Assembly (NCBI GenBank): GCA_015655335.1
Contig: JAATFF010000106.1
Location: 1-64,000 of the forward strand
Source: Lysobacterales bacterium
GTDB taxonomy: Bacteria > Pseudomonadota > Gammaproteobacteria > Xanthomonadales > Rhodanobacteraceae
DNA: 64,000 bases
Direction: 5' to 3'
The stretch's first letter is position 1, and every line of letters begins with the position of its first letter. Shown here in pieces: positions 1 to 64,000 of this stretch. The notes beneath the pieces were generated by a model, which saw nothing but the letters and a program-made list of their open reading frames with translations, was not told where the DNA came from and did not search any database. Both the position numbers and the translations under genes were made by a program.

Positions 1-72
1 AAAAGAAACAAGGGGGGGGGGGTTTTGTTTTCCTTCCCCCCCCCACGGGGGAGAGGAGGGGGGGGAGGCGTC
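1..72. repeat. G/C homopolymer-rich low-complexity sequence at the window edge, possibly a contig end or assembly artefact
   Basis: Runs of 8-10 G or C around positions 13-70, unlike the rest of the window. Confidence 0.6.
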
Positions 73-204
73 ACGCTTGCGAAAACAGCTATTCAGAACG
101 CAGATCAAACGATGTATCACCTCGCAAGAATGGCCCCTCATCCCGGCCTTCTCCCCTAAGGGAGAAGGAGTGAATGCGCGGCATCCCTTTCGTTCTCGCT
201 CCTT

Positions 205-942
205 CTATTCATCACGCCAATCGCCCATACGGGCGCGCAGCCTTACCAATGCCTGACCGTGGATCTGACACACGCGCGATTCCGTCACGCCGAGCACCAG
301 GCCGATTTCCTTGAGGTTCAATTCCTGTTCGTAGTACAGGGACATCACCAGTTGTTCGCGCTTGGGCAGCGTGCTGATCGCTTCGGCCAACGCCTCGCGC
401 AAGTCGCCCTGCTCGATGCTGTCTTGCGGACCGAGGCTGTCGTTATCGGCCACGTCCAGCGCACTGCCTTCGCCGCCCTCGCCGTCATCGGGCGCGGTCA
501 AGCTGAGCAGCCGCGCACCGGTCGCGTCGGCCAGTACCTGGTGATACTCCTCGGCGCTGATGCCCAGTCGTTTCATCACTTCGGCGCTTTCGGCGTCCGC
601 ACCGGTTTCGTTTTCGATCTGCCGCACGACTTCGGCCACTTCGCGGACCTTGCGATGCACCGAACGGGGAGTCCAATCGGTGCGCCGCAATTCGTCCAGC
701 ATCGCGCCGCGTATGCGGATACCCGCGTACGTTTCGAAGCTGGCCGCGCGGTCGGTCGTAAAATTTCGCGCTGCTTCCAACAAACCGATCATGCCTGCCT
801 GCACTAAATCTCCTACGTCAACGCTCGGTGGCAGTCGTCCCATCAAGTGATAAGCAATGCGCCGCACGAGCGGTGCATGCTTGCGCACCAATTGGTCCGC
901 GTCCTCGCGCTGCAGCTGCAGATATTCCGAAGCCACATTCAT
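205..942 (-). CDS. fliA: RNA polymerase sigma factor for flagellar genes (sigma28)
   Basis: Protein MNVASEYLQLQREDADQLVRKHAPLVRRIAYHLMGRLP...ESRVCQIHGQALVRLRARM; internal ATG at 942 chosen over the longer ORF. Confidence 0.95.
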   Translation of the reverse strand: MNVASEYLQLQREDADQLVRKHAPLVRRIAYHLMGRLPPSVDVGDLVQAGMIGLLEAARNFTTDRAASFETYAGIRIRGAMLDELRRTDWTPRSVHRKVREVAEVVRQIENETGADAESAEVMKRLGISAEEYHQVLADATGARLLSLTAPDDGEGGEGSALDVADNDSLGPQDSIEQGDLREALAEAISTLPKREQLVMSLYYEQELNLKEIGLVLGVTESRVCQIHGQALVRLRARMGDWRDE

Positions 943-943
943 G

Positions 944-1885
944 TCACCACCCCGCAGCCGGCACGCTCTGGCCGCTGAAAAAGGCAATACGTCCGAGATC
1001 CGGGTACGCGGGTTCTCCCCATGTATCGACCGCACCCGCCAATTGCTTGAATCCGATCGCCGCGCGACTGGATGGCCACAAATCGACCACCGCGCCCTGG
1101 CGACGGATCGCCTGCCGCAACCATTCGTCGTGCGGCACCATGCCCATGTAGTCGAGCGCTATGTCGAGGAAGCGTCCGCATACACGCGCCAGTTTTTCGT
1201 AAAGTTTTTTCGCGTCGGAGGCCTGGCGCACCATGTTGGCGACGATGTGGAAGCGCCGTACGCCGAAATCGTGCGCAAGGATCTTGATCAGTGCGTAGGC
1301 ATCGGTGAGCGATGTCAGCTCGTCGCACACCACGATCAGCACGTCGTCGGCCGCGGCGGCAAACATCGCCACATTGTCGGCCACGCCCGCGGCGGTATCG
1401 ACGACGAGGAATTCCGGCGGCTGAATCAATTCGTCGAAGGAGCGAATCACTGCCGCATGCTCGCCATTGCCCATCTTGGCCAATCGGCGCACACCCGAAC
1501 CGCCCGGAATCACTCTCAAGCCGTTTTGCGCGGGCATGATCAGGTCCTGCAGCGTGCAGTGCCCTTCGAGCATGTGCCCGACGTGCCGCACCGGCGTCAG
1601 GCCGAGTTGTACGTCGATGTTGGCAACGCCCATGTCGGCATCGAGCAACATCACGTCGCGGCCGGCCATGGCCATGCTCATCGCCAGGTTGACCGCCACG
1701 GTAGTTTTGCCGACACCGCCCTTGCCGCCGGCGACGGCAATCGTCCGCGTCGTGCGTCGCGCAGGCGCGGTTATCTTCAGATTCGCCGCCTGATGAAACA
1801 CCGGAGAAACGTCACGGTGCATCTGCGCGGGAGAAAACAGATTTTGCAAGCCTGCTGCTTGATTCACTTGCAATGCCTCGCTCAT
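944..1885 (-). CDS. flhG: MinD-like ATPase, flagellar number regulator FlhG/FleN
   Basis: Deviant Walker A GGKGGVGKTTVAVNLA; adjacent to flhF. Confidence 0.93.
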   Translation of the reverse strand: MSEALQVNQAAGLQNLFSPAQMHRDVSPVFHQAANLKITAPARRTTRTIAVAGGKGGVGKTTVAVNLAMSMAMAGRDVMLLDADMGVANIDVQLGLTPVRHVGHMLEGHCTLQDLIMPAQNGLRVIPGGSGVRRLAKMGNGEHAAVIRSFDELIQPPEFLVVDTAAGVADNVAMFAAAADDVLIVVCDELTSLTDAYALIKILAHDFGVRRFHIVANMVRQASDAKKLYEKLARVCGRFLDIALDYMGMVPHDEWLRQAIRRQGAVVDLWPSSRAAIGFKQLAGAVDTWGEPAYPDLGRIAFFSGQSVPAAGW

Positions 1886-3198
1886 AGACTCGCCACTGCC
1901 AGGCCGAAACGTTCGGCCATATCGAGATCCTCAGCGGCCGGACCCAGCCGCCGCTGTGTTTGCGCCGCACGGCACACCAGCACGCGCGCGTCGGCGGCGC
2001 TGATGTCTTCGGGTACGCGCTGTCCGTCGGTGGTGCAATCCAACGGCAGTCGATGGCGGATCAGTACCGACAGCACGCCGCCCAGGCTGGGCGCTTCATC
2101 GAGCTTGGTGGCAATGCACGCGCTAGGCTGCAACGGCAGATACGCGCGCACCGATTCATCCAGAGCCGATGCTTGTGCGTTGGCCGCCAGCACCAGGCAT
2201 GCACGCAACTTTGCGGTGCCGTGCGTACCGGCGTCGCGCAGCACGTCCATCTGTTGTTGCAGACGCGGATCGTTGCCGGATACGCCGGCGGTATCGACCA
2301 GCACGGTGTGGTGATCGCGCAGCAAGTGCAGCGTCTGCGCCAGACCGGCAGCGTCGTAGGCGGGATACACGCGCACGCCGAGCAAACGACCGTAGTGCTC
2401 CAACTGTGCGGCAGCGCCGATGCGATAGTGATCGGTGCTGACCAAAGCCACTTTGGCCGGCCCATGATTCATCACGGCGCAAGCGGCGAGCTTGGCGATG
2501 GTCGTGGTTTTGCCGACGCCGGTCGGACCGACCAGCGCGGTGACACCACCGCTATCGGCCAGACGGCGTCCGCTGACTTTCAGGCTGCGGCTAAGCAAGC
2601 CCAGCGGAAGATAACGCGCCTGATCCGCGTTGAGATGTTCGGGCAATTCGTCGATCAGCTGGCGCGCCACGTCGGTATCGATGCCCAGGCGGCTCATGTC
2701 GCGCAGAACGCGGGCGCGCATCGGACTGCGGCGTTCCATGTCGTTCCAGGCCAGACTGGAGAGTTGCTGTTCAAGCAATTGACGCAGGCCACCCAGCTCG
2801 GTGCGCATGCGGGCCGTTTCCAGCACGCTCTGCTCCACGATCGGCTGCAGCGTGGCGATCTCGCTCGGCGGCACCGGCATCGGCGGCGGCGGTGCGGCCA
2901 CGCGCGTTTCCTTGATCGGTTCTTTCGCGACATCTTTGGCGATGTCTTTCATGCGTTCTTTGGGTGTCTCTTTGACGACGTCCTTCTCCTTCACCGGCGG
3001 CCTCGACGCTTCCGGCGCGGGGGAGCTTTGGCGCACCGCTTCGCGCATCAGCGATTCGTCATAGTCGACGGCCGCGATGATCTCGATGCCTTCTTCGAGG
3101 CGGCGCGTGGAGAGAATCACCGCATCGGCACCCTGCTCCGCGCGCACATCGCGCATGGCCTGGCGCATATCCGATGCCAGGAAACGTTTGATCTTCAT
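1882..3198 (-). CDS. flhF: Flagellar biosynthesis SRP-like GTPase FlhF
   Basis: N-terminus MKIKRFLASDMRQAMRDVRAEQGADAVILSTR, GPTGVGKTTTIAKLA G1 motif; start placed at 3198. Confidence 0.95.
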   Translation of the reverse strand: MKIKRFLASDMRQAMRDVRAEQGADAVILSTRRLEEGIEIIAAVDYDESLMREAVRQSSPAPEASRPPVKEKDVVKETPKERMKDIAKDVAKEPIKETRVAAPPPPMPVPPSEIATLQPIVEQSVLETARMRTELGGLRQLLEQQLSSLAWNDMERRSPMRARVLRDMSRLGIDTDVARQLIDELPEHLNADQARYLPLGLLSRSLKVSGRRLADSGGVTALVGPTGVGKTTTIAKLAACAVMNHGPAKVALVSTDHYRIGAAAQLEHYGRLLGVRVYPAYDAAGLAQTLHLLRDHHTVLVDTAGVSGNDPRLQQQMDVLRDAGTHGTAKLRACLVLAANAQASALDESVRAYLPLQPSACIATKLDEAPSLGGVLSVLIRHRLPLDCTTDGQRVPEDISAADARVLVCRAAQTQRRLGPAAEDLDMAERFGLAVASL

Positions 3199-3317
3199 GA
3201 ATGACTCCAGGCGTCGGCGACGGATATCGCGTGTGCGAGAGCTTTTGTTTTCACGCTGATATCGATCATTCGATGCTCCAAGACTTATCTGTCGCCCAAC
3301 CGCTGTTCGTATTCGAT

Positions 3318-3350
3318 GTAGCAAAAAGTGCGTCCTGCACTTTTTGCTAC
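3318..3350. repeat. Hairpin with 14-bp perfect stem in the flhA-flhF gap
   Basis: gtagcaaaaagtgc-gtcct-gcactttttgctac. Confidence 0.8.
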
Positions 3351-3450
3351 TCGTCCAATCCAGCAACGCTGGCTTGGACTCCGATGAATCGATCACTTCG
3401 TGCTCGATTCACGGCGGATCCTCCTGATCCGCGCGCTTCCAGCTTTGCTG

Positions 3451-5541
3451 TCAGCGCCCGATCGCTTGTACAAGTCGCACACGGCGGTTGTCGGGCACCT
3501 CGTTGTAAGCAAGCACATGCAGGTTCTGCGCCACGTGGCGAGTGAATCGCGCCAGCCACGGACGCAGTTGCGGCTGCACCAACATCACCGCCGGTTCGCC
3601 ATTCGCCTCCTGCCGCCGCGTCGCCTCGGCCACGCTTTGTTGCAGGCGATCTGCGAGCCCCGGCTCTACCGCCGCACCTGCCGCACCACTGCTCGATAGG
3701 GATCCGAGCAAGATCTGTTCCAACTCCGGAGCGAGCGTCAGAACGGGGATTTCCGTGCCTAAACCCGCGATTTCCTGGACGATCTGGCGACCCAGCGCGA
3801 CGCGCACATAGGCGGTCAAGGCGCCGGGATCCTGACTCTGCCCCGCGTGCTCCGCCAAAGACTCGACGATGCTGCGCATGTTGCGGATCGGCACCCGTTC
3901 GGCGAGCAGGTTTTGCAGCACTTTCACCACCACGCCCAGCGAAAGGCGCTTGGGAACGAGGTCCTCGACCAGCTTCGGCGCGCTCTGCGCCAAGCGGTCG
4001 AGCAATTGCTGGACGTCCTGGTGACCCAGCAGCTCGTGCGCGTGGTTTTGCAGGATGTGCGAGAGATGCGTGGCGATCACCGTCGCCGGATCGACCACGG
4101 TGTAACCCAGCGCCTGTGCGTGATCGCGCTGGTTGTTCTCGATCCACACCGCTTCCAGCCCGAACGCCGGATCGCACGTAGCGACACCTTGCAAGGTGCC
4201 ATGCACGCGCCCCGGATTGATCGCCATATGGCGCTCGCTATAAACCTCCGCCTCGCCCATCGGCACGCCCATCAAGGAGATGCGATAGGTATTGGGACCT
4301 AAGTCGAGGTTGTCGCGAATATGCACCGCGGCGACCAGGAAACCCAACTCCTGCGACAACTTGCGGCGCACCGATTTGATCCGCGCCATCAATTCGCCGC
4401 CCTGGTTCTTGTCCACCAGCGGAATCAGTCGATAACCCACTTCCAGGCCGACCGGATCGACGCTGGCGACATCTTCCCAACCCAATTCCAGCCGCTCGGC
4501 GCTGGTCGGCGCCGGTAACGCTTCGGCCGATGCTTTCGCCATGCGCTCCTTGGTTTCGTGCTCGCGGCGAACCATCAGCCACGCCGATCCGCCGCACGCA
4601 GCGGCCAGCAACAAGAAAGCGATGTTCGGCATGCCGGGAATCAGGCCCATCACCGTCAACACCACACCGGCCACCGCCAGCGCGCGCGGCTGCGCGAACA
4701 CCTGCCCCACCATCTGCTTGCCCATGTCTTGCGACTTGGACACGCGCGTGACGATGATGGCGGTGGCGATCGACAACATCAGCGAAGGAACCTGCGCGAC
4801 CAGGCCGTCGCCGATGGTCAGCAAGGTATAGGTACGTGCCGCCTCCGCTGCCGTCAGACCGTGTTGCAGAATGCCGACAAAGAAACCGCCGACGATATTG
4901 ATCACCAGGATCAGGATGCCGGCCGTCGCGTCGCCGCGCACGAACTTGGATGCGCCGTCCATCGAGCCGTAGAAATCCGCTTCTTCGCGCACTTCCTGTC
5001 GGCGCTCGCGGGCCTGTTCCTGGGTGAGGAGGCCGGCGTTGAGATCGGCATCGATCGCCATCTGCTTGCCGGGCATCGAATCGAGGGTGAAGCGTGCGGT
5101 GACTTCCGATACGCGTGTGGCGCCCTTGGTGATCACCACGAAGTTGATGATGGTCAGGATGGCGAACACCACCAGGCCCACGGCGAAGTTGCCGCCGATC
5201 ACGAACTCGCCGAAGGCTTCGATCACCTTGCCGGCGGCGCCGGGGCCATCGTGGCCATGCAGCAGCACGACGCGGGTGGAGGCGATATTCAGCGCCAGTC
5301 GCAGCAAGGTTCCCATCAGCACCACGGTGGGAAACGCGGCGAATTCTAGCGGCCGCATCACGTACACCACCGCCAGCAGGATCACCAGCGACAAGGCGAT
5401 GTTGAAGCTGAAAAGAATATCCAGCACAAACGGCGGCAGCGGCAGCATCAGCATCGCCAACATGGCGAGCATTACGATAGGCGCACCCGCGCCGCGTCGG
5501 CTGGCTTGCTTGAAGGTATCGAAAACGCTTGCTGTGGCCAT
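3451..5541 (-). CDS. flhA: Flagellar type III export protein FlhA
   Basis: 696 aa; FHIPEP-family features, multiple TM helices then conserved soluble domain. Confidence 0.97.
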   Translation of the reverse strand: MATASVFDTFKQASRRGAGAPIVMLAMLAMLMLPLPPFVLDILFSFNIALSLVILLAVVYVMRPLEFAAFPTVVLMGTLLRLALNIASTRVVLLHGHDGPGAAGKVIEAFGEFVIGGNFAVGLVVFAILTIINFVVITKGATRVSEVTARFTLDSMPGKQMAIDADLNAGLLTQEQARERRQEVREEADFYGSMDGASKFVRGDATAGILILVINIVGGFFVGILQHGLTAAEAARTYTLLTIGDGLVAQVPSLMLSIATAIIVTRVSKSQDMGKQMVGQVFAQPRALAVAGVVLTVMGLIPGMPNIAFLLLAAACGGSAWLMVRREHETKERMAKASAEALPAPTSAERLELGWEDVASVDPVGLEVGYRLIPLVDKNQGGELMARIKSVRRKLSQELGFLVAAVHIRDNLDLGPNTYRISLMGVPMGEAEVYSERHMAINPGRVHGTLQGVATCDPAFGLEAVWIENNQRDHAQALGYTVVDPATVIATHLSHILQNHAHELLGHQDVQQLLDRLAQSAPKLVEDLVPKRLSLGVVVKVLQNLLAERVPIRNMRSIVESLAEHAGQSQDPGALTAYVRVALGRQIVQEIAGLGTEIPVLTLAPELEQILLGSLSSSGAAGAAVEPGLADRLQQSVAEATRRQEANGEPAVMLVQPQLRPWLARFTRHVAQNLHVLAYNEVPDNRRVRLVQAIGR

Positions 5542-5558
5542 ACGGAGTGCCTTGAGAA

Positions 5559-6698
5559 TTACGTTTCGCGGTAACGGCCCTGAAGCTCGGGATCGACGTC
5601 CGGCTTAGGTACCGAAGGAGCAGGCCCGCCACGTTCGACGGCCTGTTTCAACTGATAGACATAGGCAAGGATCTGCGCGACCGCCACGTACAACGCGGCC
5701 GGGATTTCATGGCCCAGATCGGTGGTGGCGTACAGCGCGCGCGCCAGCGGCGGCGCCTCGACCAAGGGAATGTTGTGCGCGGACGCCACCAGGCGAATCT
5801 GCTGCGCCAGGATATCGACGCCCTTGGCGACGACGCGCGGCGCGCGCATGCGCGCATCGTCATAGCGCAACGCCACCGCGAAGTGCGTCGGGTTCACCAC
5901 GATCACATCGGCCTTGGGTACGTCCTGGATCATCCGTCGGCGCGCCAATTGCTGCTGCATCTGGCGGATGCGACCCTTCATCTGCGGATTGCCCTCGGTA
6001 TCCTTGTGCTCGTCCTTCACTTCTTGTTTGGACATGCGATGGCGACGTCCGAAGTCGAAGCGCTGCCACACCGCGTCGATGCCGCCGATAACACCCAGCA
6101 CCACCGCAAACAACAAGCTTGCGTGCGCAACCAGCGATAGCGACTGCCCGACACCGGCACCGATCGCCTCGCCGCCGGTCGCCATGACCGACGCTTCGTC
6201 GTGGCGCAGCAGCAACACCAGCGCGCCACCGATGAAGAGAACCTTGATGAGCGATTTGGCCAGCTCGATCAGTCCGTTGAGCGAAAACAACCGGCCGAAA
6301 CCGGCGATGGGATCGAGCCGCTCGAACTTCGGTATCAATGCTTCCGAACTGAAATTGAGGCCACCAATCGCCACAGTAGAACCGACAGCGGCCACGAGTG
6401 TTACCGCGAAGATCGGCGTCAATAGCGCTAGAACCTCGCGCATCACCGCGCCCAGCACTTGCGATGTCAGGTGATCGCTGAACAGCGCTTCGCGCGAGTA
6501 GCCCATGCCAAGCGCGTAAATGTGTTGCATGTGCGCGTACATGGCCGAGCTGCCTGACATCAACATCACCGCGCCCGCCAGCACGACCATGGCGCCGGAC
6601 AGATCGCGCGAGCGAGGAACCTCACCTTTATCGCGGGCTTCCTGAAGGCGTTTTTCCGACGCTTGTTCGGTGCGATCTTCATTTTCGGTATCGGCCAT
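5559..6698 (-). CDS. flhB: Flagellar export specificity-switch protein FlhB
   Basis: MADTENEDRTEQASEKRLQEARDKGEVPRSRDL; NPTH autocleavage motif (VVNPTHFAVALRYD). Confidence 0.97.
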   Translation of the reverse strand: MADTENEDRTEQASEKRLQEARDKGEVPRSRDLSGAMVVLAGAVMLMSGSSAMYAHMQHIYALGMGYSREALFSDHLTSQVLGAVMREVLALLTPIFAVTLVAAVGSTVAIGGLNFSSEALIPKFERLDPIAGFGRLFSLNGLIELAKSLIKVLFIGGALVLLLRHDEASVMATGGEAIGAGVGQSLSLVAHASLLFAVVLGVIGGIDAVWQRFDFGRRHRMSKQEVKDEHKDTEGNPQMKGRIRQMQQQLARRRMIQDVPKADVIVVNPTHFAVALRYDDARMRAPRVVAKGVDILAQQIRLVASAHNIPLVEAPPLARALYATTDLGHEIPAALYVAVAQILAYVYQLKQAVERGGPAPSVPKPDVDPELQGRYRET

Positions 6699-6707
6699 GG
6701 CTCCTCC

Positions 6708-7475
6708 TCAGAACCCGGCCAGGTGTTGCATCAAACTCCATCCTGCGGTCTGCAACGCGCTGTACGCGCTGGCAAGTCCGCGCATGGCCAGCCACAACGC
6801 GATAAACCCCATGCAGATGCTGATCGGAAAACCGACCGCGAACAGATTCATCGACGGCGATGCGCGACTGGTTGCCGCGAAACCGATGTTCACCAACAGC
6901 AGCGCCGTCATCGCCGGCAACGCCACGCGCAGCGCACCCGAGAACAGATCGCCGCCTGCCATCACGATGGCGAACATGGATTTCTCATCGATGCCGGTCG
7001 CGCCGGGCGGCAGGCCGCGGAAGCTGTCGGCCAACAGCGAAATCACTTGCAGATGACCATTCATGGCCAGGAACAGCAACGTCACCATCACCAGATAGAA
7101 CTGACCCAGCACGGGCACCGTGGTATTGCTGGTGGGGTTCACCAATTCGGCAAAACCCAGGCCCATGCTTTGGCCGATCAGGATGCCGCCATAGGAAACT
7201 GCTTGGAAAATCAGCTGCAACACAAAACCGATGCTGCCGCCGATCAACACTTGCGACACCATCGTGGCCGCGCCGGTCGCACTGAACAGATCCATTTGCG
7301 TCGGCGCCAGCGGCGACAGCACCACCGTAAGCATCACGATGATGGCGACGCGAATACGCGCCGGTATCACCATGGCGCTGAAAATCGGCGCGATCATGCA
7401 CAGGCCGCCCACGCGACCCAACGCCCACAGCATGCCGGACACCCAATAGATCAGCGCCGACATCTGCACATTCAT
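6708..7475 (-). CDS. fliR: Flagellar export protein FliR
   Basis: [33 protein letters not shown]...; start at 7475 overlaps the fliQ end by 4 nt. Confidence 0.93.
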   Translation of the reverse strand: MNVQMSALIYWVSGMLWALGRVGGLCMIAPIFSAMVIPARIRVAIIVMLTVVLSPLAPTQMDLFSATGAATMVSQVLIGGSIGFVLQLIFQAVSYGGILIGQSMGLGFAELVNPTSNTTVPVLGQFYLVMVTLLFLAMNGHLQVISLLADSFRGLPPGATGIDEKSMFAIVMAGGDLFSGALRVALPAMTALLLVNIGFAATSRASPSMNLFAVGFPISICMGFIALWLAMRGLASAYSALQTAGWSLMQHLAGF

Positions 7476-7741
7476 TTGATCGCCCCCGGCAAGCCGACGA
7501 TGATGTCGTGCGTGAATTGAATCAGGGTGCGCAACATCCACGGCCCCACCAGCAGACCGACCACCGCCATCGCGAGAAGCTTGGGAATGAAGCTCAGCGT
7601 CATCTCGTGAATTTGCGTAGCTGCCTGGATGATGCCGACCAGCAAACCCACCAGCAGCGCGGTCAGCAACAACGGCGCGGCAACGATCATCGCCACATAG
7701 AGCGCGTGTTGGCCGAAGTTGATCACCCACTCCGGCGTCAT
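7472..7741 (-). CDS. fliQ: Flagellar export protein FliQ
   Basis: 89 aa, two TM helices, [26 protein letters not shown]. Confidence 0.95.
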
Positions 7742-8562
7742 GTGTAGAAACTCCCCGCCAGCGTGCCGATCAACAGCGACCAGCCGTCGACCATCACGAA
7801 CAACATGATCTTGAACGGCAGCGAGATGATCGACGGCGACACCATCGCCATACCCATCGACATCAGCACGCTGGCCACCACCACGTCGATCACCAGGAAC
7901 GGGATGAAGAGCAGAAAGCCCATCTGGAACGCGGTCTTCAGCTCACTGGTGACGAAGGCCGGCATCGCCACACGAAACGGCACGTCTTCCTTGCTCGCAT
8001 AGGGCTGCTCTTTGGCGAGATGGGTGAACAGCTGCAAATCGGCATCACGCGTCTGATCGAGCATGAAGTGCTTGAAGGGCGCCGCCGCTGCGGGAATCGC
8101 ATTCTCGGCGCTCATCTGGTGATCCATGTACGGCTTGATGCCATCCTGATAAGCACGGCTGAGCACCGGCGACATCACGAACATGGTCAGAAACAGCGCC
8201 AGTCCCAGCAACACCTGGTTGGGTGGCGTGGACTGCGTGGCGAGCGCCTGGCGCAGAAAACTCAGGACGATGATGATGCGCGTGAACGACGTCATCATCA
8301 GCAGCACCGCCGGTAACATGGTGAGCACCGTCATCAGTGCGACTACTTGCAGCGACAAACTCCAGTTTTGGCCGGCACCCGCGTTTTGCACGGTCAGGAC
8401 GGGAATACCGGCCGATTGCGAAATAGGTGCGATCGGTGCAATCGACGTTATCGCCGAAGAGGTCGGGCTGGAGGTAGTCGTGGTGGTGGTCGCCGCATGC
8501 GCACCCACGGACATCAGCGCGAACAGGAACACGACGAGCCATCGGCGCAGCATCGTCTTCAT
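7738..8562 (-). CDS. fliP: Flagellar export protein FliP
   Basis: [30 protein letters not shown]...[21 protein letters not shown]. Confidence 0.97.
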
Positions 8563-8945
8563 GATTTTCGCCCCAGGCGGCCAAGCAATTCCGCGAAAGG
8601 CGTAACGGCAACAGGCTTCGGCGCCTCTTCCACCGGCAGCGTGCCTTCGTACACATGCAAGGCGCGTACACCGCCCGCACCGACACCGACCAACAAACGC
8701 TTGCCATCCGCTTCAATCAGCAACACGCGCTCGCGTGCACTGATCGGCATGGTTTCGATACAGCGCAACCGACGTCCGCCGATGAACTGGCGCGACTGCA
8801 GGCGCCTGGTCAACCAACCGGCGGCGAAGATCAGCACCACAATGCCGCCGAGGCTCAGCACCACGCGAATGAGTTCGCCGGTCACGTTGATATCGGGCAC
8901 GCTCACCATCGGTGCGCGCGCCAGCAGGGCCAGAGCAAGGCTCAT
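8559..8945 (-). CDS. fliO: Flagellar protein FliO
   Basis: Small membrane protein between fliN and fli[21 protein letters not shown] pattern. Confidence 0.9.
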
Positions 8946-9304
8946 CGCAGTTTCCGTACCCGTTCGGCGGGACTGATCACATCAGTCAGTCGAATACCGA
9001 ACTTCTCGTTGATCACCACCACTTCGCCGTGCGCCACCAGGGTGCCGTTGACGAATACATCCAGCGGCTCGCCCGCGGCGCGATCCAGTTCCACCACCGA
9101 GCCCTGGTTGAGCTGCAACAGGTTGCGGATGCTGATGCGCGTGCGGCCGACTTCCATGGCCAGCGTGACCGGCACATCGAGAATCATGTCGAGACTGACG
9201 TCGGCCGTCTCGCCCGCACCTTCATTCAAGGTATCGAACTCAAGGCGCTGTTCGCCGTTCTTGGCAGCCTGAGTGCTCAGTGCGTTTTCGGAGCTCTGGT
9301 TCAT
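8942..9304 (-). CDS. fliN: Flagellar motor switch protein FliN
   Basis: SpoA domain: LDVFVNGTLVAHGEVVVINEKFGIRLTDVIS. Confidence 0.96.
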   Translation of the reverse strand: MNQSSENALSTQAAKNGEQRLEFDTLNEGAGETADVSLDMILDVPVTLAMEVGRTRISIRNLLQLNQGSVVELDRAAGEPLDVFVNGTLVAHGEVVVINEKFGIRLTDVISPAERVRKLR

Positions 9305-10317
9305 AGATTTTTTTCTTGAGTGAAGTCGAGAGAAGGAAGCGGTGCGCGCCGGCCGGCGGCGGCCTTGTAACGCACGGCATAGCGTCCATGGGTCTGGCCG
9401 TAATGGCCGCGGAATATCGGTACGTCTTCGGCGAAGACCGTGGTGACTTCTGGCAAGGTGATCGGAATTACGTCACCGATGCGCAAGCCGAGGAATTCGC
9501 CGATGTTGATCTGTGTCTCCAGCAGCAGCGAGCTGAGTTCGACTTCGGCATCCATCACTTCGTCGTGAAGGCAGTGGATCCAGCGTTCGTCGCGCTCGCC
9601 CATGCGGTCGCTTTGCACGCCCGCGTCGAGCATGGTGCGGATCGGCTCAACCATCGAGTAGGGCAAGGTCAGGTGCACTTCGCCACCACCGCCATCCAGC
9701 TCGACATGGAAGCGCGACACCACCACCGTTTCGGTCGGGCTGACGATATTGGCGAACTGCGGATTGATCTCGGAATTGAGGAACTCGAATTGCACCGGCA
9801 TCACCGGCGCCCAGGCCTCGGTCATCGACGCGAATACTTCGTGGAGCAGAATCTGGATCACACGATTTTCGGTCGGCGTGAAATCGCGCCCTTCGATGCG
9901 CGCGTGATAGCGCCCGTCGCCACCGAAGAAGTTGTCGATCACGGTGAACACCAGTCGCGGCTCCATCACCGTGAGACCGGTGCCGCGCAGCGGCTTCAGA
10001 CGCATCAGGTTGAGGTTGCTGGGCACGGCCAGGCCGTGCACGTACTCGCTGAACTTCAGCATCTTAACGCCGAGTACGGACACTTCGCAGGTCTTGCGCA
10101 GCACGCCGAACAAGGCCGTGCGGAAGAAACGTGCGAAACGGTCGTTGATCATCTCCAGCGTGGGCAAGCGTCCGCGCACGATGCGATCTTGCTGGGTGAA
10201 ATCGAAATCGAGCACCGTGCCGGGCGGCGGCGGTATGTCGCTTTCGGTTTCGATCTTGCCGTCGTCGACGCCGTTGAGCAGGGCGTCGATTTCTTCCTGT
10301 GAGAGCAAGTCGCTCAT
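9301..10317 (-). CDS. fliM: Flagellar motor switch protein FliM
   Basis: MSDLLSQEEIDALLNGVDDG N-terminal CheY-binding motif. Confidence 0.97.
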   Translation of the reverse strand: MSDLLSQEEIDALLNGVDDGKIETESDIPPPPGTVLDFDFTQQDRIVRGRLPTLEMINDRFARFFRTALFGVLRKTCEVSVLGVKMLKFSEYVHGLAVPSNLNLMRLKPLRGTGLTVMEPRLVFTVIDNFFGGDGRYHARIEGRDFTPTENRVIQILLHEVFASMTEAWAPVMPVQFEFLNSEINPQFANIVSPTETVVVSRFHVELDGGGGEVHLTLPYSMVEPIRTMLDAGVQSDRMGERDERWIHCLHDEVMDAEVELSSLLLETQINIGEFLGLRIGDVIPITLPEVTTVFAEDVPIFRGHYGQTHGRYAVRYKAAAGRRAPLPSLDFTQEKNL

Positions 10318-10330
10318 CGTGCCGCCCCCG

Positions 10331-10831
10331 TTACTGCATCACGAAGCTGGTGAAATACAAGGCATCGACATCCGGCTTGCCGGTCTTGTCGGCCACGATC
10401 TTGCGGATGGCACTGAGCGCTTGCGCCTGCAGCTTGACCTTGCCGGCGGTGTCGCTGAGTCCCGCGTAGGTTTGACTGCTGAACAGCATCACCAGCGCAT
10501 TGCGGATCACCGGATCGCTGTCTTTCATCGCCTGCACCGCAAGCGGGTCGTGCGTCATCACGGTGACGCCAATCTGCAGGTAGCGCGTGGAATCCTGGTC
10601 TTCGAAGTTCACGACGAAGGCGGGATCCAGCGGCAAAAACAATTCGGGTGCTTTGGGCGCTCCAGTCGTCGAGGCATCCGCTGTGGCGCCATGCGATTGG
10701 GCCAACAGATAACCGCCGCCGCCAAGTAGCACCAGCACCGCCACGCCCATCGCCATCGCCATCGCCATGCGATTGCCGCCCTTCTTGGCGACCTTGGGCG
10801 CTTCTTCCTGAATACTCTCGGCGTTCGCCAT
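10331..10831 (-). CDS. fliL: Flagellar basal body-associated protein FliL
   Basis: Single TM followed by FliL domain; upstream of fliM. Confidence 0.92.
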   Translation of the reverse strand: MANAESIQEEAPKVAKKGGNRMAMAMAMGVAVLVLLGGGGYLLAQSHGATADASTTGAPKAPELFLPLDPAFVVNFEDQDSTRYLQIGVTVMTHDPLAVQAMKDSDPVIRNALVMLFSSQTYAGLSDTAGKVKLQAQALSAIRKIVADKTGKPDVDALYFTSFVMQ

Positions 10832-10904
10832 GAATGACCTCAGCTCTTCATCAATGAAATGACGCCTCGACTCCTTGGGAGCGGGCCTGATCTAAAGGAG
10901 TTTT

Positions 10905-10920
10905 AGCAAGCGCCGTGCCA
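10905..10920 (-). promoter_or_regulatory. Sigma54 (-24/-12) promoter for the fliL operon
   Basis: Minus strand TGGCACGGCGCTTGCT, matching TGGCACGN4TTGCW; about 74 nt upstream of fliL. Confidence 0.88.
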
Positions 10921-11132
10921 TCGCCGCTGATCGCATAACAGCGCGCTTTTCGGGGTTTTGCGAGACGACGACGGCGTTTTATTGACGCGCGACGGGATGC
11001 GGACGCGATGGTGGTGTGGTGATTCCGTCAGGCCGGCGCGATGCGATGGCGCAACGTCGAATAATGTGCACGCAGCATCGCTCCGACCGAGGCCGGAACG
11101 ATGCGCCAGTACGTGAAACAGTCGATGTCTAT

Positions 11133-12530
11133 TTAGGCGAAAGCGTCGACGAGGCCAACAGCGATCCGTTGCAGCGGGGCGACGGGAGCGTTCTCGGTGA
11201 TGTCACCGGCATCGCCCGATGTTTGCGCACCGGATGGCTGCCCTTGCGAATCGCCGAACTGCTGTTGCGCGCCATGCTGCCCCACCGAGGTGTGACCGAG
11301 CGACAGCCCCTGACTGCCCAGCATTTGATGGAGCTGATCCAGCCCCTGCTGCACCGCCGTTGCGGCAGCGGGATGCTGGGTCATGAAGGCGACGTCCACG
11401 CGCCCGTGATCCAGGGTGACTTTGACGTCCACCGGGCCGAGATCTTGCGGATTCAGGCGTATCTGCGCCTGTTTCACATCCTGGCCGCTGAGCCACGTCA
11501 CTTGTTGGCCAAGCTCTTTGGCAAAGCCCGACGTACCTACCGGTGCATCAACGGCCAGACTGTGTCCCGTCGTCGTGCTGGTGCTGGATGGCGCGATCAG
11601 TCCCGTGGCGTCGAATACGCCACGCAATGCGGTGAGATCGGAAGTGCTGGGCGCCTGACTACTTGTTGCGGGCGATGCAGCGCTCGAAGCCGATGCGGCG
11701 TGACTGCCCGCCATCAATGCACCGGCCAATGCTTGCGTGCTGTCGCCAATGCTTTGCAGCAATCCGCCACTGCCGCCGGCAACACTCGCCACATCGGTAG
11801 CGTTGTCGTCGGCATCGTCGGATGCATCGCCGCTCGCGACGTCGCTGGAGCCTGTGAGCGGCTTCTGCGCGCTCCACGCCGATAGGGTCAATGCCGTGTT
11901 GATGTTGCTTGCTGCAGCGCCATTCGCCTGCGTAGCGCCGACGCTCGTGTTGGTATTCGTATCGGTGCCACCTTTGACGGCCGAAGGCGTCGCTGGAATG
12001 GGGACCGGCGCGATAGCCGCCGTTTGCGGCGTAGGCGCGGGCAGCGCTGGATTGCTAGGTGGCGTCGAAGGTTTTTCCGCGACGGGTTTGGTTGTCGCGG
12101 CGCTCGGCGTATTACCGCTATCGGCATCGCCGGTAGCCTGGTCGATAAGGCTCAATACGCTATTGGCCAACGATCCGACACTCGCTGTCGAGGATCCGTC
12201 GCTATCGTCCGCTAGCGTGGCCGACGTGGCACCGGGCACGGTGACATCGGCCCCCAGCTTCGCGGCATTGCCGGGCTGTGCATTGCTGGGCTGCGCATTG
12301 GCGTCTCGGCCAGCAGCGCCTTGAGTAGTGTCGCCGTCTTGATGGCGATCACCCTGGTCCGTGCTGCCGTTTGTCGTCGACGCTTGCTGGTGTTGTGCAT
12401 TTTGTAGATGCGTATCGAAAGCAGTGTCATTGCCCTGCTGATCGTTACGTCGGGCCGACGCCTGCGCAGTACTACGGGTTGCAGATGCCTGGCTGGTCGA
12501 TGGAACGGCGGGTAGCGGGTTGGCGCTCAT
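11133..12530 (-). CDS. fliK: Flagellar hook-length control protein FliK
   Basis: Low-complexity Ser/Ala/Thr-rich N-terminus, conserved C-terminus QAQIRLNPQDLGPVDVKVTLDHGRVDVAFMTQH. Confidence 0.93.
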   Translation of the reverse strand: MSANPLPAVPSTSQASATRSTAQASARRNDQQGNDTAFDTHLQNAQHQQASTTNGSTDQGDRHQDGDTTQGAAGRDANAQPSNAQPGNAAKLGADVTVPGATSATLADDSDGSSTASVGSLANSVLSLIDQATGDADSGNTPSAATTKPVAEKPSTPPSNPALPAPTPQTAAIAPVPIPATPSAVKGGTDTNTNTSVGATQANGAAASNINTALTLSAWSAQKPLTGSSDVASGDASDDADDNATDVASVAGGSGGLLQSIGDSTQALAGALMAGSHAASASSAASPATSSQAPSTSDLTALRGVFDATGLIAPSSTSTTTGHSLAVDAPVGTSGFAKELGQQVTWLSGQDVKQAQIRLNPQDLGPVDVKVTLDHGRVDVAFMTQHPAAATAVQQGLDQLHQMLGSQGLSLGHTSVGQHGAQQQFGDSQGQPSGAQTSGDAGDITENAPVAPLQRIAVGLVDAFA

Positions 12531-12568
12531 GCCTTAACACTCGTGCAGAGGGGAATCTTCCCTGTTGC

Positions 12569-12584
12569 AGCAAAATCCAAGCCA
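12569..12584 (-). promoter_or_regulatory. Candidate sigma54 promoter for fliK
   Basis: Minus strand TGGCTTGGATTTTGCT; GG-N10-GC spacing, 39 nt from the fliK ATG. Confidence 0.55.
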
Positions 12585-12597
12585 AGGACGGCGGCGA

Positions 12598-13032
12598 TCA
12601 TGGCGTACCCGCGCGACGACCGCGGTATTGCATGCGTTCGTCGACTTCCGCCTGCTCCTGCCGCTCATCGCGCTGCCGTTCTTGCGTGCGGAATCGCTCA
12701 ACCACGCTATCCAGCGCGCTTTCGCGCGCATGGGCGTGCAGCCAGCGTTCGCGTGCGGTCTCCAGCTGGCGTTGCAAACGTTCGACCAGCCGGCCCTGCT
12801 GAATGATCGCCTGATCGATGCGCTCGACAAATTGTTGACGGTTAAGCAGCGCGCTCACCGTCAGGCCGCCGTCGCCAAGACTGTAGTCTCGGCGGTAGCG
12901 TTTCAGTTCGTCCCACTGCTGTTCGGCGTGCGCCAACTTCTGCTGATGATCGGCCAGGCGCTGCAACGCATCCTTCTGGCGACGCTGCGCCTGATCCACG
13001 GCGGGTTGTAACCGGTCCGAACGCGAGGTCAT
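12598..13032 (-). CDS. fliJ: Flagellar export chaperone FliJ
   Basis: Coiled-coil 144 aa protein between fliI and fliK. Confidence 0.88.
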
Positions 13033-14396
13033 GCGTTGATCTCCGCGACAAGGGCACCCAATCGCTCTTGCGCGGCGCGCAGCTCGACGGGCTCATCGAC
13101 TTCCTGTTGCAGGAAACGCACCAGGCGCGGCCACATGGCGATCGCCTGATCCACCTGAACATCCGAACCTTTTTGATAGGCACCCACGGCGATCAAATCC
13201 TGCCGTTGGCGATAGGCCGAATAGACCTGCCGGAAACGCTGCGAGGCGCGCATCTGTTCCTTCGTCACTACCGCCGGCATCACGCGGCTGATCGATGCCT
13301 CGATGTCGATGGCCGGGTAATGGCCCGCTTCGGCAAGATCGCGCGACAGCACGATATGGCCGTCGAGAATGGCACGTGCTGCGTCGGCGATGGGATCGTG
13401 GCGATAGTCGTCGCCCTCGGTGAGTACTGTGTAGAAGGCGGTGATCGAACCGCGTCCTTCGGCATCGTTGCCGGCGCGCTCGACCAAGGCGGGCATCAAC
13501 GCGAAGACGGACGGTGGATAACCCTTGGTAGCCGGCGGTTCGCCGATCGCCAGTGCAATTTCGCGTTGCGCTTGTGCGTAACGAGTCAGCGAATCCATCA
13601 ACAGCAGGACACGCTGGCCTCGATCGCGGAACCATTCGGCAATGGCGGTGGCGTATTGCGCACCGCGCAGACGCTTGAGCGGCGGCGCATCGGCCGGCGC
13701 GGCGATGATCACCGCACGTTCGCGCCCTTCGTGGCCCAAGGTCTGCTCGACAAATTCTTTGACTTCGCGACCGCGTTCGCCGATCAGCCCTACCACCACC
13801 ACGTCGGCATCGGTGTAGCGCGTCATCATGCCAAGCAAGGTCGATTTACCCACGCCGGAACCGGCGAACAGGCCAAGACGTTGACCGCGACCGACCGTCA
13901 GCAGCGCATTGATGGCGCATACGCCGGTATCGAGCGGTGTATCGATGGGTTTGCGTGCCATCGGATTAATCGCTTCGCGCTTGAGCACCGCGTGCCCTTC
14001 CGTGCGTAGCGGACCTTCGCCGTCCAGAGGAACGCCATCGGCGCCGATCACGCGACCCAACAACGACTCGCCCACCGGCAAACCGCCCACGCGCGCGCAA
14101 GGCCGCACGCGCGCGTTAGGCAATACGCCGTGCATTTCCATAACGGGCATCAACAGCAAGCGTTCGTCGGCGAAGCCCACCACTTCCGTATCCAGCTCGG
14201 TGCCATCGGCGGCATCGACCAGGCAACGCGAGCCCAGCGGCGCTTCGCAACCTTCCGCTTCCAGCGTCAGCCCTACGACACGGCGCAAGCGCCCTTCCGC
14301 CGTCATCATTTGCGCGGCGTGCGCACGCTGCGCGCGACGGGCCAGCTGCTGTCGCCAGCGTTGTTGACGTGCCTGCACGACGCCGTCGGTATTCAC
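13029..14396 (-). CDS. fliI: Flagellum-specific ATPase FliI (GTG start)
   Basis: [45 protein letters not shown] at 14396 gives a 4-nt overlap with fliH. Confidence 0.94.
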
Positions 14397-15031
14397 GCGG
14401 CAACCTCGCCCTCGCCCTCGTCGAGATCGTCGCCCAATACGGCGTCGACCACGGCGGCAAGACGCGTGGTAACGCGTGCGTCGAGGCGTGAATGCTGGCT
14501 TTCCAGTACACAGTCGCCGCGGCGAAGCGCGGGGTTCGCGCCGAAGCGCCAATGCGGTTCCGCGGCACCGAGTTCGCGTAGCAGATCCATATCGCTGGGG
14601 TGCACCCACACGCGCAGTTCGCGCGTCGCCGAGGGCAGCGCGGCAGCGGCTTCGCGCACCGCCAAATCAATCAATGACGGATCCAGTTGCAGTTCGCGCC
14701 CCACGACACGCTGCGCGATAACCGTCGCGAGCAATGCGAGCTCACGCTCGGTCTCGTCGTCGAAACTGCTCAGCGGTCGCGCAGCGGCATGGCAGAGTGC
14801 CTCGAAATGCGCCAACCGCTCGTCCAACTGTTTCTTGGCTGCTGCGCGCCCTTCGGCCATGCCCGCGGCGTAACCTTCCTCGCGTGCTTGCCGTTCGATT
14901 TCTTCCAGTTCGTAAACGGTGGGTCCGGGTGCCGATTCGGCCTCGGCCACGGCCGCAACAGTATTGCCCACCGATGGCAGTTCCCATCGGTTGAAGCCGG
15001 CGGTCTTGTCGCGGCTGAGCACACCGGCCAT
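14393..15031 (-). CDS. fliH: Flagellar assembly protein FliH
   Basis: 212 aa, ARKGYEQG-like EARE repeats, between fliG and fliI. Confidence 0.9.
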
Positions 15032-16041
15032 CAGACGAACTCATCGCCGTTGGCAGTAAGACTGATCTGTCCGGCATCGGCAAGTTTGCGTGCGATGCCG
15101 AGCACTTCTTTCTGTGCGGCGTCGACTTCGCTGAGCTTGACCGGACCTTTCACTTCCAGGTCGTCGCGCAGCATGTCGGCGGCGCGCTTGGACATGTTGG
15201 CGAAGATCTTTTCGCGCACGGCCGGCTCGGAACCCTTCAGCGCCACAATCAGGCGCGCCGATGGCACTTCGCGCAGCAAGGTCTGCATGCTGCGGTCGTC
15301 CAGCTCGGCCAGGTCTTCGAACACGAACATCAATTCTTCGATCTTGCCGCCGAGGCCGGCGTCCTGGGTGCGGATCGCGCTCATCAATTCCGCCTCGCGC
15401 GAGGACTCCATCGCGTTGAGGATGTCGGCGGCAGCCTTGAGGCCGCCCACCGTCGCGGACTTCAACTTGGACGACGTACCGGAGAACTGACGCTCCATGA
15501 TCTCGTCCAGTTCGTTGAGCGCCTGCGGCTGCACGCCATCGAGATTGGCGATGCGCATGACCGCATCGCTGCGCACGCGCGCCGGCAAATAGCCGATCAC
15601 TTCGGCAGCCTGGTCAGGTTCGAGATGCGCCAGCACCAAGGCGATAATTTGCGGATGTTCCATGCCGATCATTTCGGCAATGGCCCGGCTTTCCATCCAC
15701 TTGAGCGATTCCAGGCCCTTGGTGGAACGACCGAGCAGGATGCGATCGATCAGACTGCCGGCCTTGGTTTCGCCGAGCGCGCTGACCAGCATCTTTCGGA
15801 TGTATTCCTCGGTGCCGACGCCAAGTGCGGTCTGCCGCCCGATATCGTCATTGAGGCAATTGAGCACCCATTCGACCTGATCGCGCGAGACGTTGCTGAG
15901 CGTCGCCATCGCCGTGCCGACCGCTTGCACATCGCGCGCACTGAGGTGTTTGAGCACCTCGGCCGCGTCCTGTTCGCCGAGTGTCAACAGCAAGATGGCC
16001 GCGCGCTGCGCGCCATTGAGGTTGATGCTATCAGCCGCCAT
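15031..16041 (-). CDS. fliG: Flagellar motor switch protein FliG
   Basis: LNGAQRAAILLLTLGEQDAAEVLKHL...; EHPQIIALVLAHLEPDQAAEVIGYLP. Confidence 0.97.
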   Translation of the reverse strand: MAADSINLNGAQRAAILLLTLGEQDAAEVLKHLSARDVQAVGTAMATLSNVSRDQVEWVLNCLNDDIGRQTALGVGTEEYIRKMLVSALGETKAGSLIDRILLGRSTKGLESLKWMESRAIAEMIGMEHPQIIALVLAHLEPDQAAEVIGYLPARVRSDAVMRIANLDGVQPQALNELDEIMERQFSGTSSKLKSATVGGLKAAADILNAMESSREAELMSAIRTQDAGLGGKIEELMFVFEDLAELDDRSMQTLLREVPSARLIVALKGSEPAVREKIFANMSKRAADMLRDDLEVKGPVKLSEVDAAQKEVLGIARKLADAGQISLTANGDEFV

Positions 16042-17737
16042 CGTCGCCCACCCAGTTCATGACGACTTGCGCGACTTGCTTGGGATTTTCCTGGACCAGT
16101 TTGCGCGCGAGGCCGATTTTCTGTTCGTAAGCCATGCTCTGAATCTGCGGCGAGCTGATACGGACCTGATCTTCGCGGTCGTTGTTTTGCAGGTCGTCGT
16201 TGATACGCACGGATACGGTGGGGATCGGACCGGCCAGCGCAGGCATCGGTTCGGAGCCACGCAGCAGACCTTTGAGCATCGGCTTCAGCAGCCCGAAGGC
16301 GATCAGCAACGCGATGAGAATGCCCGCGCCTTGCTTGATCAGATCGAGCATGCCGGGACGTTGCCAGAACGGCTCGCTCACCGGCGCGTCGTCGACGGGC
16401 GCATTCGAAAATGCTTGATTGATGACGCTAACGCTATCGCCGCGTTTCTCATCGAAGCCTACGGCGTTCTTGGTGAGATCGGTGAGGTGTTGCAGCTCCT
16501 GCGCGCTGAGCGCGACGCTTTTACCTTTGCCGTCGGGCGCCATTTTGTTATCGACCACCACCGCAGCGGTCAAGCGCACCAAGCGCCCCGCCGGATCGCT
16601 GACATGGCTGATCGTGCGGCCGAGTTCGTAATTGCGAGTCGAACTCGACGACGTATCGCTCGGTGTCGACGTCTGTGCCGTGCGCGCATTCGCCGCCGGA
16701 TTGGCGGGTGCGGCGGCATTGGGTGGCGTGCCGGCATTGGGCTTGGCCGCGGTCGGTTGCGCGACCGTGTTCGGCGGCTGGTTGCTCAGTGCACCGGCCA
16801 CTTCGGCCCCGGCATCGTCGTGTTTCTGTTCGCTGCTGGTCTGCTCGCTGCGCAATGCCGGATTGGCATTGTCGTAGCTCTCGCTGGCTTTCTCAGTCTG
16901 GCTGAAATCGAGATCGACATCGACCTGGGCACGCACGCGTCCTGCGCCCACGAGCGGCGTCAGTAAATCTTCGATGCGCTGTGCATAGCTATTTTCCATG
17001 CGCGTAGCGAGGCGCATGCGCGTATCGCCGACGGCGCCGGGACTATCGGGATCGGAATTGGTGAGCAAGCCGCCTTGCTGGTCGACCACCGATACTTGCG
17101 ACGGATCGAGATCCGGCACGCTGGCAGAAACCAGGTGCACGATCGCGGAGACCTGGCTGCTATCGAGTTGTCGGCCGGGATACAGCGTCAACAACACCGA
17201 TGCGCTGGCCGGATGATTATCGCGAATGAACGCGGACGGCTTGGGCAGCGCCAGATGCACGCGCGCGGCGCGCACGAACTGCAGGCCGGCGATGGTGTTG
17301 CCCAGGTCGGTTTCCAGCATTTCCTGGTAATGCGTGCTTTCGGCCAGATCGCTCATGCCGAACGGCGAGTCGCTCTGCGGCAAGGTGGCACCTGCGGTGC
17401 TGCCTTGGGGCAGGCCCTGGCTGGCCAGTCGCAAACGAGTATCGGCGAGCACGTCGGCGGGCACGGATATGGAAGCGCCATCGGCGCCCAGTCGATACGG
17501 CGTGTTCGCCGTTTGCAGCGCCTGCGTTACGGCTGCGGCATCTTTGGGATCGAGTCCCGCATACAGCAACGCGAAGTTGGGACCGCGCGACCACAGCACG
17601 ATGCCCACACCCAACGCGACGGCCGCGGCAACACCGATCAGCAAAAGCAACAGGCGCGTGGTCGGATTACGCAGAACGCTCTTCAGCTGGTCCTGGCGTG
17701 TCTGATTGCCGGCGGTCGCGAGGGTGTTTTCGGCCAT
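16031..17737 (-). CDS. fliF: Flagellar MS-ring protein FliF
   Basis: LYAGLDPKDAAAVTQALQ...; 568 aa; ARVHLALPKPSAFIRDN. Confidence 0.97.
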   Translation of the reverse strand: MAENTLATAGNQTRQDQLKSVLRNPTTRLLLLLIGVAAAVALGVGIVLWSRGPNFALLYAGLDPKDAAAVTQALQTANTPYRLGADGASISVPADVLADTRLRLASQGLPQGSTAGATLPQSDSPFGMSDLAESTHYQEMLETDLGNTIAGLQFVRAARVHLALPKPSAFIRDNHPASASVLLTLYPGRQLDSSQVSAIVHLVSASVPDLDPSQVSVVDQQGGLLTNSDPDSPGAVGDTRMRLATRMENSYAQRIEDLLTPLVGAGRVRAQVDVDLDFSQTEKASESYDNANPALRSEQTSSEQKHDDAGAEVAGALSNQPPNTVAQPTAAKPNAGTPPNAAAPANPAANARTAQTSTPSDTSSSSTRNYELGRTISHVSDPAGRLVRLTAAVVVDNKMAPDGKGKSVALSAQELQHLTDLTKNAVGFDEKRGDSVSVINQAFSNAPVDDAPVSEPFWQRPGMLDLIKQGAGILIALLIAFGLLKPMLKGLLRGSEPMPALAGPIPTVSVRINDDLQNNDREDQVRISSPQIQSMAYEQKIGLARKLVQENPKQVAQVVMNWVGDDGG

Positions 17738-17787
17738 GAAAACTGTTCAACCTTATGCGTGCTGTGAGGCGTCGTGCGATGAGTGAT

Positions 17788-18123
17788 TTAGACCGGCATG
17801 TTCATGATGGTCGTGTAGGCATCCGTCAATTTGTTGCGGACCTCTACCAGACCACGGAATGCCAGATCCGCTTTTTGTCCTGCGATCGACGTCTTGACGA
17901 TGTCGGCGCCGGGATCGCCGCGCTCGAACGCGCCGGCTTGCACTTCCGCTTCGTTCTGCTGCGACGCCACGGCACCGAGCGATTGCTTGAACAGCGTGCC
18001 GAAATCCACGCTCGGCGCAGCGTTCGACGACGTTGGAAGCAAAGCGGTCGGCGATGTTCCCGATGCCTGCGCACCGAGTGCGCGCATCTGGGACAACACA
18101 CTGTTGACGTCAATCTGACTCAT
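17788..18123 (-). CDS. fliE: Flagellar hook-basal body protein FliE
   Basis: AFRGLVEVRNKLTDAYTTIMNMPV C-terminus. Confidence 0.94.
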   Translation of the reverse strand: MSQIDVNSVLSQMRALGAQASGTSPTALLPTSSNAAPSVDFGTLFKQSLGAVASQQNEAEVQAGAFERGDPGADIVKTSIAGQKADLAFRGLVEVRNKLTDAYTTIMNMPV

Positions 18124-18159
18124 GTCGGTTTTCCAACGCGTGATCGGTTATGAAGTGCT

Positions 18160-19620
18160 TCAAGCAACAGCCGTGCCACTCTGCGGAGACGTTTCGTTGG
18201 CACGGCAGCACGACTGCAAACCGTACTTGCGCAGTTTTTCGACCAGCGTTGTGCGCTGCATGTGCAGCAGCTTGGCGGCATGCGCCACGACACCGTCGGT
18301 GATGTCGAGCGCCTGGCGGATCAGTCCCACTTCGATATCGGCGAGGTGATCTTTCAGATCGACGCCGCCTTCGGGCAGCAGCACTTCGGTGTCCAGGCTG
18401 ACGCGGTTTTGCGTGGGTGCCGGCTTGCTCTGTCCGTCGAGCATCGCGCGCAGAATGCTGCCGCTGGCTTCGTCGATGGGCTGCACGCCGCGGTATTTTT
18501 CCGGCAGATCGTTGGCGCGCACTTCGCCGTTGGGATAGAGGATCGCCAGCCGTTCGACGAGATTGGACAACTCGCGCACGTTGCCGGGCCAGGTGTGTTG
18601 ACGCAGGGCCTGCATGGCGCTGCCGCTGAAGCGCACGCTGCCGAGACCGCGGCGTTGCAAGCGCTGGTTGAATTCGCTGATCAGGTCCGGCATGTCTTCC
18701 AGGTGCTCGCGCAAGGCGGGCATTTCCAGCGGAAACACGCTCAGGCGGTAGTAGAGATCTTCACGGAAACGGCCTTCGGCCGTGCCCGCTTCAAGGTTCC
18801 GGTGCGTGGCGGCGATGATGCGCACGTCGCAACGTTGCGTGCGGTTGCTGCCGACGCGCTCGTACATGCGTTCCTGCAGCACGCGCAACAGCTTGACCTG
18901 CATCGGCAAGCTCATGTCGCCGATTTCGTCGAGGAACAGCGTGCCGCCCTCGGCCATCTCGAAACGGCCTTTGCGCGTACTGATGGCGCCGGTGAATGCG
19001 CCCTTCTCGTGACCGAACAGTTCGCTTTCCAGCAATTCGGCCGGAATCGCACCGCAGTTGATGGCCACGAACGGCTTCTCGCGACGCGGCGAGCAATCGT
19101 GGATGGCGCGCGCCACCATTTCCTTGCCGGTACCCGATTCACCCAGCACGAGCACGCTCGAATCGAACGGCGACACCTGGCGAATAAGCGCATTGACGCG
19201 TCCCATCGCAGCCGAGTTGCCGACCAAACGCAGTACGGACGTATTGATGCGCGGCGCGGGCGTACGTCGCACGGCTTCGGCGAGACGCTCGTAGCGAAGC
19301 GGAAAGTCCAACACTTCAACCTGTGCAGCGTACGCGGAGTCGACTTTGCTCAGACGACCCAACTGCGGCGAATCGGCGCCGACCAGTACCAGTGTCTGGC
19401 TGGCCTGCACATCGAGCGATGCCATCAGCTGCTCGCAGGTCGATGCGTTTTCGATACCGCCGACATAGATGGCGCGCCATTCCCGGGCGATCGCATCGAG
19501 CGGCAGTGATGCATCCCATCGCTGGGGAAAGTACCCCATGAATTGCATGGCCGACGCAACGATGTCGGCGCGTGTACCGTCAGATTCGATGATGAGTACG
19601 TTGCTGTTTGGCATGAGCAC
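18160..19620 (-). CDS. fleQ: Sigma54-dependent flagellar regulator (FleQ-like)
   Basis: AAA+ GESGTGKEMVARAIH, GAFTGA loop, C-terminal HTH; located upstream of fliE. Confidence 0.92.
   Translation of the reverse strand: MLMPNSNVLIIESDGTRADIVASAMQFMGYFPQRWDASLPLDAIAREWRAIYVGGIENASTCEQLMASLDVQASQTLVLVGADSPQLGRLSKVDSAYAAQVEVLDFPLRYERLAEAVRRTPAPRINTSVLRLVGNSAAMGRVNALIRQVSPFDSSVLVLGESGTGKEMVARAIHDCSPRREKPFVAINCGAIPAELLESELFGHEKGAFTGAISTRKGRFEMAEGGTLFLDEIGDMSLPMQVKLLRVLQERMYERVGSNRTQRCDVRIIAATHRNLEAGTAEGRFREDLYYRLSVFPLEMPALREHLEDMPDLISEFNQRLQRRGLGSVRFSGSAMQALRQHTWPGNVRELSNLVERLAILYPNGEVRANDLPEKYRGVQPIDEASGSILRAMLDGQSKPAPTQNRVSLDTEVLLPEGGVDLKDHLADIEVGLIRQALDITDGVVAHAAKLLHMQRTTLVEKLRKYGLQSCCRANETSPQSGTAVA
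18163..18178 (-). promoter_or_regulatory. Sigma54 promoter for fliE operon, inside the 3' end of fleQ
   Basis: Minus strand TGGCACGGCTGTTGCT; 40 nt upstream of fliE ATG. Confidence 0.9.
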
Positions 19621-19655
19621 GAGTCCTGCTGCGTTACTGCTGACTTCTAATGAAC

Positions 19656-19683
19656 CAACACGATTCCCTTCCTATTCGTGTTG
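19656..19683. repeat. Dyad in the fleQ upstream region
   Basis: caacacga-N12-tcgtgttg. Confidence 0.55.
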
Positions 19684-19968
19684 TCCCCTGCGTGTCAGGT
19701 ATCCGTCGCGACACGTGTTGCAATCCAGCAAGAAGAACGCCAAAAAATTTGCGGGATGCCGTGTCGACTCGTGCGTTTCGTGACGTGCCTCGCTATCCGT
19801 ACCTCGATGAATTCACAAAAATGAAGTGGGGAAGAAACCGTTTACATCAATAACTTAGATCGATCTCATTGGGTCGTGTTTAGTCCGGTTAAGAAGCGAT
19901 CCAGGCCTTGGCACACGTTGGCACGACTGGAATTGGGCGAGTTTGGATGTTTCGTGACGTGACCAGCA

Positions 19969-20553
19969 TCACACTCTGTGCTTGCTGTTCGACACATTTT
20001 CCACCGCGCTCGTCAGCCGGGCTTCTGCCACTTTTCGCCGATGGTGACAAAAAACGAAACGTTCCAACCCATCTTCGACCAGTTCACTCAATTCACAAAA
20101 GTAAACGAAAGCGGTGCCGTCGTTGAGTGTGAGCCCCAGCCGAGCCGGCAATTCCAAGGGCAAAGCTCGGCAGGCGTCGAAATGCAGGCGTATCAATAAG
20201 GTGCCTGCGTGGGGCAGCACATGAGCGGGCACCACCACGCCCACGGCGTTGAAACGAACCGGGTACCGAGGCGGCAACACGCTGGTGGGTACCAATAGGC
20301 GGTCGACGATATCCAGCAATACGTTGATTTTGCTGTCCATTCGCTGCAATTCCTGGATCAGGGGGCTGTCATCGTCGTTGCCCTCCACCCGGCGCTCGTC
20401 CAACGAGGCCAGCGCGCGCAATACGTGGATGCTGCGCTCGTTGTGACTCCCGAGGGTTTCCGGTACGGGTTCGAACGCGTCCACGCCCAGGTGCGGGTTC
20501 CCTTCGTAGGTCATCCGCTGGGAAAATTCCTGCCATCTTTCGTCTGCTTGCAT
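19969..20553 (-). CDS. PilZ-like domain protein (c-di-GMP-associated family), possibly the atypical xanthomonad type
   Basis: VLPPRYPVRFNAVGVVVPAHVLPHAGTLLIRLHF pattern after a predicted helical segment; next to fliT. Confidence 0.6.
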   Translation of the reverse strand: MQADERWQEFSQRMTYEGNPHLGVDAFEPVPETLGSHNERSIHVLRALASLDERRVEGNDDDSPLIQELQRMDSKINVLLDIVDRLLVPTSVLPPRYPVRFNAVGVVVPAHVLPHAGTLLIRLHFDACRALPLELPARLGLTLNDGTAFVYFCELSELVEDGLERFVFCHHRRKVAEARLTSAVENVSNSKHRV

Positions 20554-20658
20554 TTACCTACTCCTACCGCCCATGGCCCCATGCCAGCGGTGGCTCCACG
20601 TAAGTATCCACAACGCGTGCCACACAGGCGAAAAGTGCACCCATAGACCGTCCGGCGC

Positions 20659-20970
20659 TCAGCGCGATGACGAAGAAGTGATGTAGGTCTGCAGGGCGCG
20701 ATGGTTGTACTGGTGCTGGTTGAGCTGCCGCTCGACCGCTTCATGAGCAAGGTTAGCCCGCTCCAGCAATGCGCGATTGTGTACCTGCAAGGCAAGCAAC
20801 GCGTCGCGATGCTGCGGGCCGGCTGCGCCGGCCTGGTAGTGTTCCAGGCAAACCTGTCGCTGCGCATCGAGTTCGACGACGCGGGGCCAGTTGTCGCTGG
20901 TCGCCGCGTCGATCATTTCGACCGTGATGTCGAGCGCACGCTGCAAATTGGCGTGGGCCAGATCGCTCAT
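20659..20970 (-). CDS. fliT: FliT-like flagellar chaperone
   Basis: MSDLAHANLQRALDITVEMIDAATSDNWPRVVELDAQRQ; 4-nt overlap with fliS. Confidence 0.72.
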   Translation of the reverse strand: MSDLAHANLQRALDITVEMIDAATSDNWPRVVELDAQRQVCLEHYQAGAAGPQHRDALLALQVHNRALLERANLAHEAVERQLNQHQYNHRALQTYITSSSSR

Positions 20971-21401
20971 TGCGCTACCGCCGCGGCCTTCGCTTGCGCC
21001 TGCTCGGCCAGATAAGGCTCGCGAATGGCATGCCAGGCCTGGCGAATCGGTGCGACCAGGCGTTCGCATTCGTCCAACGCCCGCAGATCGTCATTGAGCT
21101 GTGCGTGCAGCAAGCGACGCGTGATGTAGTCGTAAAGCGCATCGAGGCGACCGGTAAGAGTGGGTTCGACGCCATGATCGAGGCTCTGGCGCAACTCGCC
21201 GAGAATGCCAATGGCCTTGGCGAAGGCATGCCCTTTGGCGGGCATGTCTTTGTGCAGAATATGGCCGCGCGCCTGGGTAATGCGATCGACCAGACCATCG
21301 AGCAACATCGCGAGCAGCTGATGGCGATCGGCCCCTTCGATGCTGCCCTGGGCACGGGTCTGGGCGTACAGCGCGCTTCCATTTCGCATCATGTAACTCA
21401 T
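20967..21401 (-). CDS. fliS: Flagellin export chaperone FliS
   Basis: GADRHQLLAMLLDGLVDRITQARGHI typical FliS pattern. Confidence 0.93.
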   Translation of the reverse strand: MSYMMRNGSALYAQTRAQGSIEGADRHQLLAMLLDGLVDRITQARGHILHKDMPAKGHAFAKAIGILGELRQSLDHGVEPTLTGRLDALYDYITRRLLHAQLNDDLRALDECERLVAPIRQAWHAIREPYLAEQAQAKAAAVAQ

Positions 21402-21415
21402 CGCATCGCCCCTGC

Positions 21416-22873
21416 TCAGCTACTGCTGCTGCTTTTGTTGAGAGCTTCCAGCGACTGCGTGATGTAGGAGCTGGTGTTATTGAGCGAGGTCATCAATGTA
21501 TCCAGATTCGTGTATTGCTTGACCAACTGTTGCTGATACACCGACATGCGCGCATTCAGCGCCGTCTGCTGAGTACCTAGATTGGTCACGTCGGTGTTGA
21601 GGCTGTTGATACGGGTTTGCAGTACACCGGTGCTGCTGTTGAAGTTGGTGACCAGCGTACTGAGCTGGGTAGCAATCCCTTTGGTGCCGGTAAACAGGTT
21701 CTGCACGACTGACGGATTGTTGGACAACGCGGTGGCCAGCGTCGCCGAGTTAAGCGACATGGTGCCATCAGAATTGCGCGTAATGCCCAGGCTGGCCAGA
21801 TTGCCGATGCTGTTGCCCGAGACCGAACTGCCCAGCACATTCGCAAGCTGCGTCTGAATGCTGGAAAGCGTGGCATCGCCCAACAACACGCCTGCTTCGC
21901 CGGTTGTGCTGTCGAAGCTATCCAGCTGATTTACCGTGCTGGCATAACTGCTATAGGCCGTGACGAAATCGTTGACCGCCGTGGTAATGGGTGTGGTGCT
22001 TTGCGCCACGGTCAGCTGCGAAGTGCCGGTCGAGGCCAGGCTCAGCGTCACGCCGGTCAGCGCGCCGCTCACATTGTTGGAAGCACTGGTGACCGCGATG
22101 CCATCGATGGTCAGCTCGGCATTGGCCGCTTCATTGCTGCCCGGCGTATTCAACGCGGTGGCGAGCGTGCTCAGGTCGCTGCTGCTATCGCTGCTGGCGC
22201 TGACACTGAACCCGTTGGCCGTACCGGTACTGGTCGACGTCAACACCAGCTGATCGCCGTTCACACCCGAAACCACCGTCGCCGACACGCCCGGATTGTT
22301 GCTGGCGTTGTTGATGCTGGTGGCGATAGAGCTAAGCGTATCGGTCGAAGACACGGATACGCTTATCGTGTTGCTGCCGACCGTAAGGTTCAACGTGCCG
22401 CTGCCGAACGTCGCAACGCTGGGTTGGGCGGCGCTGATGCGTTTTTGTGCCGTGGCCAGCTGCGTGACGTCGAGACTGTACGTACCTGCCGTCGCGTCGG
22501 GCAACGTGGATGTGGTACCCAGCGAGGTATTGGACAGGGTGCCCGTAAAAGTGGAGTACGTCGTAGGAGAAGTCAGTTCCGCCAACGCCGACTGCAAGCC
22601 GCTTAATGCAGTTTGCAAAGCCGTAAGGCCCGCGATCTGGTTGTTGTCTTCGTTGGTTTGATTGGTGATCTGCGCCTGCGGACCCGCTTCCTGCGCACCC
22701 ACCAAGGCGTTGATGATCGAATTGACGTCCAGGCCCGAGCCCAAGCCCAGCGAGCTGAGCAGGCCGGTACCGCTGATGTTGGAGGCGCCGGTGGAGGAAG
22801 CACCCGTCGTGCTGGGAGAACTCGTACCCGTGAACGCCGTCGACGTGGTTCCCAGGCTGGAAATGCTGCTCAT
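21416..22873 (-). CDS. fliD: Flagellar filament capping protein FliD
   Basis: GLLSSLGLGSGLDVNSIINALVGAQ N-terminus; start placed at 22873. Confidence 0.95.
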   Translation of the reverse strand: MSSISSLGTTSTAFTGTSSPSTTGASSTGASNISGTGLLSSLGLGSGLDVNSIINALVGAQEAGPQAQITNQTNEDNNQIAGLTALQTALSGLQSALAELTSPTTYSTFTGTLSNTSLGTTSTLPDATAGTYSLDVTQLATAQKRISAAQPSVATFGSGTLNLTVGSNTISVSVSSTDTLSSIATSINNASNNPGVSATVVSGVNGDQLVLTSTSTGTANGFSVSASSDSSSDLSTLATALNTPGSNEAANAELTIDGIAVTSASNNVSGALTGVTLSLASTGTSQLTVAQSTTPITTAVNDFVTAYSSYASTVNQLDSFDSTTGEAGVLLGDATLSSIQTQLANVLGSSVSGNSIGNLASLGITRNSDGTMSLNSATLATALSNNPSVVQNLFTGTKGIATQLSTLVTNFNSSTGVLQTRINSLNTDVTNLGTQQTALNARMSVYQQQLVKQYTNLDTLMTSLNNTSSYITQSLEALNKSSSSS

Positions 22874-22983
22874 GAGGGGCCTCACAAAATGGTTTTGGGA
22901 CACCGCGGCCCTGCCGCGATCCACCAAGCTGCCGGCAAAACTCACACTTCGAGTGAAAGCTTTACCCGCTGCTCGCGTGGGTT

Positions 22984-23010
22984 TTCTGGCGGCAAACCAC
23001 GCCGCCAGAA
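22984..23010. repeat. Hairpin in the fliC-fliD gap (fliD leader)
   Basis: ttctggcggc-aaaccac-gccgccagaa, 10-bp perfect stem. Confidence 0.75.
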
Positions 23011-23017
23011 CCCTTCA

Positions 23018-23033
23018 AGCAAAATCCCGGCCA
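23018..23033 (-). promoter_or_regulatory. Candidate sigma54 promoter for fliD
   Basis: Minus strand TGGCCGGGATTTTGCT, GG-N10-GC spacing; similar to the fliK candidate (GGATTTTGCT shared). Confidence 0.5.
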
Positions 23034-23054
23034 TGGCGATATCGCCATGGCCGG
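23027..23054 (-). terminator. Putative fliC terminator: perfect 28-bp palindrome
   Basis: ccggccatggcgat|atcgccatggccgg, followed on the minus strand by GATTTTGC; 10 nt after the fliC stop. Confidence 0.65.
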
Positions 23055-23063
23055 TGTTACCTG

Positions 23064-24299
23064 TTACTGCAGCAGCTTGAGGATGTTCTGCGGTTCGGAG
23101 TTGGCAGTTGCCAGCACCGAGATACCCGCCTGCTGTAGTACCTGCGCCTGACTCAACTGTGCGGTGGTGGCCGCGAAGTCGGTGTCCTGGATGGAGCTTT
23201 GCGAGGACGTCAGGTTGGTTTGCTGTGCACTCAACGTAGAGATCGTCGATTGGAAGCGGTTCTGCACGGCACCCAAGGTGCTCGAGAAGTTGCTGACCGT
23301 GGTCAGCGCCGCATCGACACGCGAGATCAGCTGGTTGGCATCGTCCACCGTCAAAACATCGCCGCCCGTCAACGAACCGGACGCGCTCAGTGCCCCGCCA
23401 TCGGTGTAGGCGGCGCCGCTGGCGGCAAGACCCGTCGCCGTCGTGCCCAGACCGCTGGCACCGAAAGCAAGGGCACCGCTGGTCAGGTTGAAGGCCGTAC
23501 CGGCCGCGCCCGTCAGGGCAGCACCGGCGACCGACAGCTCGCCCGTCGAGTAGATGTTGATACCGCCGCTGACATTGACGGCAGCACTGACGCCGTCGAT
23601 ACCTGCTGCGTTGATGGCATCGGCCACGTCTTGCGCATTGCCGGCAGTGGCGCTGCCGCTGAAGCTGTACGACGTACCGTCAGCGCCGGTGATCGACAAG
23701 CCGCTCAGGCTGATCGACTGGCCGGTAGCACCGCTGGCGTCGACGAACGCGCCGCTGATGTTGCCCGTGGAGATCTCGGAGATCTGACCCACCTGGCCCG
23801 TGGTGACACCCTGACCCAACTGCACGTTGATCGACTGGCCGACGTTGGCACCGATCTGGAACGACAGGCTGCTGGTCGAACCATTCAACACGTTGGTGCC
23901 GTTGAAGGTGGTCTGGTTGGCGATACGGGTGATTTCAGACAGGTATTGCTGCACCGAGGTGTTGATCGCAGCGCGGTCGGACGACTGATACGTACCGTTG
24001 GCTGCCTGCACCGCCAAGTCGCGGATGGACTGCAAGTTGGAGGTGATCTGGCTCAGCGCCGAACCTGCGGTCTGCGCCAGGTTGATAGCATCGCTGGCGT
24101 TTTCGCTGGCCTGGCTCAGGCCACCGATCTGGGTTTGGAAGCGGGTTGCGATGGCATAACCTGCAGCGTTATCGGCAGCAGTGTTGACCTTCAGACCTGA
24201 GGACAGATCTTCAGTGGCCGTGCTCAATTCGCTCGACGACTTGGTCAGGTTGTTCTGGGCTTGCAGTGAAGAAATGTTGGTATTGAGGACGAGTGACAT
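23064..24299 (-). CDS. fliC: Flagellin
   Basis: MSLVLNTNISSLQAQNNLTKSSSELSTATEDLSSGLKVNTAADNAAGYAIA; C-terminal QAGISVLATANSEPQNILKLLQ. Confidence 0.98.
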   Translation of the reverse strand: MSLVLNTNISSLQAQNNLTKSSSELSTATEDLSSGLKVNTAADNAAGYAIATRFQTQIGGLSQASENASDAINLAQTAGSALSQITSNLQSIRDLAVQAANGTYQSSDRAAINTSVQQYLSEITRIANQTTFNGTNVLNGSTSSLSFQIGANVGQSINVQLGQGVTTGQVGQISEISTGNISGAFVDASGATGQSISLSGLSITGADGTSYSFSGSATAGNAQDVADAINAAGIDGVSAAVNVSGGINIYSTGELSVAGAALTGAAGTAFNLTSGALAFGASGLGTTATGLAASGAAYTDGGALSASGSLTGGDVLTVDDANQLISRVDAALTTVSNFSSTLGAVQNRFQSTISTLSAQQTNLTSSQSSIQDTDFAATTAQLSQAQVLQQAGISVLATANSEPQNILKLLQ

Positions 24300-24453
24300 G
24301 GAAGTCTCCTGGAACCGGGTAAGTTGTGCTCAATCCGGCGGGGTCCAGTAACTGCTGTGCCGACCGCCTCGGAAACTTTTTCGGCGCGGGCGGGGAATAC
24401 TTAAGCGTTCGGGACGTTTTTTCTCTGCGGTGCCAAAGAGATGGGCGAAATAT

Positions 24454-24480
24454 TTATCGCCCCGCATACCTAAAGCTTTG
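24454..24480 (-). promoter_or_regulatory. Sigma28 promoter for fliC
   Basis: Minus strand CAAAGCTT-N11-GGCGATAA versus TAAAGTTT-N11-GCCGATAA. Confidence 0.75.
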
Positions 24481-24519
24481 GCATGAGCTGCCGAGTCGGA
24501 ACCGTTCTGTGATCAGCTT

Positions 24520-24535
24520 TGGCACCAAGCTTGCT
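24520..24535 (+). promoter_or_regulatory. Sigma54 promoter for the giant glycosyltransferase
   Basis: TGGCACCAAGCTTGCT; 91 nt upstream of ATG 24626. Confidence 0.82.
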
Positions 24536-24625
24536 CTCTACCTTCCATATCCGGTGCGGGCACCCGGAAGTGTCGGAATTCCGACGCGTGCGCCCGCAGC
24601 CTCTTAGATAAGGTGAGGAAGACAC

Positions 24626-27600
24626 ATGCGTTCTGTGCTTGCGATCTGCGCGGTATTCAAGGATGAAGCGGCCTATCTGCGCGAATGGGTCGAGTTCCAT
24701 CAGCTGATGGGCGTAGAGAAGTTCTATCTCTACAACAACAACAGCTCGGACCGATACCTGGACGCGCTGCAGATGCATATCGACTCGGGCGCCGTGGTGA
24801 TCCACGAATGGCCGCAGCGTCCCGCCCAATTGCAGGCGTACGAGCATTGCCTGAAGGCCCATGGCAGCGAAACGGATTGGCTCGCCTTCATCGATATCGA
24901 TGAATTCCTGTTTTCGCCCAACGCAAAACTGCTGCCCGATGTGCTGGCCGATTACGCCGATCACGTTGGCGTAGGCGTCAACTGGGTGATGTTCGGTTCG
25001 GCCGGCCACACGCAGAAGCCAGCAGGCGGCGTGCTTGAAAACTATCTGAAGCGCGGACAACTCGACGGTGGCGTGCCTTATCCGCATCTTCGCCTTCCCA
25101 ACGGCAGTTACCGTCCGGAGAATTCGCATATCAAAAGCATCGTGCAGCCGTCCAAGGTCGCCAGCTGTCCGAATGCGCATTTCATGCTGTATGCCAATGA
25201 CGCACGTGCCGTCGACGAAAACGGCCAGCCCATTGAAGGCCCGTTCACCGCCAAGGTGTCGGTCGAGAAACTGCGTATCAACCACTATTGGAGCAAGTCG
25301 GAAGAAGAATGCCAGTACAAGTTCGGCAGAGGCTTCGCCGACGGCCAGGGCGCCCGCGACTGGAACGAATTTCTGGAGCACGAAAAAATATTGAATGCGG
25401 TGCACGACGACGTCGTGTTGCGCGTCATTGCACAACTTGGCGTGCTGCCGCCGAAGTGGCCACTGGAAACCTTTGTCCGTAACGATGAAGGCGTGTGGCA
25501 TTCGCCCCTGCGCGATCGTCCCGTGCACAAGGGCATCCACACCACCGCCACGCGCCTGTTCAATGTGATGCAGGAAGCGACGGATACCAGTCTTTATTCC
25601 GCAACGCTGGTCAAGGAGATCCATAGCCGTACCAGCGCGCTGCATTTATCTCCACGCCGCGCCAACCTACTGCATGCCTTCGACGGCGACGCCGAAGGCA
25701 GCCGCGTGCTGGACATCGGTTGCGGCGGCGGTGTAATGACTCAGGCATGGGTCGAACGTGGCTGCGCCGTGGACGCCATCGAATATGCACCGCACTGGGC
25801 TCGCGTGGCTGCAGCGCGCATGCGCGAACAACCGCAGGTCCGCGTCTTTCAGGCAAGTCTGCGCGAAGTCGAGCTGCGCGCCGAATACGATGTGGTGTCG
25901 CTCACGTGGGCAAATGATTATGCCGAAGCGTGGCCGCGCGATGGAACGTTGCGCGAAGCGATCGAGATCGCTGTCGCCGCGCTCAAGCCCGACGGCATCC
26001 TGCTGCTCAGCATCGCCAATCGCCAGGCCGATCCTGGCAATCGTTCGGTGCCCACGCGCCCTCAGCTTGAATCGGCGCTGCGCACGGCAGGACTTGTCCA
26101 TATCGATGCCCAACTCGCCTTTCCGGATGCGTTGCTTCCGGAGGTGCTCGTTTCCGAACAGGCACTTGCGGTCTCCACCGATTGGCGCGTCGACGATCTC
26201 ATCGCGCAACGGCCCTTCTTGCGCGACGCCGGCAACGAGGCTGCGCGCTGGGAAATGCACCTCGAAGCGGGCACGTTATCGTCGTATGCGCCGGGCCTGC
26301 TTTTGATCGCGCGTCGCGAGGGCACGCCCTCGCCGTTGCGCGCCGACGTACTCGCACAGAGTTTCGCCGACAATCGCGTTCCCGCACTCAACACGGTGAC
26401 CGACTACGTTTTGGAAAATGGCGCCGTCCGCATCGCACCGCGCCGGATGCTGGCCGATCCGATCTGGAACACCTCGGCGTTCGAGCAAGTGCTCGAATCG
26501 CGCAGCCATACGCCTGGGCGCTCGTTGTTGGTACAAGTTCGCAAGGCCATCTACGAGCAACGCACCGACAAGATGATCAGCCTGTTGCGCCAGTGGGGCG
26601 CGCTGGTTTACGCGCAGGCCGACGACGAGGACAAGATTCCCGCAGACTGGCTGGATGCCGTGCCTTCACACGTGTATCTGGAAGCCGACGGCAGCCTGGC
26701 GTATCGCGGTGGTGAATGGCACGCGCGGCAGTCGATCGAGAAGCAGATTCCGGTGTATGTCGGCCTCTGGCAGATCGCTTATGAAAGCGGGCTTGAATCC
26801 CTGCTTGGTTTGTCATCACCCATCGAGCGCGTTACATGGCTATGCAAGCGCCTGCTGATCGACGCTTCGGCGGAATGGATCGGACACGGACGCAACATCA
26901 ACGAATCGTTCGCCCGCGAAATCCACGGGGGCGATTGCTGGAACCGTACCGACCGGCATCTGAAAATCATTCCGGAGTGGCTGATTCCACCGCCGCCCTC
27001 GGATCTCTACAAACATTGGCAGGCGCAGCAGCAGCTGAGCGACACAGCGATTGCGCAGGCCATGCGACGTATTGAAAAAATCGGCGCGCCACCACGTATC
27101 CAGGTATTGCTGATCGACAACGCCAACGATCTGGATGCCGTGCAGCGAACTCAGGCAAGCCTGGAGGCGCAGCACTATCCGCACTATCAGCTCAGCGTGA
27201 TCGCCAGCGACGATGCGCTGATGGCGCAGATCAACGGCGAGATCTCCGCCAGCGATGCCGACTGGGTGCAACTTATCTACGCCGGCGACCTGCTGCATCC
27301 CGCCACACTCTTGTTATTGGCCGAACGCGTCGCGTCGCATCCCTATCTTCGCGCGGCTTATTTCGATGAAGACACGCACGTCAACGGTGTTTTCGAAAGC
27401 CCGATTTTCAAGCCCGACTTCAATCTCGACATGCTGCGCAGCTATCCCTATGTCGGACGCGCGATTGCCTTCGTGCGGCAGCGCTGCACGGAGCTGGGCG
27501 GCCTGGATGAACGCTATGGCGACATGGCCGTCCACGACCTGCTGTTTCGCCTGATTGAAAAAGACGGCTTGCATACGATCGGCCATATCGGCGAGGTGAT

Positions 27601-29626
27601 GCATCGCGCCGCGCTTCCCTACACGCATTGGCTGGCCTCCGACACGGTGAAGTCGCATAGCCCGGAGATCGTTTCCAGCCATCTAAAGCGCATCGGCATT
27701 TCGCACACGATGGAGTCGGGTGCGCTGCCCGGCTTCAACCGCGTGGTGTATCAGCATGCGCACAAGCCGTTGGTATCGATCATCATTCCGACGCGCGACC
27801 AGTTGCCATTGTTGAACGGCCTGATCGACAGCCTGTTGTCGAAAACGAGCTATCTCCAATACGAACTATTGATCGTCGACAACAACAGTGCAGAACCGGC
27901 GGCCTGCGCCTATCTCGACGGCATTGAGCGCCTCAACAGCGCACAGCTTCGCGTACTGCGTTATCCGCATCCGTTCAACTACTCGGCCATCAACAACTTC
28001 GCTGCCGCCCAGGCGCGTGGCGAATACCTGATCCTGCTCAACAACGATACGGCCGTGCTGCACGAGGATTGGATCGAAGCCTTGCTCAACCACGCGCAAC
28101 GTCCGGAAGTGGGCATCGTGGGTGCCAAGCTGCATTATCCGGATGGCCGCATCCAGCACGGCGGTGTCGTGCTGGGCCTGCGCGGGCCGGCCGATCATCC
28201 GTTCATCGGTCAGCCGATGGAAGCGGACGGCTATATGCATCGACTGCGCGTCGATCAGAACTACACCGCCGTTACCGCGGCGTGCCTGATGATCCGCAAG
28301 TCGGTATACGACGAAGTAGGCGGCCTGGACGAAGAGGATTTCAAGGTTTCCTACAACGACGTGGACCTGTGCCTGAAGGTGCAACAAGCCGGCTATCTCA
28401 CCGTGTGGACACCTTACGCGCGCCTGATGCACGTGGGCAGCGTCAGTCAAATCAAAGTCGATAAAACCGCACAGGATGCCAAGCAGCTGCGTTTCCAGGG
28501 CGAGCAAAATGCGATGTATCGCAAGTGGCTACGCCACATTGCGCGCGATCCGGCGTACAGCGTCAATCTCAGCATCGAAGGCAGCGGCTTCGAACTCAAC
28601 TCCCAACGCGGCAAAGCGTGGCAACCGTTTGCCAATCCGCTGCTGCCGCGCATGTTCTGCGTTGCCGCCGATGCGCACGGTTGCGGTCACTATCGCATCG
28701 TGCAGCCGTTTGCCTCCATGCAACGCAGCGGCATGGTCGAAGGCATGATCGCCGGAGTGCATTTGTCGCCCGTGGCGATGGAACGCTTCCAGCCGACTTC
28801 GCTGGTACTGCAACGCCAGGTCACCGACGCGCAAATCAAGCTACTGGAGAGTTACCGCGATTTCTCCGGCGCCTTCAAAGTGTTCGAGCTCGACGACCTT
28901 ATCCAGCAGATTCCTGTGAAAAGCATGTTCCACGGCGCCATGCCGAAGGACATCATGAAGTCCTTGCGTCGCGCACTCTCTACGGTGGATCGTTTCGTCG
29001 TATCGACCGATACGCTGGCGGAGCAATTCAAAGGCTTCCACTCCGACATTCGCGTAGTGCTCAACCGCCTGCCCGTCAACTGGTGGGGCGATCTGAAGAA
29101 TCAGCGTGGCGTCGGCCGCAAGCCACGCGTTGGCTGGGGCGGTGGCTCCAGCCATCGCGGCGACCTGGAGCTGATTGCCGACGTGGTGCGCGACCTGGCC
29201 GATGAAGTGGAATGGGTGTTTCTTGGCATGTGTCCCGACAAGCTGCGCCCCTACGTCCACGAATTCCATAGCGGCGTACCGATCGAGGAATATCCGCGCA
29301 AACTCGCTTCGCTCAATTTGGATCTGGCACTGGCGCCGCTGGAAGAAAATGTCTTCAACGAGTGCAAAAGCAATCTACGCTTGCTTGAATACGGCGCCTG
29401 CGGCTTTCCGGTGATCTGCACCGATATGGTGTGCTATCAGAATGACTTGCCGGTGACGCGCGTAAAGAATCGATACAAAGAGTGGACGAGCGCGATCCGC
29501 ATGCATCTGGATGACCTGGATGCCAATGCCAGAGCTGGCGACACCCTGCGCGATGCCGTGAGAAAAGACTGGATGCTGACCGACGACAACCTGGTTGCCT
29601 GGCGCGATGCGTGGTTGCCGAACTGA
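24626..29626 (+). CDS. Giant multidomain glycosyltransferase: GT92-like, SAM methyltransferase, tandem GT2-like and GT4-like domains; probable flagellin glycan assembly
   Basis: CAVFKDEAAYLREWVEFHQLMGVEKFYLYNNNSSD (GT92/DUF23-like), VLDIGCGGGVMTQAW (MTase motif I), VSIIIPTRDQLPLLNGLIDSLLSKT...LLNNDTAV (GT2), C-terminal LNLDLALAPLEENVFNECKSNLRLLEYGACGFPVICTD (GT4-like). Confidence 0.88.
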   Translation: MRSVLAICAVFKDEAAYLREWVEFHQLMGVEKFYLYNNNSSDRYLDALQMHIDSGAVVIHEWPQRPAQLQAYEHCLKAHGSETDWLAFIDIDEFLFSPNAKLLPDVLADYADHVGVGVNWVMFGSAGHTQKPAGGVLENYLKRGQLDGGVPYPHLRLPNGSYRPENSHIKSIVQPSKVASCPNAHFMLYANDARAVDENGQPIEGPFTAKVSVEKLRINHYWSKSEEECQYKFGRGFADGQGARDWNEFLEHEKILNAVHDDVVLRVIAQLGVLPPKWPLETFVRNDEGVWHSPLRDRPVHKGIHTTATRLFNVMQEATDTSLYSATLVKEIHSRTSALHLSPRRANLLHAFDGDAEGSRVLDIGCGGGVMTQAWVERGCAVDAIEYAPHWARVAAARMREQPQVRVFQASLREVELRAEYDVVSLTWANDYAEAWPRDGTLREAIEIAVAALKPDGILLLSIANRQADPGNRSVPTRPQLESALRTAGLVHIDAQLAFPDALLPEVLVSEQALAVSTDWRVDDLIAQRPFLRDAGNEAARWEMHLEAGTLSSYAPGLLLIARREGTPSPLRADVLAQSFADNRVPALNTVTDYVLENGAVRIAPRRMLADPIWNTSAFEQVLESRSHTPGRSLLVQVRKAIYEQRTDKMISLLRQWGALVYAQADDEDKIPADWLDAVPSHVYLEADGSLAYRGGEWHARQSIEKQIPVYVGLWQIAYESGLESLLGLSSPIERVTWLCKRLLIDASAEWIGHGRNINESFAREIHGGDCWNRTDRHLKIIPEWLIPPPPSDLYKHWQAQQQLSDTAIAQAMRRIEKIGAPPRIQVLLIDNANDLDAVQRTQASLEAQHYPHYQLSVIASDDALMAQINGEISASDADWVQLIYAGDLLHPATLLLLAERVASHPYLRAAYFDEDTHVNGVFESPIFKPDFNLDMLRSYPYVGRAIAFVRQRCTELGGLDERYGDMAVHDLLFRLIEKDGLHTIGHIGEVMHRAALPYTHWLASDTVKSHSPEIVSSHLKRIGISHTMESGALPGFNRVVYQHAHKPLVSIIIPTRDQLPLLNGLIDSLLSKTSYLQYELLIVDNNSAEPAACAYLDGIERLNSAQLRVLRYPHPFNYSAINNFAAAQARGEYLILLNNDTAVLHEDWIEALLNHAQRPEVGIVGAKLHYPDGRIQHGGVVLGLRGPADHPFIGQPMEADGYMHRLRVDQNYTAVTAACLMIRKSVYDEVGGLDEEDFKVSYNDVDLCLKVQQAGYLTVWTPYARLMHVGSVSQIKVDKTAQDAKQLRFQGEQNAMYRKWLRHIARDPAYSVNLSIEGSGFELNSQRGKAWQPFANPLLPRMFCVAADAHGCGHYRIVQPFASMQRSGMVEGMIAGVHLSPVAMERFQPTSLVLQRQVTDAQIKLLESYRDFSGAFKVFELDDLIQQIPVKSMFHGAMPKDIMKSLRRALSTVDRFVVSTDTLAEQFKGFHSDIRVVLNRLPVNWWGDLKNQRGVGRKPRVGWGGGSSHRGDLELIADVVRDLADEVEWVFLGMCPDKLRPYVHEFHSGVPIEEYPRKLASLNLDLALAPLEENVFNECKSNLRLLEYGACGFPVICTDMVCYQNDLPVTRVKNRYKEWTSAIRMHLDDLDANARAGDTLRDAVRKDWMLTDDNLVAWRDAWLPN

Positions 29627-29769
29627 CGTTTCGATGTCGGTATCGCGAAACGCGATTCAAGCGCCTTGGTAAGAGCCTCGACTCGGCAGACATCGCTCGG
29701 ACCATTGCAGTAAACGTCGCAACAAGTCAGTCCAGCGTTACGGATCGGCGAAGACATGACTTGCATCGT

Positions 29770-29798
29770 GCGCGGTGCTAGAGATAAGTGCACCGCGC
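29770..29798. repeat. Hairpin between the convergent glycosyltransferase and flgL genes
   Basis: gcgcggtgc-tagagataagt-gcaccgcgc. Confidence 0.6.
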
Positions 29799-29812
29799 CA
29801 ATAAAAATCCCA

Positions 29813-31057
29813 TCAGGACTGCAGGTAATCGAACAAGCTCGTTCCCTGCACCTTCGCAAACACCTGTTGCGAAGCCTGCAGCGCCGTCGATTGCAGCGAC
29901 AGATTGCTGATCGCCGTCGCCATGTCCACGTTTTGTACGTCCGACAACGCGCTCTGATACGTCACGCCGAGATCCGAATAGCTGGTGCTCTGCTGCTGCA
30001 ACGTATCCATGCGGCTGCCTACGGCAACCTGCGTGGTGGAAACGCTGTTTATCGCCTGGTTCAGCGATTCCAGCTGGCGGTTCATGGTATTGGCGATCGA
30101 CGTGGCGCTGCCACCGCTTTGCAACGCGGCAATCATGTTGTTGAGCGTGGTGAATACGTCTTGCGTGTTTGAAGCGGTATCCGATTGAACGCTGACCGTA
30201 TCGCCTGCGGCCGGTGTCCCGCTCATGGTGACGGAGATGCCGTCGAAGCTGATGCTGCCGCCGTCCTGATAGGTACCGGTGATAGGGTTGCCGCTGCTGT
30301 CGGTGACGGGATTGCCGGAGGAATCCGTTACGGCGTATGTGCCGTTCGCACCGAACGTGATGGTGTCGTTTATCGGACCCGATGCCGTCGCGGCACTCCA
30401 GGCGTTGGTGTCGGTAACGCTGTTCGCGCCGACCACCAAGGTTCCGGTATTGCTGCTGTTAGCGCTGGCCACGAACGAGCCATTGCCGGCGGCAAGATTC
30501 ATGAAGATCGAACTGCCGGGATCGCCGTTGGCTACTTGCAAGCCCGTACCGATCGCCGTGAAGGACTGCTGATCGTTGCCGGCATACGTCACTGCACCCG
30601 TGTCGCTGTTGGTAACGAACGGTGTAGTGGTGTTGCTGGTGCCGGCGAAAAGCGCCTGTCCGTTCGCGTCGGGTGTGTTGGCCAGCTGGATCAGCTGATC
30701 GCGGTATTGCGTCAGCTCGGTCGCCATATTGCTGAGGTCGGCGGAGGACATCGCACCGTTGATCGCACCCAGCCCAACGTCATTCACGCTATTGAGCAGG
30801 TTGCCGACGGAAGTAAGGGTGCTGGTTTCCGTGGACAGTCGCGTGTTGGCGCTGCTGATGTTGTTGGTGTACTCGGTGTTTTCGGCCAGGATGTGGTTCA
30901 AGCCGACAATCTGCGCCGCACCCACGGGGTTGTCCGATGCCACGTTGATGGCATCGGTCGTGCTGACCTCGTTTTGCGTCTGCGCCAGCTCGGCCTGCTG
31001 ATTGAGCATGGTGCTTAGCGATTGCTGGTACATCCAGCTGGTAGAGATGCGCATCAT
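29813..31057 (-). CDS. flgL: Flagellar hook-filament junction protein FlgL
   Basis: MMRISTSWMYQQSLSTMLNQQAELAQTQNEVST. Confidence 0.96.
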   Translation of the reverse strand: MMRISTSWMYQQSLSTMLNQQAELAQTQNEVSTTDAINVASDNPVGAAQIVGLNHILAENTEYTNNISSANTRLSTETSTLTSVGNLLNSVNDVGLGAINGAMSSADLSNMATELTQYRDQLIQLANTPDANGQALFAGTSNTTTPFVTNSDTGAVTYAGNDQQSFTAIGTGLQVANGDPGSSIFMNLAAGNGSFVASANSSNTGTLVVGANSVTDTNAWSAATASGPINDTITFGANGTYAVTDSSGNPVTDSSGNPITGTYQDGGSISFDGISVTMSGTPAAGDTVSVQSDTASNTQDVFTTLNNMIAALQSGGSATSIANTMNRQLESLNQAINSVSTTQVAVGSRMDTLQQQSTSYSDLGVTYQSALSDVQNVDMATAISNLSLQSTALQASQQVFAKVQGTSLFDYLQS

Positions 31058-31059
31058 GA

Positions 31060-31331
31060 TAAGAGCCTGTCTAGGGTCTCGGCGTAGCCCGCGTTGTCAC
31101 GGTGCGGTCGCCAGGTGGTAGTGCGGGGCGCAGCGCCTGACTGGCTGTCAGGCCAAGCCGCGCGCTGCCGCATGGCGGCCGCACCGTGACAACCCGAAGG
31201 GCCGGGTCTGTTTGCCCGTCGGGCTGCGTCCTCTCTCAGTTGTGTATCGACATACACGCCTTCGTTCCTCCTTGCCCGACTGGCGAACAGATCCCGGCGC
31301 GGGCCACGCCGAGACCCTAGACAGGCTCTTA
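31060..31331. mobile_element. MITE-like nested inverted-repeat element between flgK and flgL
   Basis: TAAGAGCCTGTCTAGGGTCTCGGCGTAGCCCGCG (31060-31093) and its inverse at 31298-31331 (33/34 match), TA at both ends, two internal hairpin arms; no ORF assignable. Confidence 0.7.
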
Positions 31332-33224
31332 ACCGTCCTGTATTGCGGTGATCAGGCTGGTGAAGATCTGCTGGGCAGTCGAGATCACCTGCGCCGATGC
31401 CTGGTAAGCCTGCTGGAACTGCACCAGGTTCGCGGCTTCCTGATTCAAGTTCACGCCGGCGAGACTTTGCTGACTGCTTTCGGCCTGACCGAAAAGATTG
31501 GTCTGCGTGGTGAGTTCCGCATTCGCCTGGCTACCGGCAGAACCGATCTGCGCGGTGAGGTTGGCGTAGCTCGCCACCACCGACGTCTTGCTGCCGTCGA
31601 GCACGCCGGCATCGGCCAGCGACGCCAACGCCGTGGCATTGCTGCCGTCGTTGAGTCCGTTGGTGTTGGCCGCGACGGTGAAGCTATCGCCGCTGGCCGG
31701 CGTGCCACTGAGGCTCAGGCTCCAGCCATCGGCGGTGATCGGCTGACCGGCGGTGTAGGTGCCGTTGGTCGTGTTGCCTGCGCCGTCGGTAACGGTGTAC
31801 GTACCCCCGGCACCGAAGGTCACCGTCGCGCCGGAAAGCAGATTCGCGTTGCTGGCATTGGTAACGCTGACCGCACCTGCCACCCCGCTACCGGTATTGG
31901 TCGTTGCCGCGCTGGAAGTCAACGCCGCGGCGGCCGCAATGCCGTCGGAACCGGTCATGGTGACGGCGAGTGAACTGGCGGCATTGCGCGTGGGTTCGAT
32001 CTCGTAGCTATCGCCCGTCTGGGCAGTGCCCGACACGCTGAAAGTAAGACCGTCCGCCGAGAGCGTCCCGTCCGAATTGGCCGTGAGCGGTACGTTCTGT
32101 CCGGTGGTGGTCGCCAGGCTCCAGCCATTGGTGCCAGTGCCCGAACCGGTGTAGCTCAGGATGTAGTCCGAACTCGTGAGTTGCGACACATCGCTAACGG
32201 AAGCACTCACCGTTGCGCCACCCGTCGAATTCTTGCTCGACGGAAGCACGGACGGCGAGCCCACGCTGAAAATGGCTTGCCCTTGCTGGCCGTTGAGATC
32301 CAAACCTTGCGCCTGCTGTCCGTTGACGCTGGACGCCAGGGCGATCGCCGATTGACCGAGCGCGTTCTGCGCAGGCTCCAACACCGTGTTGCGGTAGCTG
32401 ATCAACGCGCCCAGCGTGCCGCCGGTCAATTGTGACGTGACATCGTTACCGGAGCTGTCGAACACATCGGTACTGGAGGGATCGTACTGATTGTCCCCCG
32501 AGGACAACGCATAGGATTGGGTACCGCTCACCAGGGTTTCTCCGGCGGAGGTATACACGCTGATCGCACCGTTGCTATCGGTCGCGGCGGAGATACCGGT
32601 GAGTCCCGCCAATTGCTGCACCAAGTTGTCGCGCTGATCAAGCAGGCTGTTCGGATTGCTGCCTACCCCGGCTTGCGCAATCTGCCCGTTGAGGGCGGCA
32701 ATTTGCGAACTGAGACTGTTGATGCTGGTGACGGTGTTGCCGATCTCCTGGTTGACCTCAGTCGATTGCTGGCTGAGCTGCTGGCCGAGCGTGTTGAACA
32801 CGCTGGTCAGCGAAGATGCATCGCCCAGCGCGGCCTGTCGTACCGACGACGAACTCGGCGAGCTCGCCACGCTACTGAAGCTGCTATAGAAATTGTCCAG
32901 CGCGGTTTGCAGGTTGCCGCTGTTGCTCAGCAAGCTGTTGAGCGTGCCGGTGAGATTGGCCGATGTCGTGGCGCTCTGCATGCTGCTGTTGCTGCTCCAC
33001 AGCGCGCTGGTCAGGTACTGGCTGTAGGCGCGCTGCACCGCGACGACATTGACGCCGCCGCCTATCGTGTACTGGCCGTTGCTTTGCGCGATGGTTTCGA
33101 CTTGCAGCACGCTTTCTTCGCTGTAGCCGCTGGTGCCGGCATTGGCGATGTTGTTGCTGACCGTGCTCAGCGCAACCTGGGCTGCATTTAACCCGGATAT
33201 GCCGATGTTGAGCATGCTGGACAT
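31329..33224 (-). CDS. flgK: Flagellar hook-associated protein FlgK
   Basis: MLNIGISGLNAAQVALSTVSNNIANAGTSGYSEE. Confidence 0.97.
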   Translation of the reverse strand: MSSMLNIGISGLNAAQVALSTVSNNIANAGTSGYSEESVLQVETIAQSNGQYTIGGGVNVVAVQRAYSQYLTSALWSSNSSMQSATTSANLTGTLNSLLSNSGNLQTALDNFYSSFSSVASSPSSSSVRQAALGDASSLTSVFNTLGQQLSQQSTEVNQEIGNTVTSINSLSSQIAALNGQIAQAGVGSNPNSLLDQRDNLVQQLAGLTGISAATDSNGAISVYTSAGETLVSGTQSYALSSGDNQYDPSSTDVFDSSGNDVTSQLTGGTLGALISYRNTVLEPAQNALGQSAIALASSVNGQQAQGLDLNGQQGQAIFSVGSPSVLPSSKNSTGGATVSASVSDVSQLTSSDYILSYTGSGTGTNGWSLATTTGQNVPLTANSDGTLSADGLTFSVSGTAQTGDSYEIEPTRNAASSLAVTMTGSDGIAAAAALTSSAATTNTGSGVAGAVSVTNASNANLLSGATVTFGAGGTYTVTDGAGNTTNGTYTAGQPITADGWSLSLSGTPASGDSFTVAANTNGLNDGSNATALASLADAGVLDGSKTSVVASYANLTAQIGSAGSQANAELTTQTNLFGQAESSQQSLAGVNLNQEAANLVQFQQAYQASAQVISTAQQIFTSLITAIQDG

Positions 33225-33277
33225 GAAGCATTCCTTAGAGAGTGAACCGCGGGCGCGCTGACCTCATGGGGCTACGC

Positions 33278-34237
33278 TCAGGGTGTCGGCAGAGAGGTCG
33301 TTTTCTTGAGCGCGCCCAGCGCGTCCCGCATCATGGAGCTGTTGGCGATAGCCGCCACCTTGCCCGCATAGTCCGGATCGGTGGCGTAACCGCCGTCGAT
33401 CAAGGCTTTTGCGTAACCCAATACGTCGTCGCCGCGGCCACGGGCTTGTGCATAGCGCGGATCCTTGCTGATCAGGTCGGCATAGTCGGCCAGCGAATCG
33501 GCGGTGGATTTATAGGAGCGGAACTGCGCCTGCTTGCGCACGGCAATGCCGCCTTCGTATTCGACCGTGGGCACGTTCACGCGCGAGCCGCCCCAACTGC
33601 TGCCGGCCTTGATGCCAAACAGGTTGAAGCTGCTGCTGCCGTCGGCGTGCGCAGGCATGTGCTTGCCCCATTGCGTTTCCAGTGCGGCCTGGGCCAACAC
33701 CGTACGCAAGGACAGGCCTAGCTCCTTGGCTATGATGGAGGCCTGCGGCGCGAGTTCGCGCACGAACGCTTCGGCGTCCGCCGGCAGCCACGCCATCGCG
33801 GCGCGACCGGCCGAACGCGTGGCGTCCGCCACTTCGTACAAACGTTGCCGCCAGCCATCGACGAGCCCGGCGGTGCTTGGATCGGCCGTCGCAGTTTTGC
33901 CTTCGCCGCCTTGTCCGTTGTGGCCGCCTAGCTGCCGCACCAGCATGTCCGCAATGCCTAAGCCCTTGCCATGCTGCGACAGGTTGAGCGAAAGCTGCTG
34001 GTCGTACATGTCCTGCCATTGATCGCCGGCTTGGCTATCGAAAAGCGGATCGCCGAAGTTGGCTTCGCGCATCGATTTCAACAGCATCTCGGTGAACATC
34101 GATTCGAATTGCTTGGCGACCGCCGGCAGTGCGCTGTTGCTGTCGGACTCGGCTTGATGACGCAAAGCGCTGAACCCGGACAGATCCGTCCAGGTATTGA
34201 GGCTTTGCGCTGCAGCGTTGCCGAGGTCAGCGGCCAT
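33278..34237 (-). CDS. flgJ: Flagellar rod assembly protein / peptidoglycan hydrolase FlgJ
   Basis: QFESMFTEMLLKSMREANFGDPLFDSQ and C-terminal glucosaminidase domain. Confidence 0.96.
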   Translation of the reverse strand: MAADLGNAAAQSLNTWTDLSGFSALRHQAESDSNSALPAVAKQFESMFTEMLLKSMREANFGDPLFDSQAGDQWQDMYDQQLSLNLSQHGKGLGIADMLVRQLGGHNGQGGEGKTATADPSTAGLVDGWRQRLYEVADATRSAGRAAMAWLPADAEAFVRELAPQASIIAKELGLSLRTVLAQAALETQWGKHMPAHADGSSSFNLFGIKAGSSWGGSRVNVPTVEYEGGIAVRKQAQFRSYKSTADSLADYADLISKDPRYAQARGRGDDVLGYAKALIDGGYATDPDYAGKVAAIANSSMMRDALGALKKTTSLPTP

Positions 34238-34238
34238 G

Positions 34239-35372
34239 TCAGATGACTACCAAGTCCGCGTGCAATGCGCCCGCCTGCTTTAGTGCCTCGAGAATCGAAA
34301 TCAGATCGGTCGGCGACGCGCCCACCTGATTCACAGCGCGCACGATCGAGTCAAGGCTTGCCCCCGGACCGAACTTGAACATATGGCCGCCCGTCTGATT
34401 GATCGACACGGAACTGTTCGGCACAACGGTGGTTTGTCCATTGCTGAAAGGCCCGGGCTGACTCACTTGCGGTTGCTCGCTGATGGTCACCTGGATCGAA
34501 CCGTGCGCGACGGCTGCCGCACTCACGCGCACGTCCGAACCGATCACCACCGTGCCGGTGCGCGAATTGACGATTACGCGCGCGGGCGCGTCGCCGGGCT
34601 GCACATCGAGCGATTCGATCGCACCGAGCCAAGCCACTTTTTCGCTGGGATCCACCGGGCCGCGCACGGCCACCGAACCGCCATCCATGGCATGCGCCGT
34701 ACCGGCGCCGTAAAGATGGTTGATGGCGTCGACGATGCGATTGGCGGTCACGAAGTCCTCGGCGTTGAGGTTCAACACCAGATCGTGACTGCTGGAGAAA
34801 GGCGATGGCACGCTACGTTCGACCGATGCGCCGTTGGGAATGCGCCCGCTGGCCGAGATATTGATCTGCACACTGGAGCCGCTTTTACCTGAGGCGCTGA
34901 CACCACCGACAACCACGCTACCCTGCGCCACCGCGTAGACGTTGCCGTCCGCACCGTGCAACGGAGCCATCAGCAGTTCGCCGCCACGGATACTCTTGGC
35001 GTTGCCGATCGATGCCACTGTCACATCGATGGTCTGGCCGGGTTTCGCGAACGGCGGCAAATCCGCCGTGATCGTGACCGCGGCCACATCTTTCAGCTGC
35101 GGCTGGATACCCGTAGACGGGATCGACACGCCGAACTGCTTAAGCATGTTCTCCAGGCTTTGCGTGGTAAACGGCGCCTGCGTCGTTTGATCGCCCGTGC
35201 CGTCGAGACCCACGACCAAGCCGTAGCCAACCAACTGGTTGCTGCGCACGCCAGCGACTTGCACCAGATCGCGGATCTTGTCGGCGTGCGCGGTGGGCGC
35301 AAAGCCCAGCGACGACACTGCCACAGCCACAATGCCCGCAACAAAAATTCGGCTACGCCACAGTGCGTTCAT
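34239..35372 (-). CDS. flgI: Flagellar P-ring protein FlgI
   Basis: [33 protein letters not shown]; signal peptide, start placed at 35372. Confidence 0.96.
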
Positions 35373-36067
35373 CAGAATGGCATCCACTTGGAGTTGAAGA
35401 ACTTCGCCAGCCAACCTTGCGTATTGGCGCTGTCCAGCGTGCCGCGGCCGGTATAGGTAATGCGCGCGTCTGCCACACGAGTGGAGTCGACGGAGTTGTC
35501 CTGTTCGATGTCTTGCGCGCGCACGATGCCGGAAATGCGGATCAGCTCCTGGCCCTGGTTGATGGTCAGCCACTTTTCGCCGCGCACCAGCAAGTTGCCG
35601 TTGGACAGGCGCTGCGCCACGGTCACCGTGAGCTGACCGCTCAATTGATTGCTTTGCGTGCTGCTGCCGGCACCGTCGAAGCTGTTGGCGGCGTTGAGTG
35701 CGGAGTTCGCCGCCGCGCCACCGCCCACACTCAACGAGTGCCCGAGAATTTCCGGCGCACCGACGTTGACCTTGTCGGTCTTGCTGGTCGTGGTTTCGGA
35801 TTTCTTGCTGGCCTGCATCGCCTCCACCAGGTTGATGGTGAGGATGTCGCCGATGCGATGCGCACGTGCATCGTTGAACAGCTCCATGTTCTGCATGTCG
35901 TGATAGATCGAGCCGTCGGCTTCGGACTGCGCGGGCGGTTCGACCGGGGCCGTAGCGGCCCACTCGGCGTCTTCCTGCTTTTGCCGCTGCTGCACCATCG
36001 AGCAACCTGCCAGCAAAACCAGCAGTGACGACATGGCAAAACGTGCATAAAGAGAGGAATGAGACAT
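35372..36067 (-). CDS. flgH: Flagellar L-ring lipoprotein FlgH
   Basis: Lipobox [31 protein letters not shown]. Confidence 0.96.
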
Positions 36068-36078
36068 GGCGATACGAC

Positions 36079-36864
36079 TCAGGTTTTGTTGATGACGAAC
36101 TGCAACATGTCGTCCACGGCGCTGATCGACTTGGAGTTCATCTCGTAGGTACGTTGGGCTTCGATCATGTTGACCATCTCGGCCACCACGTTGGTGTTGG
36201 ACGATTCCAGCGAGCCTTGCGCGAGCGTGCCCATGCCGTTGACGCCGGGCTGCCCGGCCTGTGCCGTGCCGCTGGATTCGGTTTCCAGATAAAGGTTCTG
36301 GCCCATCGCTTCCAAACCGGCCGGATTGACGAAGTTGGCGAGCTGGATCACACCGATTTGCGTGGGCGTGGTGGAACCGTTGCTGGTGGCGCTGACGGTG
36401 CCATCGGTGCCGATGGTTACGCTGTTGACGTTGGCAGGTAGCGTGATCGCCGGCACGGTGGGATAACCGTCGGCCGTCACCAGCTGACCGGTGGAATCTT
36501 CGTGCAGCGAGCCGTCGCGGGTGTAAGCCACGGTGCCGTCGGGCAAGCTCACTTGCAGAAAGCCGTTACCCTGGATGGCCACGTCGAGCGAATTGCCGGT
36601 CTGCGTGATCGCACCTTGGGTAAATAATTTTTCGCTACCGACCACTTTCACGCCGGTGCCTAGCAACAGACCCGATGGCGATTCGGTTTGCTCGGTCGTC
36701 TGGCTGCCGGGCTGTCCTTCGTTCTGATACATCAGATCCTGGAACGACGCGCGCGAGGATTTGAATCCCGTGGTGCTGGCGTTGGCCAGGTTGTTGGAGA
36801 TCACGTCCATCTGCGTCTGCTGCGCATCGAGGCCGGTCTTGGCAATCCAGAGAGAGGAAAACAT
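36079..36864 (-). CDS. flgG: Flagellar distal rod protein FlgG
   Basis: [32 protein letters not shown]. Confidence 0.97.
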
Positions 36865-36887
36865 GGCTTGGCTCCGTATATGACGCG

Positions 36888-37628
36888 TTAGCTGTTCTGC
36901 AGCAGTTTGCTGCTGTCGTCCGCGTCGTCTTCAGCGGTCTTGATCGAACGCACTTGCATTTCGTACTGGCGCGATAGCGAAATCATCTTCACCAGTTCCG
37001 ACGAGGGATTGACGTTGCTGGCTTCGAGCGCATCCGATGTCACCGTGACGGTGGGATCGGCATCGGCGGTGCTGCCGTCGTTCATGTGCATCAGGCCATC
37101 CGATCCCTCGGACATCTGCGTGGGATCGGGATTGACCAGCTTAATCTGACCGACCGCCGCGATGGTGTCGGGACCTTGGCCCATCGGCACGGTGGAGATC
37201 GTGCCGTCTTTGCCGACCGTGATCTGCGCGCTGTCCGGAATGGTGATCGGACCGCCCGTACCCATCACCGGATTGCCGCGGTTATCGGTGAGATTGCCGT
37301 CGGCATCCATCTGCAAATTGCCGGCGCGCGTGTACGCCTCGTTACCGTCGGGCGCCTGCACCGCGATCCAGCCCGGACCGTTCACTGCAACATCGAGTGA
37401 ACGTCCGGTGTGCTGGACCGAACCTTGCGTTTCGTCTTGCCCGACACCTTGCGCCACGGCGTTGATGCGCGTGTTCGCGCCGGGACCAAGCACGGGCACA
37501 CTTTGAAATGCGCTCAGTTCGCTTTTGAAACCGACAGTGGATGCATTGGCCAGGTTGTGGCTCACGGCATCCTGCGCACGCATGGTTTGCGTGGCGCCGG
37601 TCATTGCGATGTAGACGGAACGATCCAT
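36888..37628 (-). CDS. flgF: Flagellar rod protein FlgF
   Basis: [35 protein letters not shown]. Confidence 0.96.
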
Positions 37629-37634
37629 GCGCTA

Positions 37635-38861
37635 TTACCCGCGGTCGACAGCCTGGAACAACGTCTGCGAAAGCGAACTGACCGTACCCAGCATCTGCGA
37701 GTTCGCTTCGTAGTCCTGCTGCGCCTGGATCATGTCGACCAGCTGCGCGGTGGTGTCGGACGTGTTGGATGTTTCCAGCTGACCCTGTTCGATGTCGCCG
37801 AACTGACCGGTACTCGCCGTACCCAGCACCGGCGTACCCGACGCCGAGCTCGATGCCCAGCTGTTGTTGCCGATTTGCTGCAGCCCTTGCAGGTTGGCGA
37901 AATTCGCAACCGCCACCTGACCGAGCTGACTGGTCTGGTTGTTGGAGTAATACGCCGTGACGATACCGTCGTTACCGATCTGCACATTCGACAGCGTGCC
38001 GGCTTCGAAACCGTTCTGATTGATCGTGCCCGGCGCATACGCGGTGCCGAACTGCGTGGTGTTCGTCACGTTCACGTTTATCGTGGTTGGGAACGTGGCG
38101 CCATTGGTCGGCTGCACCGGCGTAAACGCCAGATTGCCGTTGGCCGGCGTTATCAACGCACCTGCGCTATTGAAGGCCAGCGCCTGCGTACCGGCACTGT
38201 TGCCATCGATGTACAGATTGGCGTTCCAGGTGTTGTTGCCGGTCTTGACGTAGTAGATCGACGCCGAGTGCGAGCCGCCTTGCGAATCGTAAACGGACAG
38301 CGTGGAAGCATTGTTGTAGCTGTTGGAATCCGTCGGACTGAACGGCGTATCCGTCGGCAGGGTCTCGGTCGCATCCAAGTTGGAACTGACCGTGATGGTG
38401 CTGGTCGGCGTTGCCGCACTCTGTGCCGTGTTCAACTGCAAATTCGTCAACGTGCTGGTGTTGAATCCACCGGCGCCGTTGGGTGGATAGACCTGCAAGT
38501 TGGCGCCTTGCGCAGTCACCACGTAACCGTCCGCATTTTCCTGAAACGCGCCATCGCGCGTATAGGTGTTGCCGCTGCCGTTGTTGACGACAAAGAAACC
38601 GTTACCGCTGATCGCCATATCCAGGCTGCCGTTGGTGGTTTCCAGATCGCCCTGGGAGAACTGCTGCGCCACGCCGGTCAATTCGGCACCGCTGCCGACG
38701 GCCGTCGAGCTGAGATTGAGTCCGGTGACGGCATAGACTTCGGCGAACTGAGCCGTCGAACCCTTGAAACCCACCGTGCCGGCGTTGGCAATGTTGTTGG
38801 AAATGACATTCAAATCGGACTGGGCCGCGTTGATGCCACTGAGCGCCTGATTGAGAGCCAT
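37635..38861 (-). CDS. flgE: Flagellar hook protein FlgE
   Basis: MALNQALSGINAAQSDLNVISNNIANAGTVGFK. Confidence 0.96.
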   Translation of the reverse strand: MALNQALSGINAAQSDLNVISNNIANAGTVGFKGSTAQFAEVYAVTGLNLSSTAVGSGAELTGVAQQFSQGDLETTNGSLDMAISGNGFFVVNNGSGNTYTRDGAFQENADGYVVTAQGANLQVYPPNGAGGFNTSTLTNLQLNTAQSAATPTSTITVSSNLDATETLPTDTPFSPTDSNSYNNASTLSVYDSQGGSHSASIYYVKTGNNTWNANLYIDGNSAGTQALAFNSAGALITPANGNLAFTPVQPTNGATFPTTINVNVTNTTQFGTAYAPGTINQNGFEAGTLSNVQIGNDGIVTAYYSNNQTSQLGQVAVANFANLQGLQQIGNNSWASSSASGTPVLGTASTGQFGDIEQGQLETSNTSDTTAQLVDMIQAQQDYEANSQMLGTVSSLSQTLFQAVDRG

Positions 38862-38916
38862 GCTTTATTCCTCTTGATGTGATGACAGCGGACGCGATGC
38901 CGTAGGACGGTCGACG

Positions 38917-39606
38917 TCAGTTGATCTGCGCGACCTGGCTCAGCGGTACGCCGCCGATACCCGCCACTTGCAAGTACGTACCCGTGGTGCTGCCGCCGTA
39001 ACCGACTCCGGTTACCGACCCTGCGGCGTAGGTGGAAAGCGCAGCACTGTTGCCGCCGTTGTTGGCGGAAATGCTGTATGTGCCGTTGGAAACCGTCTGG
39101 CCGCTATCGTTGGTGCCATCCCAACTGAACGGCGCAAGGCCGGCCTGCTGCGTGCCAAGATCCATCGTCTTGACCTCATTGCCATTGCTGTCCTTGATCG
39201 TCAGCACCACATCGCCGGTACTGGAAACATTCACGCCGCCATTCACGGCGCTGCCGCTGTAGGCGAGCGTGCTCGACGGCACGAGTACCTGTTTTCCAAC
39301 CAGGTTGGCGGAATTGAGCACCTGCGAGGTCTGCATGTTGCTGCTGAGATTGCTGCTCAGCGTCTGCAGGTTGGTGTCGATATCCTGTTGCGTCGACAAC
39401 TGGCTGAACTGCGCAAGTTCGGAGGCGAACTGCGAGTTGTCCATCGGCTGCGTCGGATCCTGATCCTGCAGCTGCGTGGTCATCAGCTGCAGAAAGTCGG
39501 CCTGCGTCATGGTCGAGCCCGTCGGCGTGCTGGTGACGGTGCTGCCCGTGAGGCTAAGCCCGGAGGCCGAGAAGTTGGTGGGTGAATTGGCGTTGATGGC
39601 GGACAC
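38917..39606 (-). CDS. flgD: Flagellar hook capping/assembly protein FlgD
   Basis: MTQADFLQLMTTQLQDQDPTQPMDNSQFASELAQFS. Confidence 0.96.
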   Translation of the reverse strand: MSAINANSPTNFSASGLSLTGSTVTSTPTGSTMTQADFLQLMTTQLQDQDPTQPMDNSQFASELAQFSQLSTQQDIDTNLQTLSSNLSSNMQTSQVLNSANLVGKQVLVPSSTLAYSGSAVNGGVNVSSTGDVVLTIKDSNGNEVKTMDLGTQQAGLAPFSWDGTNDSGQTVSNGTYSISANNGGNSAALSTYAAGSVTGVGYGGSTTGTYLQVAGIGGVPLSQVAQIN

Positions 39607-39621
39607 GGAGAGACTCCCGGA

Positions 39622-40053
39622 TTAGCTGCCCAGATCGATGGTCTTGATCATCAGCTGCTTGGTGGTATTCATGACTTCGACGTTGTTCTGGTACGAACGC
39701 GATGCAGAAATCATGTTCACCAGTTCATCGATCGGATTGACGTTGCTGCCGTAGACGTTGCCGTTTTCGTCGGCCATCGGATTGCCCGGCTCGTAGTGGG
39801 TTTCGACTGGTTGCTGACTTTCGGTCACACCGACCATGCGTACGCCGTGGTTTCCTTCGCCGCTGCTCTGCGCGCCGAAACCCGATTCGCTTTCCTGGGT
39901 CGGTGCGAACAAGAGTTCCTTCGCGTGATAGGCGGAGTCCGCGCTGTTGCTGACGCTGTCGGCGTTGGCGAGGTTGCTCGCCACTGTGTTGAGACGCAGC
40001 GATTCGGCGGCCATGCCGGAACCGGCGGTATCGAAGATCTTCATCAGCGACAT
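39622..40053 (-). CDS. flgC: Flagellar rod protein FlgC
   Basis: MSLMKIFDTAGSGMAAESLRLNTVASNLANADS. Confidence 0.96.
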   Translation of the reverse strand: MSLMKIFDTAGSGMAAESLRLNTVASNLANADSVSNSADSAYHAKELLFAPTQESESGFGAQSSGEGNHGVRMVGVTESQQPVETHYEPGNPMADENGNVYGSNVNPIDELVNMISASRSYQNNVEVMNTTKQLMIKTIDLGS

Positions 40054-40463
40054 CAGCTTTGCCCTCCACCGTTGATGGCCAGGCGAAGCGTCTGGATCGC
40101 GCTGTTGATGAAGCTAAGGCTGGCCTGGTAGTGCACCATGTTGCTGGCGAACGAAGACTGTTCCACCTGCGTATCCACGGTATTGCCGTCCATGCTCGGT
40201 TGCATGGGAACGCGGTACTTCAATGAATCGGTCGATGTGCTGACGGGATCGATCTGCCCAGGCGTGGGCGTGCTCAGTTGCAAGTCGGACGACTCGCCGC
40301 TCGCCTTTTGCAATACCTGGCGAAAATCCACATCGCGCGCCTGATAGTTCGGCGTATCAGCATTGGCGATATTGGATGCGATCACTTCGGAACGGCGCTG
40401 CCAAACCTCCAGGGCCTGGCTGTTCAAACCGAAGACGTTGTCGAGAGTATTGGTACCGCTCAT
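40053..40463 (-). CDS. flgB: Flagellar rod protein FlgB
   Basis: LEVWQRRSEVIASNIANADTPNYQARDVDFR; start placed at 40463. Confidence 0.95.
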   Translation of the reverse strand: MSGTNTLDNVFGLNSQALEVWQRRSEVIASNIANADTPNYQARDVDFRQVLQKASGESSDLQLSTPTPGQIDPVSTSTDSLKYRVPMQPSMDGNTVDTQVEQSSFASNMVHYQASLSFINSAIQTLRLAINGGGQS

Positions 40464-40503
40464 GACCTGATTCCCCGCAGCAATGACTGCTTGCAGGGTG
40501 ATG

Positions 40504-40519
40504 AGCAAGTTGTATGCCA
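40504..40519 (-). promoter_or_regulatory. Sigma54 promoter for the flgB operon
   Basis: Minus strand TGGCATACAACTTGCT; 41 nt upstream of flgB ATG. Confidence 0.8.
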
Positions 40520-40654
40520 CGCACATACGACAGCGCGCAAGCCGCGTTGCACGGCCATTTGCAGCCAAATATGCGATCTGCGCGCAATGGCTCGCGACGT
40601 TATACCGGCGCTGCGGGACGGATTCCCGACATCACGTTTCCGGCACGATGAACG

Positions 40655-41593
40655 TCAATTTGTTGACGGCGTCATCAGCTCCAAGACGGTTTTCGCCAAT
40701 AAATCCGGCTGGAACTTAGCGATAAAGCGATCGGCGCCCACATCGCGCACCAACGTTTCATTGAATACGCCGCTCAACGAACTGTGCAGCACCACCTTAA
40801 GCCCGCGTAACGCTGGCGTTTCGCGAATGGCACGGGTCAGCGCATAGCCGTCCAGGCGCGGCATTTCGATATCCGAAATCACCACAGTGATTTTTTCATC
40901 GTCTCCATCGGCCATCTCGGTCAACAGTTCCAAGGCTTCGCAGCCGTTCTGCGCCACGACGCATTCGATATTCATCTGCTTGAAAAGATTTACCAGACGC
41001 AGGCGTGCAACGGTCGAATCGTCCACCACCATGATGCGGCGCGGACTCAGATGCCGTTGTTCGGCTTCTTCCTGGAGGCGATGGGAAATATCGGCCGGCG
41101 CACCATCGATGCTGGCCAGTACGTGCTCCACATCGACCACCGCCATCAGCTGCCCGTCGATGCGGCTGACCGCGCTGACGCGACCGCCGAAGCCGAGCGT
41201 GCTGGACGGCGCTTCGAGCGACTCGCCCGTGCAATGCACGATGCGCTGGAAATCGGCGACCAGGAAGCCCTGCACGGTGCGGCTGAATTCCGTCACCACC
41301 AGGTGTGCCGAGTCCACGGCGGCCAGCGGCGGATAACCAAGCGCCGCGGCCAGATCGATCACCGGAATGGTCTTGCCGCGATAATCGAAACTCCCCGCCA
41401 GCCATTCGTGCATGCCAGGCAGACGTTCCATCGGCGGCTTGCGCAACACCTCGCGCACCTTGAAGACATTGAGGCCGAAAAGCTGCGTGCCGCTCAGGTG
41501 GAACAGCAGCATGGCGACACGGTTGTGGCCAGCCAGTCGGGTATGACTCTCCACGCTGTCCATCAATGCCACGCCGGTCATGGTGTTCCTCAT
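40655..41593 (-). CDS. cheV: Chemotaxis coupling protein CheV (CheW + receiver)
   Basis: CheW-like N-terminus, RRIMVVDDSTVARLRLVNLF receiver. Confidence 0.93.
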   Translation of the reverse strand: MRNTMTGVALMDSVESHTRLAGHNRVAMLLFHLSGTQLFGLNVFKVREVLRKPPMERLPGMHEWLAGSFDYRGKTIPVIDLAAALGYPPLAAVDSAHLVVTEFSRTVQGFLVADFQRIVHCTGESLEAPSSTLGFGGRVSAVSRIDGQLMAVVDVEHVLASIDGAPADISHRLQEEAEQRHLSPRRIMVVDDSTVARLRLVNLFKQMNIECVVAQNGCEALELLTEMADGDDEKITVVISDIEMPRLDGYALTRAIRETPALRGLKVVLHSSLSGVFNETLVRDVGADRFIAKFQPDLLAKTVLELMTPSTN

Positions 41594-41632
41594 TTGTGCC
41601 GTGAGCCGATCGTCAGGACAGCTCGTTCGTGC

Positions 41633-41659
41633 TTATCGGCCTTCGCTGGCGAGACTTGA
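41633..41659 (-). promoter_or_regulatory. Sigma28 promoter for cheV
   Basis: Minus strand TCAAGTCT-N11-GCCGATAA. Confidence 0.78.
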
Positions 41660-41693
41660 GTTGCAGCGCGGATATCGCACCTTCGTCTTGTCG

Positions 41694-41709
41694 TGGCACA
41701 CGCCTTGCT
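41694..41709 (+). promoter_or_regulatory. Sigma54 promoter for the MCP-like/flgA operon
   Basis: TGGCACACGCCTTGCT; 62 nt upstream of ATG 41771. Confidence 0.82.
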
Positions 41710-41770
41710 TCCTCAAGTTCCGACGAATCCCGACGATGTTGTGGAACACACGAATGGAATTGCTCCGCCT

Positions 41771-43081
41771 ATGAGTCTGATCCGCAGCCAGCATGTGGCC
41801 GCCCTGACGCAAGCCGCCCTCGCCGGAAACGAAGGCGAGCTGGCGCGGCTGAGCCGCAAACATCCCGTGGCGGCCAGCCTGCTCGCGCCGTTGTTCGCGC
41901 GGGTGATGCCGCGTGCGCCCGCCGCGGTGGCCCTGCAATCGTTGGAACAACAGAGCCTGGTGCTGACCCACTCCCAGACGCTTCATCGCGAGCAATCGGC
42001 GCTGGAGAAGTCGATCGGGGAGAGCCGCGACAGCGTCGGGCAGTTGACGGAACACGGCGCCGGGATGTCGACGACCCTGCAGCAAGCCCAGGGCGGCATC
42101 GAACAAGCCGCCAAAGCCAGCAACCAAAGCACCGCAAGCGTGGGCGAGTTGAACGGTCAGCTGCGCCTGCTGCGCAGCGCGCTGTCGGCGATGAACCAGA
42201 ATCAGAGCCTGCTGACCGAACAAGTAGCGCAGATCCGCACCTTGACCACCAGCGTGCAGGAAATTGCGCATCAGACCAATTTGGTCGCCCTCAACGCCGC
42301 GATCGAAGCGGCGCGCGCGGGCGATGCCGGCCGCGGCTTCGCCGTGGTGGCCGACGAAGTGAAACAGCTGGCGGAAAAAACCACGCAGGCCACGGCGGAA
42401 ATCGAGACCGTGACCGGCTCCATCGGCGAATTTTCCCGGCAGATGAACGGCAACGTGCAACTGGGCCTGCAAAGGCTGGAGCGCGCGCAGACCGGCGTCG
42501 GCGAAACGGAACGTTTCCTGCAGCATGGCGGCGAAGCCTTGCAGAACAGCAACGAGCGTTTGCGTTCGCTACGTGAAGCGCAAGACGCATCGCATGTGCG
42601 TGCCACCACGATGAAGGCCACGCTGGGCGCCTTGCAGCGCCGCGCGTACGAAGCCCGTCGCCACGGCGAATCGCTCGGTCGCGCAGCGGCGCTGGCGCAT
42701 CGTTTGTGTTTAAGCTGGCTGGAAGGCGAAAGCGGCAACGATATCGCCAGCCTCAGCCTTACCGTGCGCGAGTCCGTGCTCGGCCTGCGTCAGAGCATCG
42801 AGCTGGCATTGCAGGAACCCACTTCGCTGGACCGCCGCTGGTTCGACACCGATGTACTGCAACGCAGTCTCAACCGGCTCACCGCACGCCATCAGCAACA
42901 TCCTTCTTGCGAGACCTTGCGCGTATCGGCAGTGCGCTTGCAGGAACACAGCCATGCCTTCCTTGAGCTGCTGAACAACGGGCAGTTCGACCTGGCCGCG
43001 CAGGTATCCGGCAAATTCGAAACCGAGCGCGACATCATCAACAATCAATTGGCCGCGATGATCGCCGACGACCTTCCATGA
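41771..43081 (+). CDS. Soluble methyl-accepting chemotaxis-like signalling protein without TM or obvious sensor domain
   Basis: [43 protein letters not shown] signalling hairpin; 4-nt overlap with flgA. Confidence 0.9.
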
Positions 43082-43770
43082 AACGACTCGCGACCGCCCT
43101 GCTGTTCACGCTTACCGCCATTGCCAACGCCGCGCTGGCCGACACGACGTCGGCTCAATTGCGCGCCGTGGCCGAACAGGCGGTGCGTGCGCAGTACGCG
43201 GACGCGGGGAGTCGAGTGGTCATTGCGCCGGCCACGCTCAATGCGCGCCTGCATCTGGCCAGCTGTCCGCATGCGTTGCAGACCCATCTGCCGACCCGCC
43301 AGGGAACGCCGTCGCGCGTTGCCGTATCGGTCAGCTGCAGCGGCAGTCCGGGCTGGACCATCCAGGTGCCGGTGCAGATGCAGGTATTCCGCCAGGTGCT
43401 GGTTACCAGCCGCCCATTGGCGCGCGGGGATATCGCCGGCCCGGCCGACGTGCACACCGAAGAACGCGACGTGGGCCGACTGGGTTATGGATATGTGGAA
43501 AGCCTCGACCAGATTACCGGCCACTCGCTGGCCAGGCCGCTGATCGCGGGCATCGTGCTGGAACCGGGCGACCTAAACGGCCGCCAGACGGTGCATGCCG
43601 GCGAAGAAGTCGCCCTGATCGCGCAAATCGAGGGGATCGAGGTTCGCACCTCCGGCATGGCCCTGGACGGCGGCGATACCGGCGCCCACCTGCGGGTGCG
43701 CAACGGCAATTCCGGCCGGATCATCGATGGCGTGGTGCTGGGAGCGGGCGAGGTCCAGGCACTCCCTTAA
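43078..43770 (+). CDS. flgA: Flagellar P-ring assembly chaperone FlgA
   Basis: Signal peptide, SAF-like domain ([21 protein letters not shown]), 230 aa. Confidence 0.94.
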
Positions 43771-43808
43771 CAAATTACGACCAGAGATACTGATGCGATC
43801 GGCAGGCT

Positions 43809-43835
43809 TAAAGTTTTCCCGGGGGACGCCGATAC
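43809..43835 (+). promoter_or_regulatory. Sigma28 promoter for flgM
   Basis: TAAAGTTT-N11-GCCGATAC. Confidence 0.88.
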
Positions 43836-43875
43836 CCCTTACAGGGTCCATCCTCACACGAGAATCCTAAGGATC

Positions 43876-44187
43876 ATGAACACCACTATTTCGTCAAACG
43901 GATTGCCGCAACTCCCGCTGGCCAACACCAGCACGGATACCAGCGCCAGCCAAGCCTCGACGACCACGTCCGCCACCAGTTCGGCAGCCGTGACACCCGA
44001 CGACAGCGTCAAGCTGACCGATTCGGCCCGCGCCCTGCAGCAAGCCAGCAGGACCGACAGCCCGGTCGACACCGCGAAGGTCGAGCAGATCAAGCAGTCG
44101 CTGGCCGCCGGCACCTATAAGGTGGACGCGAACGCCATCGCCGATCGTCTCACCTCGATGGAAAGCCAGATCAACGGCACCTCATGA
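43876..44187 (+). CDS. flgM: Anti-sigma28 factor FlgM
   Basis: VDTAKVEQIKQSLAAGTYKVDANAIADRLTSME. Confidence 0.95.
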   Translation: MNTTISSNGLPQLPLANTSTDTSASQASTTTSATSSAAVTPDDSVKLTDSARALQQASRTDSPVDTAKVEQIKQSLAAGTYKVDANAIADRLTSMESQINGTS

Positions 44188-44188
44188 C

Positions 44189-44635
44189 ATGAGCTCGAAC
44201 TTGCAGGCCGAAATGGGTGCCGCGTTGCGCACCGTCCTCGATGAGATGGGCGCGACCACCGCGCAGCTGATCACCGTTCTGGACGAGGAGCGCGAAGCGC
44301 TCAATAGCGCCGACGCCAAAGCGCTCAATCGCGCCGGCGAGGCCAAGCAAATGCTGATGCGCAGACTCGAACAACTCGATGTCGAACGCCTGCACCTGAG
44401 CAACACCTCCAGCGAAGCGGCGCAGCAAATGGAATCCACCTGGCGGGAACTGCTGAAATCGCTAGCCACCTGCCGCGACAAGAACCAGCGCAATGGCGCG
44501 CTTGTCGGCCAGCGACTGACGCAAGTGCGACGTGCGCTTTCCGTGCTCACCGGCACTGATGCGCAAACCGGTACCTATGGCCAGAACGGAGCCGTCCACA
44601 ACACACATCGCTCAGTCCCGCTTGCGCAGGCCTGA
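44189..44635 (+). CDS. flgN: Flagellar chaperone FlgN
   Basis: 148 aa helical protein directly after flgM. Confidence 0.9.
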   Translation: MSSNLQAEMGAALRTVLDEMGATTAQLITVLDEEREALNSADAKALNRAGEAKQMLMRRLEQLDVERLHLSNTSSEAAQQMESTWRELLKSLATCRDKNQRNGALVGQRLTQVRRALSVLTGTDAQTGTYGQNGAVHNTHRSVPLAQA

Positions 44636-44709
44636 TATGTCATTCCCCTCGTGCGTCGGGTACGCGCCCGCGCCACGGTAGTTGCCTCACCCTTGCCCGG
44701 TATCGATTC

Positions 44710-45996
44710 ATGACGACGAGTACAGCTCCCGCGATCCCCACGCCAAGCAACGACGTCGCCAACTCCCTCAGCGACATGCTGCTGCCGGTAGTACGCAGCC
44801 CGATGCTGGATCGCGACGAAGAGCTGTTCGCCTACGAACTGGTGTTCTATCGCCAAGGCGCAGGCACCGACGCCGACACCACGTTATCGGGTGGCATCGT
44901 TTCCGGCATTACCGATGGTGCGATCACGCGATTGGTGCGTGGCAACCGCGCCTTCATGCGCGTGTCGCGGTCACTATTACTGGAACAGACCGATATCCTG
45001 GCGCACACGCCGCGCCTGGGCGTCATCATCGATCCCTTTCAGGTCCGCGATGCAGCGTTGGTGCAGCGCTTGCAGCAACTCACGTTGCGCAACTGCCCGC
45101 TGATGCTCGACCTCGGCGACGTCGACCCCGCCGCGTGCGAACCTCACGGCCCACTCGAACCCTTGCTGCGACTGGCGCGTTATGTGCGCATCGACGCCAA
45201 AGCGTTGGACGCCGACACGTTGACTGCGCGCGCCACGCAATTGTACGAGCGCGGTCTCGGCGTCATCGCCGGCAACGTCGACGACCATCTCACGTACGGT
45301 CGCTGCAAAAACCTGTCATTCCAGGCCATCCAAGGACGCTACTTGCTGGTGCCGCAGCAAATCGAAGTGCCGGTGCTGACACCCAATCGCCTGAGCTTGC
45401 TGCGCCTGATGGGCGCGCTGCAGGAAAGCCATGCGGGACCGGTGGAATTGGGCGAAATCATTCGCGACGACGCCGTGCTCAGCTACAAGCTGCTCGGCTG
45501 CGTCAATTCCGCTTACTTCGCACTACCGCGCCAACTGAAATCCATCCAGCAAGCCGCGATCTTTTTCGGCCTTGCGCGCATGCGCAATTGGATCAACACC
45601 ATGGCGCTGAGCAGCATGGACGACCGCCCGCCGGAACTACTGCGCGCCGCGCTGATTCGCGCACACATGTGCGAAAAGCTGGCCCACGGCATGCCTACCG
45701 AACAACAGGACATGGCCTTCATGGCAGGGCTGCTTTCGCTGCTCGATACGCTACTGTGCGCGCCAATGGAATTTGTATTGAGCCATCTGCCGTTGGCGCC
45801 GGAGATTCGCGAAGCGCTCGTGGAAGAACGCGGACCGTTTGCGCCATTGCTTGAGCAGATCTACGCCTGGGAGGCGGGAGATCTGCGCACCAATCATATG
45901 CAGCCGCAGAATATTCGGAAGATGGCGGGGGCGTATTTTTCGGCTACGCAGTGGGCGGATCAGGTTTATTCGTTTGCTGAGCAGCGAGCGAACTAA
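44710..45996 (+). CDS. EAL-like/HDOD signalling protein (YuxH-type), EAL region apparently degenerate
   Basis: ELFAYELVFYRQG N-terminus; HDOD: IIRDDAVLSYKLLGCVNSAYFALPRQLKSIQQAAIFFG. Confidence 0.82.
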   Translation: MTTSTAPAIPTPSNDVANSLSDMLLPVVRSPMLDRDEELFAYELVFYRQGAGTDADTTLSGGIVSGITDGAITRLVRGNRAFMRVSRSLLLEQTDILAHTPRLGVIIDPFQVRDAALVQRLQQLTLRNCPLMLDLGDVDPAACEPHGPLEPLLRLARYVRIDAKALDADTLTARATQLYERGLGVIAGNVDDHLTYGRCKNLSFQAIQGRYLLVPQQIEVPVLTPNRLSLLRLMGALQESHAGPVELGEIIRDDAVLSYKLLGCVNSAYFALPRQLKSIQQAAIFFGLARMRNWINTMALSSMDDRPPELLRAALIRAHMCEKLAHGMPTEQQDMAFMAGLLSLLDTLLCAPMEFVLSHLPLAPEIREALVEERGPFAPLLEQIYAWEAGDLRTNHMQPQNIRKMAGAYFSATQWADQVYSFAEQRAN

Positions 45997-46144
45997 TTTT
46001 CATCTGAGTTCTTTGGCGAGGTTACTCGCCTGCGCAGCGAGCGTTTCGCCCTCCTGCCGGAGGCCGAATCACTTTCTCTGGCGTGCCCAACGCTAAACGG
46101 TAGCTGTTGCACAAAGCGTTGCGTTGTCTAAGCGCGTGCGAACA

Positions 46145-46171
46145 AAACGGGGTCAGGTTAAACGGGGTCAG
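46145..46171. repeat. Short tandem direct repeat aaacggggtcag with 15-nt period
   Basis: aaacggggtcag at 46145-46156 and 46160-46171. Confidence 0.6.
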
Positions 46172-46331
46172 CTCTACATAGAGGAGTGTGCAACTTCCGC
46201 AATGTTCAGTCCCTGGGTGTTTGGTTACCGCGATTGGTGATTCGATCCAGGTCACACAGATCCGTTGTTCATCTCGATACACAACACAACAAGTGTGTTC
46301 GCCGAAAACTTATCGGTATAAATGCCTCCGA

Positions 46332-47063
46332 TCAGACCTGCGCTCTGCCGCCATCGACGAATAGTTCGATGCCCGTGATGAAACTGGAGTCGTCCGAGGC
46401 AAGGAACAGCGCCGCCTTGGCAATCTCCTCGGAGGTGCCCATGCGTCCCATCGGAATGGTGGACACGATCCTCTCAATGGCCTCAGGAGGTTGTTGCTCC
46501 ACCATCGGTGTTTCGGTGGGGCCCGGGCTGAGGACGTTAGAGCGGATGTGGCGGTCCTTCAACTCGACGGTCCACGCGCGAACGAAATTTCGAACGGCGG
46601 CCTTCGTTGCACCATAAACCCAAAAAGCGGGTGTTCCTTTGGCGCTGGCAACCGAGCCCGTGATGATGATGGAACCTCCGTCATTCAATAGGGGGAGGGC
46701 CTTTTGGACCGTGAACAACGCTCCCTTCACGTTGATGTTGAACAGCTGATCGAAGTGTTCCTCAGTGATGCTGCCCAACGGCGCAAATTCAGCGAAACCG
46801 GCATTGGCGAAAACGATGTCGATTCGACGCTCTTGCGCCTGAACCGTTTCGTACAGTCGATCCAGATCAGTCAATTTGGAGACATCCCCCTGGACGCCCA
46901 TAACGTTGTTCCCGATGGCGTTCACTGCCTCGTCTAGCTCCTTCTGACGACGACCCGTGATGAAGACGTAGGCGCCTTCTTCAACGAAGAGCTTCGCCGC
47001 AGCGAAGCCTATTCCTGTGGCGCCACCCGTAATGATCGCCACTTTTCCTTGCAATTTACCCAC
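46332..47063 (-). CDS. SDR family oxidoreductase (GTG start)
   Basis: VAIITGGATGIGFAAAKLF, NAGFAEF, YGATKAAV motifs. Confidence 0.9.
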   Translation of the reverse strand: MGKLQGKVAIITGGATGIGFAAAKLFVEEGAYVFITGRRQKELDEAVNAIGNNVMGVQGDVSKLTDLDRLYETVQAQERRIDIVFANAGFAEFAPLGSITEEHFDQLFNINVKGALFTVQKALPLLNDGGSIIITGSVASAKGTPAFWVYGATKAAVRNFVRAWTVELKDRHIRSNVLSPGPTETPMVEQQPPEAIERIVSTIPMGRMGTSEEIAKAALFLASDDSSFITGIELFVDGGRAQV

Positions 47064-47109
47064 TAGTCTTCACTCCTGTTGCATGTTTTTCCGGCACTGC
47101 ACGACGAGG

Positions 47110-47613
47110 TTTACGATATACCGAAATGTCGGCGGCGGTGAACATCTCGCCGGCAAGATAGGGTGTATGCGCGAGCTGACGCGTCACCAACGTCAGTCGG
47201 CTCTCGAAAACGCTTAGCGCTTGGCCGGCGCTCCAGTTCTGCCGCTCGGATTATGGTGCGAAATGGCGGGCACCCACGACGAAATAGATGGAGGCCGCGA
47301 GACCCGCTTCGCCGAGGTGAAGGAACTGTTGGTAAGCGGGGAAGGCAGGATCGTGCGGGGCGGGCGCGAGCGGCGTCGGCCCGTAGCGAGCTATCAGGTA
47401 TTCCATGATCGCAATGGACTCGACCATCGTGACGTCGCCATCTTGAATCGCAGGAATGAAACCGGCGGGATTGATGGCCAGGAACTCCGCGTCGTCTTCG
47501 ACACCGGCTAGTAGATCCACTGGCCTCAGCCGGTACGCGAGCCCCATCTCCTCCAGCAGCCAGACGACCCGAAAACCCCTTCCTTCGCCAAATACGGTGA
47601 TCATCTTTCGCAA
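47110..47613 (-). pseudogene. Glutathione S-transferase pseudogene: internal TAA plus 3' truncation
   Basis: GST N-domain ORF 47251-47613; same frame continues past TAA (47251-47253) as SERQNWSAGQALSVFESRLTLVTRQLAHTPYLAGEMFTAADIS, then unrelated sequence. Confidence 0.85.
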
Positions 47614-47887
47614 TCCTTCTTTGACTCGGCCTTATCGACCCTACTTCGGAAAGACGAATGGGAACTTCGAAAATCGACATCTTCGGCGGGATTTGTCGTG
47701 GAGATAGTACAAACCTTTGCTGCACACGTTTTGGACCCGTTGCCAAACTAGTAAGCGAGTAAGCGAGTAAGCGCCGAAGTTTCTGCTCCAAAGAAGAAGA
47801 GAGCCAACTGCTGTAGGCAAACTCATCCCCGGCCCTGACCGTTGCAGGCGCGGTCAGGAGAACCAATGTGCCCCGGCGGAGCTGTAA

Positions 47888-50314
47888 GTGAACCTGTTGT
47901 ACGGCAGAATGAATCGATATTTGACGCTACTGGGGCATTTCATGCGTACGTCGTTCTGCATTCTCGGAATCTGCCTGGCGTTTTTTCTAAATACGTCTCT
48001 AGCTTGCGCCACAGACATCGCCGGCAATGTCGCTCGATCCGATATCGCCATCGGTCAACCCAACGTGCTTCCCAGTCAAGCGATGGGATTGGGTAACGGC
48101 GAGCTGGGCGCGGCTTTCTGGTCGGCCAATGGATTGACGATTCAACTCAATCGCATCGACACGCTGCCGTATCGGCGATCTCCCGGGCGGATAATTCTTC
48201 CGGACCTGAAGATCATGACATCCGACCGAGGCTTTCATGGCCGGCTGCGACTGTATGACGGTGTGCTTGAAGAATCCGGCGGTGGTGTCGTCTTGCGCGC
48301 CTGGGTGGATCACGATGCCGACCGCGTGGTGGTCGACATGACTGGGCTACCCACGACCTCGCTACAACACATCCAACTACGTCTGGGTGCGCAGCGCACG
48401 CCAAAGGCTTTCGTGTACCACGACAGTGGATTTCTTGCCGAAACGTGGCGTGACGATCAGCTGCCCGGCGCATCGCGGCGCGCGTTTGGATCCCTGGCGG
48501 GTGTGCGCGTATTAGGTAAGCAAGTCCACGCGGTCGTCCTCGACGCACGCACTGTTGAAGTGACCGCATACCCCGATGCCAGTGGTCACCTCAGGTTGAT
48601 CGCAGCCGCTCCATCGTTTGATGGAAGTCGTCCAGCACAAGACGTCATCCAGAATGCCTTGAATGTTGCGGTGGATCCTGCACACACCGAGCAGTGGTGG
48701 CATGCCTATTGGCAGCGAGCCTACGGCATCGAAGCGACATCGGATGATGGCGTGGCACATTACGCCGAAACGCTGCGTACGCTTTACCTGTTCGCCGCTG
48801 CTGCACATGCAGGGAGTACGTTGCCGGGTTCCCAGGCTGGTATCGCAGATCTTTTTTCATCCAGCGAAGACGATCATTTCTGGGATCCGGCCGCTTATTG
48901 GTTCTGGAACATGCGCATGCAGGTGGCCGCCAACCTCGCCGCTGGCGTACCCGAGCTCAACACCTCCGTATTTGCGCTTTACCGGAACAATCTGGACGCT
49001 ATAAAACAATGGACCGTTCATCACATGGGCGACCGATCAGGTATATGCGTACCCGAAACCATGCGTTTCAACGGAAAGGGCATTGAGTACGAAGGCGACC
49101 GTTTCCGCCCTTTCGTCATCGTGACTCACAGTTGTGATCTCGCATGGACGCCGACATCCAATGCGCGGACGTTGAGCTCGGGTGCCGAAATCGGCCTGTG
49201 GGTGTGGCGCACCTATCTGCAAACCGGAGATCGCCGTTTCCTTGAAAGAAACTATCCCTTGATGGCCGAGGCGGCGCGGTTTTTGTTGTCATATCAACAT
49301 CGCGGCGCTGATGGATTGCTGCACACATCGCCGTCCAACGCCCATGAAACGCAGATGGACGTGACCGATCCGGCAACGGATATTGCAGCGATACGTGCAC
49401 TCTACCCAGCGACGGTAGCCGCAGCACATGAGTTAAATGTCGATGCTGGATTCGCAGAGCAGTTACTGCATGCATTGGATGAAACACCAGCGCTGCCGCA
49501 GATGCCTTCATCTGCTGGTGGCGATTTAGACGGCCAGATACTGGCGGCGAGCTATGACATCCATGCTCCTTATGTAAATGGGGAGAACATCGGTCTTGAG
49601 GCGGTATGGCCGTACGGCGTGATCGGTATGGATAGCGCGCTCTTCCCCGTTGCACAGAAGACGTTTATGTTGCGCCCCTTCAAGTACGCCGCCACCTGGA
49701 GCTACGACCCGGTACAGGCTGCGCATCTGGGCCTTGGTGCCGAAGCCGCCAAGGCCATCTTCGAGTTGGTACAGCAGTATCAGGTGTACCCCAATGGCAT
49801 GGCAGCGCTGCTCCACGATATGCCCAATGAGTTTTATCTGGAGCAGACGGCCGTCACCGCGTTAGCGCTGTCCGACATATTGGTGATTCAGGACGCCGAC
49901 CATCTTGTTCGCGTCGGTCCTGCGATACCGCCGGGCTGGACGATGCACGGAACGGTGGCGATCCAGCATGGTGGTTCCGTCGAAGTGACCGCGGTGAAAG
50001 GGCAACTTGTGTCATTTACGCTAAGGAACGTCGCGCAAGCGCCACTGACATTGATGACGCCCTGGCAGAACGCCCGCATACAAGTGTGGCGAGACAACGC
50101 GCTTCAACAGACGATCACACCTCACGAAGGGCGCTTCACATTCCAACCGAGCAGCGGACATGCGTACCGATTCGCTGTATCAAGTCATTCATCCATGCCC
50201 ACGTTCGATGCACCCGCCAATGCGACGGTGAAATCGCTCGGTCGTGCATCGATCGGCCTGGACCCACCCTGCTGCGCGCCACCGGCAGGCTATGCGCCGG
50301 CATCGGACAACTAG
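47888..50314 (+). CDS. Secreted glycoside hydrolase, GH95-like (alpha-L-fucosidase family)
   Basis: GLGNGELGAAFW, LFSSSEDDHFWDPAAYWFWNMR, YLQTGDRRFLERNYPLMAEAARFLLSY; signal peptide from alternative ATG 47942. Confidence 0.68.
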   Translation: MNLLYGRMNRYLTLLGHFMRTSFCILGICLAFFLNTSLACATDIAGNVARSDIAIGQPNVLPSQAMGLGNGELGAAFWSANGLTIQLNRIDTLPYRRSPGRIILPDLKIMTSDRGFHGRLRLYDGVLEESGGGVVLRAWVDHDADRVVVDMTGLPTTSLQHIQLRLGAQRTPKAFVYHDSGFLAETWRDDQLPGASRRAFGSLAGVRVLGKQVHAVVLDARTVEVTAYPDASGHLRLIAAAPSFDGSRPAQDVIQNALNVAVDPAHTEQWWHAYWQRAYGIEATSDDGVAHYAETLRTLYLFAAAAHAGSTLPGSQAGIADLFSSSEDDHFWDPAAYWFWNMRMQVAANLAAGVPELNTSVFALYRNNLDAIKQWTVHHMGDRSGICVPETMRFNGKGIEYEGDRFRPFVIVTHSCDLAWTPTSNARTLSSGAEIGLWVWRTYLQTGDRRFLERNYPLMAEAARFLLSYQHRGADGLLHTSPSNAHETQMDVTDPATDIAAIRALYPATVAAAHELNVDAGFAEQLLHALDETPALPQMPSSAGGDLDGQILAASYDIHAPYVNGENIGLEAVWPYGVIGMDSALFPVAQKTFMLRPFKYAATWSYDPVQAAHLGLGAEAAKAIFELVQQYQVYPNGMAALLHDMPNEFYLEQTAVTALALSDILVIQDADHLVRVGPAIPPGWTMHGTVAIQHGGSVEVTAVKGQLVSFTLRNVAQAPLTLMTPWQNARIQVWRDNALQQTITPHEGRFTFQPSSGHAYRFAVSSHSSMPTFDAPANATVKSLGRASIGLDPPCCAPPAGYAPASDN

Positions 50315-50595
50315 ACGTACGTTGAGCGCATTAGTGCTAGCCCCCGACATGGGGTCACCCGAAGACTTCCGAATGGATACGGAAGATGGCGGGCCGTCAC
50401 CTGTCCGCTTTCGACGGACGCGGGCGTTCAACACCCGAATTAAGCGACGTCAGCTCGAATGAATTGTTGGGCCACCCGGTCTTCGTGTTTGAATCACACT
50501 GGTCACTGCTGTGTCGACATGGCGCTCATGTGGATGAGTCCCCACCCATGGCCGTCCAGGCCGATAAAGCTGTGCGAATACATGGCGCGATGACG

Positions 50596-50634
50596 ACCTT
50601 GCGCAGCCATCACGACGCGATGGCTGCGCAAGGT
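50596..50634. repeat. Hairpin with 16-bp perfect stem
   Basis: accttgcgcagccatc-acgacgc-gatggctgcgcaaggt. Confidence 0.85.
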
Positions 50635-50677
50635 TGCTAACGCGCAAGATTGCGCTCACCGCCAAATCGCGCTTGTA

Positions 50678-51430
50678 TCACTCGTGATGCATGTCCGCAG
50701 GCGTTCCGTCCGACCAATTTGGCACGGCCACCAAGAACACGAGCATCGGCGGAAGTCCTTTCAGTTGGGGTTGTTCCTTCGCAGAGAAGGACCAATACGG
50801 GCTGGACATAACCGGCGCCCCCTCTGCGCCAGAACCCCAATCTTTACCGTCCTTCAGATGCGTGTAGAACATGACATGCGCCATGTTGTGACCGCCTTGG
50901 TCGGTCAAATAAGACGGTTTAGACATCATGTAATCCATGGCACCCTCTTCGAGATCCGGCAGTTGTTTATGGGCATATGCCGCTTTGAGTGCCGAGATAA
51001 TCTCCGCGTTGGAACGACCGGCCATGACCATCCGGGCACGCAGAGAAATGATGGGCAATATCGAACGTGCCGCCTGGGGATTCATACAATCGGCGGCCTT
51101 CACCTTCGGGTTCCAAAATTCGTCCCAGTCAAATGCTGCTGACCATGCCCGTCCCACGAAGCAGACGAAACCGTTTTTTCCCTGGATCGCGGTCTCATAG
51201 CCATGCCGTCCCAGTATCAGGATCGTCGCGTCGTGGGATATGGAATCGGGCGCTGCACTTCGCGCCAGGGCTATTTCAGCCCCCCGGTCCGCCATGAGGT
51301 ATTGGTCGATCGGGGCCATCTTCGGATAGGGAGTCGTGACGTCCTGCGCCATCGCCGGGTGCGCCGTGCCTAGCCCCACGAGCAGCACAGAGCACGTGAT
51401 TAGGATTGCGCCAATCTTGTATACACGCAT
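50678..51430 (-). CDS. Hypothetical secreted protein
   Basis: Signal peptide MRVYKIGAILITCSVLLVGLGTAHPAMAQ from ATG 51430; no family recognised. Confidence 0.7.
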   Translation of the reverse strand: MRVYKIGAILITCSVLLVGLGTAHPAMAQDVTTPYPKMAPIDQYLMADRGAEIALARSAAPDSISHDATILILGRHGYETAIQGKNGFVCFVGRAWSAAFDWDEFWNPKVKAADCMNPQAARSILPIISLRARMVMAGRSNAEIISALKAAYAHKQLPDLEEGAMDYMMSKPSYLTDQGGHNMAHVMFYTHLKDGKDWGSGAEGAPVMSSPYWSFSAKEQPQLKGLPPMLVFLVAVPNWSDGTPADMHHE

Positions 51431-51659
51431 CGTTTTCTCCTCGGATTCGGTGTTTTCGTGCAGAGTTGCCAACGTGTTTCGTGTGCCGGCAGCTGCGCTA
51501 GTTGTTCCACTTTCACTATGGCGACGGATGGCGAGTCCGGAATTCGACACGTTGTCGAGAAAAATTTTGGCTGTGGAAGTTCTCCATCACCAGGATGATC
51601 GAATCGTAAGGGTAAGGGCGCGAGCCTGACGATGAGGTACGGGCTCCCACGCAATGAGC

Positions 51660-51948
51660 TCAGCAACGGCAACGCCGTCCATCGGCCACACGCCGGGCCA
51701 CGTCAGCGTGATGATCGAATCCGAGAGTGAGCGAGCGGTGATCACCGGCGACATGACCCATCACCCGTGCCAGATGGCGCACCCCGAGTGGATGTTCGGC
51801 GACGACGACCCGAAGGCCGCCGCACTCACCCGCGCGCCTCTTCGATGAATGGGCCGATCAGACGATCCTCGTCATCGGCACCCGCTTCGCCGCTCCCACC
51901 GCTGGCTACGTTGTCCGCGACGGCGCAGCGTTTAAGTTTGCGGTGTGA
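51660..51948 (+). pseudogene. 3' fragment of an MBL-fold metallo-hydrolase with a frameshift
   Basis: GHTPGHVSVMIESESERAVITGDMTHHPCQMAHPEWMFGDDDPKAAALTRA, then in another frame RLFDEWADQTILVIGTRFAAPTAGYVVRDGAAFKFAV*. Confidence 0.82.
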
Positions 51949-52097
51949 GGGCGGCGAGCTCCACTCCCGCCGCCGTGGACGTTATTCACTTAGGTAGCAG
52001 ACCGACGCCGCCGTTGGTCAGCACAACCGGGCGTTTGTGGCTTCGGACCGCTTAAGCTCCGCATTGAGTTTGCGTTAGCCGGTGATACGCAAGCTAT

Positions 52098-53075
52098 TCA
52101 GAACTGCTCGCCCACCATCGCTTCACTCTTGGCCCAAAGTGCCTTTGCACGTTCCGGATCGAGTGCATACGGACGAACACCTTCGCTCACCGCGCTGAGG
52201 CCAGAATCGGTGACGACTTCACCCACATGGCAGTTTTCGCAGTACTTTGCGCCGACGTCGTTCGCACCAGCGACCACGCCCGCCCACACCGATGTCGCCG
52301 CGCCCTGCGGAATCGACTTCAGCACGAATGCTGGCTTGCCTGCGGCCTTGTTCTCGTCGTTGAGTTCGTCGATGCGTCGCTGGAACGAGGCGTCATCGGG
52401 ATACATGTGACGCCCCAGCTCGGTCTTGATGCCGCCCGGATGCACCGCCGTGGCGCGAACGCCGCGATGCTTGTGGCGTCGATCGAACTCCACGGCAAAC
52501 AGAATGTTTGCGGTCTTGGAGCGCCCGTAGGCAACGAACTCCGCGTACTGGGTATGTTCGAAATTGGGATCGTCAAGATCCACATCCGCAAAACGATGGC
52601 CGGCCGACGACAGGTTTACCAATCGGCCGCCGTCGTTGATAAGCGAAGCGATGCGATTGACCAGTACGAAGTGGCCCAGGTGATTGGTACCGAATTGCGT
52701 TTCGAAACCATCTTTGGTCAGACCGAAGGGACACGCCATGACGCCAGCGTTGGCGATCACCACGTCGAATCGCTCGCCGCGCTCCAGCAGCTGTTCGGCG
52801 CAGCGACGCACGCTGGCCAGAGAGGCCAGATTCAGCTCAATCAGCTCCAGGCTGCCTTGTCCGCGCGCGTCGGCACGCACGCCTTGGGTCGCGGATTCCG
52901 CCTTGGCCAGATCCCGTGCCGCGCCGACCACATGCGCGCCGTGGGCCGCCAGGCTGCGGGCCGTTTCCACGCCCAAACCGGCCGATACACCTGTTACCAG
53001 AATGCGTTTGCCGCTGAGATCGATGCCGTCCAGCACCTCGTTCGTTGTCGATGTCGCACCGAATTGCTTCGTCAT
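52098..53075 (-). CDS. SDR family NAD(P)-dependent oxidoreductase
   Basis: ILVTGVSAGLGVETARSLAAHGAHVV, NAGVMACP, YGRSKTAN. Confidence 0.92.
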   Translation of the reverse strand: MTKQFGATSTTNEVLDGIDLSGKRILVTGVSAGLGVETARSLAAHGAHVVGAARDLAKAESATQGVRADARGQGSLELIELNLASLASVRRCAEQLLERGERFDVVIANAGVMACPFGLTKDGFETQFGTNHLGHFVLVNRIASLINDGGRLVNLSSAGHRFADVDLDDPNFEHTQYAEFVAYGRSKTANILFAVEFDRRHKHRGVRATAVHPGGIKTELGRHMYPDDASFQRRIDELNDENKAAGKPAFVLKSIPQGAATSVWAGVVAGANDVGAKYCENCHVGEVVTDSGLSAVSEGVRPYALDPERAKALWAKSEAMVGEQF

Positions 53076-53219
53076 GATCGCCTCGCTTTACTTTGAAAAT
53101 CGCAGGGGCGGCTTGTCGTCGGTACCCTTTGGGGGTCAGGGTCCGCTAAGATGGCGACAAACCGGAGGATGGCTCCGGATATTTATATGGAGGATTCCTC
53201 CGTTTTGCAAGGGGTACCC

Positions 53220-53810
53220 GTGTCCACCGCGAAAAAAAAGTCGATCACCCCCCGCAAACCGCGTGCAGACGCCGAACGTAACCGTCACCGTCTGACGGAG
53301 GTGGCGAAGAAGGCGTTCACGGAACGCGGCGGCAACGTCACGCTGGACGAAATCGCCAAGCGCGCCGGCGTGGGCATCGGCACGCTGTACCGGCACTTCC
53401 CCACACGCGACGCCATGCTCCAAGCGGTCTATCGCCACGAAGTGGAGCAACTCGCGGAGGCGGCCGCCACGTTGCTCGAATCGATGAGACCGCTGGAAGC
53501 TTTACGCGCGTGGTTGCGCCTTTTCGTCGACTACATCGGAACGAAAAAGATCATCGTGCCCGCACTCAACGCGGCGACGAGCGAAAACGCGGCATTGCTC
53601 GAATATTCCTCAGCGCAAATCCATGTGGCTGCGAATCACCTGATAGCGCGCGCTATCGAAAACGGCGACGTGCACAAAGACGTTCGCGCGCTCGATCTTC
53701 TCTATGCCGTGTTCGGCTTCTCCAAAACCAACGATCCGACCGATTGGATTCCGCGCGCCTATCGGCTCATCGATATTCTGATCGCCGGGCTTGCGAGCGT
53801 GAACGACTGA
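53220..53810 (+). CDS. TetR/AcrR family regulator, divergent from the SDR gene (GTG start preferred over ATG 53151)
   Basis: VTLDEIAKRAGVGIGTLYRHFPTRDAMLQAVY HTH; aaggggtaccc SD before GTG. Confidence 0.88.
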   Translation: MSTAKKKSITPRKPRADAERNRHRLTEVAKKAFTERGGNVTLDEIAKRAGVGIGTLYRHFPTRDAMLQAVYRHEVEQLAEAAATLLESMRPLEALRAWLRLFVDYIGTKKIIVPALNAATSENAALLEYSSAQIHVAANHLIARAIENGDVHKDVRALDLLYAVFGFSKTNDPTDWIPRAYRLIDILIAGLASVND

Positions 53811-54347
53811 CGCGGTGGCGGTGAATGCCCACTTCCTGCTGAAGCGATGGGTATGAACCATGTTGGCCCTCGAGATCTTCTCGCTCACGTTCGATGCCAT
53901 GTCAGCTGATCGTGCCGGTGACGCAACTCATCGCGTTTTGAACGGTGCGGATGCGTTGATGAAACGCGTCGACGATGGCGGCTTCCCATGTCACATCGCC
54001 ATGTTCAATGGCGCGTCACTCGACCACGAGCGGATTTTGGGGGAGCTGGCGCAACGTTACCGATGCTACACCTCGCCAGTTCGGTAGACGTCAAAGGGCG
54101 GCAACGCAACATTCCGCACCCATTTCTTTCTGGAAGTGACTGAACTAACAGGAAAAGCGCGACCGGCTTCTCGTGATGTTCCCGCGCATGTCCCACTGTC
54201 CCAGAACGTTCATATCCAAGTGGTTCAATTCGGAGCATGCCAAGGGCTGCGCCATCAGCGCGGCTCGTGGCCTGTTGTAAGGGGGAATCCGCAGAAATGG
54301 GTGCAGTACCAACCCTGTGTCGTCGTACCCACTCCAGGAGTTTTCAC

Positions 54348-56090
54348 ATGTTCAGTCTTCGTATGTTCCGCAGGGCCATCTTGCCTGCGTCGATCGCCTT
54401 GATGGGATTCACGCTCGCCTATGCCCAGGTCGATCCAAGCTCGAATCAGAACGCCGATTCCTTTGCGCATTCTCCGTGGCACGGCGGTGGACGCTCGCCA
54501 CAAGATCAGCTTCCCACGGCGACGCCGATCAAGCATCTCGTGGTGATCTTCGATGAAAACCGTTCGTTCGATCATTACTTCGGCACCTATCCGGTGGCGG
54601 CCAATCCCCCGGGCGAACCGGCGTTCAAGGCTAAGCCCTTCACGCCCCAGGTCGACGGTCTCTCGCCGGCGCTGTTGAACGACAATCCGAACAAGCTCAA
54701 CGCCGTCAACGGCGTCAATGCGGTGAATCCCTTCCGCCTTGATCGCACCCAGGCCAACACCGAGGGCCAGAACCACAGCTACACGCCGGAGCAGCTCGCC
54801 TACGACAACGGCGCTGCCGACCGTTTCCCCGCGTTCACGGGTAACAACACGGTGACCACTACCGGCGCGTTCGGCACGCATGGTCTTGTGATGGGTTACT
54901 TCGACGGTAACACCGTCACGGCGATGTGGAATTACGCGCAGCACTTCGCCATGGACGACAACGCTTATACCGACACCTACGGTCCTTCAACACCAGGCGC
55001 GATTGCCGTGGTATCGGGCACCAACAACGGCGCCAAGGTGGTGCTGGGTTCGGCCTCGACCATCCCCGACAACCAGGGCGGCCTGACCCTGATCGGCGAT
55101 ACCGATCCGGCCTATGACTTGTGCTCCTCGACCAGCAGCACGGTGACGATGACGTCGAAGAACATCGGCGACCTACTCAATGCCCACCACATCACCTGGG
55201 GTGGCTTCATGGGCGGCTTCGACCTGACTGCCGTGAACGAAAACGGCACCACCAGTTGCAAGCGCAGTACCTACTCGAGCGTGCTGGATGCCACCGAGAC
55301 CGACTACACGCCGCACCACAACTGGTTCCAGTATTACGCCACCACCTCGAACCCGGCACACACGCGTCCCACCTCGACGTCCGAGATCGGCTATACCGAC
55401 CACAAGGACAGCACCTCTGCGCCGGTTCACCACGAATACGACGTGAACGATTTCTTCAACGCCGTATCGTCGGGCAATTTCCCCTCGGTCAGCTATATCA
55501 AGCCGCCCGCGGTGGACGATGCCCATCCAGGCAACTCCGATCCGCTGGATGAGCAATCCTTCGTGGTGAAGGTGATCAACTTCCTGCAGAAGCAGCCCGA
55601 TTGGGACAGCACTGCCGTCATCGTCACCTACGATGACTCCGACGGCTGGTACGACCATCGCTATGCCTCGCCCACCACGTCGTCCTTTGATTCCACCACG
55701 CCGCAAGGATCGGTTATCGGCGCCGATCAGCTCAATGCGCCGGGCGTCTGCAATGCACACGGCGCCAAGCCGGGCGTGGGTGTGAATGGTGGCACCGTCA
55801 ATGGTCGCTGCGGCCCCGGTACGCGTACGCCGTTCCTGGTGATCTCGCCTTATGCGCGCGTCAACTATGTGGATGGCACGCAAATCACGCAGGCTTCGGT
55901 GGTGCGCTTCATCGAAGACAACTGGCTGCGTGGCGAGCGCATCGGCCAGGGTTCGGGCGATGCCACCACCGGCAGCATCATGGGCATGTTCGATTTCAAC
56001 CGCGACCGTTTCGATCTGGCGCCGCCGTTGTTCCTTGATCCGAACCAGGGCACGCCGATCATCGACAAGCGTTACCCTTGGCATTCCTGA
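54348..56090 (+). CDS. Secreted phosphoesterase / phospholipase C-acid phosphatase family
   Basis: IKHLVVIFDENRSFDHYFGTYP, VIVTYDDSDGWYDHRY, GPGTRTPFLVISPYARVNYVD; SD aggag before ATG 54348. Confidence 0.88.
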   Translation: MFSLRMFRRAILPASIALMGFTLAYAQVDPSSNQNADSFAHSPWHGGGRSPQDQLPTATPIKHLVVIFDENRSFDHYFGTYPVAANPPGEPAFKAKPFTPQVDGLSPALLNDNPNKLNAVNGVNAVNPFRLDRTQANTEGQNHSYTPEQLAYDNGAADRFPAFTGNNTVTTTGAFGTHGLVMGYFDGNTVTAMWNYAQHFAMDDNAYTDTYGPSTPGAIAVVSGTNNGAKVVLGSASTIPDNQGGLTLIGDTDPAYDLCSSTSSTVTMTSKNIGDLLNAHHITWGGFMGGFDLTAVNENGTTSCKRSTYSSVLDATETDYTPHHNWFQYYATTSNPAHTRPTSTSEIGYTDHKDSTSAPVHHEYDVNDFFNAVSSGNFPSVSYIKPPAVDDAHPGNSDPLDEQSFVVKVINFLQKQPDWDSTAVIVTYDDSDGWYDHRYASPTTSSFDSTTPQGSVIGADQLNAPGVCNAHGAKPGVGVNGGTVNGRCGPGTRTPFLVISPYARVNYVDGTQITQASVVRFIEDNWLRGERIGQGSGDATTGSIMGMFDFNRDRFDLAPPLFLDPNQGTPIIDKRYPWHS

Positions 56091-56150
56091 TCGCAGGCTC
56101 GGCGCCGGATCACTGCCTGATCCGGGCCTAGCACGTGGCGAATGAGGCCC

Positions 56151-56184
56151 ATCTCTGCTCCGCGATATATCGCGGAGCAGAGAT
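56151..56184 (+). terminator. Perfect 34-bp palindrome, probable terminator of the phosphoesterase gene
   Basis: atctctgctccgcgata|tatcgcggagcagagat followed by gttttcc. Confidence 0.65.
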
Positions 56185-56223
56185 GTTTTCCACGGCTCCA
56201 TCGCATTCCATCACGCCATTGCC

Positions 56224-57669
56224 TTGGACATGCCTTTGACTTCGGATTCCCCAACATCACGCACGCCAGTACAGCGCAAGCCGTTTCGTCTGTTCAAAAT
56301 GCTGCTTGGCGCGGCTTGCGCATGCAGCTGCCTCACCAGCTACGCGTTTCTCAACCAAGCCACGAAACCGCAAAGCGACGCTGCTGACAACAGCGGCATC
56401 AATCCGCATCCGATCCATCTGACGCTGCCGCAGGCTAATCCGCTGAGCGCAGTTGCGCAGCTCGGCAAATCGCTGTTCTTCGATCCGATGCTGTCGGGCT
56501 CCGGACGGCAATCGTGCTCCTCTTGCCACAGCCCCGCATACGGCTACAACCCGCCCAACGCGCTAACCGTGCAAAAGGGTGGAAAAGATTTGCACCATGC
56601 CGGGTATCGACCACCGCTCTCGCTCGCATATTTGTATCGGCAACCGCCTTTCAGCATTGGACCGGACGCAGCCGATAACGACGTGGCGCCCGACCTCAAT
56701 GCGATAGCAACATCCGTGCGCGGCGATTCACGCGCAACTAAGCAAGCTGGCGTGACGCCCGCTGCACCGGCGATGGTGGCGCAAGGCGGCTTGTTCTGGG
56801 ACGGCCGCGCCGATTCACTGCAGCGGCAAGCCTATTTGCCTCTGCTCAATCCCGTGGAAATGGCGAACGCCAGCATCGATGAAGTGGCCAATAAACTCGT
56901 GCACAGCCGCTATCGCCCATCGTTCACCCTGCTGTTCGGGCCCGGCATCGTCAACGATCCGCAACAGCTGGTTTCCGAGGCCATGTTCGCCATCGGCCGC
57001 TTTCAGATCGAAGATCCGTCGTTTCATCCGTTCACCAGTAAGTACGACGCATGGTTGCAAGGGCAGGCGCGACTGACACCGGCGGAACTGCGCGGGCTTC
57101 TCGCCTTCAATGATCCGAAGAAAGGCAATTGCGCCGGCTGCCATCTCAGCCAGCCGAGTCGTGACGGCTTGCCTCCGCTGTTCACCGATACGCAATACGA
57201 AGCATTGGGCGTACCTCGCAACACCACGTTGGTGCTCAACCGGGATGCGCATTACTACGATCTCGGTATCTGCGGCCCGTTCCGCAAGGATCTCGCACAG
57301 CAGACGCAATACTGCGGCATGTTCCTCACACCCACTCTGCGCAACGTAGACAAGCGAGCGGTGTTCTTTCACAACGGCGCCTACCACACGCTGACGCAGG
57401 TCATGGATTTCTACAATTTGCGCAGCGTCGCGCCCGAAAAGATCTATCCGCACGATGCCAACGGCAAGCTGGCGCTATACAACGATATACCCGCGGCTTA
57501 TCAGGGCAACGTGGATACCACCGACGCGCCCTTCGACCGCCACGTTGGCGATCCGCCGCCGCTCACCGCTCAGGATATCCAGGACATCATCACCTTCCTC
57601 CACACACTGGACGATGGCTACCTGCCCGAAAAGAAAAAACCAAGCGACACCGTGCACGCCAGCCAATAG
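56224..57669 (+). CDS. Di-heme cytochrome c peroxidase / MauG-family protein
   Basis: Two CxxCH motifs: SCSSCHSPAYG and NCAGCHLSQ. Confidence 0.9.
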   Translation: MDMPLTSDSPTSRTPVQRKPFRLFKMLLGAACACSCLTSYAFLNQATKPQSDAADNSGINPHPIHLTLPQANPLSAVAQLGKSLFFDPMLSGSGRQSCSSCHSPAYGYNPPNALTVQKGGKDLHHAGYRPPLSLAYLYRQPPFSIGPDAADNDVAPDLNAIATSVRGDSRATKQAGVTPAAPAMVAQGGLFWDGRADSLQRQAYLPLLNPVEMANASIDEVANKLVHSRYRPSFTLLFGPGIVNDPQQLVSEAMFAIGRFQIEDPSFHPFTSKYDAWLQGQARLTPAELRGLLAFNDPKKGNCAGCHLSQPSRDGLPPLFTDTQYEALGVPRNTTLVLNRDAHYYDLGICGPFRKDLAQQTQYCGMFLTPTLRNVDKRAVFFHNGAYHTLTQVMDFYNLRSVAPEKIYPHDANGKLALYNDIPAAYQGNVDTTDAPFDRHVGDPPPLTAQDIQDIITFLHTLDDGYLPEKKKPSDTVHASQ

Positions 57670-57853
57670 TTCGAATCAGCGATCTCATTCGAACTTCTTG
57701 CGGAGATCTCGGCCCGCAGCTTTAAGCAGATCGCGACGACGCACAGTCTTCCTCCTTGAGATCGGTGAGCCCGCTTACTGCATGAGCAGCGCCAGACCAT
57801 CACGTCACGAGGGATCCATTGACGGGTAACGGGGAAAGATGACTGGTGCGGTG

Positions 57854-57881
57854 GGCTGAGCAGTGTATGCACTGCTCAGCC
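57854..57881. repeat. Hairpin with 12-bp stem, 4-nt loop, between convergent peroxidase and peptidase genes
   Basis: ggctgagcagtg-tatg-cactgctcagcc. Confidence 0.75.
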
Positions 57882-58003
57882 ACGCACTATCGCTATTCGT
57901 GCCGACATGTTTTACGTGCGTTGGCCCGACCGGCAACCATGCCCGTTCTGGCTTGCGATGTCGGCCGGTCGATGCAGCACCTTGCTGGAATCGTTTTAGA
58001 CCG

Positions 58004-59950
58004 TTAGTTCGCCTGCACGCCGGGCCCGATGTTTTTTTCCAGAAAGCTCTGCACATGGTTGTACATGTCCACGAGGTTCTCTTCCTTGTAGAAGCCGTGT
58101 CCTTCTTTTGGCTTGGTCAACCATTCGTACGGCTTGTGTGCGGCCTCCAAGGCGGCACGCATCGCCTTGGCTTGCGCAAAGGGGGCGCGTTCGTCGGCTT
58201 CGCCGTGAATCAGTAGCACCGGCACGTCGATCTTGTCGGCAAGCTTGTCGGGTGAATTGGCTGCCAGCTCGGAAGGATCCTTGCCAATGGCTTGCTCGAG
58301 GTAATTTCTTCCGGCCGTCCGCTCCTTGATGTCGCCCTTGTCGTACATCATGGCCAGATCGTAGATACCGGCCTCGCCGATCGCGCACTTGAACATGCCG
58401 GGCGCGCGAATCACCGTCATCATCGCCGAATAGCCGCCGAAGCTGGCGCCAAAGACGCAGACGCGCTTGGGGTCTCCGTAGTGTTGCGCTTCGGCCCATT
58501 TCACGCCGTCGATCAGATCCTGTTGAATGCGCGTTCCCCATTTGCCGTAGCCGGCGTCGACGAACCCAGGACCGCGACCGCCCGATCCGCGGTAGTTGAC
58601 CTGTAGAACCAGATAGCCGCGGCTTGCAAGGAACTGCGCATCGGTGTCGAAAAACCAGGTGTCGCTGATGCCAAACGGACCGCCGTGCGGCAACAGCACC
58701 ATAGGCAGGTTATTCATGCTGGCGCCTTTGGGTACCGTAAGAATGGCTTCCAGCGGCGTGCCGTCGCTGGCGGTGAAATGCATGGGCACACGCGTGCCCA
58801 TTTTGTCGGGATCGATGCTTGCGTCCTCTGAAAACAATCCCGCTATCTTCTTTGCTTTCATGTCGAACAAGTAATACGAGCCAGGATCGCGATCGCTGCT
58901 GACCCCGAAAATCAGCATGGTTCCGTCTTCACTGAAGCTGGAGAAAGTGACGAACTGGTTCGGAAATTTGTCACGCAGCATCTGGTAAATCTGCGCCAGC
59001 GGTTGATTGCCGTTGATGATGACCGACGTCGGAGTGCCGGTAACAGGCGCAGCGGCGATGGGTTCGTTTTGCGGTGTCCATTGCACGTAGCCGACGTTAC
59101 CGAAGTCGTCTTTGGCGAGTAGTTGCGATTGGGTGCCGTCCGCATTGGTTTGCACCAGCGACAACGGGCCGCCTTTGACGCTGGTGCGTGCATACAGATG
59201 TTGCTTGTCTTGCGAGAAGGCAATCGGTTCGAAGCGTTCGTCGTTGGGAAGCTTCACCCACTGCCCGTTCTGCATGCGATAGACGACATACTTGTCGAAT
59301 AAGTCCAGGCCCTGCGCGTAGCGCACGTTGCCATCCGGATCCATGGTGAAGTCCATGTCGCCCGCATTGATCTGGCCGATCTGGTGGCGCACGCCGTTGT
59401 CGGCGTTGACGTCGTACAGCCAGGTGTTCTTTTCGTCGTCCCACATGTATGTCTGCATGTAGAAGTGACCGTTGGCTTTCGACGGCAAGCTGGCAATGGT
59501 GGCATACCCGTCGTCGGCGGTGCGTACCCGGCCGCCGCGCCCGTCAACCCATTCGCGATTGAACATGGGCAGGATTCGCTTACCGCCCGAGTCGGTGGCG
59601 ATGATTTCGCCCAGCCGTTCCGGTCGATCGAGCGAGCCCCAAAATTTAGCCAACTCGACCACCAGGCGCTCGGGCCCCGTCCATTGGATGTCGTACGGAA
59701 GCTGCTGCCAGGGCAGTCGCAGCATGCTTTTCGGATGGCTCATATCGTCGAGCCTGTAAACCACCACGGCGTGGTCTTCGCCTTGCTCAACGGCTACCGC
59801 CAGATACTTTCCGTCGGGTGAAAGCCTGGGCATCGAATACCCACCTCGATGCGCGAAAGCTTCCACCGGTACTCGATCGCCCGCAGTGGCGACAACAGGC
59901 ATCAACAAACACAGCGCGGCCGCTAAGGCGCGCGCACGTCCATTCCTCAT
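58004..59950 (-). CDS. S9 family peptidase (prolyl oligopeptidase-like)
   Basis: VCVFGASFGGYSAMMTVIRAP nucleophile elbow; LLIHGEADERAPFAQA; signal peptide. Confidence 0.93.
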   Translation of the reverse strand: MRNGRARALAAALCLLMPVVATAGDRVPVEAFAHRGGYSMPRLSPDGKYLAVAVEQGEDHAVVVYRLDDMSHPKSMLRLPWQQLPYDIQWTGPERLVVELAKFWGSLDRPERLGEIIATDSGGKRILPMFNREWVDGRGGRVRTADDGYATIASLPSKANGHFYMQTYMWDDEKNTWLYDVNADNGVRHQIGQINAGDMDFTMDPDGNVRYAQGLDLFDKYVVYRMQNGQWVKLPNDERFEPIAFSQDKQHLYARTSVKGGPLSLVQTNADGTQSQLLAKDDFGNVGYVQWTPQNEPIAAAPVTGTPTSVIINGNQPLAQIYQMLRDKFPNQFVTFSSFSEDGTMLIFGVSSDRDPGSYYLFDMKAKKIAGLFSEDASIDPDKMGTRVPMHFTASDGTPLEAILTVPKGASMNNLPMVLLPHGGPFGISDTWFFDTDAQFLASRGYLVLQVNYRGSGGRGPGFVDAGYGKWGTRIQQDLIDGVKWAEAQHYGDPKRVCVFGASFGGYSAMMTVIRAPGMFKCAIGEAGIYDLAMMYDKGDIKERTAGRNYLEQAIGKDPSELAANSPDKLADKIDVPVLLIHGEADERAPFAQAKAMRAALEAAHKPYEWLTKPKEGHGFYKEENLVDMYNHVQSFLEKNIGPGVQAN

Positions 59951-60594
59951 GTTTTATCCCCTGTTTGCACAAGATGCGTCTTGCGGCTCGGTCAACCTGC
60001 TCCCCAGGGCCGTCCGCGTGAAGCCAGTGTAGCCAAACCGTCGGAGACTAAGAAAGTGTTCTAACTTGGTAATGCGCGGCCGGTTACACCGCCGCCTTTG
60101 ACCCTCCCCGGTTCAGCTATGCGCCAGCCCTTTGCCGTGCACTTCAACTCCGTGGGCCCTCACCTGGGACCGATCCGGATTCATCGATATTGTCCCGATG
60201 TAGATCACTCGGTGCTCTGGGTAGACACATCACGTTTCGCCGAGCCATTGGCTCCTCCTTGCCGGACACAAGAAGCGTGAATTCACCTTCTATTCTTAAG
60301 CGTCCGCTTGGAGTGGACGCGGACATGAAACATCGTGGTGCGTAACGGTCAAAGACTAGCCAAATGTTGACGAGGCATCGAGTGAGGCGGGGCGTTGTTC
60401 TCGCTCGAAAGCGCTCCGAATGGCACTCCGACGTCCCCCCGCTTTGAGTAGCGGTATCGTTTGGAGCCCGTTGTCACATGACGTCGATTCGCATCGCTCC
60501 ATGCGAATCGGAAATTGGCGTGGCAATCGAAAAGCGTCCTGGCTGCCTTCTCGCAAGAATGCCTCCCCACCAAGGCAACTTTCGAGGCTTTCTT

Positions 60595-60777
60595 ATGGAC
60601 ATCGACTTTGTCGAGCAGCTGATGTGTTCCGATTGCGGCCTCGTCTATGGCGAGATGCTGGTATTAAGCGATCGTGACGACGACAGAATTTGCCCGCGTT
60701 GCGGCGCCGGCCATGGTGCCGTCTCGTCGATTGAATGCGTATACGGCACGGCGCAAGCGTCGCTGATTCGCCTTTGA
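60595..60777 (+). CDS. Small zinc-ribbon-like protein
   Basis: MDIDFVEQLMCSDCGLVYGEMLVLSDRDDDRICPRCGAGHG; two CxxC pairs. Confidence 0.55.
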   Translation: MDIDFVEQLMCSDCGLVYGEMLVLSDRDDDRICPRCGAGHGAVSSIECVYGTAQASLIRL

Positions 60778-60869
60778 CCGCAGCTTCCGCGCGGCCTTCC
60801 CTCGCTCCCATGCGTGCTCCTCTGTGTCATGGCGGAGGACGAATCACCTCATTTCATCAGGAGTTTTCT

Positions 60870-61214
60870 ATGAAAATGCTTCCGCTCGCCGGATTGCTGT
60901 TGTTCGTCGGCAGCGCGCACGCCGCTTCACTGAACGTGCCGCAGATCCAGATCCATCGGACGATCGACGTCACTTACCGCTGTCCCGGCGGCGATCGCTT
61001 CAGCGTGACGTATCTCAATGGCGGCAATGGACAGAACTTCGCCATCGTGCCCTATCGCGGCAAACCGATGCTGCTGACGAGCACGATGTCCGCCGACGGC
61101 GTGAAGTTTCAGGCCGATTCGATGACGTGGTGGATCAAAGGTCGCGACGCGACGCTTTCCGATGCGCGCATCGACGCCAATCAGCCCGTCATGACCGGCT
61201 GCAAGTCGACCTAA
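60870..61214 (+). CDS. MliC-family lysozyme inhibitor-like periplasmic protein
   Basis: Signal peptide; VTYRCPGGDRFSVTYLNGGNGQNFAIVPYRGKPMLL. Confidence 0.72.
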   Translation: MKMLPLAGLLLFVGSAHAASLNVPQIQIHRTIDVTYRCPGGDRFSVTYLNGGNGQNFAIVPYRGKPMLLTSTMSADGVKFQADSMTWWIKGRDATLSDARIDANQPVMTGCKST

Positions 61215-61382
61215 GCACTGGCCACGCCATCTCATCGCGACGACGCCGTTCGATTTCGAAAACCTTTGTGCAGATCGAAAAACGCGCTGCGTTTCGAAAA
61301 GATCGCTCGCCGTCCGGTACTCACAATAAACCCCGAAATCGATCAACTAGTTTTCGATCCACCTAACCCCTGGAGAATCATC

Positions 61383-61667
61383 ATGAGCAAGAAAAGTTTT
61401 GTACTGGGCGTTGCGCTGGCTTCCACCGCTTTGTTCGGTTGCGCCACCATGGCGCAGGACCGTCCGTTCGTCGACATCGGCTGGCACCACGGCAATCTGC
61501 ATAACGCGCAGGAAAACATCGTCGCCGCCTATGAGTACATCCAACAGGCGCAACGCGCCAACGACGGCCAGCTCGCCTGTCACGCCGCGCGCGCCAAGCA
61601 ACTGCTGGCGGAAGCCAGCGAGGAATTGCGCATGGCCGCCGACGTTGCGAATTCCGAAGGCCATTGA
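61383..61667 (+). CDS. Small predicted lipoprotein
   Basis: MSKKSFVLGVALASTALFGCATM lipobox; ATG 61383. Confidence 0.75.
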   Translation: MSKKSFVLGVALASTALFGCATMAQDRPFVDIGWHHGNLHNAQENIVAAYEYIQQAQRANDGQLACHAARAKQLLAEASEELRMAADVANSEGH

Positions 61668-61695
61668 ATAACAACACATTGATTACCCCCCGTTT

Positions 61696-61741
61696 GCCGG
61701 ATAGCCGACATCACCTCGATGTCGTTATCCGGCTCTTTTTT
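61696..61741 (+). terminator. Rho-independent terminator
   Basis: gccggatagccgacat ... atgtcgttatccggc followed by a T-run. Confidence 0.88.
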
Positions 61742-61853
61742 GCACACGGCGCTGGACCATTCCCCGACGAGCACACATAATCGGGCGTAGACGCAGCGCG
61801 CGGCGTGATGCGCGAGGGGAACCTTCAAACCAACGTCGTCGGGAGCGCGTGCG

Positions 61854-62786
61854 GTGCAGTTCCGGCATTTGCGTTACTTCGCAAAAATCGTCGAGGCGGG
61901 AAGTTTTTCCCGCGCGGCATTGCTTATTCATATCGCGCAGCCCGCGCTGAGCAAGCAGATCGCGGAGCTGGAAGACGAATTTGGCGTGACGCTGCTCCAT
62001 CGCAGCGCGCGCGGCGTCACGCCCACCGCGGCGGGCGATGTGTTGTATCAGGAAGCGCTCAAGCTGATTCGCCATGTCGATGATCTGCCGGCGATCGTGC
62101 GTTCGTCGCAGGGCGATGTGCAGGGCGTGGTGTGTTTAGGTATGGCCTCGACGATGGCCCCTGCGCTCACTGGCAAGATGCTGGAAATCTGCCGCCATAC
62201 GTTGCCGAAAGTCACCTTGCGTTTTATTACCGGCGATAGCCTGACGCTGCGCGAAAAAGTCGCCGCGCGCGCGATCGATCTGGCCATCGTTTTCGAAGAC
62301 CATCCGGAAAGTGGCTTCACGCGCGAAGTGTTGTTTCGTCAACGCCTGTATCTGGCCAGTCCAAAAGGCGCGGCACGGGCGTCTTCCGTCTCGCTGCAGG
62401 AAGTCGGCGCATTACCGCTGGTATTACCCACGCCTACGAATGTATTGCGTCGATTGCTCGATCGCGTATTCGCGCAACAGAATATCGCGGTGGAACCGAT
62501 CGCCGAGTCCGATCTGTTTGACGTAATGCTGTCGGCCGTCGAAACCGGCCTAGGTCACGCCGTCATGCCCAAAGGCGACTTCTCGGACGTGCCAGGGCAT
62601 CAGGACATTGCCACCACGCCGATCGAACCACCGGTCTATCTCACCGCCTGTCTGGTGACCGCACAGGATGCACCGCTGACCCAGGCTGCCCTGGCGATCG
62701 AAGCCTCGCTGCTGACCTTTATCCGCGGCCAGCTGGAGGAAACGTCGTTCAGGGGCGCCGAATGGATGGATCCGGAGCACCCATAG
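61854..62786 (+). CDS. LysR-family transcriptional regulator (GTG start)
   Basis: MQFRHLRYFAKIVEAGSFSRAALLIHIAQPALSKQIAELEDEFGVTLLHR. Confidence 0.93.
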   Translation: MQFRHLRYFAKIVEAGSFSRAALLIHIAQPALSKQIAELEDEFGVTLLHRSARGVTPTAAGDVLYQEALKLIRHVDDLPAIVRSSQGDVQGVVCLGMASTMAPALTGKMLEICRHTLPKVTLRFITGDSLTLREKVAARAIDLAIVFEDHPESGFTREVLFRQRLYLASPKGAARASSVSLQEVGALPLVLPTPTNVLRRLLDRVFAQQNIAVEPIAESDLFDVMLSAVETGLGHAVMPKGDFSDVPGHQDIATTPIEPPVYLTACLVTAQDAPLTQAALAIEASLLTFIRGQLEETSFRGAEWMDPEHP

Positions 62787-63000
62787 CTGGCCGTTATGGC
62801 CGCATAGCGAAACAGTATTTTCGCTAGCTCCGGAAAAGTCGGACTATATGTTGCATCGCACTACAGGAGGGCCGGGCGGCCCTCGGCGACTTCAGGCACC
62901 GACAGGTCGAACCCGCTAACGCAGCCAGCTAGCACCGCTTCGCCCTCTCACCCTTTATTCGAATGTCGAACCGGCGTGGACGCGCCGGAACGGAGAAGTC

Positions 63001-63966
63001 ATGTCCTGTGTCATCCAACAACGCAAAAACAAGGCCCTTGCTGCACACGCTGCCGCCGCCACGCGTGATCTGTTGAATCGCGTGGTACCGCCCACGGACT
63101 GGCAGCAAAGAGCCCTGCATAGCAGTGATCGGCCGTTGCGCGTCGCTGTTTCGCTTTGCACACACGACTCTCGTAGTATCGGCGAACACACACAGACCAT
63201 GCCGCGCGATGCATATACGATCGGTATTCTGCTCGACGATGCGCACATTTGCTTGGACGTCGATGCGCAGCGCGTTGTCGATGCGCAGCTCGAAGCTGGC
63301 ACCTGTTACATCAGCCGTCCTGGCGAAACGCTGCACATCGCTTGCGCTCAAGGATACAAAGCGCTGCATTTGTGCATACCGAGCCATTTGCTGTGGTACA
63401 GCGCCGATACGGAACATGCATGCGCAGCGCTGGAAGGCCGCTCGCTCGGCCCGACGAAAGACGTACTGCTGTTGCAGCTTGCGCGCACGCTGACCGAAAT
63501 GGTCGACAACGGTCAGGATGGCCCGTTCGTGGAGCAGATCATCGGCATGCTGCTTGAACGCGTGCGCTGCCTGCGCACGCAAAATACCAACGTTACCCGC
63601 ATCTGCCGCAAGACGACCTTACCGAACTGGCGCTTGCAGCGTGTGGATAGCTACGTAAAGTCGCACCTATCGGACACGATCACGCTGTCGGACATGGCGA
63701 ATGCTGCGGGTCTTTCGCCGATGCATTTCGCTGCGCAGTTTCGCGCCGCGACCGGTTATAGGCCGCATGATTATTTGCTGCTGCGTCGACTGGATCGCGC
63801 CAAGGCATTGATGGAAGACGCCTCTCGCTCCATGTTGGATATCGCACTGGACGTGGGCTTTCACACACAAGCGCACTTCACCACCGTCTTCAAACGCCTC
63901 ACTGGCAAGACGCCAACTGCATGGCGCGACGGGGTGTTGGAAACGCGTCTGGCAAAAATCGCGTGA
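63001..63966 (+). CDS. AraC-family transcriptional regulator
   Basis: C-terminal double HTH: ITLSDMANAAGLSPMHFAAQFRAATGYRPHDYLLLRRLDRAKALM...ALDVGFHTQAHFTTVFKRLTGKTPTAWR. Confidence 0.92.
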   Translation: MSCVIQQRKNKALAAHAAAATRDLLNRVVPPTDWQQRALHSSDRPLRVAVSLCTHDSRSIGEHTQTMPRDAYTIGILLDDAHICLDVDAQRVVDAQLEAGTCYISRPGETLHIACAQGYKALHLCIPSHLLWYSADTEHACAALEGRSLGPTKDVLLLQLARTLTEMVDNGQDGPFVEQIIGMLLERVRCLRTQNTNVTRICRKTTLPNWRLQRVDSYVKSHLSDTITLSDMANAAGLSPMHFAAQFRAATGYRPHDYLLLRRLDRAKALMEDASRSMLDIALDVGFHTQAHFTTVFKRLTGKTPTAWRDGVLETRLAKIA

Positions 63967-64000
63967 TGCCTGGCCGACATGGGGAGTGACCACGATGAAC

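Follow-up and report, generated by a model that had tools for sequence, protein, structure and literature searches.

We found that the DNA between flgK and flgL in the stretch analyzed here (64,000 nt, termed the window) is one copy of a MITE family that is dispersed in Dyella and other Rhodanobacteraceae. This copy contains a Shine-Dalgarno (SD) sequence followed by an open reading frame (termed the bridge ORF) that stops at the flgL start, which is the main point and was overlooked in the initial annotation. It belongs to a lineage of ∼30 Dyella copies (clade J), for which the sequences show mobility, the ORF itself, its restriction to the clade, a fixed orientation, and the proximity of the ORF stop to the downstream start. 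We consider it likely that clade J is a non-autonomous, IS5-type MITE lineage of Dyella with a translated bridge, adapted to sit inside operons.

The element between flgK and flgL

Both flagellar genes were confirmed as NCBIfam equivalogs on the minus strand (Table 1). The initial annotation described an outer inverted repeat matching at 33 of 34 positions, two inner arms (A and B) arranged in a three-way junction, and a flgK stop codon formed at one edge of the element, and our analysis bears out all of these. The outer arms are 34 nt long and 97% complementary (33/34), and the repeat comparison recovered both inner arms, with arm A matching exactly at 31093-31112 and with a single mismatch at 31174-31193 (chance expectation, 0 matches). 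The flg-sense strand is predicted to fold into the three-way junction (-196 kcal/mol, z = -15.8 versus shuffles), and the + strand also gave a stable predicted fold (-211.7, z = -18.8 versus shuffles). Comparison of copies set the bounds of the MITE copy proper, which is flanked by TAA/TTA, and the distance to the flgL ATG, previously given as 3 nt, is 4 nt from the element proper or 2 nt with the flanking TA included.

Table 1. Features of the flgK-flgL region in window coordinates
Feature	Coordinates	Strand	Remarks
Element proper (268-bp MITE)	31062..31329	.	Ends AGAGCCTG...CAGGCTCT, common to ~108 aligned copies; empty sites in relatives
Left outer arm/TIR	31060..31093	+	3' end in flg sense; opens with flanking TA; pairs compensated across copies
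Right outer arm/TIR	31298..31331	+	5' end in flg sense; flanking TTA is TAA (flgK stop) on - strand
Arm A module	31093..31193	+	Missing from short copies L004 and L005
Arm B	31201..31298	+	Conserved internal loop (SD complement); apical GTGTAT-CGAC-ATACAC hairpin
Shine-Dalgarno AAGGAGG	31267..31273	-	9 nt before GTG; mostly unpaired in predicted sense mRNA
Bridge ORF	31054..31257	-	GTG to TGA, 67 aa; stop overlaps flgL start (ATGA, 31057-31054)
flgK	31329..33224	-	TIGR02492; stop TAA 31331-31329(-), the 5' element edge in flg sense
flgL	29813..31057	-	TIGR02550; ATG 31057-31055(-), overlapping the bridge ORF stop

A known structured RNA family was rejected, as no Rfam family matched the element at the gathering threshold. 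We also rejected the outer stem as a strand-specifically selected RNA structure, since its mismatches across copies are as often G.U (48) as A.C (46), without strand asymmetry, and it is better read as a TIR. In arm A, mismatches on the + strand of the 108 copies were G.U in 581 cases versus A.C in 29 (20:1), the outer stem and arm B being symmetric; in most lineages, selection seems to act on the + strand of arm A (the flg-antisense strand at this locus) in a single-stranded, folded form. The small CC-GAA-GG hairpin at 31194-31200 reads CC-TTC-GG in other copies, an inversion that looks like the result of a flip during replication across it. Downstream of flgL, a 1666-aa ORF (window positions 24626-29626) looks like a multidomain glycosyltransferase/methyltransferase, judging from its sequence only.

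We then looked at the distribution of the family. The genome of the window contains two more full-length copies (88% and 87% identical) plus partial copies, and all 15 congeners gave matches (more than 15 in some of them), as did other genera of Rhodanobacteraceae. The element is absent between flgK and flgL in each of the 19 named relatives examined, which belong to Dyella and Rhodanobacter apart from a few MAGs, and the gap measures only 2 to 23 nt in the alignment (e.g., GGACGGCTAATCATGATGCGC). On account of these relatives, the window is presumably from Dyella as well. The genes eno and ftsB are contiguous in 15 of 15 other congeners, being split by 268 bp only in G011. The element is thus a member of a multicopy family, not a single-copy sequence conserved at flgK-flgL, and with its 268 bp, 34-bp inverted ends, dispersed copies, and lack of a transposase it is a MITE, as the initial annotation had supposed.

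Members of the family carry one of several end "flavors" on a shared core, and short modular derivatives consist of the ends only (∼55 bp), the ends plus arm A, or the ends plus arm B (L259, L261, L264, L004, and L005). Copies with another end flavor (CTTTCATATTCCAAG; L026, L029, L036, L126, L139, L171, and L175) have ATGAAAGCAGGCTCT in the terminal repeat, in frame with the adjoining gene (MKAGS...), to which it possibly supplies the start codon.

Target duplications of IS5 elements are TNA in the IS1031 type and TA/YTAR in other subgroups. In clade J, T..A stands on both sides of 16 of the 30 copies, with the same N in 8, and TA/TA in this register was found only once in 30; flavor-3 copies have TA/TA flanks in 21 of 26 cases. 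The clade J flanks seem to fit a TNA duplication better than the plain TA duplication first proposed. The accompanying idea of an IS630/Tc1-mariner helper was dropped on the basis of flanks and ends: the matching transposase belongs to an IS5-type (DUF4096) insertion sequence, ∼855 bp long, of the same genome (ends TAAGAGCCTGTTCACGATCTT). The terminal repeats of this insertion sequence have TAAGAGCCTGTT in common with the MITE, and it also shares the ends of other flavors; the likely helper is therefore an IS5-type (DUF4096) transposase. A second such insertion sequence, in G010, has the ends CTAGGGCGTGTTAACACTAT. No autonomous insertion sequence with the exact clade J TIR was found, the matches inspected being family copies or short derivatives. 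One congener, G003, contains ∼25 near-identical DUF4096 transposase copies, the ends of which were not resolved by a simple inverted-repeat scan.

The bridge ORF in clade J and in sister lineages

In the lineage of the window, the flg-sense strand reads GGCAAGGAGG-AACGAAGGC-GTG, and the frame is then open to the element end. The GTG is paired in the predicted fold, where it lies in the apical hairpin. SD, start codon, and a stop on or near the downstream start are what would be expected of a translational-coupling leader. In relatives, flgL is preceded by an AGGA, which here has come to lie 268 nt from the gene, and flgL probably depends on the ribosomes brought by the bridge ORF, because no good SD is present between the element and flgL. 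The initial annotation suggested that the element may control flgL: control of translation appears plausible in light of these features, and for transcript processing no site emerged from the analysis.

Clade J was delimited on a tree of the cores without the element ends and counts 30 copies including L003, with a support of 0.99 for the node with L003 and 0.65 for the node of 29. The frame is open in 29 of the 30 copies, the exception (L111) being frameshifted and in an operon context. Recurrent stops interrupt this frame in sister lineages, where it often starts with GCG. A tblastn search of 46 genomes gave the same picture, with ∼29 top matches free of internal stops and 1 to 5 stops in most lower matches. 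Start codons were GTG in 28/28 copies of the clade versus 18 GTG, 12 GCG, and 1 GTT outside, AAGGAGG was found in 26/28 copies versus 10/31, and copies contained 0 stops versus mostly 2 to 5.

Relative to the clade consensus, the 222 substitutions comprise 137 nonsynonymous (154 expected), 85 synonymous (61 expected), and 0 stop changes (6.8 expected), counted over copies that are related and hence not independent. Four orthologous pairs, which occupy a common site across species, showed 35 nonsynonymous and 14 synonymous codon changes, which is near neutral. From the missing stops and the near-neutral changes between orthologs, it seems that the open frame is kept and the peptide hardly so. 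Among the copies fetched from other genera, stop-free ones have an ORF that does not end near any start, and we rejected coupling outside Dyella on this ground.

Insertion into operons and a candidate mechanism

Evaluation of the insertion sites showed that clade J copies between co-oriented genes are sense in 27 cases and antisense in 0, compared with 22:28 outside the clade (Fisher test, 1.5e-7). The junctions occupied include flgK|flgL, uppS|cdsA, sdhA|sdhB, nuoI|nuoJ, nuoK|nuoL, nuoL|nuoM, eno|ftsB, leuS|lptE-like, fliP|fliQ, and parA|parB, and further copies lie directly before flgG, flgB, murA, mutM, tssE, and an RND permease. These flanking genes are real operon pairs, with lptE and some upstream partners assigned by reading the sequence rather than by a model match. 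At 23/23 sites, the ORF stop and the downstream start are no more than 20 nt apart, compared with 5/23 and 2/23 for the other frames, the 23 sites being those with an assignable start and not a blind sample; starts came from a simple codon-score caller, with an NCBIfam check for part of the sites only. The overlap is exactly ATGA at 7 of the 23 sites. About half of them have an ORF that ends at the element edge, where proximity follows from a nearby start and is not independent evidence. The putative coupling is better supported by the copies that read past the edge, in all of which the start has the same relative frame. Counting against coupling are an SD between element and gene at L002, L014, and L116, the location of L024/L115 at divergent gene pairs, the frameshift of L111, the in-frame continuation of L015, and the predicted pairing of the GTG.

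Insertion between cotranscribed genes is usually expected to be costly, through separation of the ribosome-binding site and polarity. An insertion just upstream of a start codon would cut the following gene off from its native ribosome-binding site and place its start beside a 30-bp stem. We propose that AAGGAGG, exposed in the open loop of arm B, is bound by ribosomes, which begin at the GTG and, over ∼65 codons, pass through and melt arm A as well as the 3' half of the outer stem; termination at or next to the downstream start codon, here that of flgL, would be followed by reinitiation, so that operon insertions would be tolerated. We infer from the sequence comparisons that ribosomes translate the ORF, that FlgL is maintained through coupling, and that operon tolerance has been selected. 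It is also reasonably probable, with somewhat less assurance, that the lineage lost ancestral stops and gained a strong SD and a GTG, that insertions into essential operons became nearly neutral, and that such operon-transparent transposition is a survival strategy general to small mobile elements.

An ordinary MITE could give part of this picture, if only intergenic insertions survive in compact genomes and the open frame is due to chance in a recently amplified lineage. It would account for dispersed TIR copies, short derivatives, and an IS5-type relative, and long open frames are frequent in GC-rich DNA, including in copies outside Dyella. However, sister lineages in the same genomes are inserted both ways round and mostly away from stop-start junctions, the stop changes expected among the 222 substitutions are missing, and the relative frame and the stop-start distance are nonrandom, which makes this explanation unlikely. 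That the ORF encodes a functional small protein, its position by start codons being secondary, is very improbable: the mild synonymous excess against the consensus speaks for it, but the orthologous pairs change almost neutrally, the peptide has no Pfam or NCBIfam match (two grounds on which we rejected a selected peptide), and the stop-start overlap would be left unexplained.

We give equally scant credence to a split ribosome-binding site, in which the outer stem would bring an SD at the flgK end to the flgL start with the element untranslated. The stem does link stop and start over 30 bp, with outer pairs compensated across copies, and a native SD-like AGGA is left at the flgK end, yet the outer pairing is kept equally in lineages without orientation bias and has the balance of G.U and A.C expected for TIRs, and the ORF, its SD, and its frame would find no explanation. 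An orientation-specific promoter or RNA-processing site given to the downstream gene would agree with the fixed orientation, and both promoters and RNase cleavage are known from other MITEs (PMC10969869). A consensus scan for sigma-70-like promoters and terminators found none in the element, for which reason an internal promoter or terminator was rejected, and this proposal, which also fails to explain the open frame and the overlap, is extremely unlikely.

Relation to known systems

By analogy, the closest described mechanism to the proposed translation of the bridge is that of integron attI1 ORF-11 and the short ORFs of attC sites, from which ribosomes are fed downstream by termination-reinitiation; reading matters there, not the peptide, and translation relieves stem-loop barriers (PMC8876359). 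In clade J as in these sites, an SD precedes a short ORF located in a recombination site or stem-loop, and the coupling is putatively common to both. Unlike in integrons, where the ORF belongs to the integrase site and cassettes, the clade J ORF spans a MITE and is carried into many chromosomal operons. Correia and ERIC elements are likewise palindromic MITEs that lie near genes and affect their expression, but the effects described are IHF binding and RNase cleavage, and no SD-led coupling ORF was found for them in the literature searched. The Chunjie MITE of Geobacter, inserted in an operon and reported, according to the title of the work (cited in PMC10969869), to leave the operon structure undisturbed, resembles clade J, as far as that title tells, in being a MITE within an operon. 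The literature searched contained no Dyella or Rhodanobacter MITE and no MITE with translational coupling.

The occurrence of one cassette at ∼25 operon junctions, for which the stop-bearing sister copies serve as controls, constitutes a natural repeated experiment. It makes testable how a mobile element turns harmless to translation, what gives rise to intercistronic regions and small ORFs, and how strongly termination-reinitiation can carry the expression of essential genes. Bridge frames may be annotated as hypothetical proteins.

To date, the ORFs known from MITEs form fusions with proteins. Rickettsia palindromic elements and the ORF fusions of enterobacterial RU/ERIC elements resemble clade J in being small, palindromic, and mobile and in having a conserved ORF, but their insertions are in frame within proteins or give fusions with them, whereas the clade J ORF is separate and ends at the next start; the RU paper makes no mention of an SD, start codon, or operon. 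In-frame insertion of the Rickettsia type was not what we found, as the clade J copies lie between genes and only L015 continues in frame. In this copy (G001:C9:697174-697440), the bridge ORF runs on for >900 nt beyond the element and may have fused to a gene or replaced one.
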